Assembly (NCBI RefSeq): GCF_000019085.1
Contig: NC_010321.1
Coordinates: 504,501 to 568,500, forward strand
DNA: 64,000 bases
Source of the DNA: Thermoanaerobacter pseudethanolicus ATCC 33223
GTDB taxonomy: Bacteria > Bacillota > Thermoanaerobacteria > Thermoanaerobacterales > Thermoanaerobacteraceae
Reading direction: 5' to 3'
Shown here: positions 1-64,000 of the stretch, piece after piece
Layout of the letters: each line of letters begins with the position of its first letter
Position numbering within the stretch: the first letter of the stretch is position 1
Position numbers and translations under genes: made by a program
The notes under the pieces: generated by a model
What the model saw: only the letters and a program-made list of their open reading frames with translations
What the model was told of the DNA's origin: nothing
Databases searched by the model: none

Positions 1-1
1 A

Positions 2-256
2 GGAGAATTGATGTATTATCTTAAAAATACCATATATAATGATAGAATATCTTATCCTATACCAGATGGAATAGAGGTTGCACACAAAATAGGTAATTTG
101 TCCAATGTAGTAAATGATGCAGCGATAGTTTTCCATCCTACAAGGCCATATATATTAACTGTACTTGCAAATAATGTAGACGGTTCTGACGACTCTTATG
201 CTTATACTGTAATAAGGCAGATATCAAAAATGGTATATGACTTTCAAAATAGATAA
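2..256 (+). CDS. C-terminal part of a class A beta-lactamase-like serine hydrolase (cut by window edge)
   Basis: Only the last ~84 codons are present; the reading frame is open to the left edge, so the gene starts outside the window. The tail carries VAHKIG, which sits where class A beta-lactamases and related D-Ala-D-Ala-type hydrolases have K-T/S-G, followed by a VNDAAIVFHP stretch typical of the strand after that motif (Beta-lactamase2-type fold). The catalytic SxxK and SDN motifs would lie upstream and cannot be seen. The residue after K is I rather than T/S, so true beta-lactamase activity is uncertain. A strong terminator follows directly. Confidence 0.7.
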   Translation, partial: GELMYYLKNTIYNDRISYPIPDGIEVAHKIGNLSNVVNDAAIVFHPTRPYILTVLANNVDGSDDSYAYTVIRQISKMVYDFQNR

Positions 257-257
257 A

Positions 258-291
258 AGTTTAAGCCGGGTTTTCCGGCTTAAACTTTTTT
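258..291 (+). terminator. Rho-independent terminator of the beta-lactamase-like gene
   Basis: A perfect 12-bp stem (258-269 with 275-286, AGTTTAAGCCGG arm) with a 5-nt loop is followed by a T run. It begins two bases after the stop codon at 254-256. Confidence 0.9.
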
Positions 292-349
292 ATAGCAGAG
301 ATTCCAATCTGTGAAGTTATATCTTTCAACATTGTGTAAAAGCTAAAAA

Positions 350-979
350 TTAGAACAAGGCTTTATAAGCTATTATAAGTAAAATAACTCCACTTATAAT
401 TGTGCCAAATTGTCCAATGGTAAAAGAGCCTATTCGTATATTAGCAACTTTTGTCCCTAATTGTACTCCTGTCCATACAGAAACAAAGCTTCCAATTGAT
501 GTAGTGAAAGATATAGCAAAGGGAGAAAAACCCAAAAGCCCTGCTCCTAGTCCGTTTGTCAGAGCATTTGCTGAAAGGGCTATTCCCAAAAGGATTGCTT
601 CCCATAAATTGATTTCTCCGGATTTGTCCAAATCTACAATTTCGGGATTTTCCAAAATTTCTTTTATAGAAGTAGTCTTTGATGATACTTGTTGTATATT
701 TTTGGTAAAAGATTTACGAGGGATAGCCAGCAAAATAATTCTAAGTCCTATTATAAAAAGCAGAAATGCTCCTACAATTATAGGTAATGATCCTGGAAGG
801 ATTTTGTTTAACCATTTACCAAAAAATATCCCAGATATGCTAAATAAAAAAGAGATTACTGCAATAATTGTATTGGAAAAAAGACTTATTCGTATATTTC
901 GTATACCATAGGAAATGCCTACTCCAAAATTATCTATGCTTGATGATATTGCAAAACCTAAAATGATTAGCCATTTCAT
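350..979 (-). CDS. ytaF: Sporulation membrane protein YtaF (MntP/YtaF superfamily)
   Basis: Predicted 209-residue integral membrane protein of the YtaF family, close to the usual length. The first hydrophobic segment starts at MKWLIILGFAISSSIDNFGVG, and a second half repeats the pattern (GIALSANALTNGLGAG). These paired small-residue, polar-centred helices are typical of the MntP/YtaF superfamily of putative cation exporters, with a hydrophilic linker near residues 100-135. A longer frame upstream is possible, but the ATG at 979 has GAGAGGAG about 10 bases upstream, so I start there. Divergent from the DUF503 gene. YtaF belongs to the sporulation gene set of Bacillus; its exact role is unknown. 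Confidence 0.85.
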   Translation of the reverse strand: MKWLIILGFAISSSIDNFGVGISYGIRNIRISLFSNTIIAVISFLFSISGIFFGKWLNKILPGSLPIIVGAFLLFIIGLRIILLAIPRKSFTKNIQQVSSKTTSIKEILENPEIVDLDKSGEINLWEAILLGIALSANALTNGLGAGLLGFSPFAISFTTSIGSFVSVWTGVQLGTKVANIRIGSFTIGQFGTIISGVILLIIAYKALF

Positions 980-1041
980 ATGTTCACACTCCTCTCTATC
1001 TACCTTTATAGTACGCATTAGATAGAGAAGATGTGATTTTA

Positions 1042-1071
1042 TTGAAAAAACATAATATTGTAAGGTATAAT
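1042..1071 (+). promoter_or_regulatory. Sigma-A type promoter for the DUF503 gene
   Basis: TTGAAA (1042-1047), 18-bp spacer, TATAAT (1066-1071), 46 bp before the ATG at 1117. Confidence 0.6.
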
Positions 1072-1116
1072 TATATTGTAAAAATTTTCTGAAGGAAATT
1101 AGGTAAGGGGATATAT

Positions 1117-1404
1117 ATGATTGTATCTTATTGTAAAATATATTTACGTGCAAATTGGGTTCATTCTTTAAAAGAAAAAAGAATGATTGTAAAAAGTATT
1201 GTAGGTAAAGTAAAAAGTCACTATAATGTTTCTATATGTGAAATAGAAAATCAAGATTTACACAAATCAATTGTCATAGGTTTTTCGGTGTGTGGCAGTG
1301 ATGCTGTTTTAACAAATAAAATAGTTCAAGAGGTTGTAGACTATATTGAAGAAAATACAGATGCTTATATAGAAAATATAGAAATGGATACAATAAATGT
1401 CTGA
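1117..1404 (+). CDS. DUF503 / YlxP-like small protein
   Basis: A 95-residue protein matching the DUF503 pattern: an N-terminal strand, the conserved HSLKEKRMIVKSI segment (residues 17-29), and a central acidic N-Q-DLH region. The family is widespread in Firmicutes (YlxP of B. subtilis, next to the infB-rbfA region) but has no agreed function; a role near ribosome assembly or translation is only guessed from gene neighbourhoods. Here it is monocistronic, with AGGTAAGGGG upstream of the ATG and its own promoter and terminator. Confidence 0.85.
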   Translation: MIVSYCKIYLRANWVHSLKEKRMIVKSIVGKVKSHYNVSICEIENQDLHKSIVIGFSVCGSDAVLTNKIVQEVVDYIEENTDAYIENIEMDTINV

Positions 1405-1441
1405 CTCCAAATGAATTATGTTCATTTGGAGCTTTTATTTT
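1405..1441 (+). terminator. Terminator of the DUF503 gene
   Basis: An 11-bp stem (CTCCAAATGAA, 1405-1415, with 1421-1431), 5-nt loop, then CTTTTATTTT. Confidence 0.9.
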
Positions 1442-1456
1442 GTGATTTTTATCACA
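1441..1456. promoter_or_regulatory. CRP/FNR-family operator upstream of hcp
   Basis: Perfect TGTGA-N6-TCACA palindrome, the canonical CRP/FNR-superfamily half-site arrangement. Its centre (1448.5) lies about 41 bp before a start point predicted from a TATCAT-type -10 near 1478-1483, the classical class II activator position. In many anaerobes hcp is controlled by CRP/FNR-type nitrosative-stress regulators (HcpR, Dnr/NarR types), so this is a good candidate activator site. The regulator itself is not in the window. Confidence 0.65.
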
Positions 1457-1521
1457 GATTCTTTTGAGTTTTTAGCTTATCATAATTTGTGGACAAGAAC
1501 TTAGAAAAAGGAGGAAGTAAA

Positions 1522-3165
1522 ATGAGTATGTTTTGTTATCAATGTCAAGAAGCCTCTCAAGGCATAGGATGTACAGTGAGAGGTGTATGCGGTAAGACAG
1601 ACGACGTTGCAAATCTGCAAGATTTGTTGATTTTTACATTAAAAGGCATATCTTTTTTGAACTTAAAGGCAAGAGAGACAGGAGTGAATAAAGAGAAGAC
1701 GGACAGATTCCTTTTTGAGGGATTATTTTCCACAATAACTAACGTTAATTTTGACAGAAACTTCTTTATTAACAAAATAAAAGAAGCTGTTGCATTAAGA
1801 GAAGAAATAAAAGAAGACCTCAAAAAGGCAGGAATTGAAGTAGACGAATCCTGTGAGGCAATACACTGGGTTTATGATACAGATGAAGATATAGAAGCAA
1901 TAGCAGCTGAAGTAGGAGTTTTATCTACGAAAGACGAAGATATAAGGTCTTTGAGAGAGCTTATCACTTATGGTGTAAAAGGTATGGCGGCTTATGCATA
2001 TCACGCATATCAGCTAGGATACAAAGATGATAATATATTTAGGTTTATGGAAAAGGCTTTAGCTAAAGTTTTAGATGACAGCTTAACTGCAGATGATTAT
2101 GTGGCTCTTGCACTCGAGGCAGGAAAATATGGTGTTGATACAATGGCGCTCCTTGACAAAGCAAATACCTCGACTTATGGCCATCCTGAGATAACAAAAG
2201 TTAATATCGGTGTGAGAAATAATCCTGGAATATTGATAAGCGGTCATGATTTGAAAGACTTAGAGCAATTGTTAGAGCAAACTGCTGGTACAGGGGTAGA
2301 TGTTTATACACATGGAGAAATGCTTCCTGCTCATTATTATCCAGCTTTTAAGAAATATCCGCATTTTGTTGGTAACTATGGAAATGCATGGTGGCAGCAA
2401 GATAGAGAGTTTGAGCTATTTAACGGACCAATTTTAATGACTACAAACTGCCTTGTGCCTCCAAAGGATTCCTACAAGGATAGAGTTTACACTACAGGTG
2501 TTGTAGGCTTTGAGGGAGTAAAATACATTCCAGAAGGTCCCGACGGAAAGAAGGACTTTTCAGAAATAATTGAACATGCAAAGAGATGCAAGCCACCTGT
2601 GGAGATTGAAAGAGGGGAAATAATTGGTGGTTTTGCTCACAACCAAGTTTTAGAGCTGGCGGATAAAATTGTAGAAGCGGTAAAGACAGGAGCTATAAAG
2701 AGATTTTTCGTAATGGCAGGCTGTGACGGCAGAATGAAGAGCAGAACCTATTATACCGAATTTGCTAAAGCTCTTCCTAAAGATACAGTCATTTTAACTG
2801 CAGGCTGTGCAAAATACAGGTACAACAAGTTAAACCTTGGAGACATAAACGGAATTCCAAGAGTTTTAGACGCAGGACAGTGCAATGACTCTTACTCATT
2901 AGCTGTGATAGCCATGAAGCTTAAAGAAGTCTTTGGTTTAAATGACATAAACAAGCTTCCTATTTCTTACAACATTGCGTGGTATGAACAGAAGGCTGTT
3001 ATAGTGCTTTTGGCACTTTTATACCTCGGAGTAAAAAATATTCATTTAGGACCTACGCTTCCTGCTTTCTTATCACCAAATGTCACAAAAGTATTAGTTG
3101 ACAAATTTGGCATTGGTGGTATCACAAACGTAGAAGATGATATGAAAATGTTCATGGGTGAGTAA
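1522..3165 (+). CDS. hcp: Hybrid-cluster protein (hydroxylamine reductase / NO reductase)
   Basis: Hcp binds a [4Fe-4S]-type cluster and a unique 4Fe-2O-2S hybrid cluster. It reduces hydroxylamine in vitro and has been shown in E. coli to act as a nitric oxide reductase. The 547-residue protein has the N-terminal cysteine motif C5-x2-C8-x8-C17-x5-C23 and the C-terminal hybrid-cluster ligand segments ([23 protein letters not shown]). The frame is open to 1489, but the ATG at 1522 follows AAAAGGAGG (1506-1514) and begins the family's usual [10 protein letters not shown], so it is the start. Monocistronic, with a CRP/FNR palindrome upstream and a strong terminator downstream. No hcr reductase partner is adjacent. 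Cytoplasmic. Confidence 0.97.
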
Positions 3166-3166
3166 A

Positions 3167-3200
3167 GATTACGGCTGCAAAATGCAGCCGTAATCTTTTG
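3167..3200 (+). terminator. Terminator of hcp
   Basis: A 13-bp stem (GATTACGGCTGCA arm at 3167-3179, complement 3183-3195) followed by TTTTG, two bases after the hcp stop codon. Confidence 0.85.
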
Positions 3201-3235
3201 TCATTATGATTAATAATTAATCATAATGGTTAAAA

Positions 3236-3634
3236 TTATACTTTCTTTTCTTTTTTAATGAACTCTTCTAAATCAGTAGTATTCAAACTCACTTTTATGT
3301 ATCCTTCTATATCTCTCTTTCTTTCCTCAGGCAATGTTTCAAAGGCTTTAAAAATTATTTTATCCTTTTCACTGATGCTTTCAAACTCTTCTCTCGATAA
3401 GTATTTTTCCTCTTCTTCTTTTACATATTCTATTTGTTGGCCAGTAAGAAGCCAATCTATTGAAACATTAAGAGCGTTTTTTAACTTTATCAAAGCATTG
3501 GAAGAAGGCATTGATTTGTTATTTTCAAGGTCACTTAAATTTCCAACAGATAAACCTGTGAGTTTGCTCAAAGCTGTTATAGTTAAATTATTTTTTTTAC
3601 GAGCATATTTTATGCGTTCGCCGACTGTATCCAT
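3236..3634 (-). CDS. XRE/SinR-like HTH transcriptional regulator
   Basis: A 132-residue protein with an N-terminal lambda-repressor-type helix-turn-helix (residues ~5-60: GERIKYARKKNNLTITALSK, then LSVGNLSDLENNKSMPS). This matches the XRE family and the SinR/phage CI-like layout. After a DWLLTG motif (residues ~60-65) follows an acidic, helix-rich C-terminal half (EEEEKYLSREEFESISEKDK) that probably dimerises or senses a partner. GGAGGAG lies upstream of the ATG. It is divergent from a second, smaller XRE gene, and an 11-bp inverted repeat lies between the two, suggesting that this protein represses itself and/or its neighbour. The target genes are unknown. Confidence 0.85.
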   Translation of the reverse strand: MDTVGERIKYARKKNNLTITALSKLTGLSVGNLSDLENNKSMPSSNALIKLKNALNVSIDWLLTGQQIEYVKEEEEKYLSREEFESISEKDKIIFKAFETLPEERKRDIEGYIKVSLNTTDLEEFIKKEKKV

Positions 3635-3654
3635 AACACTCCTCCTTTGTTTTT

Positions 3655-3702
3655 CTGAATTACGATATTAGTATTGACATTTTCGTAATTCAGATATATA
3701 TT
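3655..3702 (+). promoter_or_regulatory. Divergent promoter with 11-bp inverted-repeat operator
   Basis: Perfect inverted repeat CTGAATTACGA (3655-3665) / TCGTAATTCAG (3683-3693) with a 17-bp centre. It overlaps a consensus promoter on the plus strand: TTGACA (3674-3679), 17-bp spacer, TATATT (3697-3702). A repressor bound here would block the rightward promoter, and the left arm lies just upstream of the XRE gene start at 3634. The likely binder is one of the two flanking XRE proteins. Confidence 0.65.
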
Positions 3703-3811
3703 TAAAATAGTTAATTTTTAATCATTATCTATTTTAACACAAATATTTTATTATTCCTACTGCATAAGTATGCTAACTTTTGTTTGTAGGAAAAAATAAG
3801 GGGGTGCTTTG

Positions 3812-3997
3812 ATGAAGAAAAGAAAGTTGACAGATTTTGGGAAATTAGTGAATGACAGATTGGCGGAACTGAATATGACACAAAAAGAATTGTCGCGATT
3901 GATAGGTACCAGTGAGCCATATTTAAGCATGATTTTACATGGTGAAAGGTCAGGGAAAAAATATATGGATAAAATAAAGGAGATATTAAAACTTTAA
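3812..3997 (+). CDS. Small Cro-like XRE DNA-binding protein
   Basis: A 61-residue protein made almost only of a helix-turn-helix: KLVNDRLAELNMTQKELSRL followed by IGTSEPYLSMILHGERSGKK. Proteins of this type are found as Cro-like phage regulators or small host regulators. The ATG at 3812 follows AAGGGGG with 7-bp spacing; a TTG immediately before it is less likely. It is transcribed from the operator-overlapped promoter at 3674-3702 and faces away from the larger XRE regulator, giving a CI/Cro-like geometry. No phage structural or integrase genes are nearby, so it may be a relic or a host switch. Confidence 0.75.
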   Translation: MKKRKLTDFGKLVNDRLAELNMTQKELSRLIGTSEPYLSMILHGERSGKKYMDKIKEILKL

Positions 3998-4053
3998 AAA
4001 AGAGTTTTAGTATTTTATGAAATTTTCCTGATAGAAATTTTTTATAAATTTTT

Positions 4054-4061
4054 TTCGACAA
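4054..4061 (-). promoter_or_regulatory. Spo0A-box-like site
   Basis: TTCGACAA on the plus strand, i.e. TTGTCGAA on the minus strand, a perfect 0A-box core. A weaker TGTCGATA lies at 4181-4188. Both lie in the AT-rich 298-bp gap ahead of the sigma-H-like promoter at 4207-4235; no other gene is visible in this gap. Confidence 0.45.
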
Positions 4062-4206
4062 TTATAGTTCTAATATTGAACATAGACAGAATAATTTACA
4101 ATTTTCGATATCGCAAAAAACACCAAATAGTTTTACATAGACTTGTTAAATGTTTGTTAAAGTAAAAAAAGTGTCTTTTCTGTCGATAAAAAATTTTCAA
4201 AAAAAT

Positions 4207-4235
4207 AAAGGATTTTTTAGAAAAAAATAGAATAT
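4207..4235 (+). promoter_or_regulatory. Sigma-H-like promoter
   Basis: AAAGGATTT (4207-4215), 11-bp spacer, ATAGAATAT (4227-4235). This matches the B. subtilis sigma-H consensus RnAGGAwWW-N11-12-RnnGAATWW at every fixed base. The predicted start is near 4242, about 54 bases before the ATG at 4296. Confidence 0.55.
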
Positions 4236-4295
4236 ATTAATATGTATTGTAAGTTAATAATTAATCTTAAAAAATAAATTGGAGGGGATAGTAAG

Positions 4296-4661
4296 ATGTA
4301 TTACAGGAAAGTGAGCGAGTACATATCGACAAGGGAGGAAGAAAGGAGAAACATAACTACTCACTACACAGTGGTCATGTCAGAAATAAGTGTTTTTAAC
4401 GGAAAAGAGGAAGTAAAATTGCCGTCGTATGGGATCAAAATTCTTCAAGAAATTTTTGATGGAGAAAAGGAGAAAATTGAAATAATAGAAGAAAAAGTGA
4501 CAAATATAAGTCCTTACTTTGAAAAAGTGGACAAGCTAGCACAATTCTTTAAAGAAATGACGGTATCGCCTGTTCATCTGTATGAAGTAATTGACGATAT
4601 GTGTGAAGATTATATAAGTGACTATGATAGACAAGCTAAATTGTGTAAGGTTGCTATTTAA
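4296..4661 (+). CDS. Uncharacterised 121-residue protein, probable early sporulation regulon member
   Basis: I do not recognise a characterised family; it resembles short clostridial proteins of unknown function (DUF6514-like, low certainty). It is soluble, with no signal peptide or membrane segment. The N-terminal half is beta-rich (HYTVVMSEISVF, then VKLPSYGIKIL). The C-terminal half is helical and acidic (KVDKLAQFFKEMTVSPVHLYEVIDDMCEDYIS). GGAGGGG lies ~10 bases before the ATG. It is a single gene with its own terminator, behind a sigma-H-like promoter and Spo0A-box-like sites, so expression at the onset of sporulation is inferred. The function is unknown. Confidence 0.75.
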   Translation: MYYRKVSEYISTREEERRNITTHYTVVMSEISVFNGKEEVKLPSYGIKILQEIFDGEKEKIEIIEEKVTNISPYFEKVDKLAQFFKEMTVSPVHLYEVIDDMCEDYISDYDRQAKLCKVAI

Positions 4662-4690
4662 GAAGGTGTCATGCCTTCTTTTATTTTTTT
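4660..4690 (+). terminator. Terminator after the 121-residue gene
   Basis: AAGAAGG / CCTTCTT 7-bp stem (4660-4666, 4674-4680) followed by TTATTTTTTT; it overlaps the stop codon. Confidence 0.8.
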
Positions 4691-4698
4691 GAAGGATT

Positions 4699-4726
4699 TT
4701 GTGAATTAATAGAGAAATAATATAAT
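4699..4726 (+). promoter_or_regulatory. Promoter of the acpS-nnr-ydcC-alr cluster
   Basis: TTGTGA (4699-4704), 16-bp spacer, perfect TATAAT (4721-4726), ~31 bp ahead of the acpS start. Confidence 0.55.
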
Positions 4727-4756
4727 GTAATTAGGATAATTGGAGGAACTGTATAT

Positions 4757-5173
4757 ATGGAACTGTTTGTGGGAACGGATATTGTAGAAGTTGAAAGGAT
4801 AAAAAAAGCTTTTGATGCAAATTCTAAATTTTTGGAACGGTTATTTACTCAAAAAGAGATAGAGTATTTTAACAGTAAAAGGATGAAATTACCTCATATA
4901 GCGGGTTTTTTTTCAGCAAAAGAAAGCATATCAAAAGTCTTAGGAACAGGTATCAGTGGTTTTAGCTGGAAAGATATTGAAATATGTCACGATGAAAAAG
5001 GAGCCCCTGCCGTAATTTTAAAGGGGAAGGCTAAAAATATTGCAGACAAAAAGGGAATAAGGGATATAAAGCTGTCTATTTCTCATACGAAGACCTATGC
5101 TATAAGCTGTGCTATTGCTATTGGAGGTGAAAAAAATGATAGTGCTGACCTCAAAACAGATGAGAGAAGTTGA
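4757..5173 (+). CDS. acpS: Holo-[acyl-carrier-protein] synthase
   Basis: AcpS transfers 4'-phosphopantetheine from CoA to the serine of acyl carrier protein, activating fatty-acid synthesis. The 138-residue product shows both family signatures: GTDIVEVERI at residues 6-15 (Mg2+-binding Asp) and FFSAKESISKVLGTG around residues 51-65 (metal/CoA Glu). Family members are usually 118-130 residues; the extra C-terminal residues result from the last 38 bases overlapping the next gene, nnr. GGAGG lies upstream of the ATG. It is first in a cluster matching B. subtilis acpS-ydcC-alr-mazEF. Cytoplasmic. Confidence 0.96.
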   Translation: MELFVGTDIVEVERIKKAFDANSKFLERLFTQKEIEYFNSKRMKLPHIAGFFSAKESISKVLGTGISGFSWKDIEICHDEKGAPAVILKGKAKNIADKKGIRDIKLSISHTKTYAISCAIAIGGEKNDSADLKTDERS

Positions 5174-6668
5174 AAAAATAGCTATAGAAAAAATAGGAAT
5201 TCCTTCTATAGGTTTAATGGAGAATGCGGGAAGAGAAACAGCGCTAGAGGTAAAAAAGATTTTAGAGGAAGAGAATTTAAACTCTGTAATAGTTATATCT
5301 GGAAAGGGGAATAATGGTGGAGATGGTTATGTAGTGGCTAGAAATCTTTATAATTGGGGAGTCGATGTAAAAGTATTTTTAACTACAAGTTTAGGTGCTA
5401 TTTCAGGTGATGCAAAAGTAAATTTAGATGCAATCCTAAATATGGGGATTTATGTAGCGGAAATTACTCAAAGAGAACATCTAAAATTTTTGGAAAAAAC
5501 CATTAAAGACAGCGATGTGATTGTGGACGCAATTTACGGAATTGGGCTTAAAGGAGAAATAAGCGGTATAACAAAAGAGATTATAGAAATGATAAACCAA
5601 GCAAATAAAATTGTGGTATCTGTCGATATTCCTTCTGGGTTAAATGCTGATACAGGTAAAATAGAAGGATGCGCTGTTAGGGCTACTAAAACAGTTACTA
5701 TGCAATTTCTAAAGCCGGGTTTATTAGTGTATCCGGGTGTCGATTATGCAGGAGAAGTTCGTGTTGCTGAAATAGGGATTCCTTACCGGTTAGCAGCAGA
5801 GGTAGGTTATAATTATAACCTTGTGACTTCAGAGGATGTAAAGCTTCCAAAAAGGCATGGAAATACTCATAAAGGAGATTATGGTAAAGCTTTGATTATA
5901 GCTGGTTCTAAAAATATGACAGGAGCAGCATATCTGTGTGCTAAAAGCGCTATTAAGGCAGGTTGCGGATTGGTGAAATTAGCAGTTCCCCAAAGTGTGC
6001 AATCAGTAATTCAAGGGGGACTTTATGAGGTTATAACCTATGGATTAGAGGAACAAAATGGTATTTTATCCCATAATGCTTTAAGTAGTGTACTAGAGTT
6101 AATAGAGGAAAGTGATGTTATTGCTATAGGACCAGGATTGACTCATGATAGAGATATTTCACAATTGGTATATGACATTGTAAAAAATACGGATAAGCCT
6201 GTAGTTTTAGATGCTGATGCTCTCAATGCTTTGGTAGGAAGATTGGAAGTTATACAAGGTAAAAAAATTATTCTAACTCCCCATTATGGCGAAATGTCAA
6301 GATTGACAGGCCTAAAAATTGATGAGATTAAGAATAATCTTTTTGAAGTAGCAAAAACTTTTATTGATAGGTATAAAGTGACACTTGTACTTAAAGGTGC
6401 TAAAACTGTAATAGCGACAAAAGAAGGAAGCATATATATAAATAGCACAGGCAACCCTGGAATGGCAACTGCTGGTAGTGGAGATGTTTTGGCAGGAATG
6501 ATTACAGCTTTTTTGGCTCAAGGGTTTAGCGAAGAAAAAGCAGCAATTTATGGGATATTTTATCATGGAAAGGCAGGAGATATTGCTAAAGAATATGTAG
6601 GAGAGTATGGAATGACAGCGATGGATATCCTTGAGAACATTCCGGAGGCTCTTAAATGTAGTTTGTAA
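5136..6668 (+). CDS. nnr: Bifunctional NAD(P)H-hydrate epimerase / ADP-dependent dehydratase
   Basis: This two-domain enzyme repairs hydrated NAD(P)H. The N-terminal YjeF-type epimerase domain (residues ~1-215) has GIPSIGLMENAG and the GKGNNGGDGYVVAR nucleotide loop. The C-terminal ribokinase-like dehydratase domain (~230-505) has GDYGKALIIAGS, a GPGLTH motif, TPHYGEMSRL and the conserved NPGMATAGSGDVLAG. The frame extends to 5109, but the ATG at 5136 has GGAGGTG 7 bases upstream and gives a standard 510-residue protein. The start lies inside acpS (38-bp overlap), implying translational coupling. Cytoplasmic. Confidence 0.95.
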   Translation: MIVLTSKQMREVEKIAIEKIGIPSIGLMENAGRETALEVKKILEEENLNSVIVISGKGNNGGDGYVVARNLYNWGVDVKVFLTTSLGAISGDAKVNLDAILNMGIYVAEITQREHLKFLEKTIKDSDVIVDAIYGIGLKGEISGITKEIIEMINQANKIVVSVDIPSGLNADTGKIEGCAVRATKTVTMQFLKPGLLVYPGVDYAGEVRVAEIGIPYRLAAEVGYNYNLVTSEDVKLPKRHGNTHKGDYGKALIIAGSKNMTGAAYLCAKSAIKAGCGLVKLAVPQSVQSVIQGGLYEVITYGLEEQNGILSHNALSSVLELIEESDVIAIGPGLTHDRDISQLVYDIVKNTDKPVVLDADALNALVGRLEVIQGKKIILTPHYGEMSRLTGLKIDEIKNNLFEVAKTFIDRYKVTLVLKGAKTVIATKEGSIYINSTGNPGMATAGSGDVLAGMITAFLAQGFSEEKAAIYGIFYHGKAGDIAKEYVGEYGMTAMDILENIPEALKCSL

Positions 6669-6679
6669 GAGGGTGAGAG

Positions 6680-7690
6680 TTGTTGAAAAAGAGCTTTTTT
6701 GTAATTGTTTTTGTGCTTATATTTCTTCTTTCAGGGTGTGGAATAAAAGCAAAAAAAGTTAAAGATCCTTTTATTTCTATTAAAGAACAATTAGATAAAT
6801 TAGAAAGTTATACTGCCACAGCAATTGTAGAGCTTTATAACAACAAGATAGGTAACAAATTTTCAGTTGTGCAGTTTTATAAAAAAGGTAAATTTCGCTT
6901 AGAAGTTTTAGAGGAAAGTGGGAGTCCGGATAAAATTATTGTATATGACGGCAAAAGAAGTTATGTGTATTTTGCAAAGGTGAATCAAGTTTTTGTAGCA
7001 GAAAATACAGAAGAGATTCCTTTGTATTCGCTGATTACTTCTTTTATAAAAAACTATATTAATTCAGGTGGAGAGATAGAAAAAAGAGAGATGGATAAAT
7101 TTTATTTAATAACAGTTCCTATTTTGGATAAAAATATTTTCATGTACAAAGAACAAATGGCTTTTTCTAAAGAGGATTTGACACCTAAAGAATTGACAAT
7201 TTTTGATATTAATAATGAAATTTTTTCAAAAATTACTTATAAGGATTATAAATATAACCCTGAGATAAATGACAAGTTATTTACTAAGGATAGCGTAACG
7301 ACGTTAGCGGGAAATCTTTTAGATTCTCCAGTAATAGAAATAGATGCAAAAGAGGTTTATAAATATTGCGGCATAAATCCTGTAATGCCTGTGTATTTAC
7401 CACAAGGCTTTAAACTTTTAAATGTATTAGTGAATGTTAATGAAAATAATGGAGTTACTTTTGTGTATACTTTGGGTAAGAATTTGATGGAAATTTTTGA
7501 GACTGTGGTTGACCAAAACGAAATAGTTAATGAAAAAGGATTTCTTTTGAGTGAAGGAGTGTATTATAAAGAAAAAGACAATGGGGAAAAGGAATATACT
7601 ACGATGGTAAATGGTATTCAAATAAAAATTACAGTAACAGGAGATTTGAGTGAAGAAGAGATACTTAAGGTGATAAAATCCTTGAGGTGA
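6680..7690 (+). CDS. ydcC: YdcC-type LolA-like lipoprotein
   Basis: A 336-residue exported lipoprotein. A Lys-start and hydrophobic core (residues 1-18) end in the lipobox LSGC, so the mature protein is anchored at Cys20 or so on the outer face of the membrane. The mature part is a beta-rich LolA-like (outer-membrane lipoprotein-sorting) fold, and the C-terminal third (from NPVMPVYLPQGFKL) resembles DUF4367. Translation starts at one of two consecutive TTG codons (6680 or 6683) after GAGGGTGAG. It lies between nnr and alr, exactly where B. subtilis has ydcC, which is a sporulation-linked gene of unknown function. The ligand is unknown. Confidence 0.85.
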   Translation: MLKKSFFVIVFVLIFLLSGCGIKAKKVKDPFISIKEQLDKLESYTATAIVELYNNKIGNKFSVVQFYKKGKFRLEVLEESGSPDKIIVYDGKRSYVYFAKVNQVFVAENTEEIPLYSLITSFIKNYINSGGEIEKREMDKFYLITVPILDKNIFMYKEQMAFSKEDLTPKELTIFDINNEIFSKITYKDYKYNPEINDKLFTKDSVTTLAGNLLDSPVIEIDAKEVYKYCGINPVMPVYLPQGFKLLNVLVNVNENNGVTFVYTLGKNLMEIFETVVDQNEIVNEKGFLLSEGVYYKEKDNGEKEYTTMVNGIQIKITVTGDLSEEEILKVIKSLR

Positions 7691-7711
7691 AAAACAAAAG
7701 GGGGATTTTTA

Positions 7712-8878
7712 ATGTTTGATAATATAAGGCCAACAAGAGCAGAAATATATTTGGATAATATAGTGCATAATTTGAGTGAAGTAAAGAGATGGGTGGGGAA
7801 GAAAGTAAAAATAATGGGGGTAGTGAAAGCCAATGCTTATGGTCATGGAGCTTGTCAAGTAGCAAAGGTTTTAATAGAAAATGGGGTTTCTTATTTGGGA
7901 GTAGCTACAATAGAAGAGGCGTTAGAATTAAGGGAATGCGGAATTAATATTCCCATACTCGTTTTTGGATATACGCCTTTACCTCAGGCCAAAGAATTAA
8001 TTGTGCACAATATAACTCAAACTGTTTTTGATATAAACTATGTTAAAGACTTAGAAAGAATTGCCTTAAATGTGGGTAAGAAGGCTAAAGTTCATGTAAA
8101 AGTTGATACAGGTATGGGACGGATAGGATATACAGATTTAAATGTAGCTGAAAAAGAGATAGAAAAAATGATGGAAATGGAAGGGGTAGAGGTAGAAGGC
8201 ATATTTAGTCATTTTGCTACTTCTGATGAAAAAGATAAAACATATGCTGAACAACAGTTTGATATGTTCAAGAAATTGTTAGAAAGCTTAAAGCAAAAAG
8301 AGATAAACATTCCTTTAAAGCATATAGCTAACAGTGGAGCAATTATTGACCTTAAATATACTTATTTAGACATGGTAAGGCCAGGAATAGTTCTATACGG
8401 TAGTTATCCTTCAGAAAATGTTGAAAGACCATTGGATTTAAGACAGACTATGGGTTTTAAAACTAAAATAGTGTATATAAAAGAAGTACCTGAAGGTACT
8501 TCCATTAGTTATGGAAGGACATTTATAACTAAAAGAAAAAGCAAAATTGCCACATTGCCTGTAGGATATGCTGATGGTTTTAATAGATTACTCTCTAATA
8601 ATCATCATGTCTTAGTAAAAGGGAAATATGCTCCTGTAATTGGGAGAATTTGTATGGACCAAACGATGTTAGATGTCACCGATATAGAAGGAGTAGAAGT
8701 AGGTGATGATGTAACTATTTTTGGAAATCAAGATGGAGAAAAAATAACAGCAGAGGAGATTGCTAAAAAATTAAATACTATACCTTATGAAGTATATTGT
8801 GGAATATCTAGAAGGGTACCTCGAATATATATTTACAAAGGAGAGGTAATTGAGGTAAAAAATTATTTAAAAATTTGA
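7712..8878 (+). CDS. alr: Alanine racemase
   Basis: This PLP enzyme interconverts L- and D-alanine for peptidoglycan. At 388 residues it has standard length. The PLP lysine lies in VVKANAYGHG (residues ~37-46), the N-terminal TIM barrel carries VKVDTGMGRIG, and the C-terminal domain has SYGRTF with the catalytic Tyr and CMDQTMLDVT. AAGGGGG precedes the ATG. It is fourth in the acpS-nnr-ydcC-alr run, 21 bp after ydcC; mazEF downstream has its own promoter. Cytoplasmic homodimer by family knowledge. Confidence 0.97.
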   Translation: MFDNIRPTRAEIYLDNIVHNLSEVKRWVGKKVKIMGVVKANAYGHGACQVAKVLIENGVSYLGVATIEEALELRECGINIPILVFGYTPLPQAKELIVHNITQTVFDINYVKDLERIALNVGKKAKVHVKVDTGMGRIGYTDLNVAEKEIEKMMEMEGVEVEGIFSHFATSDEKDKTYAEQQFDMFKKLLESLKQKEINIPLKHIANSGAIIDLKYTYLDMVRPGIVLYGSYPSENVERPLDLRQTMGFKTKIVYIKEVPEGTSISYGRTFITKRKSKIATLPVGYADGFNRLLSNNHHVLVKGKYAPVIGRICMDQTMLDVTDIEGVEVGDDVTIFGNQDGEKITAEEIAKKLNTIPYEVYCGISRRVPRIYIYKGEVIEVKNYLKI

Positions 8879-8905
8879 CTTTTATAGTATAAAATTTACA
8901 AATGA

Positions 8906-8935
8906 TTGACATCATTATATATAGTAATATATAAT
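8906..8935 (+). promoter_or_regulatory. Promoter of mazEF
   Basis: TTGACA (8906-8911), 18-bp spacer, TATAAT (8930-8935). The -10 region lies in an AT-alternating, near-palindromic tract (TATATAGTAATATATAATA) that is a plausible autoregulatory site for the MazE-type ribbon-helix-helix protein. Confidence 0.7.
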
Positions 8936-8967
8936 AAATTATATAAGTGCGTAAGGAGGTCCTAAAA

Positions 8968-9243
8968 GTGGGCGAAACAAAGCGAATACTTGTAAGCTTG
9001 CCGCAAAGTTTATTAGAAGAAGTTGATGTTCTTGCCGCTATGGAAAACAGGAATCGCAGTGAATTTATAAGAGAAGCGATGAAATTATATATACGCGAGA
9101 AGAAAAAAATTCAAATACGAGAGAGCATGAAAAAGGGATATCTTGAGATGGCAGCAATTAACAGTGAACTTGCGGAAATGGGCCTAACCGCAGAAAACGA
9201 ATGTTTTACAGGATATGAAATGAAATTGAAAAAGTGTGATTAA
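8968..9243 (+). CDS. mazE: Antitoxin MazE/EndoAI (ribbon-helix-helix)
   Basis: A 91-residue antitoxin that binds and inhibits the EndoA/MazF RNase and represses its own promoter. The N-terminal ribbon-helix-helix ([35 protein letters not shown]) binds DNA; the C-terminal helix ([19 protein letters not shown]) is the toxin-binding segment, as in B. subtilis EndoAI. The GTG at 8968 is chosen because AAGGAGGT lies 7 bases upstream; the open frame back to 8947 has no ribosome site. The gene sits 2 bp before mazF. Confidence 0.92.
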
Positions 9244-9245
9244 CT

Positions 9246-9596
9246 ATGGTGATAAAGAGGGGAGACATTTTTTATGCCGATTTAAGCCCTGTAATAGGCT
9301 CTGAACAGGGCGGAATTCGGCCTGTACTTATAATTCAAAATGATATTGGTAATAAATATAGTCCAACAGTAATAGTAGCGGCAATTACATCTCAGATTAA
9401 CAAAGCCAAATTGCCCACTCATGTTGAAATAAATGGGGCAGAATATGGACTTAACAAAGATTCTGTAGTATTATTGGAGCAAATAAGGACTATTGACAAA
9501 AAACGTTTAAGAGAAAAAATTGGTCATTTTGACCAGGAAATGATGGAGAAAGTCAATGAAGCTTTGCAAATAAGTTTAGGGTTGATTGATTTTTAA
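9246..9596 (+). CDS. mazF: Endoribonuclease MazF/EndoA (toxin)
   Basis: A 116-residue PemK/MazF-family mRNA interferase, nearly colinear with B. subtilis EndoA (which cleaves UACAU). Conserved segments are [19 protein letters not shown] near the N-terminus (catalytic Arg loop), [16 protein letters not shown] (catalytic Thr) and [14 protein letters not shown]. There is no clear ribosome site of its own; it starts 2 bp after mazE, so translation is probably coupled, which keeps the antitoxin in excess. A strong hairpin terminator follows. Confidence 0.95.
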
Positions 9597-9616
9597 AAGG
9601 TTAACTAATTATAAGG

Positions 9617-9638
9617 CAGCGCTTAGCGCTGTTTTTTT
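9617..9638 (+). terminator. Terminator of mazEF
   Basis: CAGCGC / GCGCTG stem with a 3-nt loop followed by seven T. Confidence 0.85.
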
Positions 9639-9771
9639 GTACGGCGAAAAAAGTTTTATGATATAATTATAATTAAAGTCTTTTATAGTTTTTCCTTTAA
9701 AAAAGAGAATAGAATTTTTATCCTTTATGTTAGTAATAAATTCATAAACACAAGAAGGATATACGAATAAG

Positions 9772-9923
9772 ATGTCTAAATATTTAGATGAGTTAAGGGA
9801 AAAAACCAAAAAGAATTTTGATATATTATTTGAGCACAATATTTCTTAAGCGAGGATGAAATAATAAGTCTTATAAAAGATTGCTACTATTCAAAAACTA
9901 ACAGAATCTTTAAGGAGGATATT
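9772..9923 (+). pseudogene. Possible frameshifted small ORF upstream of the yitT-like gene
   Basis: The ATG at 9772 opens a 25-residue frame (MSKYLDELREKTKKNFDIL...) that stops at 9847-9849. A single-base shift near 9840 would join it to an open frame reading FLSEDEIISLIKDCYYSK and running into the next gene's start. The composition looks coding (Lys/Glu/Ile-rich), but there is no recognised family. This may be a remnant of a small gene or chance. The rest of the 280-bp gap 9640-9923 shows nothing else. Confidence 0.25.
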
Positions 9924-10769
9924 ATGAAAATTACCGCTAAAAAAATAATAATAGATTTTTTTGGGGTTAGTGTAGGAACATTACTTGTGGCTTTATCCTT
10001 AGATTTGTTTTTGGCACCTAACAAAATTGCTCCTGGTGGAGTAAGTGGACTTGCAGTTGTTCTACAACATTTGTTTGGATGGCCAATAGGAGCAGTTACC
10101 TTGGCAATAAATATTCCGCTTTTTATCATCTCGACTAAAGCTTTAGGAACAGGTTTTGGAGCTAAAACACTTTATTCAACTATTTTATTAGGTGTTTCTA
10201 TTGATGCATTGGCTTTTTTAAAACCTCTTACCCATGATACAATATTGGCGGCAGTATATGGTGGTATAATAATGGGTGTAGGGATAGGTATTGTGATAAA
10301 ATATGGAGCAACAACTGGTGGAACAGACATGGCTGCTATGACTTTGCATAAATACATACACTTTTTAAGTGTGGGCAGAATACTGCTTATAATAGACTTT
10401 GTAATAATAACTTTAGCAGGCATAGTTTTTAGCCCGGAACTTGCCCTTTATGCTTTAGCTACTGAATTTATTTCTATCAAAGTTATTGACCTCATACAAG
10501 AAGGTAGTGGCGATGAGAGAATTGCTATAATTATTTCTGATAGGTATGAGGAAATTAGTAAATCAATATTGGAGGAAATGGAAAGGGGGGTAACAGAACT
10601 AAAAGGAAGAGGGGGTTATTCAAAAAAGGACAAAAATGTTTTGTTGTGTGTTGTAACTCGTAGAGAAGTTACAACCTTAAGAAGCCTTGTGAAAAGAATA
10701 GACCCCAACGCTTTCATGATATTATCAACAGCCCATGAAGTTTTAGGAGAAGGATTTAAAAACATGTGA
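9924..10769 (+). CDS. YitT family membrane protein (DUF161-DUF2179)
   Basis: A 281-residue protein with 5-6 hydrophobic segments in the first ~195 residues, including the family-typical APNKIAPGGVSGLAVVL and IKYGATTGGTDMAA. It ends in a soluble DUF2179 domain (~residues 210-281; GVTELKGRGGYSKKDKNVLLCVV). YitT proteins are common in Firmicutes; the transported substrate is not established, and the C-terminal domain resembles small-ligand regulatory folds. AAGGAGG lies 5 bases before the ATG. The transketolase genes follow after 15 bp, so cotranscription is likely. Confidence 0.9.
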   Translation: MKITAKKIIIDFFGVSVGTLLVALSLDLFLAPNKIAPGGVSGLAVVLQHLFGWPIGAVTLAINIPLFIISTKALGTGFGAKTLYSTILLGVSIDALAFLKPLTHDTILAAVYGGIIMGVGIGIVIKYGATTGGTDMAAMTLHKYIHFLSVGRILLIIDFVIITLAGIVFSPELALYALATEFISIKVIDLIQEGSGDERIAIIISDRYEEISKSILEEMERGVTELKGRGGYSKKDKNVLLCVVTRREVTTLRSLVKRIDPNAFMILSTAHEVLGEGFKNM

Positions 10770-10784
10770 AATGGAGGTATTGGT

Positions 10785-11606
10785 ATGGACAAAGAATTTT
10801 TAAAGCAAAAGGCAAAAGAAGTGAGAATAGACATCATAAACATGTTGGCAGAAGCAGGATCTGGCCATCCTGGGGGGTCATTATCCTGTGCAGATATTTT
10901 AACCCTGCTCTATTTTGACAAAATGAATGTAAAGCCTGACAATCCCAAATGGGAAGATAGGGACAGACTTGTGCTTTCAAAAGGTCATGCAGCTCCTGCC
11001 CTGTATGCTGTATTAGCTGAAAAAGGGTTTTTCCCGAAAGAAGAGTTAAAAACTTTAAGAAAGCTTGGCTCAATACTTCAAGGGCATCCCGATATGAAAT
11101 CCACACCGGGACTTGATATGACCACAGGGTCATTAGGGCAAGGACTTTCTGCTGCAAATGGAATGGCATTAGCAGGTAAATTAGATAAAAAGGGCTATAG
11201 AGTCTATGTAATATTAGGAGATGGAGAATTACAAGAAGGGCAAATATGGGAAGCAGCTATGACAGCAGCCCATTACAAATTGGACAACTTAACAGCAATA
11301 CTTGACTTTAACGGCTTACAAATAGATGGCCCAAACAGAGAAGTAAAAAACATAGAACCAGTAAATGAAAAATTCAATGCTTTTGGATGGCACGTAATAG
11401 AAATAGACGGTCACGACTTTGACCAAATAGACAAAGCCATAGAAGAAGCAAAAGCTACAAAAGGAAAACCCACTTTGATAATAGCTCATACAATAAAAGG
11501 AAAAGGCGTATCCTTCATGGAAAATCAAGTAGGATGGCATGGCAGTGCGCCTAACGAAGAACAAAGACAAAAAGCTATACAAGAACTTGAAGGGAGTGGA
11601 GTATAA
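10785..11606 (+). CDS. tktA: Transketolase, N-terminal (TPP-binding) subunit
   Basis: The first half of a split transketolase, moving two-carbon units between sugar phosphates in the non-oxidative pentose phosphate pathway. The 273-residue subunit has the [13 protein letters not shown] start motif, the [11 protein letters not shown] segment, and the TPP motif [13 protein letters not shown]...LDFNG (residues ~145-180). In many thermophiles and clostridia the enzyme is encoded as two half-length genes, as here. GGAGG lies upstream of the ATG. The stop codon abuts the ATG of the second subunit. Confidence 0.95.
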
Positions 11607-12527
11607 ATGGCTATGGCGACAAGAGAAGCCTATGGGAAAGCCTTAGTAGAATTAGGCGCAAAAAACAAAAATGTAGTAGTATTAGATGCAGATTTATCAA
11701 AATCTACAAAGACGGCAGATTTTCAAAAAGTATATCCAGATAGATTTTTCAACATGGGAATATCAGAGCAAGACATGATGGTAACAGCAGCAGGACTTGC
11801 TACCTGTGGGAAAATTCCTTTTGCCAGCACTTTTGCCATATTTGCAACAGGAAGAGCATACGAGCAAGTGAGAAACTCCATAGGTTATCCACACTTAAAT
11901 GTAAAAATAGCGGCAACCCATGCTGGTATAACAGTAGGAGAAGACGGGGCGACCCATCAATCAATAGAGGACATATCCCTTATGAGAGGAATACCAGGGA
12001 TGGTAGTGATAAACCCTGCCGATGCAGAAGAAGCAAGACAAGCCATATTTGCGGCGGCAGAACACTATGGACCAGTATACATAAGGCTGGGGAGGATGGC
12101 AGTACCAGATATACATGACCAAAACTACAAATTCGAATTAGGGAAAGGTGAAGTAATAAGAGAAGGAAAAGACGTAGCGATAATAGCAACGGGGGTAATG
12201 GTGGCCATAGCGATTGAAGCAGCAGATAAACTAAAAGAAGAGGGAATAGAGGCGACAGTTGTCAATATACACACAATAAAGCCGATAGACAAAGATTTAA
12301 TAGTAGAAGTAGCTAAAAAGACGGGCAAAGTTATAACAGCAGAAGAGCACAGCATAATAGGTGGGCTTGGTTCGGCGGTAGCAGAGGTTCTTTCAGAGGA
12401 ATATCCAGTGAAGATAAAGAGAATTGGAATAAGAGATGAGTTTGGACAATCGGGTTCACCTAAAGAGCTTTTAAAACATTATGGTTTGACAGCGGAGGAT
12501 ATTGTAAAAGCAGCTAAGTCATTTTAA
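11607..12527 (+). CDS. tktB: Transketolase, C-terminal (pyrimidine-binding) subunit
   Basis: The second half of the split transketolase, 306 residues. It holds the pyrimidine-binding domain (residues ~1-165; VLDADLSKSTKTADF, FFNMGISEQDMMVTAAGLA with the catalytic Glu, GVGEDGATHQS-like segment) and the C-terminal transketolase domain (~180-306; IIATGVMVAIAIEAAD). It starts directly after the stop of the N-terminal subunit, so the two are translationally coupled and made in equal amounts. 1-deoxyxylulose-5-phosphate synthase is excluded by the two-gene arrangement and lengths. Confidence 0.95.
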   Translation: MAMATREAYGKALVELGAKNKNVVVLDADLSKSTKTADFQKVYPDRFFNMGISEQDMMVTAAGLATCGKIPFASTFAIFATGRAYEQVRNSIGYPHLNVKIAATHAGITVGEDGATHQSIEDISLMRGIPGMVVINPADAEEARQAIFAAAEHYGPVYIRLGRMAVPDIHDQNYKFELGKGEVIREGKDVAIIATGVMVAIAIEAADKLKEEGIEATVVNIHTIKPIDKDLIVEVAKKTGKVITAEEHSIIGGLGSAVAEVLSEEYPVKIKRIGIRDEFGQSGSPKELLKHYGLTAEDIVKAAKSF

Positions 12528-12530
12528 AAA

Positions 12531-12558
12531 ATGCCAGGATTTAACCTGGCATTTTTTA
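12531..12558. terminator. Bidirectional terminator between transketolase and the DUF2148 gene
   Basis: ATGCCAGG (12531-12538) / CCTGGCAT (12545-12552) with T runs on the right and A runs on the left, serving both convergent genes. Confidence 0.85.
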
Positions 12559-13071
12559 TCTATCAAAGTATATGTTTTTGCCTGTAGCAGAAAGAGGAAT
12601 GCCTACCACAATCTCTCCTTCAATTAATTTTAACCTTCTTGCACTTACACCTATTCTATACATAACTCGATTATCCACATTCAAGAGACTGGCGGTTTTA
12701 ACTGCAGACCCTACTGCTATTCCTAAGTCGATGAGCCTCCATGCACATATGGGACCTGCAAATTCTGTACCTTCTCTAAAATCCCTTAGACTAGTGCAAA
12801 GATTATAACCGCAAGCGCCGCAATTTAGTCCAACTTTTTCTGGTTTATTTAATGAAATTAAAAGTACTGCACTGGAGTTAGCGACGTTTTTTGCATCCCT
12901 GTCAAAATTTTTCTTTCCGGATTCTTCTCCATATTTCATCATATCCTCTTTTAATCTTATAAGGTCTTCACCTGTGATAACTTTTGTCTCTATAAAGTCT
13001 TTTCCAGTTGCTTTAGGCGCTGTTCTCGCTGATAATGCCATCAAATGAGCAGCTAATTCAATTACATCCAT
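12556..13071 (-). CDS. DUF2148 ferredoxin-like domain protein
   Basis: A 171-residue protein of the DUF2148 (COG4739) family found in anaerobes. The central cysteine set GLNCGACGYNLC (residues ~83-94) followed later by GPICAWR suggests one iron-sulfur cluster. The remainder is alpha/beta with a conserved SARTAPKATGKD segment near the N-terminus. No biochemical role is established for the family. It is cytoplasmic, transcribed alone toward transketolase, and divergent from the phosphofructokinase gene. Confidence 0.85.
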   Translation of the reverse strand: MDVIELAAHLMALSARTAPKATGKDFIETKVITGEDLIRLKEDMMKYGEESGKKNFDRDAKNVANSSAVLLISLNKPEKVGLNCGACGYNLCTSLRDFREGTEFAGPICAWRLIDLGIAVGSAVKTASLLNVDNRVMYRIGVSARRLKLIEGEIVVGIPLSATGKNIYFDR

Positions 13072-13254
13072 AATGTTTCCCTCCGTATTTTTAAGATGAA
13101 TGCGTTATTTATTATAATTTTCCTATATTTTTTTACTTTTTGCAAGAAGGGTTGATAAAATTTTATCGAAAATTATTATTATATTTCTTTTTGTGATATA
13201 ATATATCTGAATTACTTTACAATTTATAATAGAATATCACAATGGGGGTATATT

Positions 13255-14499
13255 ATGTATACTAAAAGCAATTGTCTTATAGCACAATCGGGTGGTCCTA
13301 CAGCTGTTATTAACTCCAGTCTGTATGGAGCTATAATGGAAGCTTCACGCTCAGAGAAAATTGATAAAGTTTATGGTGGGATAAACGGCATAGAAGGTAT
13401 AATAAAAGGCAATATTATTGACATATTTGATATTCCCTATGAAAGAATAAAACAAATGAGATTTAGCCCTGCGGCTGCATTAGGGTCGTGCCGATATAGG
13501 CTAAAAGACTATTTAGAGGATGAAGAGGAATACAAAAAGTTAATAGAAATTTTTAAGAAATACAACATTAAATATTTTTTCTACATAGGTGGCAATGATT
13601 CTATGGATGCCGTTGACAAAATCAGTAAATATGCAAGAGAAATAGGTTTTGAAATAAATGTAATTGGAATTCCTAAGACTATTGATAACGATTTGATGTT
13701 TACAGATCATTCTCCTGGTTTTGGAAGTGCGGCAAAATATATAGCCACAACTACTTTAGAACTTGCTTTAGATGCGGAAGTGTATGAGACTAAAACAATT
13801 AACGTACTCGAAGTGATGGGCAGAAATGCAGGTTGGCTTACCGCTTCTTCTGCTTTGGTTAAAGAAAGATTGCCCCATTTGAAACAACTTATTTATCTTC
13901 CTGAGATACCTTTTAATGAGGAAAGATTTTTAGAGGATGTAAATAAAGCTTATAAGGAATATGGCAATGTCTTTATAACTGTATCAGAAGGACTTATGGA
14001 TGAAAAAGGGAATTACATTGGAAGAAAAGAAAATGCTTATCATAAAGATGCTTTTGGTCATCCTCAACTGGGAGGAGTAGGAGACTATATAGAAAAGCTT
14101 GTAAAAGAGAAAATATATAAACGTGTCAAAATGACCAGACTTGGTGTAACGCAAAGATGTGCAATGCACTTGGCATCTAAAGTGGATTTTGAAGAAGCTG
14201 AGATGTTGGGGAAGGAAGCAGTAAAGTATGCGTTATTTGGTGAAACCGGGAAAATGATAAGTCTTGTAAGAGAAAGAAATTACCCATACACTGTTAAAAC
14301 GGATATTGTAGATGTTGATAAAGTGTGTAACAAGGAGAAAAAAATGCCTTTAAATTGGATAAATGAAGAAGGTAATTATGTTACTGAAGAATTTTTTGAT
14401 TATGCAAGACCACTTATACAAGGAGAAGTGAAGGTCCCTATGGCAGAAGGGTTACCTTATTATATAAACTTAAAATATGCGATAAAAAAGCAGGAATAA
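13255..14499 (+). CDS. pfp: 6-phosphofructokinase, pyrophosphate-dependent type
   Basis: Phosphorylates fructose 6-phosphate in glycolysis. The 414-residue product is longer than ATP-PfkA (~320) and has PPi-PFK features: QSGGPTAVINSS at the N-terminus, YIGGNDSMD in place of the ATP-enzyme GGDGS, and GIPKTIDNDL with the catalytic Asp. MGRNAGW and TRLGVTQR bind the substrate. PPi preference is inferred from these residues, not proven. A TATAAT at 13197-13202 marks the promoter; its -35 is poor. AATGGGGGT lies upstream of the ATG. The stop codon lies inside the terminator stem. Confidence 0.9.
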   Translation: MYTKSNCLIAQSGGPTAVINSSLYGAIMEASRSEKIDKVYGGINGIEGIIKGNIIDIFDIPYERIKQMRFSPAAALGSCRYRLKDYLEDEEEYKKLIEIFKKYNIKYFFYIGGNDSMDAVDKISKYAREIGFEINVIGIPKTIDNDLMFTDHSPGFGSAAKYIATTTLELALDAEVYETKTINVLEVMGRNAGWLTASSALVKERLPHLKQLIYLPEIPFNEERFLEDVNKAYKEYGNVFITVSEGLMDEKGNYIGRKENAYHKDAFGHPQLGGVGDYIEKLVKEKIYKRVKMTRLGVTQRCAMHLASKVDFEEAEMLGKEAVKYALFGETGKMISLVRERNYPYTVKTDIVDVDKVCNKEKKMPLNWINEEGNYVTEEFFDYARPLIQGEVKVPMAEGLPYYINLKYAIKKQE

Positions 14500-14515
14500 A
14501 ATCCTGCTTTTTTAA
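14485..14515. terminator. Bidirectional terminator between pfp and nhaC
   Basis: AAAAAGCAGGA (14485-14495) / TCCTGCTTTTT (14502-14512). It is symmetric, with T runs in both directions, and overlaps the stop codons of both convergent genes. Confidence 0.85.
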
Positions 14516-15876
14516 AATTCTTCCATTAGAACATTGCTATATTGTTTATTACTTTCTATAAACACGATAAGTATTGATAATATAGGGAATAATAGATTTA
14601 AATAAGCATAGGGAAGGTAATCAATGACTTTTACTCCTAAAACTGCAGAAAGAAACATTGCTGCTAAATTCCAGGGTATTATGCCGGCAAGTATCATGCC
14701 TGAATCTGCTATTGCTCTTACCATCATATCACTTTTTACGTTAAGATTTCTAAACACTTCTAACATTATGCGGGAAGGTAAAATTACAGAAAGGGCTTGA
14801 TTGCAAGTTATTACTGCCATTAAAGTGCTTAATAACATTGTGACCAAATAGGCAATTTTAGGGTTTTTAATTTTTTGAGCTTTTTTAAAAACTGCTTTTA
14901 TAATTCCTGTCCCTTCTAATATTCCAGAAAGAGCGGTAGCAAAGGTTACTACTCCTATCATTGGGAAAATTGAAACCATACCTCCTCCTGAAAAGAAAGA
15001 TTTAAATTCTGGAATATTAGATACATTTCCCATCATAATGACTTTTAAAGAATCTATAAGGTTATAACCATTTAGTAAAGAGACAAAGTAGGAGAGAAGG
15101 ACAGCAATTGAAAGATTTATCTTTGTAGGAATTCTAAAAAAAGCTAAGGTTATAATCATTATAGGAGCTAAAAACAAGAAGAAGTTTATTTTATAATTTT
15201 TCAAAATTATAGCTGCAAGATTGTCAAAAGTGTAGGGCGAAGAAATATTAATGTGAAGACTTAAAAGATAGTACAATAAACCAGTTAATATATAAGTAGG
15301 AATTGCAGTTTTAAAAAGAGATTTAAGTACATTGTATTGCTCAATTTCTCCCATATCCGACAGAAGAATGACATTTCCTGCAAGGGGAGAGGTCCTATCT
15401 CCTATAAAAGAACCGGATATTACTGCACCAGCAACTATTGGAAGAGGATAGCCAAAGCCATGGGCTAATCCCATTATTACTATTCCAATAGTACTGGCGG
15501 TTCCTACAGCTGTACCTAAAATCATTGAGATAATAGAGGTTGTGATAAAAGACAATAATAGAAAACCTTGTGGTTTTAAAAAGTGGGAGGCATAGTAAAC
15601 AAGAGCCGGAAGCGTTCCATTCTGTTTCCACAAGGCAACTAGGGCTCCTATCAAAAGGAGTATAATCATCACATTTATACCTTTTTTAAATCCATCAATT
15701 GACATATTGACAAGTTCTTGAGGCGAAAAACCGTTTATCAAAACAATAGCAAAGGTTATTATATAGCTTATAAAAAGCGGTATATAGGGAGGTTGGTGAA
15801 AAACTAATACCATTGTCATGGTTATGGCTAAAATTAACAAAAAAGTTATAAGTGAGATTCTAAATTTGTTTTCCAT
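14512..15876 (-). CDS. nhaC: NhaC-family Na+/H+ antiporter
   Basis: A 454-residue polytopic membrane protein with about 11-12 hydrophobic segments. Family marks are the segment GTAVGTASTIGIVIMG, then AGAVISGSFIGDRTSPLAGN (residues ~160-180), a conserved NhaC helix break with charged residues in the membrane, and the second-half inverted-repeat equivalent near TCNQALSVILPSR. It exchanges Na+ for H+ (some relatives exchange malate/lactate). AAAGGAGC lies upstream of the ATG. It is transcribed 30 bp after a KdpD-like sensor-domain gene on the same strand, which suggests K+/osmotic control of this antiporter. Confidence 0.9.
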   Translation of the reverse strand: MENKFRISLITFLLILAITMTMVLVFHQPPYIPLFISYIITFAIVLINGFSPQELVNMSIDGFKKGINVMIILLLIGALVALWKQNGTLPALVYYASHFLKPQGFLLLSFITTSIISMILGTAVGTASTIGIVIMGLAHGFGYPLPIVAGAVISGSFIGDRTSPLAGNVILLSDMGEIEQYNVLKSLFKTAIPTYILTGLLYYLLSLHINISSPYTFDNLAAIILKNYKINFFLFLAPIMIITLAFFRIPTKINLSIAVLLSYFVSLLNGYNLIDSLKVIMMGNVSNIPEFKSFFSGGGMVSIFPMIGVVTFATALSGILEGTGIIKAVFKKAQKIKNPKIAYLVTMLLSTLMAVITCNQALSVILPSRIMLEVFRNLNVKSDMMVRAIADSGMILAGIIPWNLAAMFLSAVLGVKVIDYLPYAYLNLLFPILSILIVFIESNKQYSNVLMEEF

Positions 15877-15906
15877 TTTTCACTGCTCCTTTTAGTAATG
15901 AAGAAG

Positions 15907-17046
15907 TTATTTATAAGGTATTACGTGAATTTCTATATTTTTTGCTTTTTTAATTAACTTTATAACAGTAGAACCTCTAAAAAAGGTTTGCAGTCTTGAC
16001 CTTTGAGAATGCCCTATTATTATTTGTGTAATGTGCATTTGCTTTGCAAATTTTAAAAGCTCATCAGACACGCTTTTTCCTGTCAATGTGTAGACTTCTG
16101 CTCCTAATTGTTTTGCTAACATAAAATGGCTTTCTAAAACTTCTTTATCTTTTTCAGTAAGTTTAGGTGCAAGAAAATGTGTACAGTTTACATACACTAC
16201 TACCCAATCACATTTGAATCTTCTTGCTCTCCTTGCACCCCTTCTTATAAGCTTTTTAGATAGTGGATTTGGTGTTATACACACCATTATTTTTTCATTT
16301 GTTTCCCATGTATCAGTTATTCCATGCTCTTTCATATATTCTTCTAATTCTATATCTACTTCTTCGGCGGTAAGTCTTAGCATTAACTCTCTTAAAGCAT
16401 TTAAATTTCCCTTTCTAAAAAAGTTAGATAGACACTCATCGACTTTGCTTACTGGATAAATATCTCCTCTTTTTAATCGATTAAGCAAAGCATCAGGAGT
16501 CAAATCTACAGCAACAATTTCATCTGCGTTATCGACTATGCTGTCAGGGATTGTTTCTCTTACAGCAACACCTGTGATTTGTTGAATAACGTCATTTAAA
16601 CTTTCTAAATGTTGGATGTTAAGTGTTGTAATTACATTTATTCCATGGCGTAAAATTTCTTCCACATCTTCATATCTTTTTTTGTGCTTAGAGCCAGGCG
16701 CATTCGTATGTGCCAATTCATCTATCAAAACTACTTCTGGTTTACGAGCAATTATGGCGTCGGTATCCATTTCTTCTAATATCATGCCGTGGTATTCAAT
16801 TTTTTTTCGCGGGATTATTTCTAAATTTCCTATTTGTGCTTCTGTCTCTTTTCTTCCATGAGTTTCCACATAACCTATTACTACATCTTGACCTCTTTTA
16901 AGACGCCTGTTGCCTTCATTGAGCATTGCATAAGTTTTTCCAACACCAGGAGCATATCCTAAGAATATTTTTAATTTTCCTCGCTGTTGCTTTTTTATAA
17001 TTTCTAAAGCTTCTTCAGGAGTTAACCTCCTAAAACCTTCACTCAT
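15907..17046 (-). CDS. Stand-alone KdpD N-terminal domain plus universal-stress domain (no kinase)
   Basis: A 379-residue protein equal to only the cytoplasmic N-terminal part of the K+ sensor kinase KdpD (full KdpD ~900). The KdpD domain (residues ~1-215) has Walker A GYAPGVGKTYAML, the GYVETHGRKET segment and Walker B VVLIDELAHTNAPGS. A universal-stress-type (USP) domain (~250-370; IMVCITPNPLSKKLIRRGAR ... IIIGHSQRSRLQTFFRGS) follows. The four membrane helices and histidine kinase domain are absent, and the gene ends cleanly with no trace of them, so it is not a recent truncation. KdpD USP domains bind c-di-AMP in Staphylococcus. No kdpFABC or kdpE lies nearby; the partner gene is nhaC. Predicted soluble. 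Confidence 0.88.
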   Translation of the reverse strand: MSEGFRRLTPEEALEIIKKQQRGKLKIFLGYAPGVGKTYAMLNEGNRRLKRGQDVVIGYVETHGRKETEAQIGNLEIIPRKKIEYHGMILEEMDTDAIIARKPEVVLIDELAHTNAPGSKHKKRYEDVEEILRHGINVITTLNIQHLESLNDVIQQITGVAVRETIPDSIVDNADEIVAVDLTPDALLNRLKRGDIYPVSKVDECLSNFFRKGNLNALRELMLRLTAEEVDIELEEYMKEHGITDTWETNEKIMVCITPNPLSKKLIRRGARRARRFKCDWVVVYVNCTHFLAPKLTEKDKEVLESHFMLAKQLGAEVYTLTGKSVSDELLKFAKQMHITQIIIGHSQRSRLQTFFRGSTVIKLIKKAKNIEIHVIPYK

Positions 17047-17143
17047 TAAATTTACACGCCCTCCACAGTTTGATTATATCTTTGTTTGAGCATAATGATT
17101 TCATACAACTATAATAATATGAATCTTATTAAAAATCAATAAA

Positions 17144-17168
17144 AAGAGAGAGCAATTGCTCCCTCACA
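17144..17168 (-). terminator. Terminator of rubredoxin
   Basis: Hairpin GAGGGAGCA / TGCTCTCTC around AT, followed on the minus strand by TTTTTATTG; it contains the rubredoxin stop codon. Confidence 0.75.
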
Positions 17169-17322
17169 TTTTTTCAAACATATCTTTTCCTACTCCACAG
17201 TCCGGGCAGACCCAATCATCAGGCAATTCTTCAAAAGGAGTTCCTGGTTCAATTCCTTGTGATGGGTCTCCTTCTTCTGGATCATAGATGTACCCGCATA
17301 CTGTGCACTGCCACTTTTCCAT
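17164..17322 (-). CDS. Rubredoxin
   Basis: A 52-residue one-iron electron carrier. The paired knuckles CTVCGY (Cys6, Cys9) and CPDCGVGK (near residues 39-42) ligate the iron; the conserved YDPEEGDP and DDWVCPDC flank them. In anaerobes it passes electrons to oxygen/NO/superoxide-detoxifying enzymes. The frame extends upstream to 17370, but the ATG at 17322 follows AAGGGGG with 8-bp spacing and gives the canonical length. Single gene with its own promoter and terminator. Confidence 0.97.
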
Positions 17323-17350
17323 AAAAAATACCCCCTTGATGTTTTCCTCT

Positions 17351-17380
17351 ATTATAGCAGAAATTAGCAAAGAAAATCAA
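17351..17380 (-). promoter_or_regulatory. Promoter of rubredoxin
   Basis: On the minus strand, TTGATT (17380-17375), 18-bp spacer, TATAAT (17356-17351). Confidence 0.65.
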
Positions 17381-17407
17381 GGGGGGAATGTAAATAAGGC
17401 AAAGGTA

Positions 17408-18706
17408 TTAGCAAGTCATAGTTGAAGTTCCAAGGTACTCACTGACAATTTTCATAGCGCAGAATTTTCCGCACATACTGCAAGTTTTGGCTGTAGATAT
17501 GTTTTTATTGACGCGATATTTAAAAGCTTTATCAGGGTCTATAGAAAGCTTTATTTGCTCATCCCAGTTTAAGGCTTTTCTAGCTCTAGCCATAGTTAAA
17601 TCTTTTTCTTTAGCACCTTTTACGCCTTTTGCGATATCTGCAGCATGGGCAGCTATTTTTGCTGCAATAACGCCTTCTTTGACATCTTCTTTGTCTGGAA
17701 GTCCGAGATGTTCAGCGGGTGTAACATAGCAAAGGAAATCAGCACCAGAAGCTGCTGCAATTGCTCCTCCGATTGCTGAAGTTATGTGGTCATAACCAGG
17801 AGCTATATCAGTCACAATAGGGCCAAGCACATAAAAAGGAGCGTTGTGACAAAGTTGTTTTTGAAGTTTTACATTTGCTTCAATTTGGTCAATTGGCACA
17901 TGCCCGGGTCCTTCTACCATAACTTGAACTCCTGCCTCTCGAGATTTCTTTACCAATTCGCCAAGGATTATAAGTTCTTGAATTTGTGCTGCGTCTGTAG
18001 CATCTTCAAGACAACCTGGACGCAGTCCATCTCCTAAGCTTAGAGTTATGTCATATTTTTTAGCAATATCAAGGAGTCTATCAAAATGTTTATACAAAGG
18101 ATTTTCTTTGTTGTTATGGAGCATCCAAGCAATTGTAAAGGAGCCACCGCGGCTTACTATATCCATCACTCGGCCGTTGTCTTTAAGCTTTTTCAATGAT
18201 TCAAATGTTAGACCACAGTGGACTGTAATAAAATCAACCCCGTCTTTTGCTTGTTCTTCTATAACTTCAAAAATAAATTCTTCAGGCATAGCTACAATGC
18301 TACCGTATTTGGATATAGATTCTACAGCTGCTTGATACATAGGGACAGTTCCTACAGGGACAGGGGAATTTTCAAGTATTTTTCTACAAGATTGGTTAAT
18401 GTCGCCCCCTGTGCTTAAATCCATTACCGCATCTGCTCCAGCTTTTACAGCAACATTTAATTTTTCAATTTCTTTTTCAATTTCAGGGTATGCATCAGAG
18501 GTTCCTATATTGGCATTTACTTTTGTCGATAAACCCCTTCCTATGCCTTTGGGAATGAGGTTTTTGTGGTTGATGTTTGATGGTATTACTATTTCTCCTT
18601 TTTTAACTCCTTCTAAAATAAATTCTTCGTCTACTCCTTCATACTCTGCGACTATTTTCATCTCTTTTGTGACAATGCCTGAAAGGGCGTATTCCAATTG
18701 TGTCAT
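17408..18706 (-). CDS. thiC: Phosphomethylpyrimidine synthase
   Basis: A radical-SAM enzyme converting aminoimidazole ribotide into the HMP phosphate moiety of thiamine. It has 432 residues; the C-terminal C-x2-C-x4-C cluster motif CSMCGKFC (residues ~419-426) is intact. The barrel shows [39 protein letters not shown] and [11 protein letters not shown]. The start is the ATG at 18706 behind AGGAGG; a longer frame to 18769 would begin inside the riboswitch. Control is by the upstream TPP riboswitch with its intrinsic terminator. Confidence 0.97.
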
Positions 18707-18721
18707 AATAAAAACCTCCTT

Positions 18722-18757
18722 AAAAAATAAATAAACCATGGGGATTATAGCCATGGC
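18722..18757 (-). terminator. Expression-platform terminator of the TPP riboswitch
   Basis: On the minus strand, a CCATGG / CCATGG stem (18756-18751 with 18741-18736) is followed by TTTATTTATTTTTT, just before the thiC ribosome site. Formation when TPP is bound would stop transcription. Confidence 0.65.
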
Positions 18758-18763
18758 AGATGA

Positions 18764-18854
18764 CCACATCCCTACGCAGGTACTAACCTAACAGGTTCGA
18801 TGGGTTAAAAGGCAACACCTTTTTCTCAGCCGGTTACGCCGGCACCCCATGTGG
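18764..18854 (-). promoter_or_regulatory. TPP riboswitch (THI box)
   Basis: The minus strand reads GGGGTGCC, then a CGGCTGAGA loop, then ACCTGTTAGGTTAGTACC and GCGTAGGGA, the diagnostic TPP aptamer segments (CUGAGA and ACCUG-x-GCGUAGGGA). P1 pairs CCACAT with ATGTGG. It lies directly upstream of thiC. Confidence 0.97.
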
Positions 18855-18995
18855 CAAATATTAAATTTTTATAATCGATAGGGTATAAATATTATACAAT
18901 ATTATTATACCACTAAAAAAAATCGGCGTATATTATAATTTAGAAAAAATTTAAGGTTAGTTGTATAATTAAATGCAACAGATAAAAGAATAGAA

Positions 18996-20100
<1,105 letters not shown>

Positions 20101-20103
<3 letters not shown>

Positions 20104-20220
20104 GCCCATCCATTATAAAGTTTAGAGCTCGTTCGTGATTTGTCAAGGGGCAGGCTTCGCCTGACTTTAACCCTTGACAAATCACGACCTTCGCTCAACT
20201 TGTTAACTAAGATGGGCTTA
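20101..20220 (+). repeat. Nested hairpin at the IS30 3' side
   Basis: An outer 10-bp repeat TAAGCCCATC (20101-20110) / GATGGGCTTA (20211-20220) encloses a perfect 16-bp stem (20134-20149 with 20171-20186) capped by CAGGC/GCCTG. The outer left arm includes the transposase stop codon. There is no T run, so it is not a standard terminator; it could block outward or inward transcription. Confidence 0.75.
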
Positions 20221-20332
20221 AGGTTATATATGATTTGTTCCAAATCCTATATCTACATGATTTTCATTAGGTGTTGCATTTAATATTGCAATTTATAAGA
20301 AAAAATTTAAGAAAGAGTACAAAAAAAAGTTC

Positions 20333-20361
20333 TTGACTTTACAGTTTCAAAGTGATAACAT
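20333..20361 (+). promoter_or_regulatory. Promoter of the hom-metY-metX operon
   Basis: TTGACT (20333-20338), 17-bp spacer, TAACAT (20356-20361), 49 bp after the IS30 end and ahead of the SAM riboswitch. Confidence 0.65.
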
Positions 20362-20402
20362 AGATTACAACATGCAAAATTGAATATAATATTACACACA
20401 AA

Positions 20403-20515
20403 CCTCTTATCAAGAGTGGTGGAGGGACTGGCCCGATGAAACCCGGCAACCGGCATTTATATGCGTCTGGTGCCAAATCCTGCAGGTTAGGGTGTCTAAC
20501 CTGAGAGATGAGAGG
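20403..20515 (+). promoter_or_regulatory. SAM-I riboswitch (S box)
   Basis: Starts CCTCTTATCAAGAG-GGTGGAGGGA, then CCCGATGAAACCCGGCAACC, GGTGCCAAATCCTGCAGG and a closing GAGAGATGAGAGG. This is the full S-box consensus, with P1 pairing CCTCT/AGAGG. It controls the methionine operon: with SAM bound, the downstream terminator forms. Confidence 0.97.
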
Positions 20516-20527
20516 AGTGGCGGATTA

Positions 20528-20566
20528 TTAGGCCCTCTTCTCATTGAGAAGAGGGCCTAAAAATTT
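20528..20566 (+). terminator. SAM-riboswitch terminator
   Basis: TTAGGCCCTCTTCTC (20528-20542) pairs with GAGAAGAGGGCCTAA (20546-20560), 15 bp with a 3-nt loop, then AAAATTTATTT. The left arm's CCTCTTCTC can alternatively pair with the P1 GAGATGAGAGG strand as antiterminator. Confidence 0.85.
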
Positions 20567-20581
20567 ATTTGGAGGTGTGAC

Positions 20582-21874
20582 ATGAAAATAAAAATCGGAT
20601 TATTAGGACTTGGAACAGTAGGAACAGGAGTATATAAATTGATAACTTCAAGAGGAGGTCATATAAGGGAGAGTACAGGGGTTTATCCTGAGATAAAGAA
20701 GATACTCGTGAAAAATCTCAATAAGCCAAGGAAAGTGAAGGTAGAAGGACTACTTACCCAAAATGCTGAAGAAATTTTGAAAGATAAAGAGATAAAAATA
20801 GTCATTGAAGCAATAGGAGGCATTTCTCCAGCTTACGAATATGTGAAGGAAGCCTTGTCTTCAGGGAAGCATGTAATCACTGCAAATAAAGAATTGATGG
20901 CTAAACATGGGGAAGATTTAAATGAAACAGCAAAAAAAAATGGAGTGTTTTTAAAATGCGAAGCAAGTGTTGGAGGAGCAATACCTATACTTCATCAAAT
21001 TGATAGATTAAAAATCACAGATGAAATAGATTTTGTAGGAGGTATAGTAAACGGCACTACTAACTACATTCTTACGCAAATGTCTACTAAAGGAAAAAGT
21101 TATGAAGAAGCACTTAAAGAAGCTCAGCAATTAGGTTATGCAGAAGCAAATCCCGATTATGATGTAAAAGGTTTTGATTCACTGTATAAACTGATTATTC
21201 TAATGCGCAAAGTATTTAATGTAAATGTGCCGGTAAATTCTATAAGGAGAAGTGGGATTGATGGGATTGCAAGAGAAGATTTAGATTATATCACTGAATG
21301 GGGGTATAAATTAAAATTGTTTGCATGGGGAAAAAAGATAGAAAATGGTGTTTTTGCAGGAGTAGAACCCGTTTTGGTTGAGGAAAGCAATATTTTGTCG
21401 AGGGTAAACGACGTAAATAATGCTGTTATTCTTAAAGGAGATAGTTTTGGCGAATATGTATTTGTGGGCAAAGGGGCAGGAGAGCTTCCTACTGGAGATG
21501 CAGTTGTCGCGGATTTAATTGATATACTGTTAAATTATAATATCAAAGATAATGATGCAGCAAAGCTTCTTCCAGTTCGTCAAGGAAGCTTTACAGATAC
21601 GTTTTATATAAGACTCAAAATGCATAAAGGAGATATTTTAAATCTACAAAAGATTTTGAATTTCTTTAAAAGAGAAGAAGCTTTAATCTTAGAGTCCTCT
21701 TACGAAAATGACACATTTGCTGCTGTAATTAAATTAAAGACAAATATTGATGTATTTGTAGAAAAGCTAAATGACAAAAAAATTGGAGAACTAAAAGCAA
21801 TTTTTAAAGTGTTACAAGAGGATATAGATGAGTTACAGTTAAAAGAATTTGAAGATTTGGTAGGAGTAATTTAG
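20582..21874 (+). CDS. hom: Homoserine dehydrogenase
   Basis: Reduces aspartate semialdehyde to homoserine. The 430-residue, ACT-bearing form has the Rossmann start GLLGLGTVGTGVYKL, TANKELMAKHG, the catalytic-domain signature GGIVNGTTNYILTQM and AEANPDYDVKGFDSLYK. A C-terminal ACT domain (~355-430; FYIRLKMHKGDILNLQKIL) may give allosteric control. GGAGG lies before the ATG. It is first gene after the SAM riboswitch and followed by metY and metX, so this copy serves methionine synthesis rather than threonine. Confidence 0.96.
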   Translation: MKIKIGLLGLGTVGTGVYKLITSRGGHIRESTGVYPEIKKILVKNLNKPRKVKVEGLLTQNAEEILKDKEIKIVIEAIGGISPAYEYVKEALSSGKHVITANKELMAKHGEDLNETAKKNGVFLKCEASVGGAIPILHQIDRLKITDEIDFVGGIVNGTTNYILTQMSTKGKSYEEALKEAQQLGYAEANPDYDVKGFDSLYKLIILMRKVFNVNVPVNSIRRSGIDGIAREDLDYITEWGYKLKLFAWGKKIENGVFAGVEPVLVEESNILSRVNDVNNAVILKGDSFGEYVFVGKGAGELPTGDAVVADLIDILLNYNIKDNDAAKLLPVRQGSFTDTFYIRLKMHKGDILNLQKILNFFKREEALILESSYENDTFAAVIKLKTNIDVFVEKLNDKKIGELKAIFKVLQEDIDELQLKEFEDLVGVI

Positions 21875-21898
21875 AAATCAAATATTTATATTTGATGA

Positions 21899-23197
<1,299 letters not shown>

Positions 23198-23217
23198 ATA
23201 AGGAAAGGTTGATGTAG

Positions 23218-24318
23218 ATGATAGTTGAGGAAAAAAAGGTTACACTAAAAGGGAAAAATATATTCACTACAGAAAGTGGATATAGTTTTGATGAACTTAC
23301 TATTGTTTATGAAACTTATGGAAAATTAAATAAAGAAAAAAATAACGTGATACTTGTGGAACACGCTTTAAGTGGCAGTGCACATGCAGCAGGTATGCAT
23401 CCTGGGAAAAATAACGTGGGCTGGTGGGACCCTTTAATTGGTCCGGGCAAGTATATTGATACAGATAAGTATTTTGTCATATGTTCTAACTTTCTTGGCA
23501 GTTGTTATGGAACGACAGGCCCTTCTTCTATAGACCCTAGAACAGGAAAACCTTACGGTTTAAGGTTTCCAAAAATTAATATAAGAGACATGGTGAGAGT
23601 GCAGAAACTTCTTCTAGATTATCTTGGCATAGACCGGATAAAAGTCGCTATTGGAGGGTCTATGGGAGGAATGCAGGCTTTAGAGTGGGCAGTGACATAC
23701 CCGGATTTAGTGGATAAATCTATTGTCATAGCTGCTGATTATAAGCTTACTCCTCTTAATATTGCGTATAATCATGTAGGAATACAATGCATACTAAATG
23801 ACCCACATTTTTACGGCGGTGATTACTATGATAAGCCCCATAAACCTGATAAAGGATTGAGTACTGCCAGAATGCTGGGAATGATAACCTACAAAAGTGG
23901 CGATTTATTTGACTATAGATTTGATAGGTTAAGAGATGAAAACAATTTTGAAGTGGAAAATTACCTCAACTATCATGGTTTGTCTTTTATAAACAGATTT
24001 GATGCAAATTCCTATTTATATATTTTATGGGCTATGAATGAACATGACATTACGAAGCCTTATGGTTCTTTAAAGATGGCACTTAAAAGGATTAAAGCGG
24101 AAATACTCATGATAGGGATAGATACAGATATGATTTTTCCTTCTAAGTACATGAGGGATTTCATTAAAAAACTTAATGCTTCAGGAGGGTGTGGCAAAAT
24201 TGAAGAAATATCTTCAATGCAAGGTCATGACTCTTTTTTGGTGGATATAGATAAGATTGGACCTATTATTTCGGATTTTATAGAAGAAACATACAATAAA
24301 GAAATGGTTTGTGTATAA
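23218..24318 (+). CDS. metX: Homoserine O-acetyltransferase
   Basis: An alpha/beta-hydrolase-fold acyltransferase of 366 residues that activates homoserine with acetyl-CoA for MetY. Markers are EHALSGSAHAAG, WWDPLIGPG, the nucleophile elbow GGSMGGMQALEW (residues ~145-156, catalytic Ser), GIDTDMIFPS with the triad Asp and MQGHDSFLVD with the triad His. Whether acetyl or succinyl is used cannot be read safely; acetyl is inferred from pairing with metY. A terminator follows. Confidence 0.95.
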   Translation: MIVEEKKVTLKGKNIFTTESGYSFDELTIVYETYGKLNKEKNNVILVEHALSGSAHAAGMHPGKNNVGWWDPLIGPGKYIDTDKYFVICSNFLGSCYGTTGPSSIDPRTGKPYGLRFPKINIRDMVRVQKLLLDYLGIDRIKVAIGGSMGGMQALEWAVTYPDLVDKSIVIAADYKLTPLNIAYNHVGIQCILNDPHFYGGDYYDKPHKPDKGLSTARMLGMITYKSGDLFDYRFDRLRDENNFEVENYLNYHGLSFINRFDANSYLYILWAMNEHDITKPYGSLKMALKRIKAEILMIGIDTDMIFPSKYMRDFIKKLNASGGCGKIEEISSMQGHDSFLVDIDKIGPIISDFIEETYNKEMVCV

Positions 24319-24322
24319 TTGT

Positions 24323-24361
24323 AAAAGAACAGTCCCTTTTAAAAGGGGGTTGTTCTTTTTT
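24323..24361 (+). terminator. Terminator of the methionine operon
   Basis: AAAGAACAGTCCCTTTT / AAAAGGGGGTTGTTCTTTTTT imperfect long stem followed by T. Confidence 0.85.
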
Positions 24362-24416
24362 ATGCTTTATTAATGTTATAATTAATATATCGGAATTTTA
24401 AAAAGAGGTGATTTTG

Positions 24417-25553
24417 ATGTCAAAAAAAGAAATAAAACTTGGTTTTGTAGGGCTTGGCTTTATTGGGACAATCCATTCTATAGCTTGTTTTTCAATGCCT
24501 TTGATATTTAAAAACCTTCCTTTTGAAGTGAAACTTGGACCTGTGTACAAGAATAACATAGAAGATATACCACATTTTTTTGAAAAAGGTGTAAAAAGTA
24601 TTGAAGAAATGTTGGAAGAGGGCGGCCTTGATGCTGTCGACATATGTACCCCTAATTACCTTCATTATGAACAGGCGATGAAAGTGATAGAAAAAGGCAT
24701 TCCATTATATCTTGAGAAGCCAATAGGAGTTAACGGCAAAGAAGCCTATGAAATAATGGAAAAGGCAAAAGAAAAAAGGATAATACATCAAACAGCTTTA
24801 ATGTATAGGTTTATGCCTGCTGTAAACCAGGCAAGAGATATGATAAAAAATGGAGAAATAGGTGAAATTTTAAATTTTAAAGCTTTAATGCTTCATTCAG
24901 GATATATGGACCCTAAAAGGCCTATGTCCTGGAAAATGAAAAAAGCTACTTCTGGTGGTGGAGCAATAGTTGACATGGGGATACACCTTGTGGATGCAGT
25001 AAGATTTATGATGGGAGAAATAAAGTCTTTAAGATCAAATTCGAAGACATATTTTAAAAAAAGGCCTGTATCCAAAGGCTCTGAAATTTATGAAGAAGTG
25101 GATGTAGATGACTGGACAAATGTAGAAGTGGAAATGAAAAATGGAGGATGGGGAAGCATCGAAGCTTCAAGGATATCTGCCGACCTTGAGGAGGAGACTC
25201 GATTTGAAATATACGGTACAAAGGGCTCAATAAAAATATCTACAAAACATCCTCGTTATGCTGTATTATATAAAAAGCAAGAGAATGTCCAAATAATTGG
25301 CGATTACGATACAAAAAGCAAATTTAGCGAGTATGTGGAGTCAATATATCCTACAGAAAAGTATTCTCTTGGATGGATGGTAGATTTACACATGGCAAGC
25401 CTTATAAATTTTTTTACAAATATAGTAGAGGATAAAATTGTATTTAGTGAGACACCCACTTTTGAGGAAGCCTACAAAGACCAGGTTATTTTGGATAAAA
25501 TATTATTATCAGCTGAAAATAATGGGAAAGTTATTAGTAATCTAAAAGATTAG
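24417..25553 (+). CDS. Gfo/Idh/MocA-family NAD(P)-dependent oxidoreductase
   Basis: A 378-residue sugar/cyclitol dehydrogenase type. The N-terminal Rossmann fold begins KLGFVGLGFIGTIHS; YLEKPIGVNGKEAYE carries the EKP motif; the C-terminal domain has SGGGAIVDMGIHLVDAVRF (catalytic Asp/His pair) and a beta-sheet with EIYGTKGSIKIS. The substrate cannot be told from sequence. The ATG at 24417 follows AGAGGTG; an upstream GTG at 24408 is part of that ribosome site. There is no sugar transporter alongside; the next gene is an rRNA methylase. Confidence 0.9.
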   Translation: MSKKEIKLGFVGLGFIGTIHSIACFSMPLIFKNLPFEVKLGPVYKNNIEDIPHFFEKGVKSIEEMLEEGGLDAVDICTPNYLHYEQAMKVIEKGIPLYLEKPIGVNGKEAYEIMEKAKEKRIIHQTALMYRFMPAVNQARDMIKNGEIGEILNFKALMLHSGYMDPKRPMSWKMKKATSGGGAIVDMGIHLVDAVRFMMGEIKSLRSNSKTYFKKRPVSKGSEIYEEVDVDDWTNVEVEMKNGGWGSIEASRISADLEEETRFEIYGTKGSIKISTKHPRYAVLYKKQENVQIIGDYDTKSKFSEYVESIYPTEKYSLGWMVDLHMASLINFFTNIVEDKIVFSETPTFEEAYKDQVILDKILLSAENNGKVISNLKD

Positions 25554-25597
25554 TTGTCAGTATATTATTCAATCAATAAGATAGGGGTAGTAATAAG

Positions 25598-26980
25598 ATG
25601 AAAATTACAGTAAAAAAAGAGTTTTTGAAGAGAATGGAGCAATTACTTAAAGAAGAGTATGAAGATTTTTTAAAGGAATACGACAAAAAGCCTCAAAAAG
25701 GCTTAAGAGTGAATACATTAAAAATCGGTGTAGAAGAGTTTAAAAAAATTGTTCCTTTTGAGATAACCCCAATTCCTTGGTGCCCAACTGGGTTTTATTA
25801 TGATAAAGAAGAAAAGGCGGGCAACCATTTGTACCATATTTTAGGACTTTACTATATTCAAGAGCCGACAGCGATGGCAGTTGTGGAGGTGTTAGACCCT
25901 AAACCAGGGGAAAAGATTCTCGATGTAAGTGCAGCGCCCGGTGGTAAGACTACACACATAGCTACGAAAATTGGCGATGAAGGAATAATTGTTGCTAATG
26001 AAATAGATAAAAAAAGAATAAAAGCACTGGTGGAAAATGTAGAGAGAATGGGAATAAGAAATATTGTCATAACAAATGAAACTCCTGAAAAGTTGGCTAC
26101 CGCATTTGAAGGATATTTTGATAAAATTTTGGTAGATGCTCCTTGTTCAGGAGAGGGAATGTTTAGAAAAGACCCTACAGCAAGGAAAATTTGGTCTTTA
26201 AATAATGTCATGAGTTGTTCTATTACACAGAGAAATATTTTGCGAAGTGTAGCTCCTTTATTAAAAAAGGGAGGCATTTTGGTTTATTCTACCTGTACTT
26301 TTGCTCCTGAGGAGGATGAAGGAGTTATAAAAAAATTTTTAGAAGAACATCCTGAATTTGAAATTGAAGAAAGTGAGATTAGCAAATTCTTTGACAGAGG
26401 GCATCCCGAATGGGTTGAAGGTCCTGAAGATTTAAAAAAATGCATGAGATTATGGCCACATAAGGTGAGAGGAGAAGGACATTTTATTGCGAAACTGAGA
26501 AAAAAAGAGGAAGAAGAACCAGACTCTAGATTTAAAAAAGCAAAAGGCAGAAAAAAGCAAAAAGAATTACAACTATTTTACGATTTTGCTGATAAATATC
26601 TTAATTTAGACTTAGATAATCTAAATATTGAAGTGCATAATGATTTTGTTTACCATGTACCAGAGGGTTTACCGGATTTGAGTAATATAAAGGTATACAG
26701 ATACGGTTGGCAGTTAGGGGAGCTTAAGAAAAACAGGTTTGAGCCTTCTCACTGGTTGGCAATGGGAATTAAAACTTTCCAAGCTAAAAGACTTTTGGAA
26801 CTTGAAAGAGAACAAAGGGAAAAATATTTAAAAGGTGAAACTTTTGAATTGGACTTAGAAGACGGCTGGATTTTTTTTACTATAGAAGGGTTTCCTGCGG
26901 GATGGGGCAGAATTGCAAAAGGGGTAGTTAAAAATTATTATCCTAAGTGGCTTAGAGATATAAAAGTTTGGGAAGAATAG
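25598..26980 (+). CDS. rsmF: RsmF-type 16S rRNA (cytosine-C5) methyltransferase
   Basis: A SAM-dependent m5C methylase of the NOL1/NOP2/Sun family, 460 residues. Residues ~1-300 hold the catalytic core: the SAM loop LDVSAAPGGKTTHIA, DAPCSGEGMFRK with the release Cys, and YSTCTFAPEEDE with the nucleophile Cys. From ~305 on there is an RsmF-style C-terminal extension (FYDFADKYLN ... GWQLGELKKNRFEPSHWLAMG) ending in a PUA-like domain with GFPAGWGRIAKGVVKNYYPK. The target position in the rRNA is inferred from the family only. Confidence 0.93.
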   Translation: MKITVKKEFLKRMEQLLKEEYEDFLKEYDKKPQKGLRVNTLKIGVEEFKKIVPFEITPIPWCPTGFYYDKEEKAGNHLYHILGLYYIQEPTAMAVVEVLDPKPGEKILDVSAAPGGKTTHIATKIGDEGIIVANEIDKKRIKALVENVERMGIRNIVITNETPEKLATAFEGYFDKILVDAPCSGEGMFRKDPTARKIWSLNNVMSCSITQRNILRSVAPLLKKGGILVYSTCTFAPEEDEGVIKKFLEEHPEFEIEESEISKFFDRGHPEWVEGPEDLKKCMRLWPHKVRGEGHFIAKLRKKEEEEPDSRFKKAKGRKKQKELQLFYDFADKYLNLDLDNLNIEVHNDFVYHVPEGLPDLSNIKVYRYGWQLGELKKNRFEPSHWLAMGIKTFQAKRLLELEREQREKYLKGETFELDLEDGWIFFTIEGFPAGWGRIAKGVVKNYYPKWLRDIKVWEE

Positions 26981-26989
26981 TTGTGTAAT

Positions 26990-27015
26990 GCTCGCGTATG
27001 CGAGCTTTTATTTTT
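26990..27015 (+). terminator. Terminator after rsmF
   Basis: GCTCGC / GCGAGC 6-bp stem, 4-nt loop, then TTTTATTTTT. Confidence 0.85.
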
Positions 27016-27088
27016 ATGCTTTAAAATCTCAATTTTGGGGGAATAATATTTTTAGCTGAAATTGCAGTGGAGAAGGAGTTGACAGACC

Positions 27089-30000
27089 GTGTGGTACATA
27101 GTAGCTTTAGTTTTGCTTTTAATAGCAACTTCAATAGTACATATTTCAAAAAATCAGAGATTAAGTAGAGAAGATTCGATTAGGGATTTTGACGATATCA
27201 TTTTAAATTCGGAAGAAATGGAAAAGCATGCAGCAGAAATAGCGCAGAATCACAACATAATGAAGAGAACTAAATTATCCTATTTGCTAATTCCGCGGAT
27301 GAATAAAAACTACAACTACATAAAGAATGTTTACAGAAATTTGAACAGCATTTTAAAAGAAGAGGATGTCTATATTTCTCAAGAAGAGGAGTGGTTGTTA
27401 GATAACTTTTATATAATCGAAGAGCAAGTTAAGGAAATAAGGAAAAGTTTGTCAAAAAGTTATTATTCGGGGCTTCCAGGGCTTAAAAATGGTTTATTCA
27501 AAGGTTACCCAAGAATATATGCTATAGCCTTTGAGCTAGTTCTTCACACTGATGGGAAAATTGATGAAAAAGCCATAATTAATTTTATAAAGGCTTATCA
27601 GACAAAGGCTTTGCTTTCCAGCTCTGAGCTGTGGGCTTTAAGCCTTATGATACGTATTGCTTTGGTGGAGAAAATAAAAAAGATTTGCGAGAAAATTGTA
27701 GAAACTCGCCACCAAAGGGAAAAAGCAGAAAAGATACTCACATTGCTTTTGGAAAAAGAAATGAAATATGAAGAAGTGAAAAAGCTTATAAGGAACAATA
27801 TCAATGTTGCAGACAGATTCCCTCTACAATTTATTGAACATTTGGTAAGTAGACTTAGAAAAGAAGGGAGTAATTCTGTTAATGTCATACAGTCTATAGA
27901 AAAAATTTTAATGGAGTATGATACTAGCATTAACGATGTAGCAGAAAAGGCTCATCAAATACAGGCAAAAAGGCAAATTTCTATAGGCAATGCTATTACC
28001 AGTTTAAAAACTGTTTCCTCTCTCGATTGGGCACAAATTTTTGAAAGTTTGAGTTCCGTAGAGCAAGTTTTGAGGCAAGACCCGGACGGTACATATCCTA
28101 AGATGGATTTTGAATCAAGAGATTATTACAGACATGAAATAGAAAAAATAGCTAAATATTATAATACTTCAGAAACTTATGTTGCTAAAAAGGCAATTGA
28201 ATGTGCAAAAGAAGTGACAGAACAAGAGGGAAAACTAGGATATATAAACCATGTAGGATTTTACCTTGTAGGCAAAGGAAGAAGTATTCTTGAAAATAAG
28301 CTGAGTAACAAATCAAAAAGGACAATAAGCTGGAAAAAAATTGCCAAAAAATCTCCAGAGACTTTGTATGTAGGTTTAATTTTAATCTTCCTATTGGTGG
28401 AGGAGTTTTTTGCATTAAAATATATAGCAAATTTTTCTAATAAATGGGGGCTATTATTTATCTCTGGTGTAATTCTTCTAATACCTTTTAGTGAAATGTC
28501 AGTTCAATTAGTAAATTGGATTTTAGTGCATATTTTTAAGCCAGTAGTATTGCCAAAAATTGAGTTAAAAGAAGGTATTCCTGAAGATGCTAAGACAATG
28601 GTAGTTATTTCTTCTCTTTTGCCAGATGAAAAAAGGACAAAAGAGCTGATTGAAAATCTTGAGGTGTATTATCACGCCAACAGAGAAAAGAATTTGTATT
28701 TTGGCTTATTAGGGGATTTTAAAGACGCTCCTTTTGAGGTTATGTCGGAGGATGAGAAGATTGTAAAGTGTGCTTTGGAACAAATTGAAAAGTTAAACGA
28801 GAAATATTCTAAAAACGGCGAAAAGATATTTTACTATTTCCACAGAAAAAGAAAATACAATCAAATGCAAAAAAGCTGGATGGGCTGGGAAAGAAAAAGA
28901 GGAGCTCTTGTCGAATTTAATGAACTTTTAAGAGGGAAGGAAGATACGAGTTTTTATGTAGTTAGTGGAGATGTTGCCAAACTAAATATAAAATATGTAA
29001 TAACTTTGGATGCAGATACAAATTTGCCTATTGATACTGCTAAAAAATTAGTAGGTACTATGTTGCATCCCTTAAACAAAGCAGTGATTGACAGAGATTA
29101 TGGTGTAGTAGTAGAGGGATATGGACTATTGCAACCTAGAATAGGCATTGATATAGAAAGCGCAAATGCTACACTGTTTTCTAAAATCTATGCTGGAGAA
29201 GGCGGTATAGATCCATATACTACAGCAGTATCAGATGTTTATCAGGATTTGTTCGGAGAAGGCATATATACAGGTAAAGGAATATACGATGTAGATGTAT
29301 TTAGAGAACTTTTAAGAGATACTATACCGGATAATTCTATTTTAAGTCATGACCTTTTAGAAGGGTCCTTTGTGCGAACCGGTCTTGTCAGTGATATAGA
29401 ATTGATTGATGGCTATCCTGCTAAATACAATTCCTATATCATGAGACTGCACAGATGGGTAAGAGGGGATTGGCAGTTATTGCCTTATTTGAAATCTAAA
29501 ATAAAAAATAGAAAAGGAGAAATGGTAAAAAACCCCCTTTCTTTAATAACTAAATGGAAAATTATAGACAACCTAAGAAGAAGTGTTGTTTCAGTTGCCT
29601 TGATGTTAATGCTATTTTTAGGATTTAGCCTTTTGCCGGGAAGCAGTTTTTTATGGTTAGGGGTTGCGATTTTAACTGTATTCTTCCCAATTCTACCTGC
29701 TTTAGTTGACACTATTTTTAAAGGCCAGTTCAGACACTATTGGGAAAAAAGACATAAAGCCGTGATAACAAGCATAGAAGCCGCTTTTTATCAATCATTA
29801 CTTAATTTTGCGTTTTTACCCTATCAAGCTTATATGATGGCAGATGCAATAGTTAGAACACTGACGAGACTGTATATAACTCGAAAGAATTTATTAGAAT
29901 GGGTTACGGCTGCTGACATGGAGAAGCGACTTAGAAATGACTTTGCAAGTTTTTTTAAAAGAATGTGGATAGTTTTAGTAGAGGGATTAGCATTAGTTGC

Positions 30001-33000
30001 ATTAGTTATGTATTTTAAACCCCAAGATTTAATTGGGGCAATAGTGCTTTTTTTCCTTTGGGCAATTTCTCCCTACATTGCTTTTTATATAAGCCAGCCA
30101 ATAATTTCAAAAGAAAAAACTGTGTCACAAGAGGAAATGGAGGAATTGCGACTAATTGCGAGAAAAACCTGGAGATTTTTTGAAGACTTTGTGACAGAAA
30201 GCCAGAATTATCTACCACCAGATAATTTTCAAGAAGACCCGCCTAATGGGATTGCGGAGAGAACGTCACCTACAAACATAGGACTTTACTTGGTTTCAGT
30301 AGTTGGAGCAAGAGATTTAGGCTATATAACCACAACTGAGATGGTAGAAAGAATCAAAAAAACCCTCACTACAATTGGAAAAATGGAAAAATGGAACGGC
30401 CATTTGTACAATTGGTACAATACGAGGACTTTAGAGCCTTTAAGGCCCTATTATGTGTCTACTGTCGATAGCGGAAATTTAGTAGGTTATTTGATTACAG
30501 TAAAGGAAGCAATAGGTGAATTTTTAAATAAACCTCTTATAGATATTGAATTGGCAAAAGGCTTAAAAGATACTATCAAAATGTTGAATATAGAAGGAAT
30601 TACTGAAGATATTTTTAGAAACATTTTAAATAAAAAAACTTTAATGCCATCTGATTGGGAGGTATTCTTAAGTAAAATTAGTGAGAAACTTTCAAGTACA
30701 GAAGATGAGGTAGGAAATATTGAAAGGTTAAAGAATATAATTGGGGCTTTAAAAAGGGAGATGAAAGAATTTTTAGCATGGACAGAATTTGATGAAAGAC
30801 AGAAAGAGCAAGAAATTTTTAAAAGATATAAGGAGGTTTTTGAAGAACATTCATCTCCAAAAGAATTGGAAAAAGTCTATAAAAACTATTTATTAGAAAT
30901 AGAAGAAGTTTTTAAAAAAGCTACAGAAGAGGAGAAAGCTTTGTTAAAAAGTCAAAAAGATAAAGTTGCCCAGGCTCTGGAGAAAATTAAAAAGTTGGAG
31001 GCAGAGATTGAAAATATAAAGAGTACAATTGAAAATTTGGTAGAAAAAACAGAGTTCAGGCATTTGTATGACGAAAAAAGACAATTATTCTCAATAGGGT
31101 ACAATGTTGAAGAGGAAAAACTTACAAAGTCTTATTATGATTTGTTGGCTTCGGAAGCAAGGCAAGCAAGTTTTATTGCTATTGCAAAAAGAGAAATTGA
31201 TAAAAAACATTGGTTTAAATTGGGCCGGATGCTTGCCATTGAAAATCGTTATAAAGGCTTGGTATCTTGGTCTGGAACGATGTTTGAGTACTTTATGCCC
31301 CTTTTAATAATGAAAAATTACCAAAATACTTTATTGGATGAAACTTATGCCTTTGCTGTAAGAGTGCAAAAAAATTATGCTAAAGAATTAGGAATTCCAT
31401 GGGGTATATCGGAGTCCGGATTTTACGCTTTTGACATAAATTTGAATTATCAGTACAAAGCTTTTGGAGTCCCAAGTCTAGGTCTTAAAAGGGGATTATC
31501 CCACGACAAAGTAGTAGCTCCTTATGGGTCTTTGCTGGCTATTGGAGTAGATGTAGAAGGGGTACTACAAAACATAAGGTTCCTTAAAAAAGAAGGAGTT
31601 GAAGGGAAATACGGTTTTTATGAAGCGATAGATTATACACCAGAAAGATTTCCTTTTGGCAAGAAAAGTGCGATAGTCAAAAGCTTTATGGCTCATCACC
31701 AAGGTATGGCTTTTGTGGCTTTAGACAATTTTATAAATAACAATATAATGCAAAAAAGATTTCATAAAGACCCAAGTATAAAAGCTATTCAAATATTATT
31801 ACAAGAAAAAATGCCAATGTATTTAGATATAACGAGGGAAGAAAGAGAAGAAGCAAGAAAAATTCAAAAAGTTCGCAAAGAAGATGGAGACTTTGTAAGG
31901 GTTTTAGGAGAATCAAAAACTTGGCTGCCAGAGGTTCATATTTTATCGAGCGGAAGATATTTTGTAATGCTTACAGAAAAAGGGACAGGATACAGTAAAA
32001 ATAACAAAGGTATTTTCTTGACAAGATGGAGGAAAGACTTGGCGCAAGATTTTGGTACCTTTATATTTGTTCAAAATATAAACTCTAATACTGTATGGTC
32101 AGCCACTTACGCTCCCTTTTACGAAAAAGGTCAGAATTACAGGGTTGTTTTCTCTGCAGATAAAGCAGAATACTTTAAAAGAGTTGGAAATATAGATACT
32201 CACTTAGAGATAGTCGTTTCACCAGAGGATGATGTGGAGATAAGGCGGTTGACTTTAAAAAATCATAGTAAACATCCGAGAATATTAGAAATTACAAGTT
32301 TTGGAGAAATAAGCTTAATAGATTTGCCAACAGATGTGGCACATCCTGCTTTTAATAAACTTTTTGTAAAAACAGAATTTTTAAAGGAAGAAGATGCAAT
32401 TTTAGTCTGCAGAAAGCCAAGGGAACAAGGAAAAAATAAACTATGGGCTGTGCACAAGGTAGCAGTTTTAAGTGGAGAAATTGTGGGAGATACTCAGTTT
32501 GAAACTGATAGAGCAAAATTTATAGGAAGAGGAAGAAGTCTAAAAAATCCAATTGCTTTAGAAGCTGATCAGCCCCTTTCCAATACAGAAGGAGCAGTTC
32601 TTGATCCTATTGTAAGTTTAAGAAAAAGAGTAAAAGTAATGCCAGGGGAAGTAGCAAAAGTAGTATATATTTCTGCAATAACTGAAACTAAAGAAAAAGC
32701 CATAAAAATTGCTGCAAAATACAAAGAGGAAAATGTAGTAGAAAGAGATTTTGAAATGTCGTGGACAAGAAGTAGGGTAGAATTAGATTATCTTAATTTA
32801 AAACCCAGAGAATTAGGCCTTTTGCAAAGAATGTTGGCTCACATTTTATTTGTGAGTCCTCAACGCAGGTATAGAGAAGAGATGATTTTGAAAAATGTAA
32901 AAGGTCAATCTGGTCTGTGGGCATATGGGATTTCAGGAGATTTGCCAATTGTGTTAGTAGAGATAGAAAAGATGGAAGAAATAGAAATGGTAAAGTGGTT

Positions 33001-35752
33001 TTTAAAAGCTTATGAATATTGGAAAATGAAAGGGATAAATATTGACCTTGTGATATTAAACAAAGATAAAAGCGGTTATCTACAGCCCTTACATGATAAG
33101 ATAAAAGAATTAATTAATACTACCTTTTCTTATGACATTTTTGGCAAATATGGAGGCGTATATTTGTTACAGCAAAATAATTTAAAAGAGGAAGATGTAT
33201 ATCTTTTAAATACTGTTGTTGCCCTTAAGTTTGAAGGAGGAAATGAATCTATTTACGACCAGATAATGATTAAAGAGACAAAAAACGCTCCAAAACTTAA
33301 AAATTGGGTCAAAAAAGTACAAAATTTTGAAGAAATCAAATTAGAGGAATTACCATTAGATTATTACAATGGTTTTGGAGGATTTAGCTATGATGGCAAA
33401 GAGTATATCATAAAGTGGGAAGGCAAAAGTACTCCTGCTCCTTGGATAAATGTGATTTCCAACCCTTCTTTTGGCTTTCAGGTGTCAGAAACAGGAGCAG
33501 GGTATACTTGGGCAGAAAACAGCCGGGAATACAAATTGACTCCATGGTACAATGACCCTGTTTTAGACCCCCATGGAGAGGTAATTTATTTAACAGATGA
33601 GGAAACAGGGGACAGATGGTCAATTACTCCTTTACCTGCTGGTAAAGCAAAAGTTCATTATATAAAACATGGTTTTGGGTATACTTCATTTGAAACAATA
33701 TGCTGTGGTTTAAGCCAACACTTAAAGATGTTTGTAGCAAAGGAAGATTCTATAAAGATAAATTTAGTTACCATCAAAAATTTAGGGAATGAAAACAGGA
33801 AACTTACAGTATCTTATTACATAAGGCCAGTTTTAGGAGTAACTGATGAGATTACTTTTCCGTATCTATTTACAAAGTACGATGAAAAAATAGGAGCATT
33901 AATGATTAAAAATGTGTACAATGAAGATTTTGCTAATAGATTAGCATTTTTGTCAGCTTCAGAAAAGATAAATTCATTTACAGGCGACAGAGCAGAGTTT
34001 ATAGGAGTTGCTTCAAGTTTAACTTTACCCCAAGCATTGGAATATGAGACTCTCTCAAATTCTACAGGAATATCATTAGACCCCTGTGCTGCAATACAAT
34101 TTCATGTAGAAGTAAAAGCTAAAGAAGAAAAGCAATTTACAATCTTGTTAGGACATGGTAAAAACGAAGAAGAAGTAAAAAGGTTGATTTTAAAGTATAC
34201 AAATGTTGAAAATTGTCAGAATGAATTGCAAAGAGTCCAAGAATTTTGGCAAGAGCTTCTAAGAAGGATACAGATTAAAACTCCTGACAAGTCAATGGAT
34301 TTACTTGTAAATGGATGGCTGCCTTATCAAACAATTGCGTGTAGATTGTGGGCAAGGTCAGCTTTTTATCAATCAGGAGGAGCTTATGGCTTTAGAGACC
34401 AATTGCAGGATGCTATGAATATGGTATATCTAGAGCCAGAATTTACAAAAAATCAAATAGTCAACGCTTGCCAGCATCAGTTTGTTGAAGGAGATGTGCA
34501 ACATTGGTGGCATCCTGTATTAAATAAAGGTATAAGGACAAAATTTGCCGATGACTTGTTGTGGCTTCCTTACGTCACAGCTGACTATATAGAAAAGACA
34601 GGAGATTGGCCTATACTGGACATAGAAGTAAATTACTTAGAAGATTTGCGTTTAAAAGAAGAAGAGGAAGAAAGATATTCAACACCTCGTATATCTGAAA
34701 CAAAAGGTACAGTATATGAGCATTGCATAAGGGCTATAGACTATTCGTTAAAATTTGGAGAACATGGTTTGCCTTTGATGGGGGCTGGCGACTGGAATGA
34801 CGGAATGAATAAGGTAGGAAACAAAGGAAAAGGGGAAAGTGTATGGCTTGGCTGGTTTTTGTACACTATTCTTCAGAAGTTTTCGCCCATATGTCAAACT
34901 AAAAAGGATGAAGAACATGCAAAAAAGTATCAAGAAATAGCTAATAAATTAATAAAAGCTATAGAAGAAAATGCATGGGACGGAAGTTGGTACAGAAGGG
35001 CTTACTTTGACGATGGGACACCTTTAGGATCTGTAGACAATTCAGAATGTAAAATTGATTCCATATCTCAATCTTGGTCTGTTATATCTAAAGCGGGAAA
35101 AGAAGTAAGAGTAAAAGAGGCAATGAAGGCTGTTGTAAATTATTTGGTCAATGAGGAAGAAGGGATAATAAAGCTTTTAACCCCTCCCTTTGACAACGGG
35201 GATTTAAATCCGGGGTATATAAAAGGATATGTTCCAGGAGTTAGAGAAAATGGGGGTCAATACACTCATGCGGCAGCATGGGTAATACTCGCCTTTGCAG
35301 AGCTAGGAGAAGGAGATAGAGCATGGCAACTTTACAATATGATAAATCCTATAAATCACACCAGGACCCCTATTGAGTGTATGAAGTATAAAGTAGAGCC
35401 CTATGTCATGGCTGCAGATGTGTATGCGGTAGAACCTCATGTAGGAAGAGGAGGTTGGACGTGGTATACTGGCGCAGCAGGTTGGATGTACAGAATAGCA
35501 ATTGAGAACCTCTTGGGTTTGAAAAAATACGGAGAAAAACTTATAATAGACCCTTGTATACCAAAAAATTGGGATAAATATGTGATAGAATATAACTATA
35601 AGAATACGAAATACCTAATAGAGGTAAGAAATCCCGAAGGTGTTAACAAAGGTGTAAAAGAAGTATATATAGATGGAGAGCTTGTCACAGATAAGACTAT
35701 TGATTTAACAAAAGAAGGAAATGGTCATCAGGTGTTAGTGATAATGGGATAA
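27089..35752 (+). CDS. Cyclic beta-1,2-glucan synthase (GT84-GH189-GH94)
   Basis: A 2887-residue membrane enzyme that polymerises glucose from UDP-glucose into beta-1,2-glucan, closes the ring and trims it. The order is: N-terminal helix (3-18); cytosolic region to ~420; two membrane helices (~425-470); GT84 synthase with LDADTNLP (~639-646) and HRWVRGDWQ (~786-794); further helices at ~833-875 and ~955-1002; cyclization domain (~1015-1590; PPDNFQEDPP, SGNLVGYL, SHDKVVAPYGSLL, HHQGMAFVALDNF). GH94 phosphorylase repeats and catalytic barrel follow (~1600-2887; GAGDWNDGMN at ~2564-2573). A coiled coil (~1245-1325) interrupts the cyclization domain. The same domain from T. italicus founded GH189. 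The start is GTG with AAGGAG upstream. It stands alone, with no exporter of NdvA type adjacent. Confidence 0.93.
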   Translation: MWYIVALVLLLIATSIVHISKNQRLSREDSIRDFDDIILNSEEMEKHAAEIAQNHNIMKRTKLSYLLIPRMNKNYNYIKNVYRNLNSILKEEDVYISQEEEWLLDNFYIIEEQVKEIRKSLSKSYYSGLPGLKNGLFKGYPRIYAIAFELVLHTDGKIDEKAIINFIKAYQTKALLSSSELWALSLMIRIALVEKIKKICEKIVETRHQREKAEKILTLLLEKEMKYEEVKKLIRNNINVADRFPLQFIEHLVSRLRKEGSNSVNVIQSIEKILMEYDTSINDVAEKAHQIQAKRQISIGNAITSLKTVSSLDWAQIFESLSSVEQVLRQDPDGTYPKMDFESRDYYRHEIEKIAKYYNTSETYVAKKAIECAKEVTEQEGKLGYINHVGFYLVGKGRSILENKLSNKSKRTISWKKIAKKSPETLYVGLILIFLLVEEFFALKYIANFSNKWGLLFISGVILLIPFSEMSVQLVNWILVHIFKPVVLPKIELKEGIPEDAKTMVVISSLLPDEKRTKELIENLEVYYHANREKNLYFGLLGDFKDAPFEVMSEDEKIVKCALEQIEKLNEKYSKNGEKIFYYFHRKRKYNQMQKSWMGWERKRGALVEFNELLRGKEDTSFYVVSGDVAKLNIKYVITLDADTNLPIDTAKKLVGTMLHPLNKAVIDRDYGVVVEGYGLLQPRIGIDIESANATLFSKIYAGEGGIDPYTTAVSDVYQDLFGEGIYTGKGIYDVDVFRELLRDTIPDNSILSHDLLEGSFVRTGLVSDIELIDGYPAKYNSYIMRLHRWVRGDWQLLPYLKSKIKNRKGEMVKNPLSLITKWKIIDNLRRSVVSVALMLMLFLGFSLLPGSSFLWLGVAILTVFFPILPALVDTIFKGQFRHYWEKRHKAVITSIEAAFYQSLLNFAFLPYQAYMMADAIVRTLTRLYITRKNLLEWVTAADMEKRLRNDFASFFKRMWIVLVEGLALVALVMYFKPQDLIGAIVLFFLWAISPYIAFYISQPIISKEKTVSQEEMEELRLIARKTWRFFEDFVTESQNYLPPDNFQEDPPNGIAERTSPTNIGLYLVSVVGARDLGYITTTEMVERIKKTLTTIGKMEKWNGHLYNWYNTRTLEPLRPYYVSTVDSGNLVGYLITVKEAIGEFLNKPLIDIELAKGLKDTIKMLNIEGITEDIFRNILNKKTLMPSDWEVFLSKISEKLSSTEDEVGNIERLKNIIGALKREMKEFLAWTEFDERQKEQEIFKRYKEVFEEHSSPKELEKVYKNYLLEIEEVFKKATEEEKALLKSQKDKVAQALEKIKKLEAEIENIKSTIENLVEKTEFRHLYDEKRQLFSIGYNVEEEKLTKSYYDLLASEARQASFIAIAKREIDKKHWFKLGRMLAIENRYKGLVSWSGTMFEYFMPLLIMKNYQNTLLDETYAFAVRVQKNYAKELGIPWGISESGFYAFDINLNYQYKAFGVPSLGLKRGLSHDKVVAPYGSLLAIGVDVEGVLQNIRFLKKEGVEGKYGFYEAIDYTPERFPFGKKSAIVKSFMAHHQGMAFVALDNFINNNIMQKRFHKDPSIKAIQILLQEKMPMYLDITREEREEARKIQKVRKEDGDFVRVLGESKTWLPEVHILSSGRYFVMLTEKGTGYSKNNKGIFLTRWRKDLAQDFGTFIFVQNINSNTVWSATYAPFYEKGQNYRVVFSADKAEYFKRVGNIDTHLEIVVSPEDDVEIRRLTLKNHSKHPRILEITSFGEISLIDLPTDVAHPAFNKLFVKTEFLKEEDAILVCRKPREQGKNKLWAVHKVAVLSGEIVGDTQFETDRAKFIGRGRSLKNPIALEADQPLSNTEGAVLDPIVSLRKRVKVMPGEVAKVVYISAITETKEKAIKIAAKYKEENVVERDFEMSWTRSRVELDYLNLKPRELGLLQRMLAHILFVSPQRRYREEMILKNVKGQSGLWAYGISGDLPIVLVEIEKMEEIEMVKWFLKAYEYWKMKGINIDLVILNKDKSGYLQPLHDKIKELINTTFSYDIFGKYGGVYLLQQNNLKEEDVYLLNTVVALKFEGGNESIYDQIMIKETKNAPKLKNWVKKVQNFEEIKLEELPLDYYNGFGGFSYDGKEYIIKWEGKSTPAPWINVISNPSFGFQVSETGAGYTWAENSREYKLTPWYNDPVLDPHGEVIYLTDEETGDRWSITPLPAGKAKVHYIKHGFGYTSFETICCGLSQHLKMFVAKEDSIKINLVTIKNLGNENRKLTVSYYIRPVLGVTDEITFPYLFTKYDEKIGALMIKNVYNEDFANRLAFLSASEKINSFTGDRAEFIGVASSLTLPQALEYETLSNSTGISLDPCAAIQFHVEVKAKEEKQFTILLGHGKNEEEVKRLILKYTNVENCQNELQRVQEFWQELLRRIQIKTPDKSMDLLVNGWLPYQTIACRLWARSAFYQSGGAYGFRDQLQDAMNMVYLEPEFTKNQIVNACQHQFVEGDVQHWWHPVLNKGIRTKFADDLLWLPYVTADYIEKTGDWPILDIEVNYLEDLRLKEEEEERYSTPRISETKGTVYEHCIRAIDYSLKFGEHGLPLMGAGDWNDGMNKVGNKGKGESVWLGWFLYTILQKFSPICQTKKDEEHAKKYQEIANKLIKAIEENAWDGSWYRRAYFDDGTPLGSVDNSECKIDSISQSWSVISKAGKEVRVKEAMKAVVNYLVNEEEGIIKLLTPPFDNGDLNPGYIKGYVPGVRENGGQYTHAAAWVILAFAELGEGDRAWQLYNMINPINHTRTPIECMKYKVEPYVMAADVYAVEPHVGRGGWTWYTGAAGWMYRIAIENLLGLKKYGEKLIIDPCIPKNWDKYVIEYNYKNTKYLIEVRNPEGVNKGVKEVYIDGELVTDKTIDLTKEGNGHQVLVIMG

Positions 35753-35756
35753 GAAG

Positions 35757-35784
35757 AAGCTATGACGACTTTTGTCATAGTTTC
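35757..35784 (+). terminator. Hairpin terminator of the glucan synthase gene (copy 1 of a direct repeat)
   Basis: CTATGAC / GTCATAG stem with GACTTTT loop, then TTTC. The whole 28 bp recurs exactly at 36047-36074. Confidence 0.7.
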
Positions 35785-35804
35785 AATTTGTAGACAAACT
35801 TTCG

Positions 35805-36018
35805 TAAAGTAGATATTTTGCATAAGGAGCGACTTGTTACAAAGCGGTAACAAAACTTAGCGAGACCGAGGGTGGAGGCAGGGCCGAAGCCAAGGATGGC
35901 GGAGGCGGGCACCTGAGACAGGACGTCGATTGTGCCCGGGACCCTGCCGGAACCCGAAGGTAAAGCTTAGTTTTGTCGCTTTGGAACACCGGAGCGACGA
36001 TGCAAAATATCTACTTTA
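35805..36018 (+). repeat. 214-bp GC-rich imperfect palindrome with 19-bp perfect terminal inverted repeats
   Basis: The ends TAAAGTAGATATTTTGCAT (35805-35823) and its complement (36000-36018) are perfect. Inside, arms such as ACAAAACTTAGC and GCTTAGTTTTGT pair with one mismatch, and the core (35861-35960) is far more GC-rich than its surroundings. Core stems are GGCAGGGCC/GGGACCCTGCC, GGGCAC/GTGCCC and GCCAAGGATGGC. There is no ORF. It may be a MITE-like or REP-like extragenic element, or a structured RNA; a shortened relative lies at 60342-60404. The rest of the gap 35753-36192 is AT-rich and shows no gene. Confidence 0.7.
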
Positions 36019-36046
36019 AAAAATTTTTGACTTTGTCAACAAACTA

Positions 36047-36074
36047 AAGCTATGACGACTTTTGTCATAGTTTC
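36047..36074 (+). repeat. Second copy of the glucan-synthase terminator hairpin
   Basis: Identical 28 bp to 35757-35784, on the far side of the palindromic element, in the same orientation. Confidence 0.8.
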
Positions 36075-36192
36075 TTATTATCATTTTGCTTTAAGTTACA
36101 ATCTTAACTAATGCTTAACAATTTGTACACAAATTTTTAATAATTTTATGATACAATTTCCACACTATGTAAAATGGAGGGTTGAGACTGCT

Positions 36193-37170
36193 ATGATGAT
36201 AGAGCTAAAAAACGTCACAAAAGTTTATGGTACTCGTAAAGCAGTAGATAACATAAGCTTTTCTGTCGATAAAGGAGAAATAGTTGGTTTTTTGGGGCCC
36301 AATGGTGCTGGTAAAACTACCACTATGAAAATGATAACAGGATATATGCCTCCTACCAGCGGTACTATAAAAATTGCAGGATATGATATTGTTGAACAAC
36401 CGATAGAGGCAAAGAAACATATTGGTTATTTACCAGAGGTACCTCCTTTGTATTTAGATATGACCGTAGAGGCATATCTCCATTTTGTAGGAGGTATAAA
36501 AGGTGTTCCTCCAAAAAAGAGAAGAGAAGATGTTGAACGAATTATACATGAAGTTGGTTTGACTGATGTGAGAAAAAGGCTTATAAAAAACTTGTCTAAA
36601 GGTTATAAACAAAGGGTTGGACTAGCACAAGCAATCATAGGAGACCCTGATGTTTTGGTATTAGATGAGCCGACAGTAGGTCTTGACCCTAAGCAAATTA
36701 AAGAAATAAGAGATATTATAAAAGAGTTAGGGAAAAAGCATACAATAATTTTAAGCACTCATATATTGCCAGAAGTTAGTATGGTATGTGACAGAGTTAT
36801 TATAATAAATAAAGGTAAAATTGTTGCAATAGATAAGACAGAGAATTTATCAACTGCATTGCAAAATTCAAGGAGATATTTTATAAAAGTGGAAGGGCCT
36901 TATGAAGAAGTAGTAAACAGTGTAAAAGAGATTGAAGGAGTAACTAATGTAGAAGCAGAAGTTGATTCAGATAATACGATAAAGTTGACAGTGGAATCTT
37001 CTGCTGATAAAGATGTTCGAAAAGATATGTTTTTTGCTTTTGCCAAAAAAGGCTTTCCAATATTAGAACTTAAAATGCTAAATTATAGTCTTGAAGAAGT
37101 ATTTTTAGAACTTACAACAGAGGAGGAAAGTTACGATGAAAATGTGGGAAATACTAAAGAGGGAGCTTAA
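36193..37170 (+). CDS. ABC transporter ATP-binding protein (GldA-like)
   Basis: A 325-residue ATPase with Walker A GPNGAGKTTTMK (residues ~38-49), signature LSKGYKQRVGLAQAI, Walker B DVLVLDEPTVGLDP and switch His in STHIL. A C-terminal extension (~215-325) is typical of the GldA/CcmA-like DRA subgroup. The ATG at 36193 (a second ATG follows at 36196) is behind GGAGGG; the frame is open further up without a ribosome site. It overlaps the permease gene by 35 bp and forms one operon with three more genes. The substrate is unknown. Confidence 0.92.
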   Translation: MMIELKNVTKVYGTRKAVDNISFSVDKGEIVGFLGPNGAGKTTTMKMITGYMPPTSGTIKIAGYDIVEQPIEAKKHIGYLPEVPPLYLDMTVEAYLHFVGGIKGVPPKKRREDVERIIHEVGLTDVRKRLIKNLSKGYKQRVGLAQAIIGDPDVLVLDEPTVGLDPKQIKEIRDIIKELGKKHTIILSTHILPEVSMVCDRVIIINKGKIVAIDKTENLSTALQNSRRYFIKVEGPYEEVVNSVKEIEGVTNVEAEVDSDNTIKLTVESSADKDVRKDMFFAFAKKGFPILELKMLNYSLEEVFLELTTEEESYDENVGNTKEGA

Positions 37171-37843
37171 AAGCTATTTCTTTTCCCCACTTGCCTATGT
37201 GCTGCTAGGATTTTATCTTTTGATATCTGGATACTTTTTTACAACCTATGTGTTATCTACTCATTATGCTATATTAACTCCAATCTTAGGTAGTATGGTC
37301 ACTGTTTTTATGTTTATAAGTCCTATTTTGACAATGAGACTTATTTCAGAGGATATGAAGACGGGAACAGATCAACTTTTACTCACGTCACCCGTTACAG
37401 TTACTGATATAGTGATTGGCAAGTTTTTTTCTACAGTGTTTGTGTATTTAGTAGCACTTGTAATAACTTTTTTATACCCCATTTATCTTAAATTGTATTC
37501 TTCACCAGATATGGGTTCTATCATAGCAGGTTATATTGGAGTGTTTCTAATAGGAGTGACTTTTATATCAATAGGGCTTTTTGCTTCTTCACTTACAGAA
37601 AATCAAATGATAGCTGGAGTAATTGGATTTGCTTTAATTCTTGTGCTTTGGTTGATTAGTTGGCTAGGAGACGTGTTTAGTGGAAAAGCAAAAACTATTT
37701 TTCAGAATCTGTCTTTCTTTGACAGGCTAAATAATTTTCTAAATGGATTAGTGAATTTAAGTGATGTAGTCTTTTTCATAAGTGTAATTATATTCTTTAT
37801 TTTCTTGACAATTCGTGTTGTAGACAAAAGACGTTGGAGTTAG
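37136..37843 (+). CDS. ABC-2 type permease (GldF-like)
   Basis: A 235-residue membrane protein with about six hydrophobic segments. It begins MWEILKRELKSYFFSPLAYVLLG and contains FISPILTMRLISEDMKTGTDQLLLTSPVT, the diagnostic coupling-helix region of ABC-2/GldF permeases. GAGGAGGAAAG lies upstream of the ATG, inside the end of the ATPase gene. Together with the ATPase and the GldG-like protein it forms the transport core. Confidence 0.92.
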   Translation: MKMWEILKRELKSYFFSPLAYVLLGFYLLISGYFFTTYVLSTHYAILTPILGSMVTVFMFISPILTMRLISEDMKTGTDQLLLTSPVTVTDIVIGKFFSTVFVYLVALVITFLYPIYLKLYSSPDMGSIIAGYIGVFLIGVTFISIGLFASSLTENQMIAGVIGFALILVLWLISWLGDVFSGKAKTIFQNLSFFDRLNNFLNGLVNLSDVVFFISVIIFFIFLTIRVVDKRRWS

Positions 37844-37854
37844 GAGGAGAAAAG

Positions 37855-39243
37855 ATGAATAATATAAGGCTAAAGTACGGGACTAATGCTTTTATAATGA
37901 CAGCTCTTTTACTGGCTATTTTAATATTGGCAAATGTTATAGTCACGCAAAAGCCTGTCAAGTGGGATTTGACTAAAAACAAGCAATATACCCTTTCTGA
38001 CCAAACAAAACAAGTTTTGAAAAGTCTAAAAACAGATGTAACTGTCTATGCCTTTTTCAAAGAGGGTACTACTTCAAGAGACATGGTAAAAAGTTTGTTA
38101 GATCAATACAGAAATGTTTCAAAGAGAATAATTGTCCATTTTGTAGACCCAGATAAGGAGCCGGCAACTGCTCAAAGATATGGAATTACGGATTATGACA
38201 CAGTGCTTTTTATTGCAGGAAGTGGTGCTAATGAAAAAAGACAGATAGTAAATTCTTATGATATTTTTGGCATGGGTAGTCAGCCTAATACTGCTACTTT
38301 TAATGGAGAAGAACAGTTTACACAGGCTATAATTGATGTTACACAGCCTAAAAAATTAAATGCGTATATTCTTCAAGGACATGATGAATTAAACAGTATT
38401 GACTATTTGGTGACTTTTAAAAACGCTTTGAGAGGAGAAGGATATAATGTAGAAGATTTAAATATAGGACAGGCAGGAGGAATACCAAAAAATACAGACT
38501 TATTAGTTATTGTTAACCCAAGAAGAGACTTTACTGACAAGGAAATGGCTGCTTTAAAAGAATACTTTGACAAAGGCGGAAAAGCAATCATTGCAATGGG
38601 GGCAGAATATGGGCCTTTGACTCAAAAATCTGTAAATGAGCTTTTGTCTACTTGGGGTGTAAAATTTGACAATGACGTTGTAGTAGATCCAGGAAGGAAT
38701 TATTTTATGGACCCGCTTTCTCCAGTTCCTCAGTACAAATTTCATACTATAACTAATAAATTGGATTTATCAAACTTGTACGTTGTAATGCCAATGTCAA
38801 GAAGTATTTCTTATCCTGATAAACCAACAGAAAATATAACTATAGAGCAATTGCTTTCAACCAGTGATAAAGCTTGGGGTAAAACCGATTTTAACTCAAA
38901 AGATGCTAATTTTCAAAAAGGTGATATCAAAGGTCCTTTAAGCTTAGGCTTAGCTATATCCGATTCAAAGACAGGAATGAAGATTGTAGCTATTGGAAGT
39001 AGCATGATGTTTACTGATAAAATAATTACATTGGAAGCTAATAGAGACTTTTTAATGAACAGTGCTAACTGGTTAGCGGATAAGACAACACAGATTTCTA
39101 TACGTCCTAAATCCCTTGAGTTTAATCAGATTTTCCTAACTGGCAAACAAGCTGCTATACTCTTTTATACCACAGTTGTAACTATTCCACTGGTAATGTG
39201 GATAATTGGAGGATACATGTGGTATAGGAGGAAGACATTATGA
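37855..39243 (+). CDS. GldG-like ABC auxiliary membrane protein
   Basis: A 462-residue protein with an N-terminal membrane helix (residues ~15-35), a large extracytoplasmic part and a C-terminal helix (~430-450, AAILFYTTVVTIPLVMWIIGG). The outer part has the ABC_transp_aux signatures: DLTKNKQYTLSDQTKQVLKSL, VHFVDPDKEPATAQRYG and a DUF4350-like DLLVIVNPRRDFTDKEMAALK segment. Gld proteins are named for gliding in Bacteroidetes; in Firmicutes the same operon is non-gliding and of unknown substrate. The start is the ATG at 37855 behind AGGAGGAG. Confidence 0.9.
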   Translation: MNNIRLKYGTNAFIMTALLLAILILANVIVTQKPVKWDLTKNKQYTLSDQTKQVLKSLKTDVTVYAFFKEGTTSRDMVKSLLDQYRNVSKRIIVHFVDPDKEPATAQRYGITDYDTVLFIAGSGANEKRQIVNSYDIFGMGSQPNTATFNGEEQFTQAIIDVTQPKKLNAYILQGHDELNSIDYLVTFKNALRGEGYNVEDLNIGQAGGIPKNTDLLVIVNPRRDFTDKEMAALKEYFDKGGKAIIAMGAEYGPLTQKSVNELLSTWGVKFDNDVVVDPGRNYFMDPLSPVPQYKFHTITNKLDLSNLYVVMPMSRSISYPDKPTENITIEQLLSTSDKAWGKTDFNSKDANFQKGDIKGPLSLGLAISDSKTGMKIVAIGSSMMFTDKIITLEANRDFLMNSANWLADKTTQISIRPKSLEFNQIFLTGKQAAILFYTTVVTIPLVMWIIGGYMWYRRKTL

Positions 39244-40142
39244 AGATTTTTAAAACCACTATTGTTTTGCTGGTAATATTCGCTGTTCTTTTTGGCTACT
39301 ATTTTTATGAAAGTAAGACCAATAAACCTGTTAAAGAAGACAACAAAATTTTTACCTTCAAAAATAACGATGTAAATTCTATAAAAATAGAAAAAGAAGG
39401 GAAAACTTTAATTGATTTTAAAAAAGAAGGCGATACATGGTTTATAAAAGAACCTATTGACTACAAAGCAGATAGCATTTATGTTGATGAATTATTAGAC
39501 AGCTTGACATCTCTCACTTTTGATAGAACGTTAGAAGGTGATTTATCCACTTATGGTCTTGACAAACCTTCTTATGCGATAAAAGTATCTTTGAAAAATG
39601 GAAAAAGCTATTCACTTTTTATAGGTAATAAATCTCCTGTAAAAGAAAATTACCAAGAGGGTTATTATGCAAAAACTGATGGAGATAAAATTTACAGAGT
39701 CAATGCTTCTTCTTTAGAGAATTTCTTTCTGACAGATGATTACGTATATAAATATATGGAAAAATTTGTAGTGTCTATTCCAAAGAATGAAATAACTAAA
39801 TTAGTTTTCTATCAAGATAGAAAAGAGTATCAAATACAAAAAGGTGAAAAAGATAACTGGCAAATTGATGGGAAAGCTATTAAAGCTGATGATGTGGACA
39901 ATCTCTTAGACGGAATAGTGTTACTTCAAATTAGTGGATTAGATGAAGGAAAAAATATTTCACAGGGAGAAACACCTTTTGCTTTTGATGTGTATGGCAA
40001 GGACAAAGTAGAAAAAATAAGCTTTGCTAAAAGAGATGCAGAAAATAAATATGTGCTTATTAATGGACATTGCATAGGACAATATGTAACTTTGAAAGAC
40101 ATAAAAAATCTGCAAGATACTTTTGATAAACTTATTAAGTAA
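39240..40142 (+). CDS. DUF4340 domain protein, fourth gene of the Gld-type ABC operon
   Basis: A 300-residue protein with an N-terminal signal anchor (residues 4-22, FKTTIVLLVIFAVLFGYYFYE) and a beta-rich extracytoplasmic domain of the DUF4340 type (FKNNDVNSIKIEKEGK, LTFDRTLEGDLSTYGLDKPSY, FIGNKSPVKENYQEGYYAK), probably two repeats. DUF4340 proteins regularly follow GldG-type genes. It overlaps the preceding gene by 4 bp (ATGA), so translation is coupled. The role in the transporter is not known. Confidence 0.88.
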   Translation: MKIFKTTIVLLVIFAVLFGYYFYESKTNKPVKEDNKIFTFKNNDVNSIKIEKEGKTLIDFKKEGDTWFIKEPIDYKADSIYVDELLDSLTSLTFDRTLEGDLSTYGLDKPSYAIKVSLKNGKSYSLFIGNKSPVKENYQEGYYAKTDGDKIYRVNASSLENFFLTDDYVYKYMEKFVVSIPKNEITKLVFYQDRKEYQIQKGEKDNWQIDGKAIKADDVDNLLDGIVLLQISGLDEGKNISQGETPFAFDVYGKDKVEKISFAKRDAENKYVLINGHCIGQYVTLKDIKNLQDTFDKLIK

Positions 40143-40151
40143 AATTATAGA

Positions 40152-40178
40152 AAGGCAGAAACTGTATGTTTCTGCCTT
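40152..40178 (+). terminator. Terminator of the Gld-type ABC operon
   Basis: AAGGCAGAAAC / GTTTCTGCCTT 11-bp stem with a 5-nt loop; the T tail is weak (AAATTTAT). Confidence 0.65.
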
Positions 40179-40241
40179 AAATTTATACTAAGCTTTTAAA
40201 TGCAAAGTGCGTTGTACGAGTATTTAATGTAATTTTTAAAA

Positions 40242-40460
40242 TTACAAATTATACGCTATGCGAAAACCTTCGTGAATGGCATCTATAAATTTTCTAGGCT
40301 TGACACAATCCCCAATAGCATAAACAGGTATATTTTCTTCTTCAATGGACTTCAATAAATCATTTTTGGGTTTAGAATCAACTGCCATTACGACTGGATA
40401 ATGATGATACTACAATTATTAGTAATGTCAAGAGCTTTGTGTATCTTTAGTAAAACTTTG
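40242..40460 (-). pseudogene. Remnant of an NADH:flavin oxidoreductase / enoate-reductase C-terminus
   Basis: The minus-strand frame ending at 40242 encodes MAVDSKPKNDLLKSIEEE, then NIPVYAIGDCVKPRKFIDAI and HEGFRIAYNL. This is the extreme C-terminus of 2-enoate-reductase-like flavoproteins (the IGDC...DAIHEG FAD-binding tail). In-frame stops appear a few codons upstream and no N-terminal ~600 residues exist, so it is a dead fragment. It fills most of the 369-bp gap 40143-40511. Confidence 0.75.
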
Positions 40461-40511
40461 TTTGCTTTTTATGGGTTCATTCCATTTAATACACTAAGCT
40501 GAGGAAGACGA

Positions 40512-40922
40512 TCACTTTTTCTTATCTTCTATAAGTTTAATTATATATTTCACAGAATTTTCAGCTTTTTCAAATGCCTTGGTAGCATTATCTTTATTAG
40601 GTTTGCCACCAGGTAAATAGCCAATAGGAGCACTTGGATATCTTGTTGGAATATAATAGGAATCTAAAAATTCCATATCATCTCTCAAAATTTCAAATTC
40701 TTTGTCCAAGTTTATACACAATTCTAACAAAGTGATCAAATTGTGTACTTTAGGAGGATTTACATTATTAAAAACCAAATAGGCTTTTAAAGCTTTTTCT
40801 ACCGCTTGCTGCGAATGGAAACAAACAATATTATGCAAATCAGTTTTTAACAGTTCTTTTGCTGCCATCAAATCGTCATTAGCATAATCTAGCCACTGAC
40901 TATATTTATGAACTTCTGTCAT
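40512..40922 (-). CDS. HEPN domain protein
   Basis: A 136-residue all-helical HEPN protein of the HI0074/TM0613 type: WLDYANDDLMAAKELLKTD, CFHSQQAVEKALKAYLVFN and DSYYIPTRYPSAP. The RNase motif R-x4-6-H found in toxic HEPN proteins is not visible, so ribonuclease activity is doubtful. It overlaps the MNT gene upstream by 17 bp and is coupled to it. HEPN/MNT pairs act as toxin-antitoxin systems in which the MNT partner adenylylates the HEPN protein (shown for other families). It lies in a pocket of gene remnants, consistent with acquisition. Confidence 0.88.
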   Translation of the reverse strand: MTEVHKYSQWLDYANDDLMAAKELLKTDLHNIVCFHSQQAVEKALKAYLVFNNVNPPKVHNLITLLELCINLDKEFEILRDDMEFLDSYYIPTRYPSAPIGYLPGGKPNKDNATKAFEKAENSVKYIIKLIEDKKK

Positions 40923-41253
40923 GCAATATGACCCCCTTCTTGAGTACCTCTTCGGTATAAAATAGGTCTCTATTCTTTTTAAACAACTCTTCTTCTTCTG
41001 GTGTATATACTAAAAAATCAACTCCTACTCTAGGATGGGTAAGCCTCATTAAATATAAAGTTCTATCAGCAAATCTTAAATCCGTATCCATTATCACGAC
41101 TAAGTCAATATCGCTCCATTCCTTAGCAGTACCATTAGCCATTGACCCGAAAAGTATTATCCTCTCTGGATTGCACTTTTCAATAATAATATTCGTTATC
41201 CTCTTTAGCTCATCTTCTAAGGAATACTTTAATAATTCAGTAGCTTCTATCAT
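40906..41253 (-). CDS. MNT-type minimal nucleotidyltransferase (antitoxin-like)
   Basis: A 115-residue protein with the polymerase-beta-fold motif GSMANGTAKEWSDIDLVV (residues ~37-54: GS-x-x-x-G and the two Asp metal ligands) and a third Asp in VGVDFLVYT. It is the usual partner of HEPN proteins and lies directly upstream, overlapping the HEPN start. The ATG at 41253 is preferred over the longer frame because AGAGGTG lies 6 bases upstream. Confidence 0.88.
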   Translation of the reverse strand: MIEATELLKYSLEDELKRITNIIIEKCNPERIILFGSMANGTAKEWSDIDLVVIMDTDLRFADRTLYLMRLTHPRVGVDFLVYTPEEEELFKKNRDLFYTEEVLKKGVILHDRSS

Positions 41254-41300
41254 AAAAAACACCTCTTTATTAAACTCTCCCTTTTATCCATCAACGTTTG

Positions 41301-41390
41301 CTAGGAGTAGCGACTGTAACATTTTTAGTTCCGGAAGAAATGTTAAAGAAAAAAGGAATTTTAGATATAGTTGAAAAACAATACAATTAA
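41301..41390 (+). other. Possible coding remnant
   Basis: A 29-codon open stretch ending in TAA reads LGVATVTFLVPEEMLKKKG then ILDIVEKQYN. It looks like a protein C-terminus but has no start and no family I recognise. The rest of the 349-bp gap 41254-41602 is AT-rich with nothing recognisable. Confidence 0.25.
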
Positions 41391-41602
41391 AAGTCATATT
41401 TAGATTCTTTGTCAGGAGTTGAGATGGGTACTTTTCTGAATGCCACTTTATTATAGCAGGTATTTAGAATAAGTATCCTATTTTTTATGGGTGATTTTTA
41501 TACGACCAATATTTATTACAGAACAGTTTTACATTCTAATTTTTGTCAATAAAGAGGTTTATAATCAGTCTACACAAAATTTTCTACAGTATCATTTTCT
41601 AT

Positions 41603-42043
41603 TCATATTAGTACTGTTTTTAAATCAATCACAAGATCTTCAAAAATAGAAACTTTAACCTTATCATCTTGTGTATATATGTCGGGTCGTCCATATCTTT
41701 CATTATCCTGTAAAATAAACACACTTAGGATTTTGTTTTCGGGTTCTACTATCCAATATTCTTTCACACCATACTTTTCATACAAGTTAAACTTGTGGAG
41801 TTTATCTTTCTGTGCTGTTGAAGGCGAAATAATTTCGATTATCAAATCAGGAGCTCCCGTACATCCCTTCTCATCAAGTTTGGATTCATCACACACAACA
41901 ACTATATCAGGCTGAACTACAGTCTTTATATTTTTCTCGTCCTTCTCATTTCCGTCAGGAAACCTTACATCAAAAGGTGCCATATATACTTCACACGATT
42001 TATCTTTGAGATAATCAAAGAATTGGTAGAAAAGCTGTCCCAT
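41603..42043 (-). pseudogene. Uma2-family (DUF820) endonuclease-like gene, 5'-truncated
   Basis: 146 residues of a PD-(D/E)XK-fold Uma2 protein. Visible are APFDVRF, QPDIVVVCDESK, APDLIIEIISPSTAQKDKLHK and LYEKYGVKEYWIVEPE, i.e. the conserved core. Family members are ~185-200 residues, with an N-terminal ...GVIYxMSP...H segment that is missing here. Upstream of the first Met the frame soon hits a stop with no homology. The ATG has no clear ribosome site. It is probably a non-functional fragment of a gene family that spreads widely in thermophiles. Confidence 0.8.
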
Positions 42044-42174
42044 ATATTTAATTATACCACAAACAACCTTGAGTTTTCTTCAAATAATGTAAAATTTCAC
42101 TTTTTTGATTTTGCGCGTGGATTTACAATGCAAGCAGGATAATATTCAGTACGTTTCTGCCTATTTGTCTATGC

Positions 42175-42203
42175 TTGACATACATTAAAAATTAGGATAC
42201 AAT
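42175..42203 (+). promoter_or_regulatory. Promoter of the histidine operon
   Basis: TTGACA (42175-42180), 17-bp spacer, TACAAT (42198-42203). The ~50-nt leader before hisZ shows no T-box or riboswitch. Confidence 0.8.
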
Positions 42204-42266
42204 AAAAGAAATACAGTTTATTACTTTATCACGTTACAAAGACAGAGTAAATTGTGGGGTGTTTTA

Positions 42267-43409
42267 ATGATATATTTGCCTGATGGTGTACAAGATTTTT
42301 TACCGGAAGAATATAAGTTTAAGCGCAAAATAGAAGAAAAGTTTAGAGAGGTTTTTATAAAATTTGGCTATCAAGAGATAATGCCTCCTACTTTTGAATA
42401 TAGCGATAATTTTTCTGTTTTGTTTGATGAAAACAATTTGTACAGATTTTTTGATAAAAAGGGAAATATATTAGCTTTAAGGCCAGATGTGACTACTCAA
42501 ATAGCGAGAATTGTCTCTACAAAGTTAAAAGGTAGTTTCCCACTTAAGTTATGCTATGTCGCTAATGTCTATCGCTATGATGATCCCCAGGTAGGAAAAA
42601 TGAGAGAGTTTACTCAGGCAGGGATTGAACTTATAGGTACAAATCATGAAGAATCTGATGCAGAGATAATTGCAGTTGCGATAGAGGCTTTAAAAAGTGT
42701 TGGAATAAAGGACTTTAAAGTGGACGTGGGACAGGTGGAATTTTTTAAAAGAGTAGTGGAAGATTTAGAGTTACAAAATGAAGAAATAAACCTTTTAAGA
42801 GAGTTTTTGCAACAGAAAAATCAATCTGCGATAGAAGAATTCATAAATGATAAAGGAATTAGGGGCAAAAAAGCAAAGTTTTTAAGTGAACTTCCTCTTT
42901 TATTTGGTGGCGAAGAAGTGCTTAAAAGAGCAAAAGAGCTTTATGATACTCCTAAACTAGGTGAAACGATAGATTACCTTGAAAGAGTATATAGAATATT
43001 AAAAGATTTTGGTATGGAAGAGTATATAAGTTTTGACTTAGGAATGGTGCAAAATCTTAATTATTATACTGGTATCATATTCAGGTGTTTTGTTAAAGGG
43101 ATTGGTTATGCTATATGTACCGGAGGAAGGTATGATGGTCTTTTAGGGATTTTTGGAGAGCACATTCCGGCGACAGGTTTTGCTATAAGTGTGGAAAGGT
43201 CAATGTTAGCACTTCAAAAACAGAAAAAAGATATTATTGATAAATCCTGGAGAGTTTTAATAAAATACAAGGAAAACTTAAGAAGTAATGCTTACAAGAA
43301 AGCCACTTTGTTAAGAGGTGAGGGAAAAATTGTAGAGATGTATAGCTATGAAAAAGCGAAGCATGTTGATGAAAATAGCTTTGACGAAATTATAGATATG
43401 GAGGAATAA
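42267..43409 (+). CDS. hisZ: ATP phosphoribosyltransferase regulatory subunit
   Basis: A histidyl-tRNA-synthetase-like protein of 380 residues that lacks tRNA charging and forms a complex with short HisG. It has class II motif 2-like RPDVTTQIARIVSTKL and FRYDDP-type YRYDDPQVG; motif 3-like TGGRYDGLLGIFG is retained; the anticodon-binding domain is reduced. The ATG at 42267 follows GGGGTG; the TTG at 42252 is less likely. It opens the operon, and hisG starts 1 bp after its stop. Confidence 0.93.
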   Translation: MIYLPDGVQDFLPEEYKFKRKIEEKFREVFIKFGYQEIMPPTFEYSDNFSVLFDENNLYRFFDKKGNILALRPDVTTQIARIVSTKLKGSFPLKLCYVANVYRYDDPQVGKMREFTQAGIELIGTNHEESDAEIIAVAIEALKSVGIKDFKVDVGQVEFFKRVVEDLELQNEEINLLREFLQQKNQSAIEEFINDKGIRGKKAKFLSELPLLFGGEEVLKRAKELYDTPKLGETIDYLERVYRILKDFGMEEYISFDLGMVQNLNYYTGIIFRCFVKGIGYAICTGGRYDGLLGIFGEHIPATGFAISVERSMLALQKQKKDIIDKSWRVLIKYKENLRSNAYKKATLLRGEGKIVEMYSYEKAKHVDENSFDEIIDMEE

Positions 43410-43410
43410 T

Positions 43411-44052
43411 ATGGAAAATATTTCTATTGCACTGCCAAAAGGTAGAATGGCAGATAGTGCTATAACTTTGTTTGAAAAGGCAGGAATTGCTGAGAATATT
43501 TTAAAAGATATTTCTCGAAAACTTGTTGTTAATGACCATAAAAATTTAATGAAGTTTATGTTGGTGAAGCCAATGGATGTGCCCACATATGTAGAACACG
43601 GGGCAGCTGATTTAGGAATTTGTGGAAAAGACATTCTCTTAGAGCAAAAAAAAGATTGCTATGAAGTTTTAGATTTAAAATTCGGTTTTTGTAAAATGGT
43701 GGTTGCGGGGCCTAAAGAGGCAAAGGACAGTTTTCTTACTAATAAAAGAGTTGCAACAAAGTTTCCCAATATTGCAGAAGAATTTTTCAGGCAAAAGGGA
43801 GAAAATGTAGAAATAATTAAGCTGAATGGTTCTGTTGAGCTTGCTCCTATTGTGGGGCTGTCAGAGGTAATTGTAGACATTGTAGAGACAGGCAATACTT
43901 TAAGAGAAAATGGTCTTATAGTCATTGAAGAAATTTTTCCTTCCAGTGCGAGATTGATAGTGAATAAAGCCAGTCTTAAAACTAAAAGCCAGAGAATAAA
44001 AGAGATAATTATAAAATTAAAAGAGGTTGTGGAAACTTTTAAGGAGGTTTAA
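43411..44052 (+). CDS. hisG: ATP phosphoribosyltransferase, short form
   Basis: The first step of histidine synthesis, joining ATP and PRPP. The 213-residue short form lacks the C-terminal allosteric domain of long HisG (~295) and so depends on HisZ, encoded just upstream. Motifs are ALPKGRM, ADLGICGKD, and the PRPP-binding segment EVIVDIVETGNTLRENGL. Histidine feedback is expected to act through the HisG-HisZ octamer. Confidence 0.96.
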   Translation: MENISIALPKGRMADSAITLFEKAGIAENILKDISRKLVVNDHKNLMKFMLVKPMDVPTYVEHGAADLGICGKDILLEQKKDCYEVLDLKFGFCKMVVAGPKEAKDSFLTNKRVATKFPNIAEEFFRQKGENVEIIKLNGSVELAPIVGLSEVIVDIVETGNTLRENGLIVIEEIFPSSARLIVNKASLKTKSQRIKEIIIKLKEVVETFKEV

Positions 44053-44053
44053 A

Positions 44054-45337
44054 ATGATTGAGATATTTGATTTTCGAAAGGGAATTGACAATGGTATTTT
44101 ACAAAAGCTTCACAACAGAAGTAAATTAGAGAATAAAGAAATAGCAAAAAAAGTGGAAGAAATAATTTCAAACGTAAGAGAGAGAAAAGACAAGGCTTTG
44201 TTTGAGTATACTTACATGTTTGACGGAATAAATCTTGACAAAAGTACTGTAAAAGTTACGAAAGAGGAAATAAAAAATGCTTATAAAGAAGTGGAAGGAG
44301 AATTTTTAAAAGCGATTGACAAAGCTATCAAAAACATAACAGAATTTCATGAAAAGCAAAAACAGTCTACATGGATGGATTTTAAAGAAGGTATAGTTTA
44401 TGGGCAAATAATAAGGCCCCTTTCTCAAGTTGGAATTTATGTGCCGGGGGGAACCGCTTCTTATCCTTCTTCAGTTTTGATGAATGGAATACCTGCAAAG
44501 GTGGCTGGTGTAGAGAAAATAGTGATGGTTTCTCCGGCTGGTAAGAAGGGAGTAAACCCTTATGTGTTAGTGGCTGCAGACAAGATAGGAATAGAGGATA
44601 TATATAAAGTTGGAGGCGCACAGGCTGTTGCAGCCTTGGCATTTGGGACAGAGTCAATACCTAAGGTTGATAAAATAGTTGGCCCGGGAAATATTTTTGT
44701 CGCACTGGCTAAAAGAGCTCTTTACGGACATGTGGATATTGATATGGTGGCAGGCCCCAGTGAAGTTTTAGTTATAGCTGACGAAACTGCTAATCCTAAA
44801 TATGTGGCGGCGGACCTGTTGTCACAGGCGGAACATGATGTAATGGCATCTTCAATACTTGTCACAACATCTTTGGAGGTTGCGCAACAAGTAAAAATAG
44901 AAATTGAAAGGCAAATGGAATATCTTGAAAGGAAAGAAATAATTGAAAAGTCTTTAAAAAATTTTGGTGCGATAATTGTTGTAAATAATTTAAAAGAAGC
45001 AATTGGTATTGCAAATGACATAGCTCCGGAGCATTTAGAGCTTAACATTTCCAATGCCTTTGAAATAATTGGTGAAATCAAGAATGCAGGAGCAGTCTTT
45101 GTGGGAGAATATTCTCCAGAACCCTTAGGGGACTATCTTGCTGGCCCTAACCATGTGCTTCCTACTAGTGGAACAGCAAGGTTTTTCTCGCCTCTTTCTG
45201 TGACGGACTTTATCAAAAAGATGAATATTCTCTATTATTCTAAGGATTCTTTGAGAGAGGTAAAAGAGGATGTAATAACTTTAGCAAATTCAGAAGGGCT
45301 TACCGCTCATGCTAATTCTATAAAAGTGAGGTTTTAA
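44054..45337 (+). CDS. hisD: Histidinol dehydrogenase
   Basis: Catalyses the last two oxidations from histidinol to histidine; zinc- and NAD-dependent. 427 residues. Markers are VPGGTASYPSSVLMN, KVGGAQAVAALAFGT, VGPGNIFVALAKRAL, DMVAGPSEVLV, DLLSQAEHD (Zn ligands) and APEHLEL. The ATG at 44054 has AAGGAGG upstream; the open frame to 44027 lies inside hisG. Confidence 0.97.
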   Translation: MIEIFDFRKGIDNGILQKLHNRSKLENKEIAKKVEEIISNVRERKDKALFEYTYMFDGINLDKSTVKVTKEEIKNAYKEVEGEFLKAIDKAIKNITEFHEKQKQSTWMDFKEGIVYGQIIRPLSQVGIYVPGGTASYPSSVLMNGIPAKVAGVEKIVMVSPAGKKGVNPYVLVAADKIGIEDIYKVGGAQAVAALAFGTESIPKVDKIVGPGNIFVALAKRALYGHVDIDMVAGPSEVLVIADETANPKYVAADLLSQAEHDVMASSILVTTSLEVAQQVKIEIERQMEYLERKEIIEKSLKNFGAIIVVNNLKEAIGIANDIAPEHLELNISNAFEIIGEIKNAGAVFVGEYSPEPLGDYLAGPNHVLPTSGTARFFSPLSVTDFIKKMNILYYSKDSLREVKEDVITLANSEGLTAHANSIKVRF

Positions 45338-45338
45338 A

Positions 45339-46394
45339 ATGATTGAGAATTTGGTGAGAGAAGAAATTAAGGGATTTAAAAATTATGAAGTGCACAGTAT
45401 TCCCTACAGATATAAGATGGATGCAAATGAAACGCCTTTTGAACTTCCTGAAGAAGTGATAAAAAATATTCAAGAGATTGTAAAATCTTCTCAAGTAAAT
45501 GTATATCCAGACCCTACTGCAGAAAAGTTAAAAGAAGAATTGGCACGATATTGTGGAGTAGTGCCTACAAACATATTTGTGGGAAATGGCTCGGATGAGA
45601 TAATCCACCTTATTATGCTGGCTTTCATAAACAAAGGTGATGTGGTAGCATATCCTCATCCTTCTTTTGCTATGTACAGTGTATATAGCAAAATTGCAGG
45701 AGCAGTCGAAATACCTGTAAGGTTGAGAGAAGATTATAATTACGATGTTGATAGTTTTATTAAAGTTATAGAAAAATATCAGCCTAAATTAGTGTTTTTG
45801 TGCAACCCTAATAATCCAACAGGAAGTGTTATAGAAAGAGAAGATATAATTAAAATAATACAAAAGAGCAATGGAATTGTAGTTGTTGACGAAGCTTATT
45901 TTGAGTTTTATGGTAATACAATTGTAGACGTTATAAATGAATTTGAAAACTTGATTGTTTTAAGGACTTTATCTAAGGCTTTTGGACTTGCCGGTTTGAG
46001 AGTGGGATATGCTGTGGCTAACGAGAATATTTTAAAGTATTTAAACCTTGTGAAGTCACCTTATAACATTAACTCTTTATCTCAGGTAATAGCTTTAAAG
46101 GTTTTAAGGACTGGTGTTTTAAAAGAAAGAGTTAACTTTATTTTAAAAGAAAGAGAGCGTTTAATAAAAGAATTATCTAAAATTCCTGGCATTAAAGTTT
46201 ATCCCTCAAAAACGAATTTTATATTGGTAAAATTTAAAGATGCAGATTATGTGTACCAGGGGCTTTTGGAAAGAGGAATTTTGGTGAGAGATTTTTCAAA
46301 GGTAGAAGGGCTTGAAGGAGCTTTAAGGATAACGGTGAGTAGTTGCGAGGCTAATGATTATTTAATAAATGGATTAAAGGAGTTATTGCTATGA
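45339..46394 (+). CDS. hisC: Histidinol-phosphate aminotransferase
   Basis: A PLP transaminase of 351 residues. Fold-type I features are DANETPFELPEE, YPDPTAEKLKEELA, NGSDEIIHLI, CNPNNPTGSV, VVDEAYFEF and the PLP lysine in TLSKAFGLAGLRVGY (near residue 220). It starts 1 bp after the hisD stop and overlaps hisB by 4 bp. Confidence 0.96.
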   Translation: MIENLVREEIKGFKNYEVHSIPYRYKMDANETPFELPEEVIKNIQEIVKSSQVNVYPDPTAEKLKEELARYCGVVPTNIFVGNGSDEIIHLIMLAFINKGDVVAYPHPSFAMYSVYSKIAGAVEIPVRLREDYNYDVDSFIKVIEKYQPKLVFLCNPNNPTGSVIEREDIIKIIQKSNGIVVVDEAYFEFYGNTIVDVINEFENLIVLRTLSKAFGLAGLRVGYAVANENILKYLNLVKSPYNINSLSQVIALKVLRTGVLKERVNFILKERERLIKELSKIPGIKVYPSKTNFILVKFKDADYVYQGLLERGILVRDFSKVEGLEGALRITVSSCEANDYLINGLKELLL

Positions 46395-46975
46395 GGAAGG
46401 CGGAAGTTAAAAGAAAAACTAGAGAGACGGATATATACGTTGAACTTAATATTGACGGAAAAGGAAATTATGACATAGCTACAGGAATAGGTTTTTTTGA
46501 CCACATGCTTTCTTTATTTGCTAAGCATGGACTTTTTGATTTAAAAGTAGTGGCAAAGGGAGATTTAGAGGTAGACACTCATCACACTGTTGAAGACGTA
46601 GGTATTGTATTGGGCAATGCTTTTTTAAAGGCTGCCGGCGATAAAAAATCTATTAAGAGGTTTAGTACTTTTTATGTACCCATGGACGAAGCCTTAGTGA
46701 GAGTTTCTGTAGACATAAGTGGAAGGCCTTTTTTATACTGTGATTTGCCTTTAAAAGCTGAAAGAGTTGGAAATTTTGAAACGGAAAATGTGGAAGAATT
46801 TTTAAGAGCCTTTGCTTACAACTTTGGCATTACACTGCATGTAGAACTTTTGCACGGCAGTAACAGTCATCACATTATAGAGGCAACTTTTAAAGCACTG
46901 GGGAGGGCTCTTGATGAGGCATTGAGAATAGATGAAAGGGTAGAAGGGATACCTTCTACTAAAGGGATTTTATAA
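46391..46975 (+). CDS. hisB: Imidazoleglycerol-phosphate dehydratase
   Basis: A monofunctional 194-residue HisB. Mn-binding motifs are GIGFFDHMLSLFAKHG, DLEVDTHHTVEDVGI and HGSNSHHIIEATFKALGRAL. It has no HAD-phosphatase domain, so histidinol phosphatase must be elsewhere; none is in this operon. ATGA overlap with hisC. A 61-bp gap without a gene precedes hisH. Confidence 0.97.
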   Translation: MRKAEVKRKTRETDIYVELNIDGKGNYDIATGIGFFDHMLSLFAKHGLFDLKVVAKGDLEVDTHHTVEDVGIVLGNAFLKAAGDKKSIKRFSTFYVPMDEALVRVSVDISGRPFLYCDLPLKAERVGNFETENVEEFLRAFAYNFGITLHVELLHGSNSHHIIEATFKALGRALDEALRIDERVEGIPSTKGIL

Positions 46976-47036
46976 AGATACAGTTTAAGCGAGACTGCAT
47001 ATACTTTACACGTAATTTAAGTGAGGCGGTGAAAAA

Positions 47037-47648
47037 TTGATAGGGATTATTGACTATGGAATGGGAAATTTAAGAAGTGTAGAAAAAGCATTTAAATACG
47101 TAGGCTATGAGGCAAAAATTATAAAAGATGTAGCTTCGGTAAAAGAGGCTCATGCATTAGTTCTTCCTGGAGTGGGAGCTTTTCCTGATGCGATGGATAC
47201 TCTCATTAAAACAGGCATGTTTGAAGAGATAAAAAGACAAATCGACAAAGGTAAGTTGTTTCTTGGGATATGTTTGGGGATGCAGCTTTTATTTGAAAAG
47301 GGTTTTGAGATAGAAGAAACTGAGGGTTTTAAGATTTTTAAAGGGCAAGTAATAGAACTTCCAAAACATAATAAAATTCCTCACATGGGATGGAATAGTC
47401 TTGAAATAAAAAAGGAAACTCCACTTCTTAAAGGAGTGGAGAATGGAGATTATGCGTATTTTGTTCATTCTTATTATGTAGCCAACAATGAAGAGAAATA
47501 TGTGTATGCAGTGACTGATTATGGTGTTCAGATTCCTGCAGTTATAATTAAAGACAATGTTTTTTCTTGTCAATTCCATCCTGAGAAGAGCGGAAAAGTG
47601 GGGCTTAAAATTTTAAAGAATTTTGGAGAGATGGCAAAATGGTTTTAA
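47037..47648 (+). CDS. hisH: Imidazole glycerol phosphate synthase, glutaminase subunit
   Basis: A class I glutamine amidotransferase of 203 residues. Motifs are IDYGMGNLRSV, LPGVGAFPDAM, the nucleophile in LGICLGMQLLFE, and the C-terminal His/Glu in CQFHPEKSG. It feeds ammonia to HisF. It starts with TTG behind GAGGCGGTG, and its end overlaps hisA by 10 bp. Confidence 0.96.
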   Translation: MIGIIDYGMGNLRSVEKAFKYVGYEAKIIKDVASVKEAHALVLPGVGAFPDAMDTLIKTGMFEEIKRQIDKGKLFLGICLGMQLLFEKGFEIEETEGFKIFKGQVIELPKHNKIPHMGWNSLEIKKETPLLKGVENGDYAYFVHSYYVANNEEKYVYAVTDYGVQIPAVIIKDNVFSCQFHPEKSGKVGLKILKNFGEMAKWF

Positions 47649-48346
47649 TACCTGCAATTGATATTATGGAAGAAAAATGTGTAAGGCTTACAAAAGGAGA
47701 TTTTAATACCAAAGAGGTTTATTATGAAAATCCCGTTGACGTAGCTAAAATGTGGGAGGAATTAGGAGCAAAGAGAATTCATGTGGTAGATTTAGATGGT
47801 GCAAAACAAGGTCATTTGGTAAATGGTAATGTCATTGAACAGATTACAAAAAACTGTAAAGCCGAGATAGAAGTAGGTGGAGGAATAAGGAATAGAGAAA
47901 CTATCGATTATCTTTTTTCTGTAGGTGTTAAGTATGTAATTTTAGGTTCGGCGGCAATATATGACAAAGACCTTCTTCTTTATTCCCTTTCCAATTACGG
48001 AGAAAGGACGATAGTGGGTATAGATTCAAAGAATGGAGAAGTTGCCGTAAGTGGATGGCTTGAAAAGACTAAAATAAAAGATATGGAGTTAGCTAAAAAA
48101 ATGAAAGAAATAGGAGTAAAAACGATAATTTTCACTGATATTTCTAAAGATGGAACTCTTAATGGACCAAATTTTAAAGCTTTAGAAAATATTTTAAAAA
48201 CAGGTGTTCAAGTGATAGCATCAGGAGGAATATCCTCAATTGAGGATTTAAAAAAGCTTAAAGAGATGGGAGCATATGGTGCGATAATTGGAAAAGCCTT
48301 ATATATTGGAAAAATAAACTTTAAAAGTGCTTTGGAGGTAATATAA
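47639..48346 (+). CDS. hisA: ProFAR isomerase (HisA)
   Basis: A TIM-barrel Amadori isomerase of 235 residues. [14 protein letters not shown] carries the first catalytic Asp, VDLDGAKQG and EVGGGIRN follow, and [14 protein letters not shown] carries the second catalytic Asp. [10 protein letters not shown] binds phosphate. It lies between hisH and hisF with overlaps or no gap. Confidence 0.96.
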
Positions 48347-49108
48347 ATGCTTGCAAAAAGAATAATTCCTTGTTTAGATGTGAAAGACGGCAGGGTAGTA
48401 AAAGGAGTTAACTTTTTAAATTTAAAAGATGCGGGAGACCCTGTCCAGATAGCATCAGAGTACAATGAATTAGGAGCAGATGAGCTTGTATTCTTGGACA
48501 TTACTGCTTCTTATGAAAAGCGAAAAATAATGATAGAAGTTGTAAAAAGGACTTCTGAAAAAGTATTTATTCCTTTAACTGTTGGGGGTGGAATTTCAGA
48601 CCTTGACGATATAAAAGATATTCTAAGAGCAGGGGCTGATAAGGTTTCAATAAATACCCAAGCTGTGAAACAACCAACTCTTATTCGTCAGGCCGCTGTA
48701 CGTTTTGGAAGCCAATGTGTGGTTGTAGCAATTGATGCCAAGAGGCGAAGTGATGGCTCGGGCTTTGATGTGTATATAAACGGCGGAAGGGTAAACACAG
48801 GGCTTGATGTGATTGAGTGGGCTAAAAAAGTAGAGTCTTTAGGAGCAGGAGAAATACTTCTTACAAGTATGGATAAAGACGGTACTAAAGATGGGTATGA
48901 TATAGAGCTTACAAGAATGGTAAGTGAAGCTGTCAATATCCCCGTTATAGCTTCTGGAGGTGCAGGAAATAAAGAGCATTTTAAAGAGGTTTTTACTGAA
49001 GGCAAAGCTGATGCTGCGTTAGCGGCTTCTGTGTTTCATTACAGGGAGTTGGAAATAAAAGAAGTTAAAAGATATTTAAAAGAAGAAGGTATACCAGTGA
49101 GAATTTAA
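48347..49108 (+). CDS. hisF: Imidazole glycerol phosphate synthase, cyclase subunit
   Basis: A TIM barrel of 253 residues paired with His[19 protein letters not shown] has the catalytic Asp; [18 protein letters not shown] and [10 protein letters not shown] form the phosphate and substrate loops; [15 protein letters not shown] has the second catalytic Asp. It starts immediately after the hisA stop. Confidence 0.97.
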
Positions 49109-49130
49109 ATTTATCGAAAGGATGTAGAGA

Positions 49131-49790
49131 ATGATTGATATAGAGGAATTAAAGTTTGATGAAAAAGGACTTATTCCTGCGATTGTGCAAGACTACAATA
49201 CAAAACAAGTATTAATGTTGGCTTATATGAATGAGGAAAGTTTAAAATTAAGCTTGGAAAAGGGAGAAACTTATTTTTTTAGCAGAAGTAGAAAGGAAAT
49301 TTGGCATAAAGGGGAAACTTCAGGTAATACCCAAAAGATAAAAAACATATTTTATGACTGCGATGGGGATGCTTTGCTAATTGAGGTGGAGCCAAAAGGG
49401 CCGGCATGCCATACAGGGAATGTAAGCTGTTTTTATAGGAGCTTTTTAGGTGAAGTTGAAAATTATGACATGGAAATACTTAAAATGCTATATGAACGGG
49501 TAAAAGATAGAAAGACAAACCCGGCAGAAGGGTCTTATACTAATTATTTGTTTGAAAAAGGCATAGATAAGATTTTAAAGAAAATTGGCGAAGAAACTAC
49601 GGAGGTAGTGATAGCTTCCAAAAATGACTCCAAAGAAGAGATAGTGTATGAGGTTTCAGATTTACTTTATCATTTAATAGTTTTGTTAGTTGACAAAGGT
49701 ATAAAGCTCGAGGATGTATACGGTGAGCTTGGTAGAAGGTATTATAAGCCAAAGGAATTTAAAGAAGAACATGAAGAGAGAAAGAAATAG
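49131..49790 (+). CDS. hisI: Bifunctional phosphoribosyl-AMP cyclohydrolase / phosphoribosyl-ATP pyrophosphatase
   Basis: A fused HisI-HisE protein of 219 residues. The cyclohydrolase half (~1-105) has [30 protein letters not shown] and the metal-binding [19 protein letters not shown]. The pyrophosphohydrolase half (~115-205) has [20 protein letters not shown] and the acidic E-E...D motif of the MazG-like fold. It is the last gene of the operon; its stop codon touches the terminator stem into whose T tract a group II intron has inserted. Confidence 0.96.
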
Positions 49791-49821
49791 GGAAAGTCAG
49801 TAAAAGACTTTCCCTATCTTC
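49789..49821 (+). terminator. Terminator of the histidine operon, interrupted by the intron
   Basis: AGGGAAAGTC (49789-49798) / GACTTTCCCT (49807-49816), then ATCTTC before the intron's GTGCG. Joined to the 3' exon the tail would read ATCTTC-TTTATATG. The A-rich left flank means the hairpin could also terminate glyA in the opposite direction. Confidence 0.85.
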
Positions 49822-51733
49822 GTGCGCCCGGCATGGGCGATAGCTAGGCGGTGAAAGTCCGCTGTGGGCTTGGTAGTGGGAACCACTAGCCAAAAGCAAG
49901 GGTGTCCATCGTGAGGTGGAATCTGAAGGAAGCTTAAGGCAAAATCTCGGTCTGATGAACAAGAACCAGATAAGAGGCTGAATTGGGATGGATGAGTTTG
50001 CGTAACAAAACGAAGTCCAACACTACCCGAATCCCATACAGTAAATCTGGCAGATATATGAGATGAAAGTTATCGTTCTTACCCGGGGAGGTCTCAAGGA
50101 TAAGTCACTAAAGTGAACTCTGAAGTGACAACCCATACAGTGATGTATGGTTGAACCTTGAGAAGTCAGCAGAGGTCATAGTACTTATCTAGTCATGAAT
50201 AGATAAGGAAGGGCCGAACGTTAGGAGGTTTTGGAAATCTTATGGACTCGAAAGATATGCAGAGACTGCAGACAACTCAACAAAGAGGCTATCCGTTGAA
50301 TAGAGAAATGGAATTTCAAAAGACAACGGAAGTGCATAGTATATCATCGGCGTCAAAAGATAGAAGAAACGATGTACAAAGATATACCAGCAAGATGCTT
50401 GAAATGATAGTAGAACGAGGAAACATGAGAGCAGCATACAAGCGCGTTGTTGCAAATAAAGGAAGCCATGGAGTCGATGGGATGGGAGTAGATGAACTTC
50501 TACCGTATCTCAAAGAAAACTGGGCAACCATAAAACAACAACTGCTGGAGGGGAAATACAAACCACAACCAGTGCGAAGAGTAGAAATTCCCAAACCTGA
50601 TGGAGGAAAAAGACTACTAGGAATACCTACAGCACTAGATAGGCTAATACAACAAGCAATAGCCCAAATACTAAATAGAGTCTACAACCATACATTTTCT
50701 GATAGCAGTTATGGATTCAGACCAGGACGCAGTGCAAAAGACGCAATAAAAGCCGCAGAAGCATACATAAATGAAGGATACACATGGGTTGTAGATATGG
50801 ACTTAGAAAAGTTCTTTGACAGAGTAAACCACGACATAATAATGTCCAAACTAGAAAAGCGGATAGGAGATAAAAGGGTACTAAAGTTAATACGAAGATA
50901 CCTAGAATCAGGAGTAATGATAAACGGAATCAAAGTATCAACAGAAGAAGGGACACCCCAAGGAGGGCCATTAAGTCCACTATTAGCAAACATAATGTTG
51001 GACGAACTAGACAAAGAACTTGAAAAACGAGGGCATAAATTCTGCCGATATGCAGATGACTGCAACATATATGTAAAAAGCAGGTCTGCAGGAGACAGAG
51101 TAATGAAGAGCATAAAGAAATTCATAGAAAGCAAATTAAAACTAAAAGTCAACGAAGCAAAAAGTGCTGTAGATAGACCATGGAGAAGAAAATTTCTTGG
51201 ATTTTCATTCTATACAAAAGAAAACGAAGTAAGAATAAGAATTCATGAAAAATCCATCAAAAGGTTTAAGGAAAAAGTAAGAGAAATAACCAATCGGAAC
51301 AAGGGAATAAGCATGGAAAACAGAATAAAAAGACTAAATCAAATAACAACAGGATGGGTCAACTATTTTGGATTAGCAGACGCGAAAAGCATAATGAAAA
51401 CCCTTGACGAATGGATAAGGCGAAGACTAAGGGCATGTATATGGAAACAATGGAAGAAGATAAAAACGAAGCATGATAACCTAGTAAAACTAGGAGTAGA
51501 AGAACAAAAAGCCTGGGAATACGCCAATACAAGGAAAGGCTACTGGAGAATATCCAATAGCCCAATCCTAAATAAGACTCTTACAAATAAATACTTTGAA
51601 AGCATAGGTTATAAGAGTTTATCCCAAAGATATCTAATTGTACATAATTCCTAATGAACCGCCGTATACCGAACGGTACGTACGGTGGTGTGAGAGGACG
51701 CTGAATAAAATAATTATTCAGCTCCTACTCGAT
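49822..51733 (+). mobile_element. Group IIC intron with reverse transcriptase
   Basis: The 5' end GTGCGCCCGGCATGGG is the conserved group II start; about 420 nt of conserved domain I-IV RNA follow (e.g. GGCGGTGAAAGTCCGC, GTGTCCATCGTGAGGTGGAA). The ORF lies in domain IV. After it come domain V (AACCGCCGTATACC / GGTACGTACGGTGGT) and domain VI, with the 3' end at CTACTCGAT. Insertion directly 3' of an intrinsic terminator is the hallmark of class IIC. The boundaries are assigned by motif and could be off by a base or two. Confidence 0.9.
50242..51654 (+). CDS. ltrA: Group IIC intron reverse transcriptase/maturase
   Basis: 470 residues. RT domains 0-7 span about residues 52-300 (NKGSHGVDGMGVDELLPYL, RRVEIPKPDGGKRLLGIP, SSYGFRPGRSAKDAI, DMDLEKFFDRVNHD, GTPQGGPLSPLLANI and the catalytic RYADDCNIYVKS). 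A maturase/thumb X domain follows (WRRKFLGFSFY ... GWVNYFGLADAKS). There is no HNH endonuclease domain, as in class C. The sequence strongly resembles the G. stearothermophilus GsI-IIC enzyme, the thermostable RT known as TGIRT. It is intact, so the intron may be active. The N-terminal ~50 residues before MLEMIVERGN exceed that relative; a later start is possible. Confidence 0.95.
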   Translation: MDSKDMQRLQTTQQRGYPLNREMEFQKTTEVHSISSASKDRRNDVQRYTSKMLEMIVERGNMRAAYKRVVANKGSHGVDGMGVDELLPYLKENWATIKQQLLEGKYKPQPVRRVEIPKPDGGKRLLGIPTALDRLIQQAIAQILNRVYNHTFSDSSYGFRPGRSAKDAIKAAEAYINEGYTWVVDMDLEKFFDRVNHDIIMSKLEKRIGDKRVLKLIRRYLESGVMINGIKVSTEEGTPQGGPLSPLLANIMLDELDKELEKRGHKFCRYADDCNIYVKSRSAGDRVMKSIKKFIESKLKLKVNEAKSAVDRPWRRKFLGFSFYTKENEVRIRIHEKSIKRFKEKVREITNRNKGISMENRIKRLNQITTGWVNYFGLADAKSIMKTLDEWIRRRLRACIWKQWKKIKTKHDNLVKLGVEEQKAWEYANTRKGYWRISNSPILNKTLTNKYFESIGYKSLSQRYLIVHNS

Positions 51734-51734
51734 T

Positions 51735-52976
51735 TTATATGAGGTCCTCATAAAGAGGGTATTTTTTGAGAAGATTTGCTACTCTTTCTTTTGCTTTTTC
51801 TTTATAGTTTTCATCCCTTATTACATTGACTATAATGTCCGCTATTTCTACCATATCTTCAGGTTTCATTCCTCTTGTTGTAACAGCTGGAGTTCCCAGT
51901 CTCACACCAGAAGTGACATTTGGCCCTAATGGGTCAAAAGGTATAGCATTTTTGTTGCAAGTTATGTTTACTTCATCTAATCTTGTTTCTAACTCTTTGC
52001 CTGTTATTCCTGTGTTTCTTAAATCCAACAACATCAAGTGGTTATCGGTTCCACCTGACACTAAATTTATTCCTCTTTCCATTAATGCATTTGCTAAAGC
52101 TTTTGCATTTTCGACAATTCTTTTTTGATATTCTTTGAATTCATCGGTGAGAGCTTCTTTAAAACAAACGGCTTTTGCTGCTATTATATGCATTAAAGGG
52201 CCACCTTGTGTGCCCGGGAAGAGTGCTTTGTCTATTGCTTTTGCGTATTCTTCTTTGCAAAGAATAGCTCCTCCTCTTGGGCCTCTTAAAGTCTTATGGG
52301 TGGTAGTCGTAACGACATCTGCATAAGGAACAGGATTAGGATGAAGACCTGCTGCTACAAGACCAGCTATATGAGCCATGTCTACCATTAGGTAAGCTCC
52401 AACCTTGTCTGCAATTTCTCTAAATCTCTTAAAATCGATTATCCTTGGGTAAGCGCTAGCACCTGCGACAATCAATTTGGGTTTGTGCTTTTTTGCGACT
52501 CTTTCTACTTCATCGTAATCTATATATCCTGTATCTTCTCTTACTCCGTAAGATACGAAATTATAGATTTGGCCTGAAAAATTGACTTTGCTTCCATGAG
52601 TGAGGTGCCCTCCATGGGCTAAATCCATTCCCAGCACAGTATCTCCTGGCTTTATAAGAGCAAAATAAGCAGCCATGTTTGCCTGTGCTCCTGAATGAGG
52701 TTGTACATTTGCGTGTTCAGCACCAAAAAGTTTTTTGAGCCTTTCTCTTGCTAACTCTTCAGCTATATCCACATATTCGCAACCGCCGTAATACCTTTTA
52801 TTTGGATACCCTTCTGCGTATTTATTAGTAAGAGGGGACCCCATTGCTTCCATTACAGCTCTACTTACAAAATTTTCAGAAGCTATAAGCTCTATTTTAT
52901 TTCTCTGCCTTATAAGCTCTTTTTCAATTGCGTCTGCAATTTCTGGATCAGTTTTTCTTATTATTTCAATATCCAT
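51735..52976 (-). CDS. glyA: Serine hydroxymethyltransferase
   Basis: A PLP enzyme of 413 residues converting serine and tetrahydrofolate to glycine and methylene-THF. Markers are [51 protein letters not shown] and the PLP lysine in [19 protein letters not shown] lies 7 bases before the ATG. The stop codon (51737-51735) lies one base from the intron's 3' end, so the protein is intact but its transcript now runs antisense into the intron. Confidence 0.97.
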
Positions 52977-53009
52977 GACTTTACCCCCTATGTTTCATTA
53001 TCTACCTCT

Positions 53010-53038
53010 ATTATAAATCTTTTGTATACTATATTCAA
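53010..53038 (-). promoter_or_regulatory. Promoter of glyA
   Basis: On the minus strand TTGAAT (53038-53033), 17-bp spacer, TATAAT (53015-53010). Confidence 0.7.
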
Positions 53039-53149
53039 CAGCACTTCTTTTTGAAGAAAATAACGCCAATTAACAAAAATTTAACATAAACTTAACAAAA
53101 TTAACGAGATTTTAATTTTAAAACTCACAAATTTGGTTATAATATAAGA

Positions 53150-53211
53150 TGAGCTCCCTTAAAGATACCCCCTATCCCTCAAAAAAATTTTATTGAGGTC
53201 TTGATTTTTTT
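53150..53211 (+). ncRNA. Candidate small RNA 1 with C-rich stretch
   Basis: TATAAT (53138-53143; the -35 is poor) is followed by ~60 nt with GCTCCCTTAAAGATACCCCC and CTATCCCTC, then a hairpin CCTCAA/TTGAGG (53177-53182, 53193-53198) and TCTTGATTTTTTT. There is no ORF. The C-rich single-stranded part is complementary to Shine-Dalgarno sequences. Purely predicted. Confidence 0.35.
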
Positions 53212-53229
53212 GAAAAAGGACTGTATAAT
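53201..53229 (+). promoter_or_regulatory. Strong promoter without a downstream gene
   Basis: TTGATT (53201-53206), 17-bp spacer, TATAAT (53224-53229), followed within 70 bp by a terminator and no ORF on this strand. Confidence 0.65.
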
Positions 53230-53235
53230 GTATAC

Positions 53236-53306
53236 TTGGTCAAAACAATGACTCCCCCTTTAACATATGCAAGCCCTTGGAGTATTCCAGGGCTCTTTTT
53301 GTTTTT
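53236..53306 (+). ncRNA. Candidate small RNA 2 (~70 nt) with C-rich stretch
   Basis: Starts behind the promoter at 53201-53229. It has a 5' hairpin GTCA-AAACAA-TGAC (53239-53252), then an open CTCCCCCTTTAAC (53253-53264), then terminator stem AGCCCTTGG/CCAGGGCT (53272-53294) with CTTTTTGTTTTT. This hairpin, C-rich loop-out and terminator layout resembles SD-targeting sRNAs of Firmicutes such as RsaE/RoxS. The dipeptidase gene on the other strand ends at the T run. Confidence 0.5.
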
Positions 53307-54240
53307 ATATTAGAATTTTTTTGATAAGATTTTCAAAATTTCTGTGAGAAATCTTATCAATCTGTTCTTGGGTGTATCCTCTTTTTCTTAGTCCTTCTAA
53401 AATTGCGGGGAAATAAGATATGTCCTTTAATCCTTCAGGAGTACTGCTAATCCCATCAAAGTCAGAACCAAAACCTACATAATCTTCTCCTACTAATTCG
53501 CATATATAATTTATATGATTTAAAACATCTTCTAATGTAGCTTGACCTTCATCTCTTAAAAATTGTGGAGCAAAATTTATTCCAATTACACCGCCTTTTT
53601 GAGCTATCGCTTTTATTTGCTCATCTGTCAAATTTCTTCTGTGGGAGCATAGGGTTTTAGCATTAGAATGAGAAGCTATAATAGGTTTCTCACTAAGTTC
53701 TACTACATCCCAAATTCCTTTTTCATTAAGATGAGATACATCTACAATCATTCCTAAGCGATTCATTTCTTTTACAACTTCTCTGCCAAAGGAAGTAAGC
53801 CCCGCTTCTTTAACACCGTCTACTCCGTCCCCTAAATCGTTTCTCAAACTCCAAGTTAAAGTGAGAGCTCTTACCCCTAATTTATAAAACATCCTAAGAA
53901 GAGAAATTTCACCTTCTAAAGCTTCGCCACCCTCTATAGAAAGCAATGCTCCAATTTTTTCTTCTTCTTTTGCTTTGTCTATATCTTCTCCTTTTAATAT
54001 TAATCTAAATTCTTTTGTTTCTTCGATTACTTCATGCATTTTGTCAATCATTTTTAAAGCCATTGTGGCAGCATTTTTTCTCATTTGTTTTGGGTCTACA
54101 AATACAGCAAAAACCTGCAGATGGACTTTGCCTTCTTTCATCCTTTGTAAATCCACATGACCTTCTTTTGACCTTTCAGTGAAATCTATTTTTTTGTCCA
54201 CTAAACGATAAAGAGTATCACAGTGAAAATCTACAAACAT
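53305..54240 (-). CDS. Membrane dipeptidase (M19, renal-dipeptidase family)
   Basis: An amidohydrolase-fold zinc dipeptidase of about 311 residues. FVDFHCDTL (HxD metal ligands) opens the protein; ALLSIEGGEAL carries the bridging Glu; LTLTWSLRNDLGDG, VDVSHLNEKGIWDV and IIASHSNAKTLCSHRRNLTDEQ give His ligands; VGFGSDFDGI carries the last Asp. It hydrolyses dipeptides, in bacteria often with D-residues. There is no signal peptide. Two ATGs are possible (54246, 54240); the second is better spaced from AGAGGGAAGG. Confidence 0.93.
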   Translation of the reverse strand: MFVDFHCDTLYRLVDKKIDFTERSKEGHVDLQRMKEGKVHLQVFAVFVDPKQMRKNAATMALKMIDKMHEVIEETKEFRLILKGEDIDKAKEEEKIGALLSIEGGEALEGEISLLRMFYKLGVRALTLTWSLRNDLGDGVDGVKEAGLTSFGREVVKEMNRLGMIVDVSHLNEKGIWDVVELSEKPIIASHSNAKTLCSHRRNLTDEQIKAIAQKGGVIGINFAPQFLRDEGQATLEDVLNHINYICELVGEDYVGFGSDFDGISSTPEGLKDISYFPAILEGLRKRGYTQEQIDKISHRNFENLIKKILI

Positions 54241-54377
54241 ATTCATCCTTCCCTCTTTTTATTTTTTCTTCATAGTATGATTGTAGCACAACAAAATATT
54301 TTTCAAAATTTGATATCATGTAATAATTTGTTCATAAATGTATAGTAAAATAATAGCATGAATGGAGGCAGAGTAGC

Positions 54378-55787
54378 ATGATAAATAAACGGACTATTTA
54401 CTTTTCTTTGTTTATTGCTTTATTAATAGGAATATCCTATATAATGAATTGGGAAATGGCTATTGCAAACTTCGCAGAAAAAGGTACACTGCCAACTTTT
54501 GATGACCCTGGGCAAAGAATCCTCATTATAGTTCCTCATCCTGATGATGAGACTTTAGGAATGGCAGGAATTATTCAAAGAGCTGTAGAACTTAAAAGGC
54601 CTATTAAAGTAGTAATAGTCACAAGTGGAGAGAGTTACAAGAAAGCTGCAATGTCATTTTGTGGTAAAACAAATCCTACTCCTCAAGATTTTTATCGTTT
54701 TGGACTTGCAAGACAGCAAGAAAGTATTGTTGCCATGAGAGTTTTGGGATTACCGCGACAAGATTTAATTTTTTTAGGGTTTGCTGATGGGAGCACCAGA
54801 TTTTTGTGGAGCCAATATTGGGATAATGGCCGTCCAAGAGTGAGTGGCGGAATTCATGTGGCATATGCTCCTTATGATACAGTTTATAAGCCGGGTATTC
54901 CATATACAGGACAAAATTTAGTTAATGAACTTACGGAAATAATTAAAGATTTTAAACCTACTGATATATATTATCCTTTAGCAGATGATATGCATCCCGA
55001 CCATTGGGCAGTAAGCAATTTTGTGAGATATACTATTACCGCTGTGAATATAAATGTCCGTGAGCATATGTTTTTAGTCCATCATCCACAATGGCCAGTG
55101 CCATGGATGGCGGAGAAAAATAGGCCCATGTTACCTCCTGTAGATATGAAAGATAGTAACACAGAATGGCAATCTTTTGACTTAACTCCAAAAGAAATAG
55201 ATTTGAAACAAGTGGCTATAAAACAATATAGGACCCAAATAGATGTTATGGAACCATTTTTAATGGCTTTTGTAAGAAAAACCGAATTATTTGCTACAAA
55301 ACCTGTCATCACTATTCCTGTAGTTGATTCAAAACCAGATTTACAAAGTAGAGCTTTGCCTCATACTCTTTTAAAAGTGTATACTGGTGGCATGTTAAAT
55401 GAGGAAATATACAGAAGTGCAGCTTTAACGCGATTAGGAGCTTTTTATTACGACAATAAATTGTACATCGGCTTAGAATCGGCAAGACCAATATCTAAAA
55501 AAGTAATTTACCATGTTGAAATGAGGCTATTTTATAAAGATCAAAATGATATAAAACGTATTGATTTAGGAATTGTAAATGGAAAATTATATCAGTATAA
55601 AAGGGCAGAAAATTCTTTGACAGATGTCATAGCAGCAAAACCTATAATCAATGGAAATAAAATGTGGGTTGAAGTAAAAATACCACAGGTGAATAATTTA
55701 AGATATATATTTATGGGAGCGGATTCTATTTATAGGAATCGTCTTATAGATAAAATACCTTGGAATATGTATAAAATAGGTGAGTAA
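54378..55787 (+). CDS. Extracytoplasmic PIG-L/LmbE-family deacetylase
   Basis: A 469-residue protein with an N-terminal signal anchor (residues ~7-21). The LmbE zinc de-N-acetylase domain (~45-290) has IIVPHPDDETLGMAG (Zn ligands His/Asp), TSGESYKK, and the later zinc His in DDMHPDHWAVSN. A C-terminal beta-sandwich-like region (~330-469) of no recognised family follows. PIG-L enzymes remove acetyl from N-acetylglucosamine-type sugars; the export signal suggests a cell-surface glycan as substrate. GGAGG lies upstream. Single gene, convergent with the germination permease. Confidence 0.88.
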   Translation: MINKRTIYFSLFIALLIGISYIMNWEMAIANFAEKGTLPTFDDPGQRILIIVPHPDDETLGMAGIIQRAVELKRPIKVVIVTSGESYKKAAMSFCGKTNPTPQDFYRFGLARQQESIVAMRVLGLPRQDLIFLGFADGSTRFLWSQYWDNGRPRVSGGIHVAYAPYDTVYKPGIPYTGQNLVNELTEIIKDFKPTDIYYPLADDMHPDHWAVSNFVRYTITAVNINVREHMFLVHHPQWPVPWMAEKNRPMLPPVDMKDSNTEWQSFDLTPKEIDLKQVAIKQYRTQIDVMEPFLMAFVRKTELFATKPVITIPVVDSKPDLQSRALPHTLLKVYTGGMLNEEIYRSAALTRLGAFYYDNKLYIGLESARPISKKVIYHVEMRLFYKDQNDIKRIDLGIVNGKLYQYKRAENSLTDVIAAKPIINGNKMWVEVKIPQVNNLRYIFMGADSIYRNRLIDKIPWNMYKIGE

Positions 55788-55799
55788 AAGAGAAGGCTT

Positions 55800-56885
55800 T
55801 TAAGGTTTTCTCTTTTCTTTTATGTTTAGAAATAGAAAAGTAATCATAGGTAAAATTATTTGTAGAGGTACATGTATGTAAAAAGGAGTAAATTTAAGAC
55901 CTATAAGTATGTGGGTTTGATAACTGTCGGCAATTATAAAAGAAGCAGCAAAAATCATCGACAAAACAGGGAAAAGCAGGTATTTATAACTTTTTAATTC
56001 CAACGCATTTTTTATCATGGTAAGTCCTGCATAAGTAAATACGCTAATCTTAAAAAATACCCCTATAATCATTATAAATACATACAAAGTGTCTAGGTTT
56101 TTTAAATTTCCTAAATTTATTAATCTTATAACTTGATACAATGGGAAATTTTCTCTTGAAGCTTCATCTGCTCCTAAAGAAGAAATTATAATGATATTGT
56201 TAAAGGACAATAGTAGACCAGTAAAAACAGTGGTTATCAGCATTATCTTTTTTATCTTTTCCTTTTGTTTTACTTTATCAAAAACTGTAGTAAAAGCAAT
56301 AAGTTCACCAAATGGAAAAGTCACAATTAGAGGAATTGCTGCTTTGATTACGGGAACAATTCCATTTTCTAAAATTGGTAAAAGCCTTGAAAAACTAAAA
56401 TTATCTCCCATCATTATCATAGTTGTTTGAAAAGCCATAATAGCTAAAATAAGAGGGAGCAAAATTTTAGCAACGCGGGCAAGTACACATATATCAAATA
56501 GGAGGTAATACATTACTAATATAAGCATAAAAGAAGAAAAAATATATGTAGGTGTTCGAGAATATATTGTATTTACACTGAGTTCTACATAGTCTCTTAC
56601 GTTTCTTGAAGCAATGTATAAAAAGTACAGAGCATAAATTAGAGATAAAGTTTTACCTATATATTTCCCATAAACAAACTCAAGTAACTGTGGAAGATTT
56701 TTTTGCGATTTTTCAAAAGAGGAGACGTACATAAGTGTAATTGGCAGAGAAATAAGCATTGCAATTAAAATAGAAAGCCAACAATCTTGTTTTGCTTTAA
56801 TTCCCAAACAAAAGAGTACTGATGTTCCAATCTCAAAAGTTATCATTAAAAACAATAAATCGCTAACTTCTAATCTTTTGTTCAT
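55800..56885 (-). CDS. GerB-type spore germination permease
   Basis: A 361-residue protein of the GerAB/GerBB (APC-superfamily) family with ten predicted hydrophobic segments. It begins LEVSDLLFLMITFEIGTSVL, with SFEKSQKNLPQLLEFVYGKYIG and PFGELIAFTTVFDKVKQKEK, both typical of GerB proteins. In B. subtilis the B subunit works with GerA and GerC subunits in nutrient receptors; neither is encoded here, making this an orphan. The ATG at 56885 follows AAGGTGG. It is 54 bp downstream of an Na/Pi-type transporter on the same strand. Confidence 0.87.
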   Translation of the reverse strand: MNKRLEVSDLLFLMITFEIGTSVLFCLGIKAKQDCWLSILIAMLISLPITLMYVSSFEKSQKNLPQLLEFVYGKYIGKTLSLIYALYFLYIASRNVRDYVELSVNTIYSRTPTYIFSSFMLILVMYYLLFDICVLARVAKILLPLILAIMAFQTTMIMMGDNFSFSRLLPILENGIVPVIKAAIPLIVTFPFGELIAFTTVFDKVKQKEKIKKIMLITTVFTGLLLSFNNIIIISSLGADEASRENFPLYQVIRLINLGNLKNLDTLYVFIMIIGVFFKISVFTYAGLTMIKNALELKSYKYLLFPVLSMIFAASFIIADSYQTHILIGLKFTPFYIHVPLQIILPMITFLFLNIKEKRKP

Positions 56886-56939
56886 TGTTACCACCTTGAA
56901 AATAAACTTTAATATTAGGATTCCTATTAATTGAATTTT

Positions 56940-57866
56940 TTATTTATTTACTAATTTATCTATTAAAACAAAAAGTTGCTTAAGAAAAGGAATTATCAAA
57001 AGTGCAGAAAAAAGATTAAAAAATGTGTGGGCGTTTGCCACCTGTCTTAAAGGATTGTGGGGGGAGATGAGTTTCAAAAACTCTGCAAAAAAATTTGTAA
57101 AAGGCAAAAAGAGTATAGTGCCCCCTATATTAAGAAAAATGTTAAAGAGAGCTATTTTTTTCCCTTCTTTGTTAGAGGCAAAGCTCAGTATGATAGCCTC
57201 TGAGCAAGTTCCAATATTTAAACCATATATTATTGGCAATGCTTGAGGCAAGGTTATTAGTTGAGAGGAGACCAAAACTTGTAGTGTTGCTATACCTACA
57301 TTACTTGATTGAAGGATTAATGCTGTGATTATTCCAGCAAGAATTCCCCAGAAAGGATTTGAAAGATTAGCACTAATAAGCTCGAAGTTAGAATTTTTTT
57401 TAAGAGGCATTGTAGCCAGTTCCATTATCTTAAGACCATAAAATACTAATCCAAATCCTAAAAATACATTTCCTACAAATTTTAATTTAGTATTGCAATT
57501 TTGGAAATGTAGTACAGAACCTATAAAAACTAAATAAGGGGCTATTTTAAACAGATTAAATGCGTAAAGCTGCACGGCAATAGTAGTTCCAATATTAGAA
57601 CCTATAATTATACCTGCTGCGCTTTTAAGAGTTAAAAGCTCTGCTCCTGCCATTGTTACTGCGATTACAGTTACCATGCTACTGCTTTGAATAATTAAGG
57701 TTATAAAAAAACCTATTATTATTGATTTTAATAAATTGCTTGCAAAATTGTTAATAATTTGAGAAATTTTTTGTTGTGAGAAGACCTTTAATCCCCTTGT
57801 TAAAGTAAAAATTCCCCAAATAAATACTCCTATTCCTGCCGCGAAATATATTAAAGAGATTATCAT
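56940..57866 (-). CDS. Na+/phosphate cotransporter family protein (NptA-like)
   Basis: A 308-residue membrane protein of the COG1283 family. It has two inverted Na_Pi repeats with the QSSS motif (FITLIIQSSSMVTVIAV, residues ~58-70) and its partner LILQSSNVGIATLQVL (~185-200), plus GIIIGSNIGTTIAVQL. It lacks the C-terminal PhoU-like domain of longer relatives (~550 residues), so it is the short form. It probably imports phosphate with sodium. It forms a possible two-gene unit with the gerB-type gene. Confidence 0.87.
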   Translation of the reverse strand: MIISLIYFAAGIGVFIWGIFTLTRGLKVFSQQKISQIINNFASNLLKSIIIGFFITLIIQSSSMVTVIAVTMAGAELLTLKSAAGIIIGSNIGTTIAVQLYAFNLFKIAPYLVFIGSVLHFQNCNTKLKFVGNVFLGFGLVFYGLKIMELATMPLKKNSNFELISANLSNPFWGILAGIITALILQSSNVGIATLQVLVSSQLITLPQALPIIYGLNIGTCSEAIILSFASNKEGKKIALFNIFLNIGGTILFLPFTNFFAEFLKLISPHNPLRQVANAHTFFNLFSALLIIPFLKQLFVLIDKLVNK

Positions 57867-57993
57867 TTTTACTCCCCCGCAAAGTCCTTTCCTATTTCAA
57901 TTTTATGTTGCCAATGTCTTAAAATGAATAATTTTTCATTAAATAAAAAACACTAAGAATTAGAGGTTAATAATATTTTTTAGAGGTGGTTGG

Positions 57994-60324
57994 ATGAAAG
58001 GGATAATCATGGCGGGTGGAGAAGGAAGTAGACTAAGACCTTTAACAGCCGATATACCTAAGCCTATGGTACCTGTTGCAAATAAACCTGCGATAAAGCA
58101 CATAGTGGAACACTTACACAAATATGGAATCAAAGATTTAGCTGTTACGCTTTTTTACTTGCCTCAAAAGATTAAAAAATATTTAGAAGAAGAATATGGG
58201 GATGAAATAAAGTTTTATATAGAGGATAAGCCGTTAGGGACGGCAGGCAGTGTCAAAAATGCTAGAGACTTTCTAAATGATACTTTTATTGTTATGAGCG
58301 GAGATGTAATTACTGATGTTAATATAAAAGAAGCTTATGAGTTTCACAGAAAGAAAGGGGCAAAAGTTACTCTTATTTTGACAAGAGTAGATGTGCCGTT
58401 GGAATATGGTGTTGTGATTGTGGATGAGGAAGGCAAAATAAAAAAATTTTTAGAGAAACCTTCTTGGGGAGAAGTGTTTAGCGATACAGTAAATACGGGT
58501 ATATACATAATAGAACCAGAAATATTGGAGTTTATACCTCAAGATAAGCCTTTTGATTTTAGTAAAGATTTATTTCCTATGTTGTTGAAAAATGATATTC
58601 CAATGTACGGTTATATTACAGGAGGATATTGGTGTGATATAGGAAATACCAATCAATACATCACTAGTCATTTTGATATTTTAGAAGGAAGAGTAGATTT
58701 AGGATATAAGGATAAGTTACTTAAAAAGGGAAAGGTAATAGGTAAAAATGTTACAATTTCTCCTGAAGCTAAAATCATCCCTCCTGTGATTATAGGAGAC
58801 AATGCAATAATTGAAGCTAACGCTGTTGTAGGACCTAACGTAATAATTGGTAAAAATAACTATATAAAGAAAGGGAGCAGTTTAAAAAATGCTGTATTGT
58901 GGGATGAAATAATTGTAGATAAAAATTGTGAATTAAGGGGTTGTGTAGTTTGCAATAGAGTGAGAATCGGCAATAATGTCCGAATTTTTGAAAACAGTGT
59001 TATAGGGGAGAGTTGTAAAATAAAATCCTTTGCTGAAATAAAGCCAGAGGTAAAAATATGGCCCTATAAAATAATAGATGAAGGCTCTGTTGTCGCAAAA
59101 GATGTAGTGTGGGGGAATGGAAGGAAGCCCTTGACTTTTGGATATAGGGGAATTAAAGGGGTTCTTAATGAGGACATTACTCCTCAAATTGCAGTTGAAA
59201 TTGGAGAAGTTTTTGGCAATATAATTAATAGCAGTGTGTTGGTAGGACACGATGGGGATATTGTATCTCAATTTATAAGCGATTTAATAAGTTTCGGGCT
59301 TGTATCTGGTGGTTGTGAGGTTTTAAAAGCCAATAATACTCTTCTCCCCTCTTTAAGATATGGAATTAAGAAAAATAAGTGTGGAGGAGGAATTTATGTA
59401 GAGGAGGAAGAAGGAAATTTAAGAATTTTGTTTCTTGATAAAGAAGGGTGTGATATCGATAGAAACTTAGAAAAGAAAATAGAAAACAAATTGAGGGTAT
59501 ATGATATTGAACGAGTTGATGGGAAAAATTTAAAATCTATAAGAGAAATTGATATAAACAATGATTATCTTAACTTTCTTTTTAAAAAAAGGACTGCCTA
59601 TAAAAGTTTTAAAATTAAACCTTACGATGAAAAAACAAAACTGCTATTAGAAGCCGTAGGTAAAAATGAGTTTTTTATAACGCAAGAGTCTTATGATGTA
59701 GGGGTGCTTTTTTATAAAAATGGGGAAAAAGTTAAACTCTACGACGAAAAGGGAAGAGAATTTGATGAAGATGAACTTGAGTTTATAAGAATGTTAATTG
59801 CTAAAGAGCAAGGGGCCAAAAATTTTGTACTTCCTTTCGATAGTTCCAAATACTTGACAGAATTTGCGAAGGAATTTGCTATTGAGACTGTAAGCAGCAA
59901 AATTTCCCATAAAGATAGAATGAAAACAATAGTGTCGAAGGAAGGCGTAGAAAAAGATCTACAGATTAATTTAAATTTTGACGGATTTAGTTTTTTACTA
60001 GACCTTTTAGAATATTTACAACATACCTCTCAAAAACTTTCCTCTATAAAAGATAGTTTTCCTTTAAGATATAGAATAACCAAAAGTATAAAATGCGATT
60101 GGAGAGATAAAGGAAAAATAATAAGAATGCTTTTTGAAAAGGCCGATGGAGGGGCAGAATTTTTAGATGGTTTAAAGTTTAATAAAGAAGATTCATGGGT
60201 GTTAGTAGTACCGGATTATGAATTACCTGCTTGTAATATTTATATAGAAGCTCCTACAAAAGAAAGAGCTGAAGAGTTATTTTCAATGTATGAAAAAGAA
60301 ATTAAAAGTATTGTACAAAAGTAA
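57994..60324 (+). CDS. Sugar-phosphate nucleotidyltransferase with degenerate phosphomannomutase-like domain
   Basis: A 776-residue, three-part protein. Residues ~1-230 are a nucleotidyltransferase of the mannose-1-phosphate guanylyltransferase/GlgC type (GIIMAGGEGSRLRPLTADIPKPMVP, VMSGDVITD, EKPSWGEVFSDTVNTGIY, GGYWCDIG). Residues ~240-375 are a left-handed beta helix (IGKNVTISPEAKIIPPVIIGDNAIIEANAVVG pattern). Residues ~385-776 resemble phosphomannomutase, but the catalytic TASHNP loop is replaced by VEEEEGN (~469-475) and no DGDxDR metal loop is visible, so this domain is probably not catalytic. It likely makes a GDP- or other NDP-sugar for the cell surface. GAGGTGG lies before the ATG. 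Confidence 0.87.
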   Translation: MKGIIMAGGEGSRLRPLTADIPKPMVPVANKPAIKHIVEHLHKYGIKDLAVTLFYLPQKIKKYLEEEYGDEIKFYIEDKPLGTAGSVKNARDFLNDTFIVMSGDVITDVNIKEAYEFHRKKGAKVTLILTRVDVPLEYGVVIVDEEGKIKKFLEKPSWGEVFSDTVNTGIYIIEPEILEFIPQDKPFDFSKDLFPMLLKNDIPMYGYITGGYWCDIGNTNQYITSHFDILEGRVDLGYKDKLLKKGKVIGKNVTISPEAKIIPPVIIGDNAIIEANAVVGPNVIIGKNNYIKKGSSLKNAVLWDEIIVDKNCELRGCVVCNRVRIGNNVRIFENSVIGESCKIKSFAEIKPEVKIWPYKIIDEGSVVAKDVVWGNGRKPLTFGYRGIKGVLNEDITPQIAVEIGEVFGNIINSSVLVGHDGDIVSQFISDLISFGLVSGGCEVLKANNTLLPSLRYGIKKNKCGGGIYVEEEEGNLRILFLDKEGCDIDRNLEKKIENKLRVYDIERVDGKNLKSIREIDINNDYLNFLFKKRTAYKSFKIKPYDEKTKLLLEAVGKNEFFITQESYDVGVLFYKNGEKVKLYDEKGREFDEDELEFIRMLIAKEQGAKNFVLPFDSSKYLTEFAKEFAIETVSSKISHKDRMKTIVSKEGVEKDLQINLNFDGFSFLLDLLEYLQHTSQKLSSIKDSFPLRYRITKSIKCDWRDKGKIIRMLFEKADGGAEFLDGLKFNKEDSWVLVVPDYELPACNIYIEAPTKERAEELFSMYEKEIKSIVQK

Positions 60325-60341
60325 AATTTTATTTGAAGTTT

Positions 60342-60404
60342 GCGAGACAAAGAGACGTAGGCGGGGCCGGATGCAAGGATGCCGGAGGCTGGCCTTATGC
60401 ACGC
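60342..60404 (+). repeat. Short relative of the GC-rich extragenic element
   Basis: Shares in order GCGAGAC, GGC-GGGGCCG, GCAAGGATG, CCGGAGGC and GGCC with the core of 35854-35930. It is GC-rich in an AT-rich gap between two genes, without the 19-bp terminal repeats. Confidence 0.5.
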
Positions 60405-60416
60405 ACTACAGTTTGA

Positions 60417-60440
60417 AGCGGGTTTTACCCCCGTTTTTTT
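60417..60440 (+). terminator. Terminator after the nucleotidyltransferase gene
   Basis: GCGGG / CCCCG stem followed by TTTTTTT. Confidence 0.7.
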
Positions 60441-60488
60441 ATATGGTATAATAAGGGCATGAAAAATTTCTCTTGAAGGTGTTTTATT

Positions 60489-60767
60489 ATGAAAAAAGAG
60501 GGTAAATATATTTCCGCTACAGAGATAAATCAATTTCTTTATTGCCCTTATCAGTGGTATTATATAAAAAAATATGGATTTGAATATATCAATGGTTTGA
60601 GAGAACCAAAAGAGCAAGACTTGCAATTTAGTAACTTTAAGAAAGGGATAGAATATCATGAAAAATATTACAAGGATATTGTGAAAGTGCGATATAAAAA
60701 ATATGCAATTATTTTTGGAATTATAGCTATTTTATTAATAATTGCAATTATGAGGGTTTTAAAATGA
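60489..60767 (+). CDS. Cas4-like nuclease, N-terminal fragment with membrane anchor
   Basis: A 92-residue protein. Residues 7-25 read YISATEINQFLYCPYQWYY, the N-terminal helix and first iron-sulfur Cys (C19) of Cas4/RecB-like PD-(D/E)XK nucleases. A hydrophilic linker with KKGIEYHEKYY (family G-x-x-x-H motif) follows, then a C-terminal membrane helix (~71-91). The nuclease core is not here but in the next gene, which overlaps by 4 bp (ATGA). AAGGTG lies before the ATG. The two products probably assemble in the membrane. Confidence 0.8.
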   Translation: MKKEGKYISATEINQFLYCPYQWYYIKKYGFEYINGLREPKEQDLQFSNFKKGIEYHEKYYKDIVKVRYKKYAIIFGIIAILLIIAIMRVLK

Positions 60768-61324
60768 TTCTCAATATAATTTTTTTATTTTTCACCATAT
60801 ATTTACTTGTTCAGTCAATTATCGAACAAAGGCCTTATTATAAAAAAATGAAAAGAAGCATAGGATTTCGAGGTGGCAAAATAATATACATAGATAAGCC
60901 GCAAGAAGTGAAGAAAAAAGGAGTAATATATGGAAAATTATTAAAATCAGATAAATATGGTTTATCGGGAAAACCAGATTATATTTACCAATTAGGAGAA
61001 GAATTGATACCAATAGAATTAAAAAGCAGTCAAGCAGAGGATACACCTTATTATAAAGATGTTATGCAGCTAGTTGCGTATTTTTTGATAATAGAAGATG
61101 TATACCAAAAAAGGGTAAAAAGAGGGCGAGTAGTTTATAAAAATTCAATGTTTGAAGTGTATAATAGACGATCGCTAAGAAGAGAGCTTTTTAATATATT
61201 AAAGCAAATGAAAAAAATGCAAGAAGGTAATTATTTGCCTGAAGTAAATCCTTCGTATGCTTTATGTAAATTTTGCCCCTGTAAAGAAACTGTTTGCGAA
61301 ATATACAAAAATACTTCCAAATAA
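60764..61324 (+). CDS. Cas4-like nuclease, catalytic fragment with membrane anchor
   Basis: 186 residues. An N-terminal membrane helix (3-20) leads into the PD-(D/E)XK core: GLSGKPDYIYQLGEELIPIE, with D72, E85 and K87 as the catalytic triad, then QLVAYFLI with the Q102-x3-Y106 motif. The C-terminus has a cysteine cluster (C168, C171, C173, C178) matching the last three iron-sulfur ligands of Cas4. With C19 of the upstream gene it would rebuild a complete Cas4-type nuclease interrupted by a two-helix membrane hairpin. No CRISPR array or cas gene is in the window. Exonuclease activity is inferred. Confidence 0.82.
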   Translation: MILNIIFLFFTIYLLVQSIIEQRPYYKKMKRSIGFRGGKIIYIDKPQEVKKKGVIYGKLLKSDKYGLSGKPDYIYQLGEELIPIELKSSQAEDTPYYKDVMQLVAYFLIIEDVYQKRVKRGRVVYKNSMFEVYNRRSLRRELFNILKQMKKMQEGNYLPEVNPSYALCKFCPCKETVCEIYKNTSK

Positions 61325-61395
61325 ATACAGAATATTGCGTTTATATAGAGAAAAAATAAAAAAGAAATATAGAAAAATTGAAGTGAGGTATGGCT

Positions 61396-62268
61396 ATGGT
61401 AAGAAAATTATTCTTTATCTTAATAGGAATTTTTCTGTGCTTTTCGATTGTCTCTTGTGGAATAGCTAAAAAAGACATTACAAAAGCAGAAAGAAATGAA
61501 GCTTTACAAAAGCCTTTAGAGAAACCTAAAGAAAAAGTATCTAATACAGTTAACAAGACGGTTTATACTAACACAGAAAATTTGGACAACACTTTATATG
61601 GTTGGGGAGTAAGAGTGTTGCCAAATCATCAAACTCCAGAAATAACTCCTAAGGCGATGGAGCTTATAAAAAAATACGACGCTATTTTTGTAGGTGACAC
61701 GACAAAAAAGGTAGTTTATTTGACTTTTGATGAAGGATATGAAGCTGGTTATACTCCTAAGATACTAGATATACTCAAAGAAAACAATGTAAAAGCAGCT
61801 TTTTTTGTAACTGGACCTTATGTAAAGGAACATGCTGATTTGGTTAAAAGAATGGTGGAGGAAGGACATATAGTTGGCAATCACACTGTCAATCATCCAA
61901 GTTTGCCTACTTTGTCTGATGAAAAAGTAAAAGAGGAAATAACTAAATTGGGGGATATGTTTAAAGAGCTAACGGGGAAAAAGATGAAATATTTTAGACC
62001 TCCCAAAGGAGAATATAGTGAAAGGACTCTTTATCTTACTAAGTCTTTAGGATACAGGACTGTTTTTTGGAGCCTTGCTATGGCTGATTGGCAGCCACTT
62101 CCTGGAGGTCCAGAAGAAAGCTATAATACTGTTATGAAAAGGCTTCATCCGGGGGCGGTAATACTTCTTCATGCAGTTTCAAAAGACAATGCTTTAGCCC
62201 TTGATAGAATAATTAAGAGTATTAAAGCTGAAGGATATGAATTTAAAACTCTAGACGATATACCATGA
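61396..62268 (+). CDS. pdaA: PdaA-like polysaccharide deacetylase lipoprotein
   Basis: 290 residues. A hydrophobic leader ending SIVSC (lipobox, Cys ~21) makes it a probable lipoprotein. The NodB-type deacetylase domain (~95-285) has TFDEGYEAGYTPKIL (first Asp pair, with E where many have D), HTVNHPSLP (zinc His pair), RPPKGEYS, and LLHAVSKDN. PdaA in B. subtilis deacetylates muramic acid to make the spore-cortex delta-lactam. The start ATG at 61396 is better spaced from GTGAGG than the ATG at 61390. The last 4 bases overlap a small membrane ORF. Confidence 0.88.
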   Translation: MVRKLFFILIGIFLCFSIVSCGIAKKDITKAERNEALQKPLEKPKEKVSNTVNKTVYTNTENLDNTLYGWGVRVLPNHQTPEITPKAMELIKKYDAIFVGDTTKKVVYLTFDEGYEAGYTPKILDILKENNVKAAFFVTGPYVKEHADLVKRMVEEGHIVGNHTVNHPSLPTLSDEKVKEEITKLGDMFKELTGKKMKYFRPPKGEYSERTLYLTKSLGYRTVFWSLAMADWQPLPGGPEESYNTVMKRLHPGAVILLHAVSKDNALALDRIIKSIKAEGYEFKTLDDIP

Positions 62269-62420
62269 AAAAAGCAAAATTTATACTTCCTCCCAGTAAG
62301 TTAGAAATTTTTATAAATATATGGAGATTTTTTGTTTATTATGTTTACTTAGGAATTTTGGCTATAGGATTTTTTATGGCAATAAAAAATCAAGAGGAAA
62401 AGAGAATGTTAATTAAATAA
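62265..62420 (+). CDS. 51-residue membrane protein coupled to the pdaA-like gene
   Basis: Starts with ATG inside the stop of the deacetylase gene (ATGA overlap), so translational coupling is likely. The product is basic at the N-terminus (MKKAKFILPPSKLE), has one membrane helix (~23-40, FFVYYVYLGILAIGFFMA) and a charged tail (KNQEEKRMLIK). I recognise no family. The composition and precise coupling argue that it is real. Confidence 0.55.
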   Translation: MKKAKFILPPSKLEIFINIWRFFVYYVYLGILAIGFFMAIKNQEEKRMLIK

Positions 62421-62434
62421 CATTTTGATACTAA

Positions 62435-62446
62435 TTATCATGATAA
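62435..62446. promoter_or_regulatory. Palindrome upstream of the sigma-54 promoter
   Basis: TTATCATGATAA, a perfect 12-bp palindrome, ~66-77 bp before the -24 element, a plausible but unproven activator site. Confidence 0.35.
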
Positions 62447-62511
62447 AAAATGACCTTTGATATTTTATACCAAATAGTTATTTTTTTTACTCATTTTACT
62501 GAAGAGTTTTT

Positions 62512-62527
62512 TGGCATATTACTTGCA
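62512..62527 (+). promoter_or_regulatory. Sigma-54 (-24/-12) promoter of glpP
   Basis: TGGCAT-N5-TTGCA with the invariant GG and GC 10 bp apart, matching TGGCAC-N5-TTGCW at all but one base. The predicted start is near 62538, just before the ribosome site of glpP. Confidence 0.75.
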
Positions 62528-62551
62528 TAAAGAAAAGATGGGGGTATAAAA

Positions 62552-63121
62552 ATGAGAGAAAAGATTCTGGATGCAATGAGAGACTTCCCGATAATAGCTG
62601 CAGTGCGAGAGGCAAAAGATTTAAATACGGCTCTTTCTTCAAATGCACAGGTGATATTTTTACTTACTGGTGACATAATGAACATTTCTGAAATAGTTCA
62701 AGAGGTCAAAAGACATGATAAAATTGTTTTTGTGCATTTTGATTTGCTTGAAGGTTTAGGAAAGGACAACAAAGCAGTAGAGTATTTGGCTGAAAAAATA
62801 AAGCCCCATGGTATAATCTCTACCCGCAATAATATTTTGATACACGCTAAACAATTTGATCTTTTCTGCATCCAGAGACTTTTCATTTTAGATTCCCAGG
62901 CATTAAAAACAGGGTTTGCTTCAGCAAAACAAATAGTTCCAGATGCAATAGAAGTAATGCCTGGGATAATTCCCTCAGTGATAAGTGAAATATCAGTAGA
63001 TGTGCATCAACCAGTCATCGCAGGAGGTTTAGTCAAGACAAAAGAAGAAGTTATAAATGCACTTAAATCTGGAGCTATTGCCGTATCAACGAGTGAAAAA
63101 AATCTGTGGTTTATTGAGTGA
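62552..63121 (+). CDS. glpP: Glycerol-3-phosphate-responsive antiterminator
   Basis: A 189-residue TIM-barrel-like RNA-binding protein of the GlpP family. With glycerol-3-phosphate it prevents termination in glp leaders in B. subtilis. Conserved stretches are PIIAAVREAKDLN, IVFVHFDLLEGLGKDN, GIISTRNNILIHAK, and EVMPGIIPSVISEIS followed by PVIAGGLVKTKEE. GGGGG lies before the ATG. It is transcribed from a sigma-54-type promoter and followed by glpF, whose leader (63122-63198) shows no obvious terminator hairpin. Confidence 0.93.
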   Translation: MREKILDAMRDFPIIAAVREAKDLNTALSSNAQVIFLLTGDIMNISEIVQEVKRHDKIVFVHFDLLEGLGKDNKAVEYLAEKIKPHGIISTRNNILIHAKQFDLFCIQRLFILDSQALKTGFASAKQIVPDAIEVMPGIIPSVISEISVDVHQPVIAGGLVKTKEEVINALKSGAIAVSTSEKNLWFIE

Positions 63122-63198
63122 AAGGAGGGTGAGAGACATAAAAATTGAGTTTTAAAAAATAAAACTTAATAAATTTTGGAATCATGGAGGGATATTTT

Positions 63199-63930
63199 AT
63201 GAGTGACCTTGCAAAATATGTTGCTGAATTTTTTGGTACGATGATACTTATATGGTTAGGTGATGGCGTGGTTGCAAACGTTGTCTTAAATAAATCTAAA
63301 GGGCAAAACAGCGGTTGGATTGTAATCACCGCGGGATGGGGATTTGCAGTAATGGTAGGAGCGTATACAGTTGGGTGGATAAGTGGTGCTCACTTAAATC
63401 CAGCTGTGACAATTGGCTTAGCAACGATAGGCAAGTTTTCATGGAGTTTGGTGCCAGGCTACATTATAGCACAAGTTTTAGGAGCTTTTGTGGGAGCTAT
63501 AATTGTTTATTTGATGTACATGGATCATTATGCAGCAACTGAAGATCCCACAGCTAAGCTTGGTACTTTTGCAACTATTCCAGCTATAAGAAAGTTGGGT
63601 AAGAATTTTATGACAGAGGCATTTGGTACTGCTATGCTTTTAATAGGAATACTGGGTATAACAAATGGCAACAATCAATTAGTTGGAGGATTAGGACCGC
63701 TTCTAATTGGTTTACTTATTTGGGCAATAGGGTTAAGCTTAGGTGGACCTACAGGTTATGCAATTAATCCAGCAAGAGACTTTGGACCAAGGCTTGCTCA
63801 TGCTGTTCTTCCTATTCCAGGTAAAGGGGATTCTGATTGGGGATACGGCTTAATAGTTCCAATATTTGGGCCGATAGTCGGAGGAATACTTGGAGCCATA
63901 GTTTACCAACTTATTGTGAATATACATTAG
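63199..63930 (+). CDS. glpF: Glycerol uptake facilitator (aquaglyceroporin)
   Basis: A 243-residue MIP-family channel with six membrane helices and both NPA loops: SGAHLNPAVTIGLA (residues ~65-78) and YAINPARDFGPRLAHA, with the Arg of the selectivity filter after the second. The Asp after NPAR marks a glycerol rather than water channel. The ATG at 63199 lies behind GGAGGG; the upstream in-frame ATG at 63184 precedes the ribosome site. A second ribosome site at the window's end (GAGGGGGAAAAG) suggests a following gene, probably glpK. Confidence 0.95.
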   Translation: MSDLAKYVAEFFGTMILIWLGDGVVANVVLNKSKGQNSGWIVITAGWGFAVMVGAYTVGWISGAHLNPAVTIGLATIGKFSWSLVPGYIIAQVLGAFVGAIIVYLMYMDHYAATEDPTAKLGTFATIPAIRKLGKNFMTEAFGTAMLLIGILGITNGNNQLVGGLGPLLIGLLIWAIGLSLGGPTGYAINPARDFGPRLAHAVLPIPGKGDSDWGYGLIVPIFGPIVGGILGAIVYQLIVNIH

Positions 63931-63944
63931 TGAAAGAGCTTAAA

Positions 63945-63969
63945 TCGGCGAGAGTTTTTCTCTCGCCGA
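63945..63969 (+). other. Hairpin after glpF
   Basis: TCGGCGAGAG / CTCTCGCCGA 10-bp perfect stem without a T tail; perhaps an mRNA-processing or attenuation hairpin before the next gene. Confidence 0.5.
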
Positions 63970-64000
63970 CAAATATAACAAAAATTATGAGGGGGAAAAG

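Follow-up and report, generated by a model that had tools for sequence, protein, structure and literature searches.

A conserved overlapping gene pair of Thermoanaerobacter and its relatives: a very probable two-chain, membrane-anchored solo-Cas4

Can a nuclease of the Cas4 family be made of two separate chains, each anchored in the membrane, or is a Cas4-like gene that is read in two pieces simply a broken one? Known Cas4 nucleases are soluble and consist of one chain, and the question is raised by two overlapping genes at positions 60489-61324 of a 64,000-nucleotide stretch of the Thermoanaerobacter pseudethanolicus ATCC 33223 chromosome, which we refer to as the window. An initial annotation of this DNA had proposed a Cas4-like nuclease split into two membrane-anchored halves with a shared iron-sulfur cluster. 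The evidence set out below makes a two-chain, membrane-anchored solo-Cas4 architecture very probable, and an obligate two-chain, membrane-anchored nuclease of solo-Cas4 type probable.

Gene 1 (60489..60767, + strand, 92 aa) is an open reading frame that holds the N-terminal half of the Cas4 fold and ends in a membrane helix, and gene 2 (60764..61324, +, 186 aa) begins with a membrane helix and continues into the catalytic, Cys-rich part of Cas4. The two share an ATGA start/stop overlap of 4 bp (60764..60767, +), of a type conserved in the family, and their translation would be coupled through it. In gene 1, YISATEINQFLYC contains Cys19 (codon 60543..60545, +), the presumed N-terminal ligand of the Cys cluster; it is followed by G53-x3-H57, whose His57 (60657..60659, +) is the Cas4 active-site His, and then by a hydrophobic helix at about residues 73-91 (60705..60761, +), assigned from hydropathy and charge bias, with a Kyte-Doolittle value of 2.99 as measured on the near-identical gene-1 protein of locus L074. 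In gene 2, a helix at residues 2-20 (60767..60823, +), assigned on the same grounds, precedes the PD-(D/E)XK triad of D72 and E85-x-K87 (codons within 60977..61024, +), Q102-x3-Y106 and the C-terminal Cys cluster C168/C171/C178 (61265..61297, +). The initial annotation had read the same features in the two genes, from the first-Cys helix, the two membrane helices and the overlap to the triad, Q-x3-Y and the Cys cluster, all of them correctly placed, and it had missed His57. Since His57 and Cys19 both lie on gene 1, each chain carries part of the active site and part of the Cys cluster. Upstream of gene 1, in the sister species too, there is a site that resembles an ordinary sigma-A promoter, TTTACC-17-TATAAT with an extended -10 (60424..60452, +); it is a consensus match only, and such matches are no more numerous than in shuffles. 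Further upstream the window encodes a 776-aa protein with a sugar-phosphate nucleotidylyltransferase part and a phosphohexomutase-like part (57994-60324) and a GerAB-like spore germination permease (PF03845; 55803-56894, -).

In profile searches, gene 2 matches TIGR00372 (cas4) with 109 bits (cut-off 65) and PF01930 with 28.8 bits (cut-off 22.7), covers the Cas4 profile from about position 9 onward with the catalytic region included, and is the sole non-CRISPR match to that profile in the T. pseudethanolicus genome. Gene 1 aligns to positions 2-67 only of TIGR00372 (E 0.0019; 18 bits, below cut-off) and to positions 2-27 of PDDEXK_1 (E 0.02), and it matches the PADLOC Cas4 profile with an E value of 2.5e-5; its orthologues from the Bacillus plasmid described below and from Paludisphaera match the same N-terminal part of PDDEXK_1. 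The comparison that the initial annotation had suggested therefore aligns gene 1 with the N-terminal part of Cas4/PDDEXK_1 and gene 2 with the remainder. Read over both chains, the active site of the Cas4 family (TIGR00372/PF01930/COG1468) is complete, with His, Asp, E-x-K and Q-x3-Y, and the family's Cys pattern is present, with one N-terminal residue (C19 of gene 1) and three C-terminal ones (C168/C171/C178 of gene 2). One soluble polypeptide is the usual, although not strictly defining, Cas4 trait; here there are two open reading frames with membrane helices instead.

The arrangement is found well beyond this genome. Gene 2 is present in 21 of the 24 genomes of the window's order, each time with a gene-1 match immediately upstream, and when named genomes were scanned the pair appeared in Thermoanaerobacter, Caldanaerobacter, Thermoanaerobacterium and a Thermoanaerobacteraceae MAG, as well as in a Clostridiales MAG, an uncultured Clostridia MAG and a Defluviitaleaceae MAG. 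In the second clostridial order, to which the last of these belongs, gene 2 occurs in 80/295 genomes, with all matches at E <1e-42 and none weaker down to the 1e-15 cut. Gene 1 lies directly upstream of gene 2 in 66 of the 68 loci inspected; the other two are a fusion, described below, and L163 (4980-5564), where gene 2 retains its helix and no recognisable gene 1 is nearby, which counts against an obligate pair. A tRNA-like sequence lies upstream of gene 2 at L163. Split pairs with both helices are also carried by a Bacillus subtilis plasmid (L176) and by the planctomycete plasmids PALBO2 (L177) and pSINAC03 (L190), and a third planctomycete plasmid locus (L191) holds a degraded copy beside a transposase. 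Searches of the broader phylum beyond the two clostridial orders, with Chloroflexi outside their scope, returned ordinary soluble Cas4 only, and in those other families Cas4 is a single chain with no membrane helix. In a tree built from the catalytic half, one branch (support 66/69, 60% of bootstraps) separates the split, helix-bearing set from the rest, which is compatible with, and does not prove, a single origin of the split.

Conservation extends to the residues on which a nuclease would depend. C19, G53 and H57 are invariant in 71 gene-1 sequences, and D44, G69, P71, D72, E85, K87, Q102, Y106, N134, C168, C171 and C178 in 72 gene-2 sequences, so that all four presumed cluster Cys are invariant in the family; C173 of gene 2 varies. 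Pairwise dN/dS is mostly about 0.06-0.21 for both genes, with one gene-1 value of 0.35 in the comparison with a near-identical sister at very low divergence, and by this measure purifying selection is acting on both. These data bear on the reading of the pair as a broken gene, a once-intact Cas4 that a frameshift cut in two in one lineage. An apparent frameshift or stop does interrupt gene 1 in two draft genomes of the window's order (G004 and G017), as such a reading might lead one to expect, but every relative examined retains the split, the residues are intact and selection is purifying, and this rules out a local frameshift, an assembly error or a broken gene; a frameshift, moreover, would not create two new membrane helices. 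We give this reading next to no chance. The initial annotation had allowed that relatives might prove to be intact single genes without helices, or that close relatives might lack the pair and its triad; instead, the relatives are split and helix-bearing as far as another order, the Bacillus plasmid and Planctomycetota, and within the window's own order the pair is widespread and its triad invariant.

If the two chains act as one protein, a natural fusion might be expected, with two central helices, as the initial annotation had also suggested, and one was found. Locus L172 (G486:C13) is a single 275-aa open reading frame without stops in which the Cys helix, G-x3-H, a membrane helix, a short turn, a second membrane helix, the D/E-x-K/Q-Y motifs and three Cys follow one another in that order, and a YhaM-like reading frame ends just upstream of it. 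Being nested among split members on the tree, L172 is probably a secondary fusion, and no other observation speaks as strongly for the two chains acting as one protein. A fused product could also arise from the split genes by programmed frameshifting. At window positions 60753-60767, GTTTTAAAATGA includes T_TTA_AAA, a slippery-type sequence immediately ahead of the gene-1 stop, at which ribosomes could shift into the gene-2 frame. Most Thermoanaerobacter retain the slippery site, whereas Caldanaerobacter and most Thermoanaerobacterium do not, and the frame of gene 2 relative to gene 1 is -1 in 30 cases, +1 in 30 and 0 in four; these mixed frames argue for two chains, and together with the lack of conservation across the family they led us to reject a programmed frameshift.

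Structure prediction gave a single Cas4 fold in the two pairs modelled. For the pair of locus L084, the single in-frame stop between the genes was read through to give a 300-aa chain for AlphaFold2, and the resulting model has a mean pLDDT of 75.9 and a pTM of 0.68; both models are of such artificially read-through chains, with few and mostly unpaired alignment rows. The best PDB match of the L084 model is the Cas4 domain of 7mi4, a Cas4/Cas1/Cas2 complex (Z 15.0 over 149 residues, 3.3 A), and it spans residues 2-285 and hence both chains; other Cas4, MGME1, AdnA, Exo5 and Dna2 come next. The read-through model of a second pair, L083, has a pLDDT of 72.7 and matches Cas4 (7mi4/7mi5) with Z 14.6. 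In the L084 model, two long helices (74-104 and 110-135) separate the nuclease core from the N-terminal helices; the hairpin follows the G-x3-H helix, where an ordinary Cas4 has a short loop. With respect to topology, the net charge of gene 1 is +3.9 before its helix and +0.8 after it, and that of gene 2 is -0.1 before and +4.3 after, in the same sense in 67/67 cases. This bias predicts that the N-terminus of gene 1 and the catalytic part of gene 2 are inside, and thus that both soluble parts are cytoplasmic. The helix is lost from gene 2 in five loci and from gene 1 in one, and since the two are never both lost, membrane anchoring seems to matter.

These observations are consistent with the following arrangement. 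Chain 1 would contribute the active-site His and, to the Cys (iron-sulfur) staple, its first Cys; chain 2 would give D, E-x-K, Q/Y and the remaining three Cys. The helices, one per chain, would together form a helical hairpin that interrupts an otherwise ordinary Cas4 fold directly behind its G-x3-H helix, positioning the nuclease on the cytoplasmic face of the membrane. We infer a heterodimer whose active site and Cys staple are both composite, and in which an Fe-S cluster would be shared by the two chains. By analogy with Sso0001 (4ic1), a 5'-3' ssDNA exonuclease with an Fe-S cluster (PMC3466216), the pair may act 5'-3' on single-stranded DNA. As to what such an activity would be for, we favour, only tentatively, the trimming or clearing of single-stranded DNA at the membrane (in transformation, conjugation or virus entry), in place of CRISPR spacer acquisition.

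As the initial annotation had noted, no cas genes adjoin the pair in the window, nor do they at the chromosomal loci inspected. The genome's own cas4, with cas1-sized and cas2-sized open reading frames and a 26-unit CRISPR array, lies elsewhere (L273, G000:C1:138000-152000), about 0.36 Mb from the window start, and Cas1 is found in 14/40 genomes with the pair versus 13/40 without it. Given the separate cas4 locus and the equal frequency of Cas1, we rejected a CRISPR link. As in solo-Cas4, the pair is thus outside CRISPR loci, and its genus- and family-wide presence and a conserved chromosomal slot in the second order, between yhaM and rlmD, accord with mostly vertical inheritance.

In the window's order the gene that follows the pair, in the relatives read, is pdaA, encoding a delta-lactam-biosynthetic de-N-acetylase of the spore cortex (61390..62268, +, 65 bp downstream; TIGR02884, above cut-off), and the upstream genes differ between species. 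The pair and pdaA would form an operon, perhaps with linked functions. The nuclease could, on this account, handle DNA specifically during sporulation, for example in the forespore. SpoIVA is indeed commoner with the pair (39/40 genomes) than without it (23/40; Fisher 2e-5), none of the 21 pair-positive genomes in the window's order lacks it, and yunB lies further upstream of the pair in L083 (by Pfam) and L084 (by eye). An independent-pairs test on the YhaM tree, weak either way given few informative pairs and one misplaced row (G635, in a wrong reading frame), found no association with sporulation; the raw SpoIVA signal vanishes there because spore-less genomes are mostly in clades without the pair anyway. 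Most sporulating relatives lack the pair, and the site upstream of gene 1 looks like a sigma-A promoter. We therefore consider a sporulation-specific function distinctly unlikely.

In the second order the usual arrangement is yhaM-gene 1-gene 2-rlmD: the gene next to the pair is yhaM on the upstream side in 56 loci and rlmD on the downstream side in 54, and in the loci read their starts overlap or nearly overlap the pair. Such neighbours are RNA genes, not DNA-transfer genes, and count against a DNA role; they point instead to the turnover of RNA or of mixed nucleic acids at the membrane together with YhaM, a 3'-5' exonuclease, perhaps in an RNA-degrading assembly. Yet yhaM is near-universal in this order (40/40 genomes with the pair versus 37/40 without), and in 15 stretches that lack the pair (L274-L288) yhaM and rlmD are still neighbours in 11, directly adjacent in 10. 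The slot thus exists without the pair, which is therefore a cassette cleanly gained or lost, and YhaM is weakened as a dedicated partner. The neighbours are different in the window's order, and Sso0001 prefers DNA (PMC3466216). An RNA role appears, on balance, quite improbable.

What points to DNA entry is the neighbours on plasmids, and these only. The window-type pair is chromosomal, and divergent split pairs are on Bacillus and planctomycete plasmids. A phage or virus origin was rejected, the phage and viral collections searched with the pair having given no matches. On the Bacillus subtilis plasmid NRS6116_2 (L193, 11333-14414), genes for a YoaA/DinG-like helicase, a 77-aa protein and the split pair overlap one another, possibly as a helicase-nuclease module, and on two planctomycete plasmids (L289 and L290) mobF relaxase and DNA methylase genes lie near the pair; the helicase and the relaxases were counted in favour of a DNA role. 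The same helicase, two genes upstream of the nuclease, would also suit a membrane-bound repair enzyme that, like AddB, AdnA or Dna2, has a helicase (YoaA/DinG type) as its partner in resecting or cleaning DNA ends, with the membrane as docking site, and so would UmuD and Y-family polymerase genes near the pair on PALBO2 and the presence of AdnA, AddAB, Dna2, Exo5 and DinG among the fold neighbours of the models. However, chromosomal copies have no helicase or repair gene near them, and repair enzymes seldom need two membrane anchors, which leaves the repair reading doubtful. The methylase genes, the cassette-like presence or absence at one locus and PADLOC matches to Cas4 and the defence nuclease DruK would suit an anti-phage or anti-plasmid nuclease, that is, an entry role turned to immunity; this we hold to be unlikely, since no defence system was recognised around the chromosomal copies, there is no CRISPR link, and slow, syntenic inheritance is unlike that of defence islands. 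Returning to single-stranded DNA at the membrane, one may speculate, with considerable doubt, that this is an ancient two-subunit nuclease derived from a Cas4 split around an inserted hairpin, which would meet ssDNA as it crosses the membrane in transformation, conjugation or phage entry, and in which the Fe-S cluster common to both chains could turn assembly or redox state into a switch of activity. Thermoanaerobacterium species are naturally competent (PMC11837493).

Were the active site and the four-Cys cluster of a conserved Cas4 each to draw on two membrane-anchored chains, this would be an unusual case of a split enzyme, with the membrane as the site of a Cas4 nuclease. The pair would also offer a concrete candidate function for the bacterial solo-Cas4 catalogued in 2017, in transformable and editable genera (Thermoanaerobacterium). 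There is a practical side as well: gene 2 scores above the CRISPR Cas4 cut-off and may be labelled CRISPR-associated by annotation pipelines, and its partner gene 1, needed to complete the protein, is apt to be annotated as hypothetical.

How does the pair compare with known systems? The AddB, AdnA, Dna2 and Exo5 Fe-S nucleases share the RecB-type nuclease domain that the models of the pair match; to our knowledge none has a membrane hairpin. Unlike the pair, they are mostly large single chains with helicase domains. AddB has a four-Cys staple too (PMC3466216). Sso0001 is likewise a non-CRISPR Cas4 with four Cys and a RecB-type active site, but it is a single soluble chain. CRISPR Cas4 (TIGR00372; 7mi4, 8d3l) agrees with the pair in fold, in catalytic residues and in the 1+3 Cys pattern; the pair differs from it in being split, in its membrane helices and in having no cas1/cas2 or array nearby. 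A split or membrane Cas4 is not described in the literature searched, which leaves most subscription journals outside its scope. The pair also resembles the monophyletic solo-Cas4 that Hudaiberdiev et al. 2017 reported in most Thermoanaerobacterales and many Chloroflexi (PMC5704561), in a main text that mentions no split gene and in which 'membrane' occurs only in a gene-name list. The likeness lies in a Cas4-family nuclease outside CRISPR loci, and the difference in two chains with membrane helices; a solo-Cas4 in Thermoanaerobacterales was thus known already, and what is new here is its conserved split and its membrane helices.
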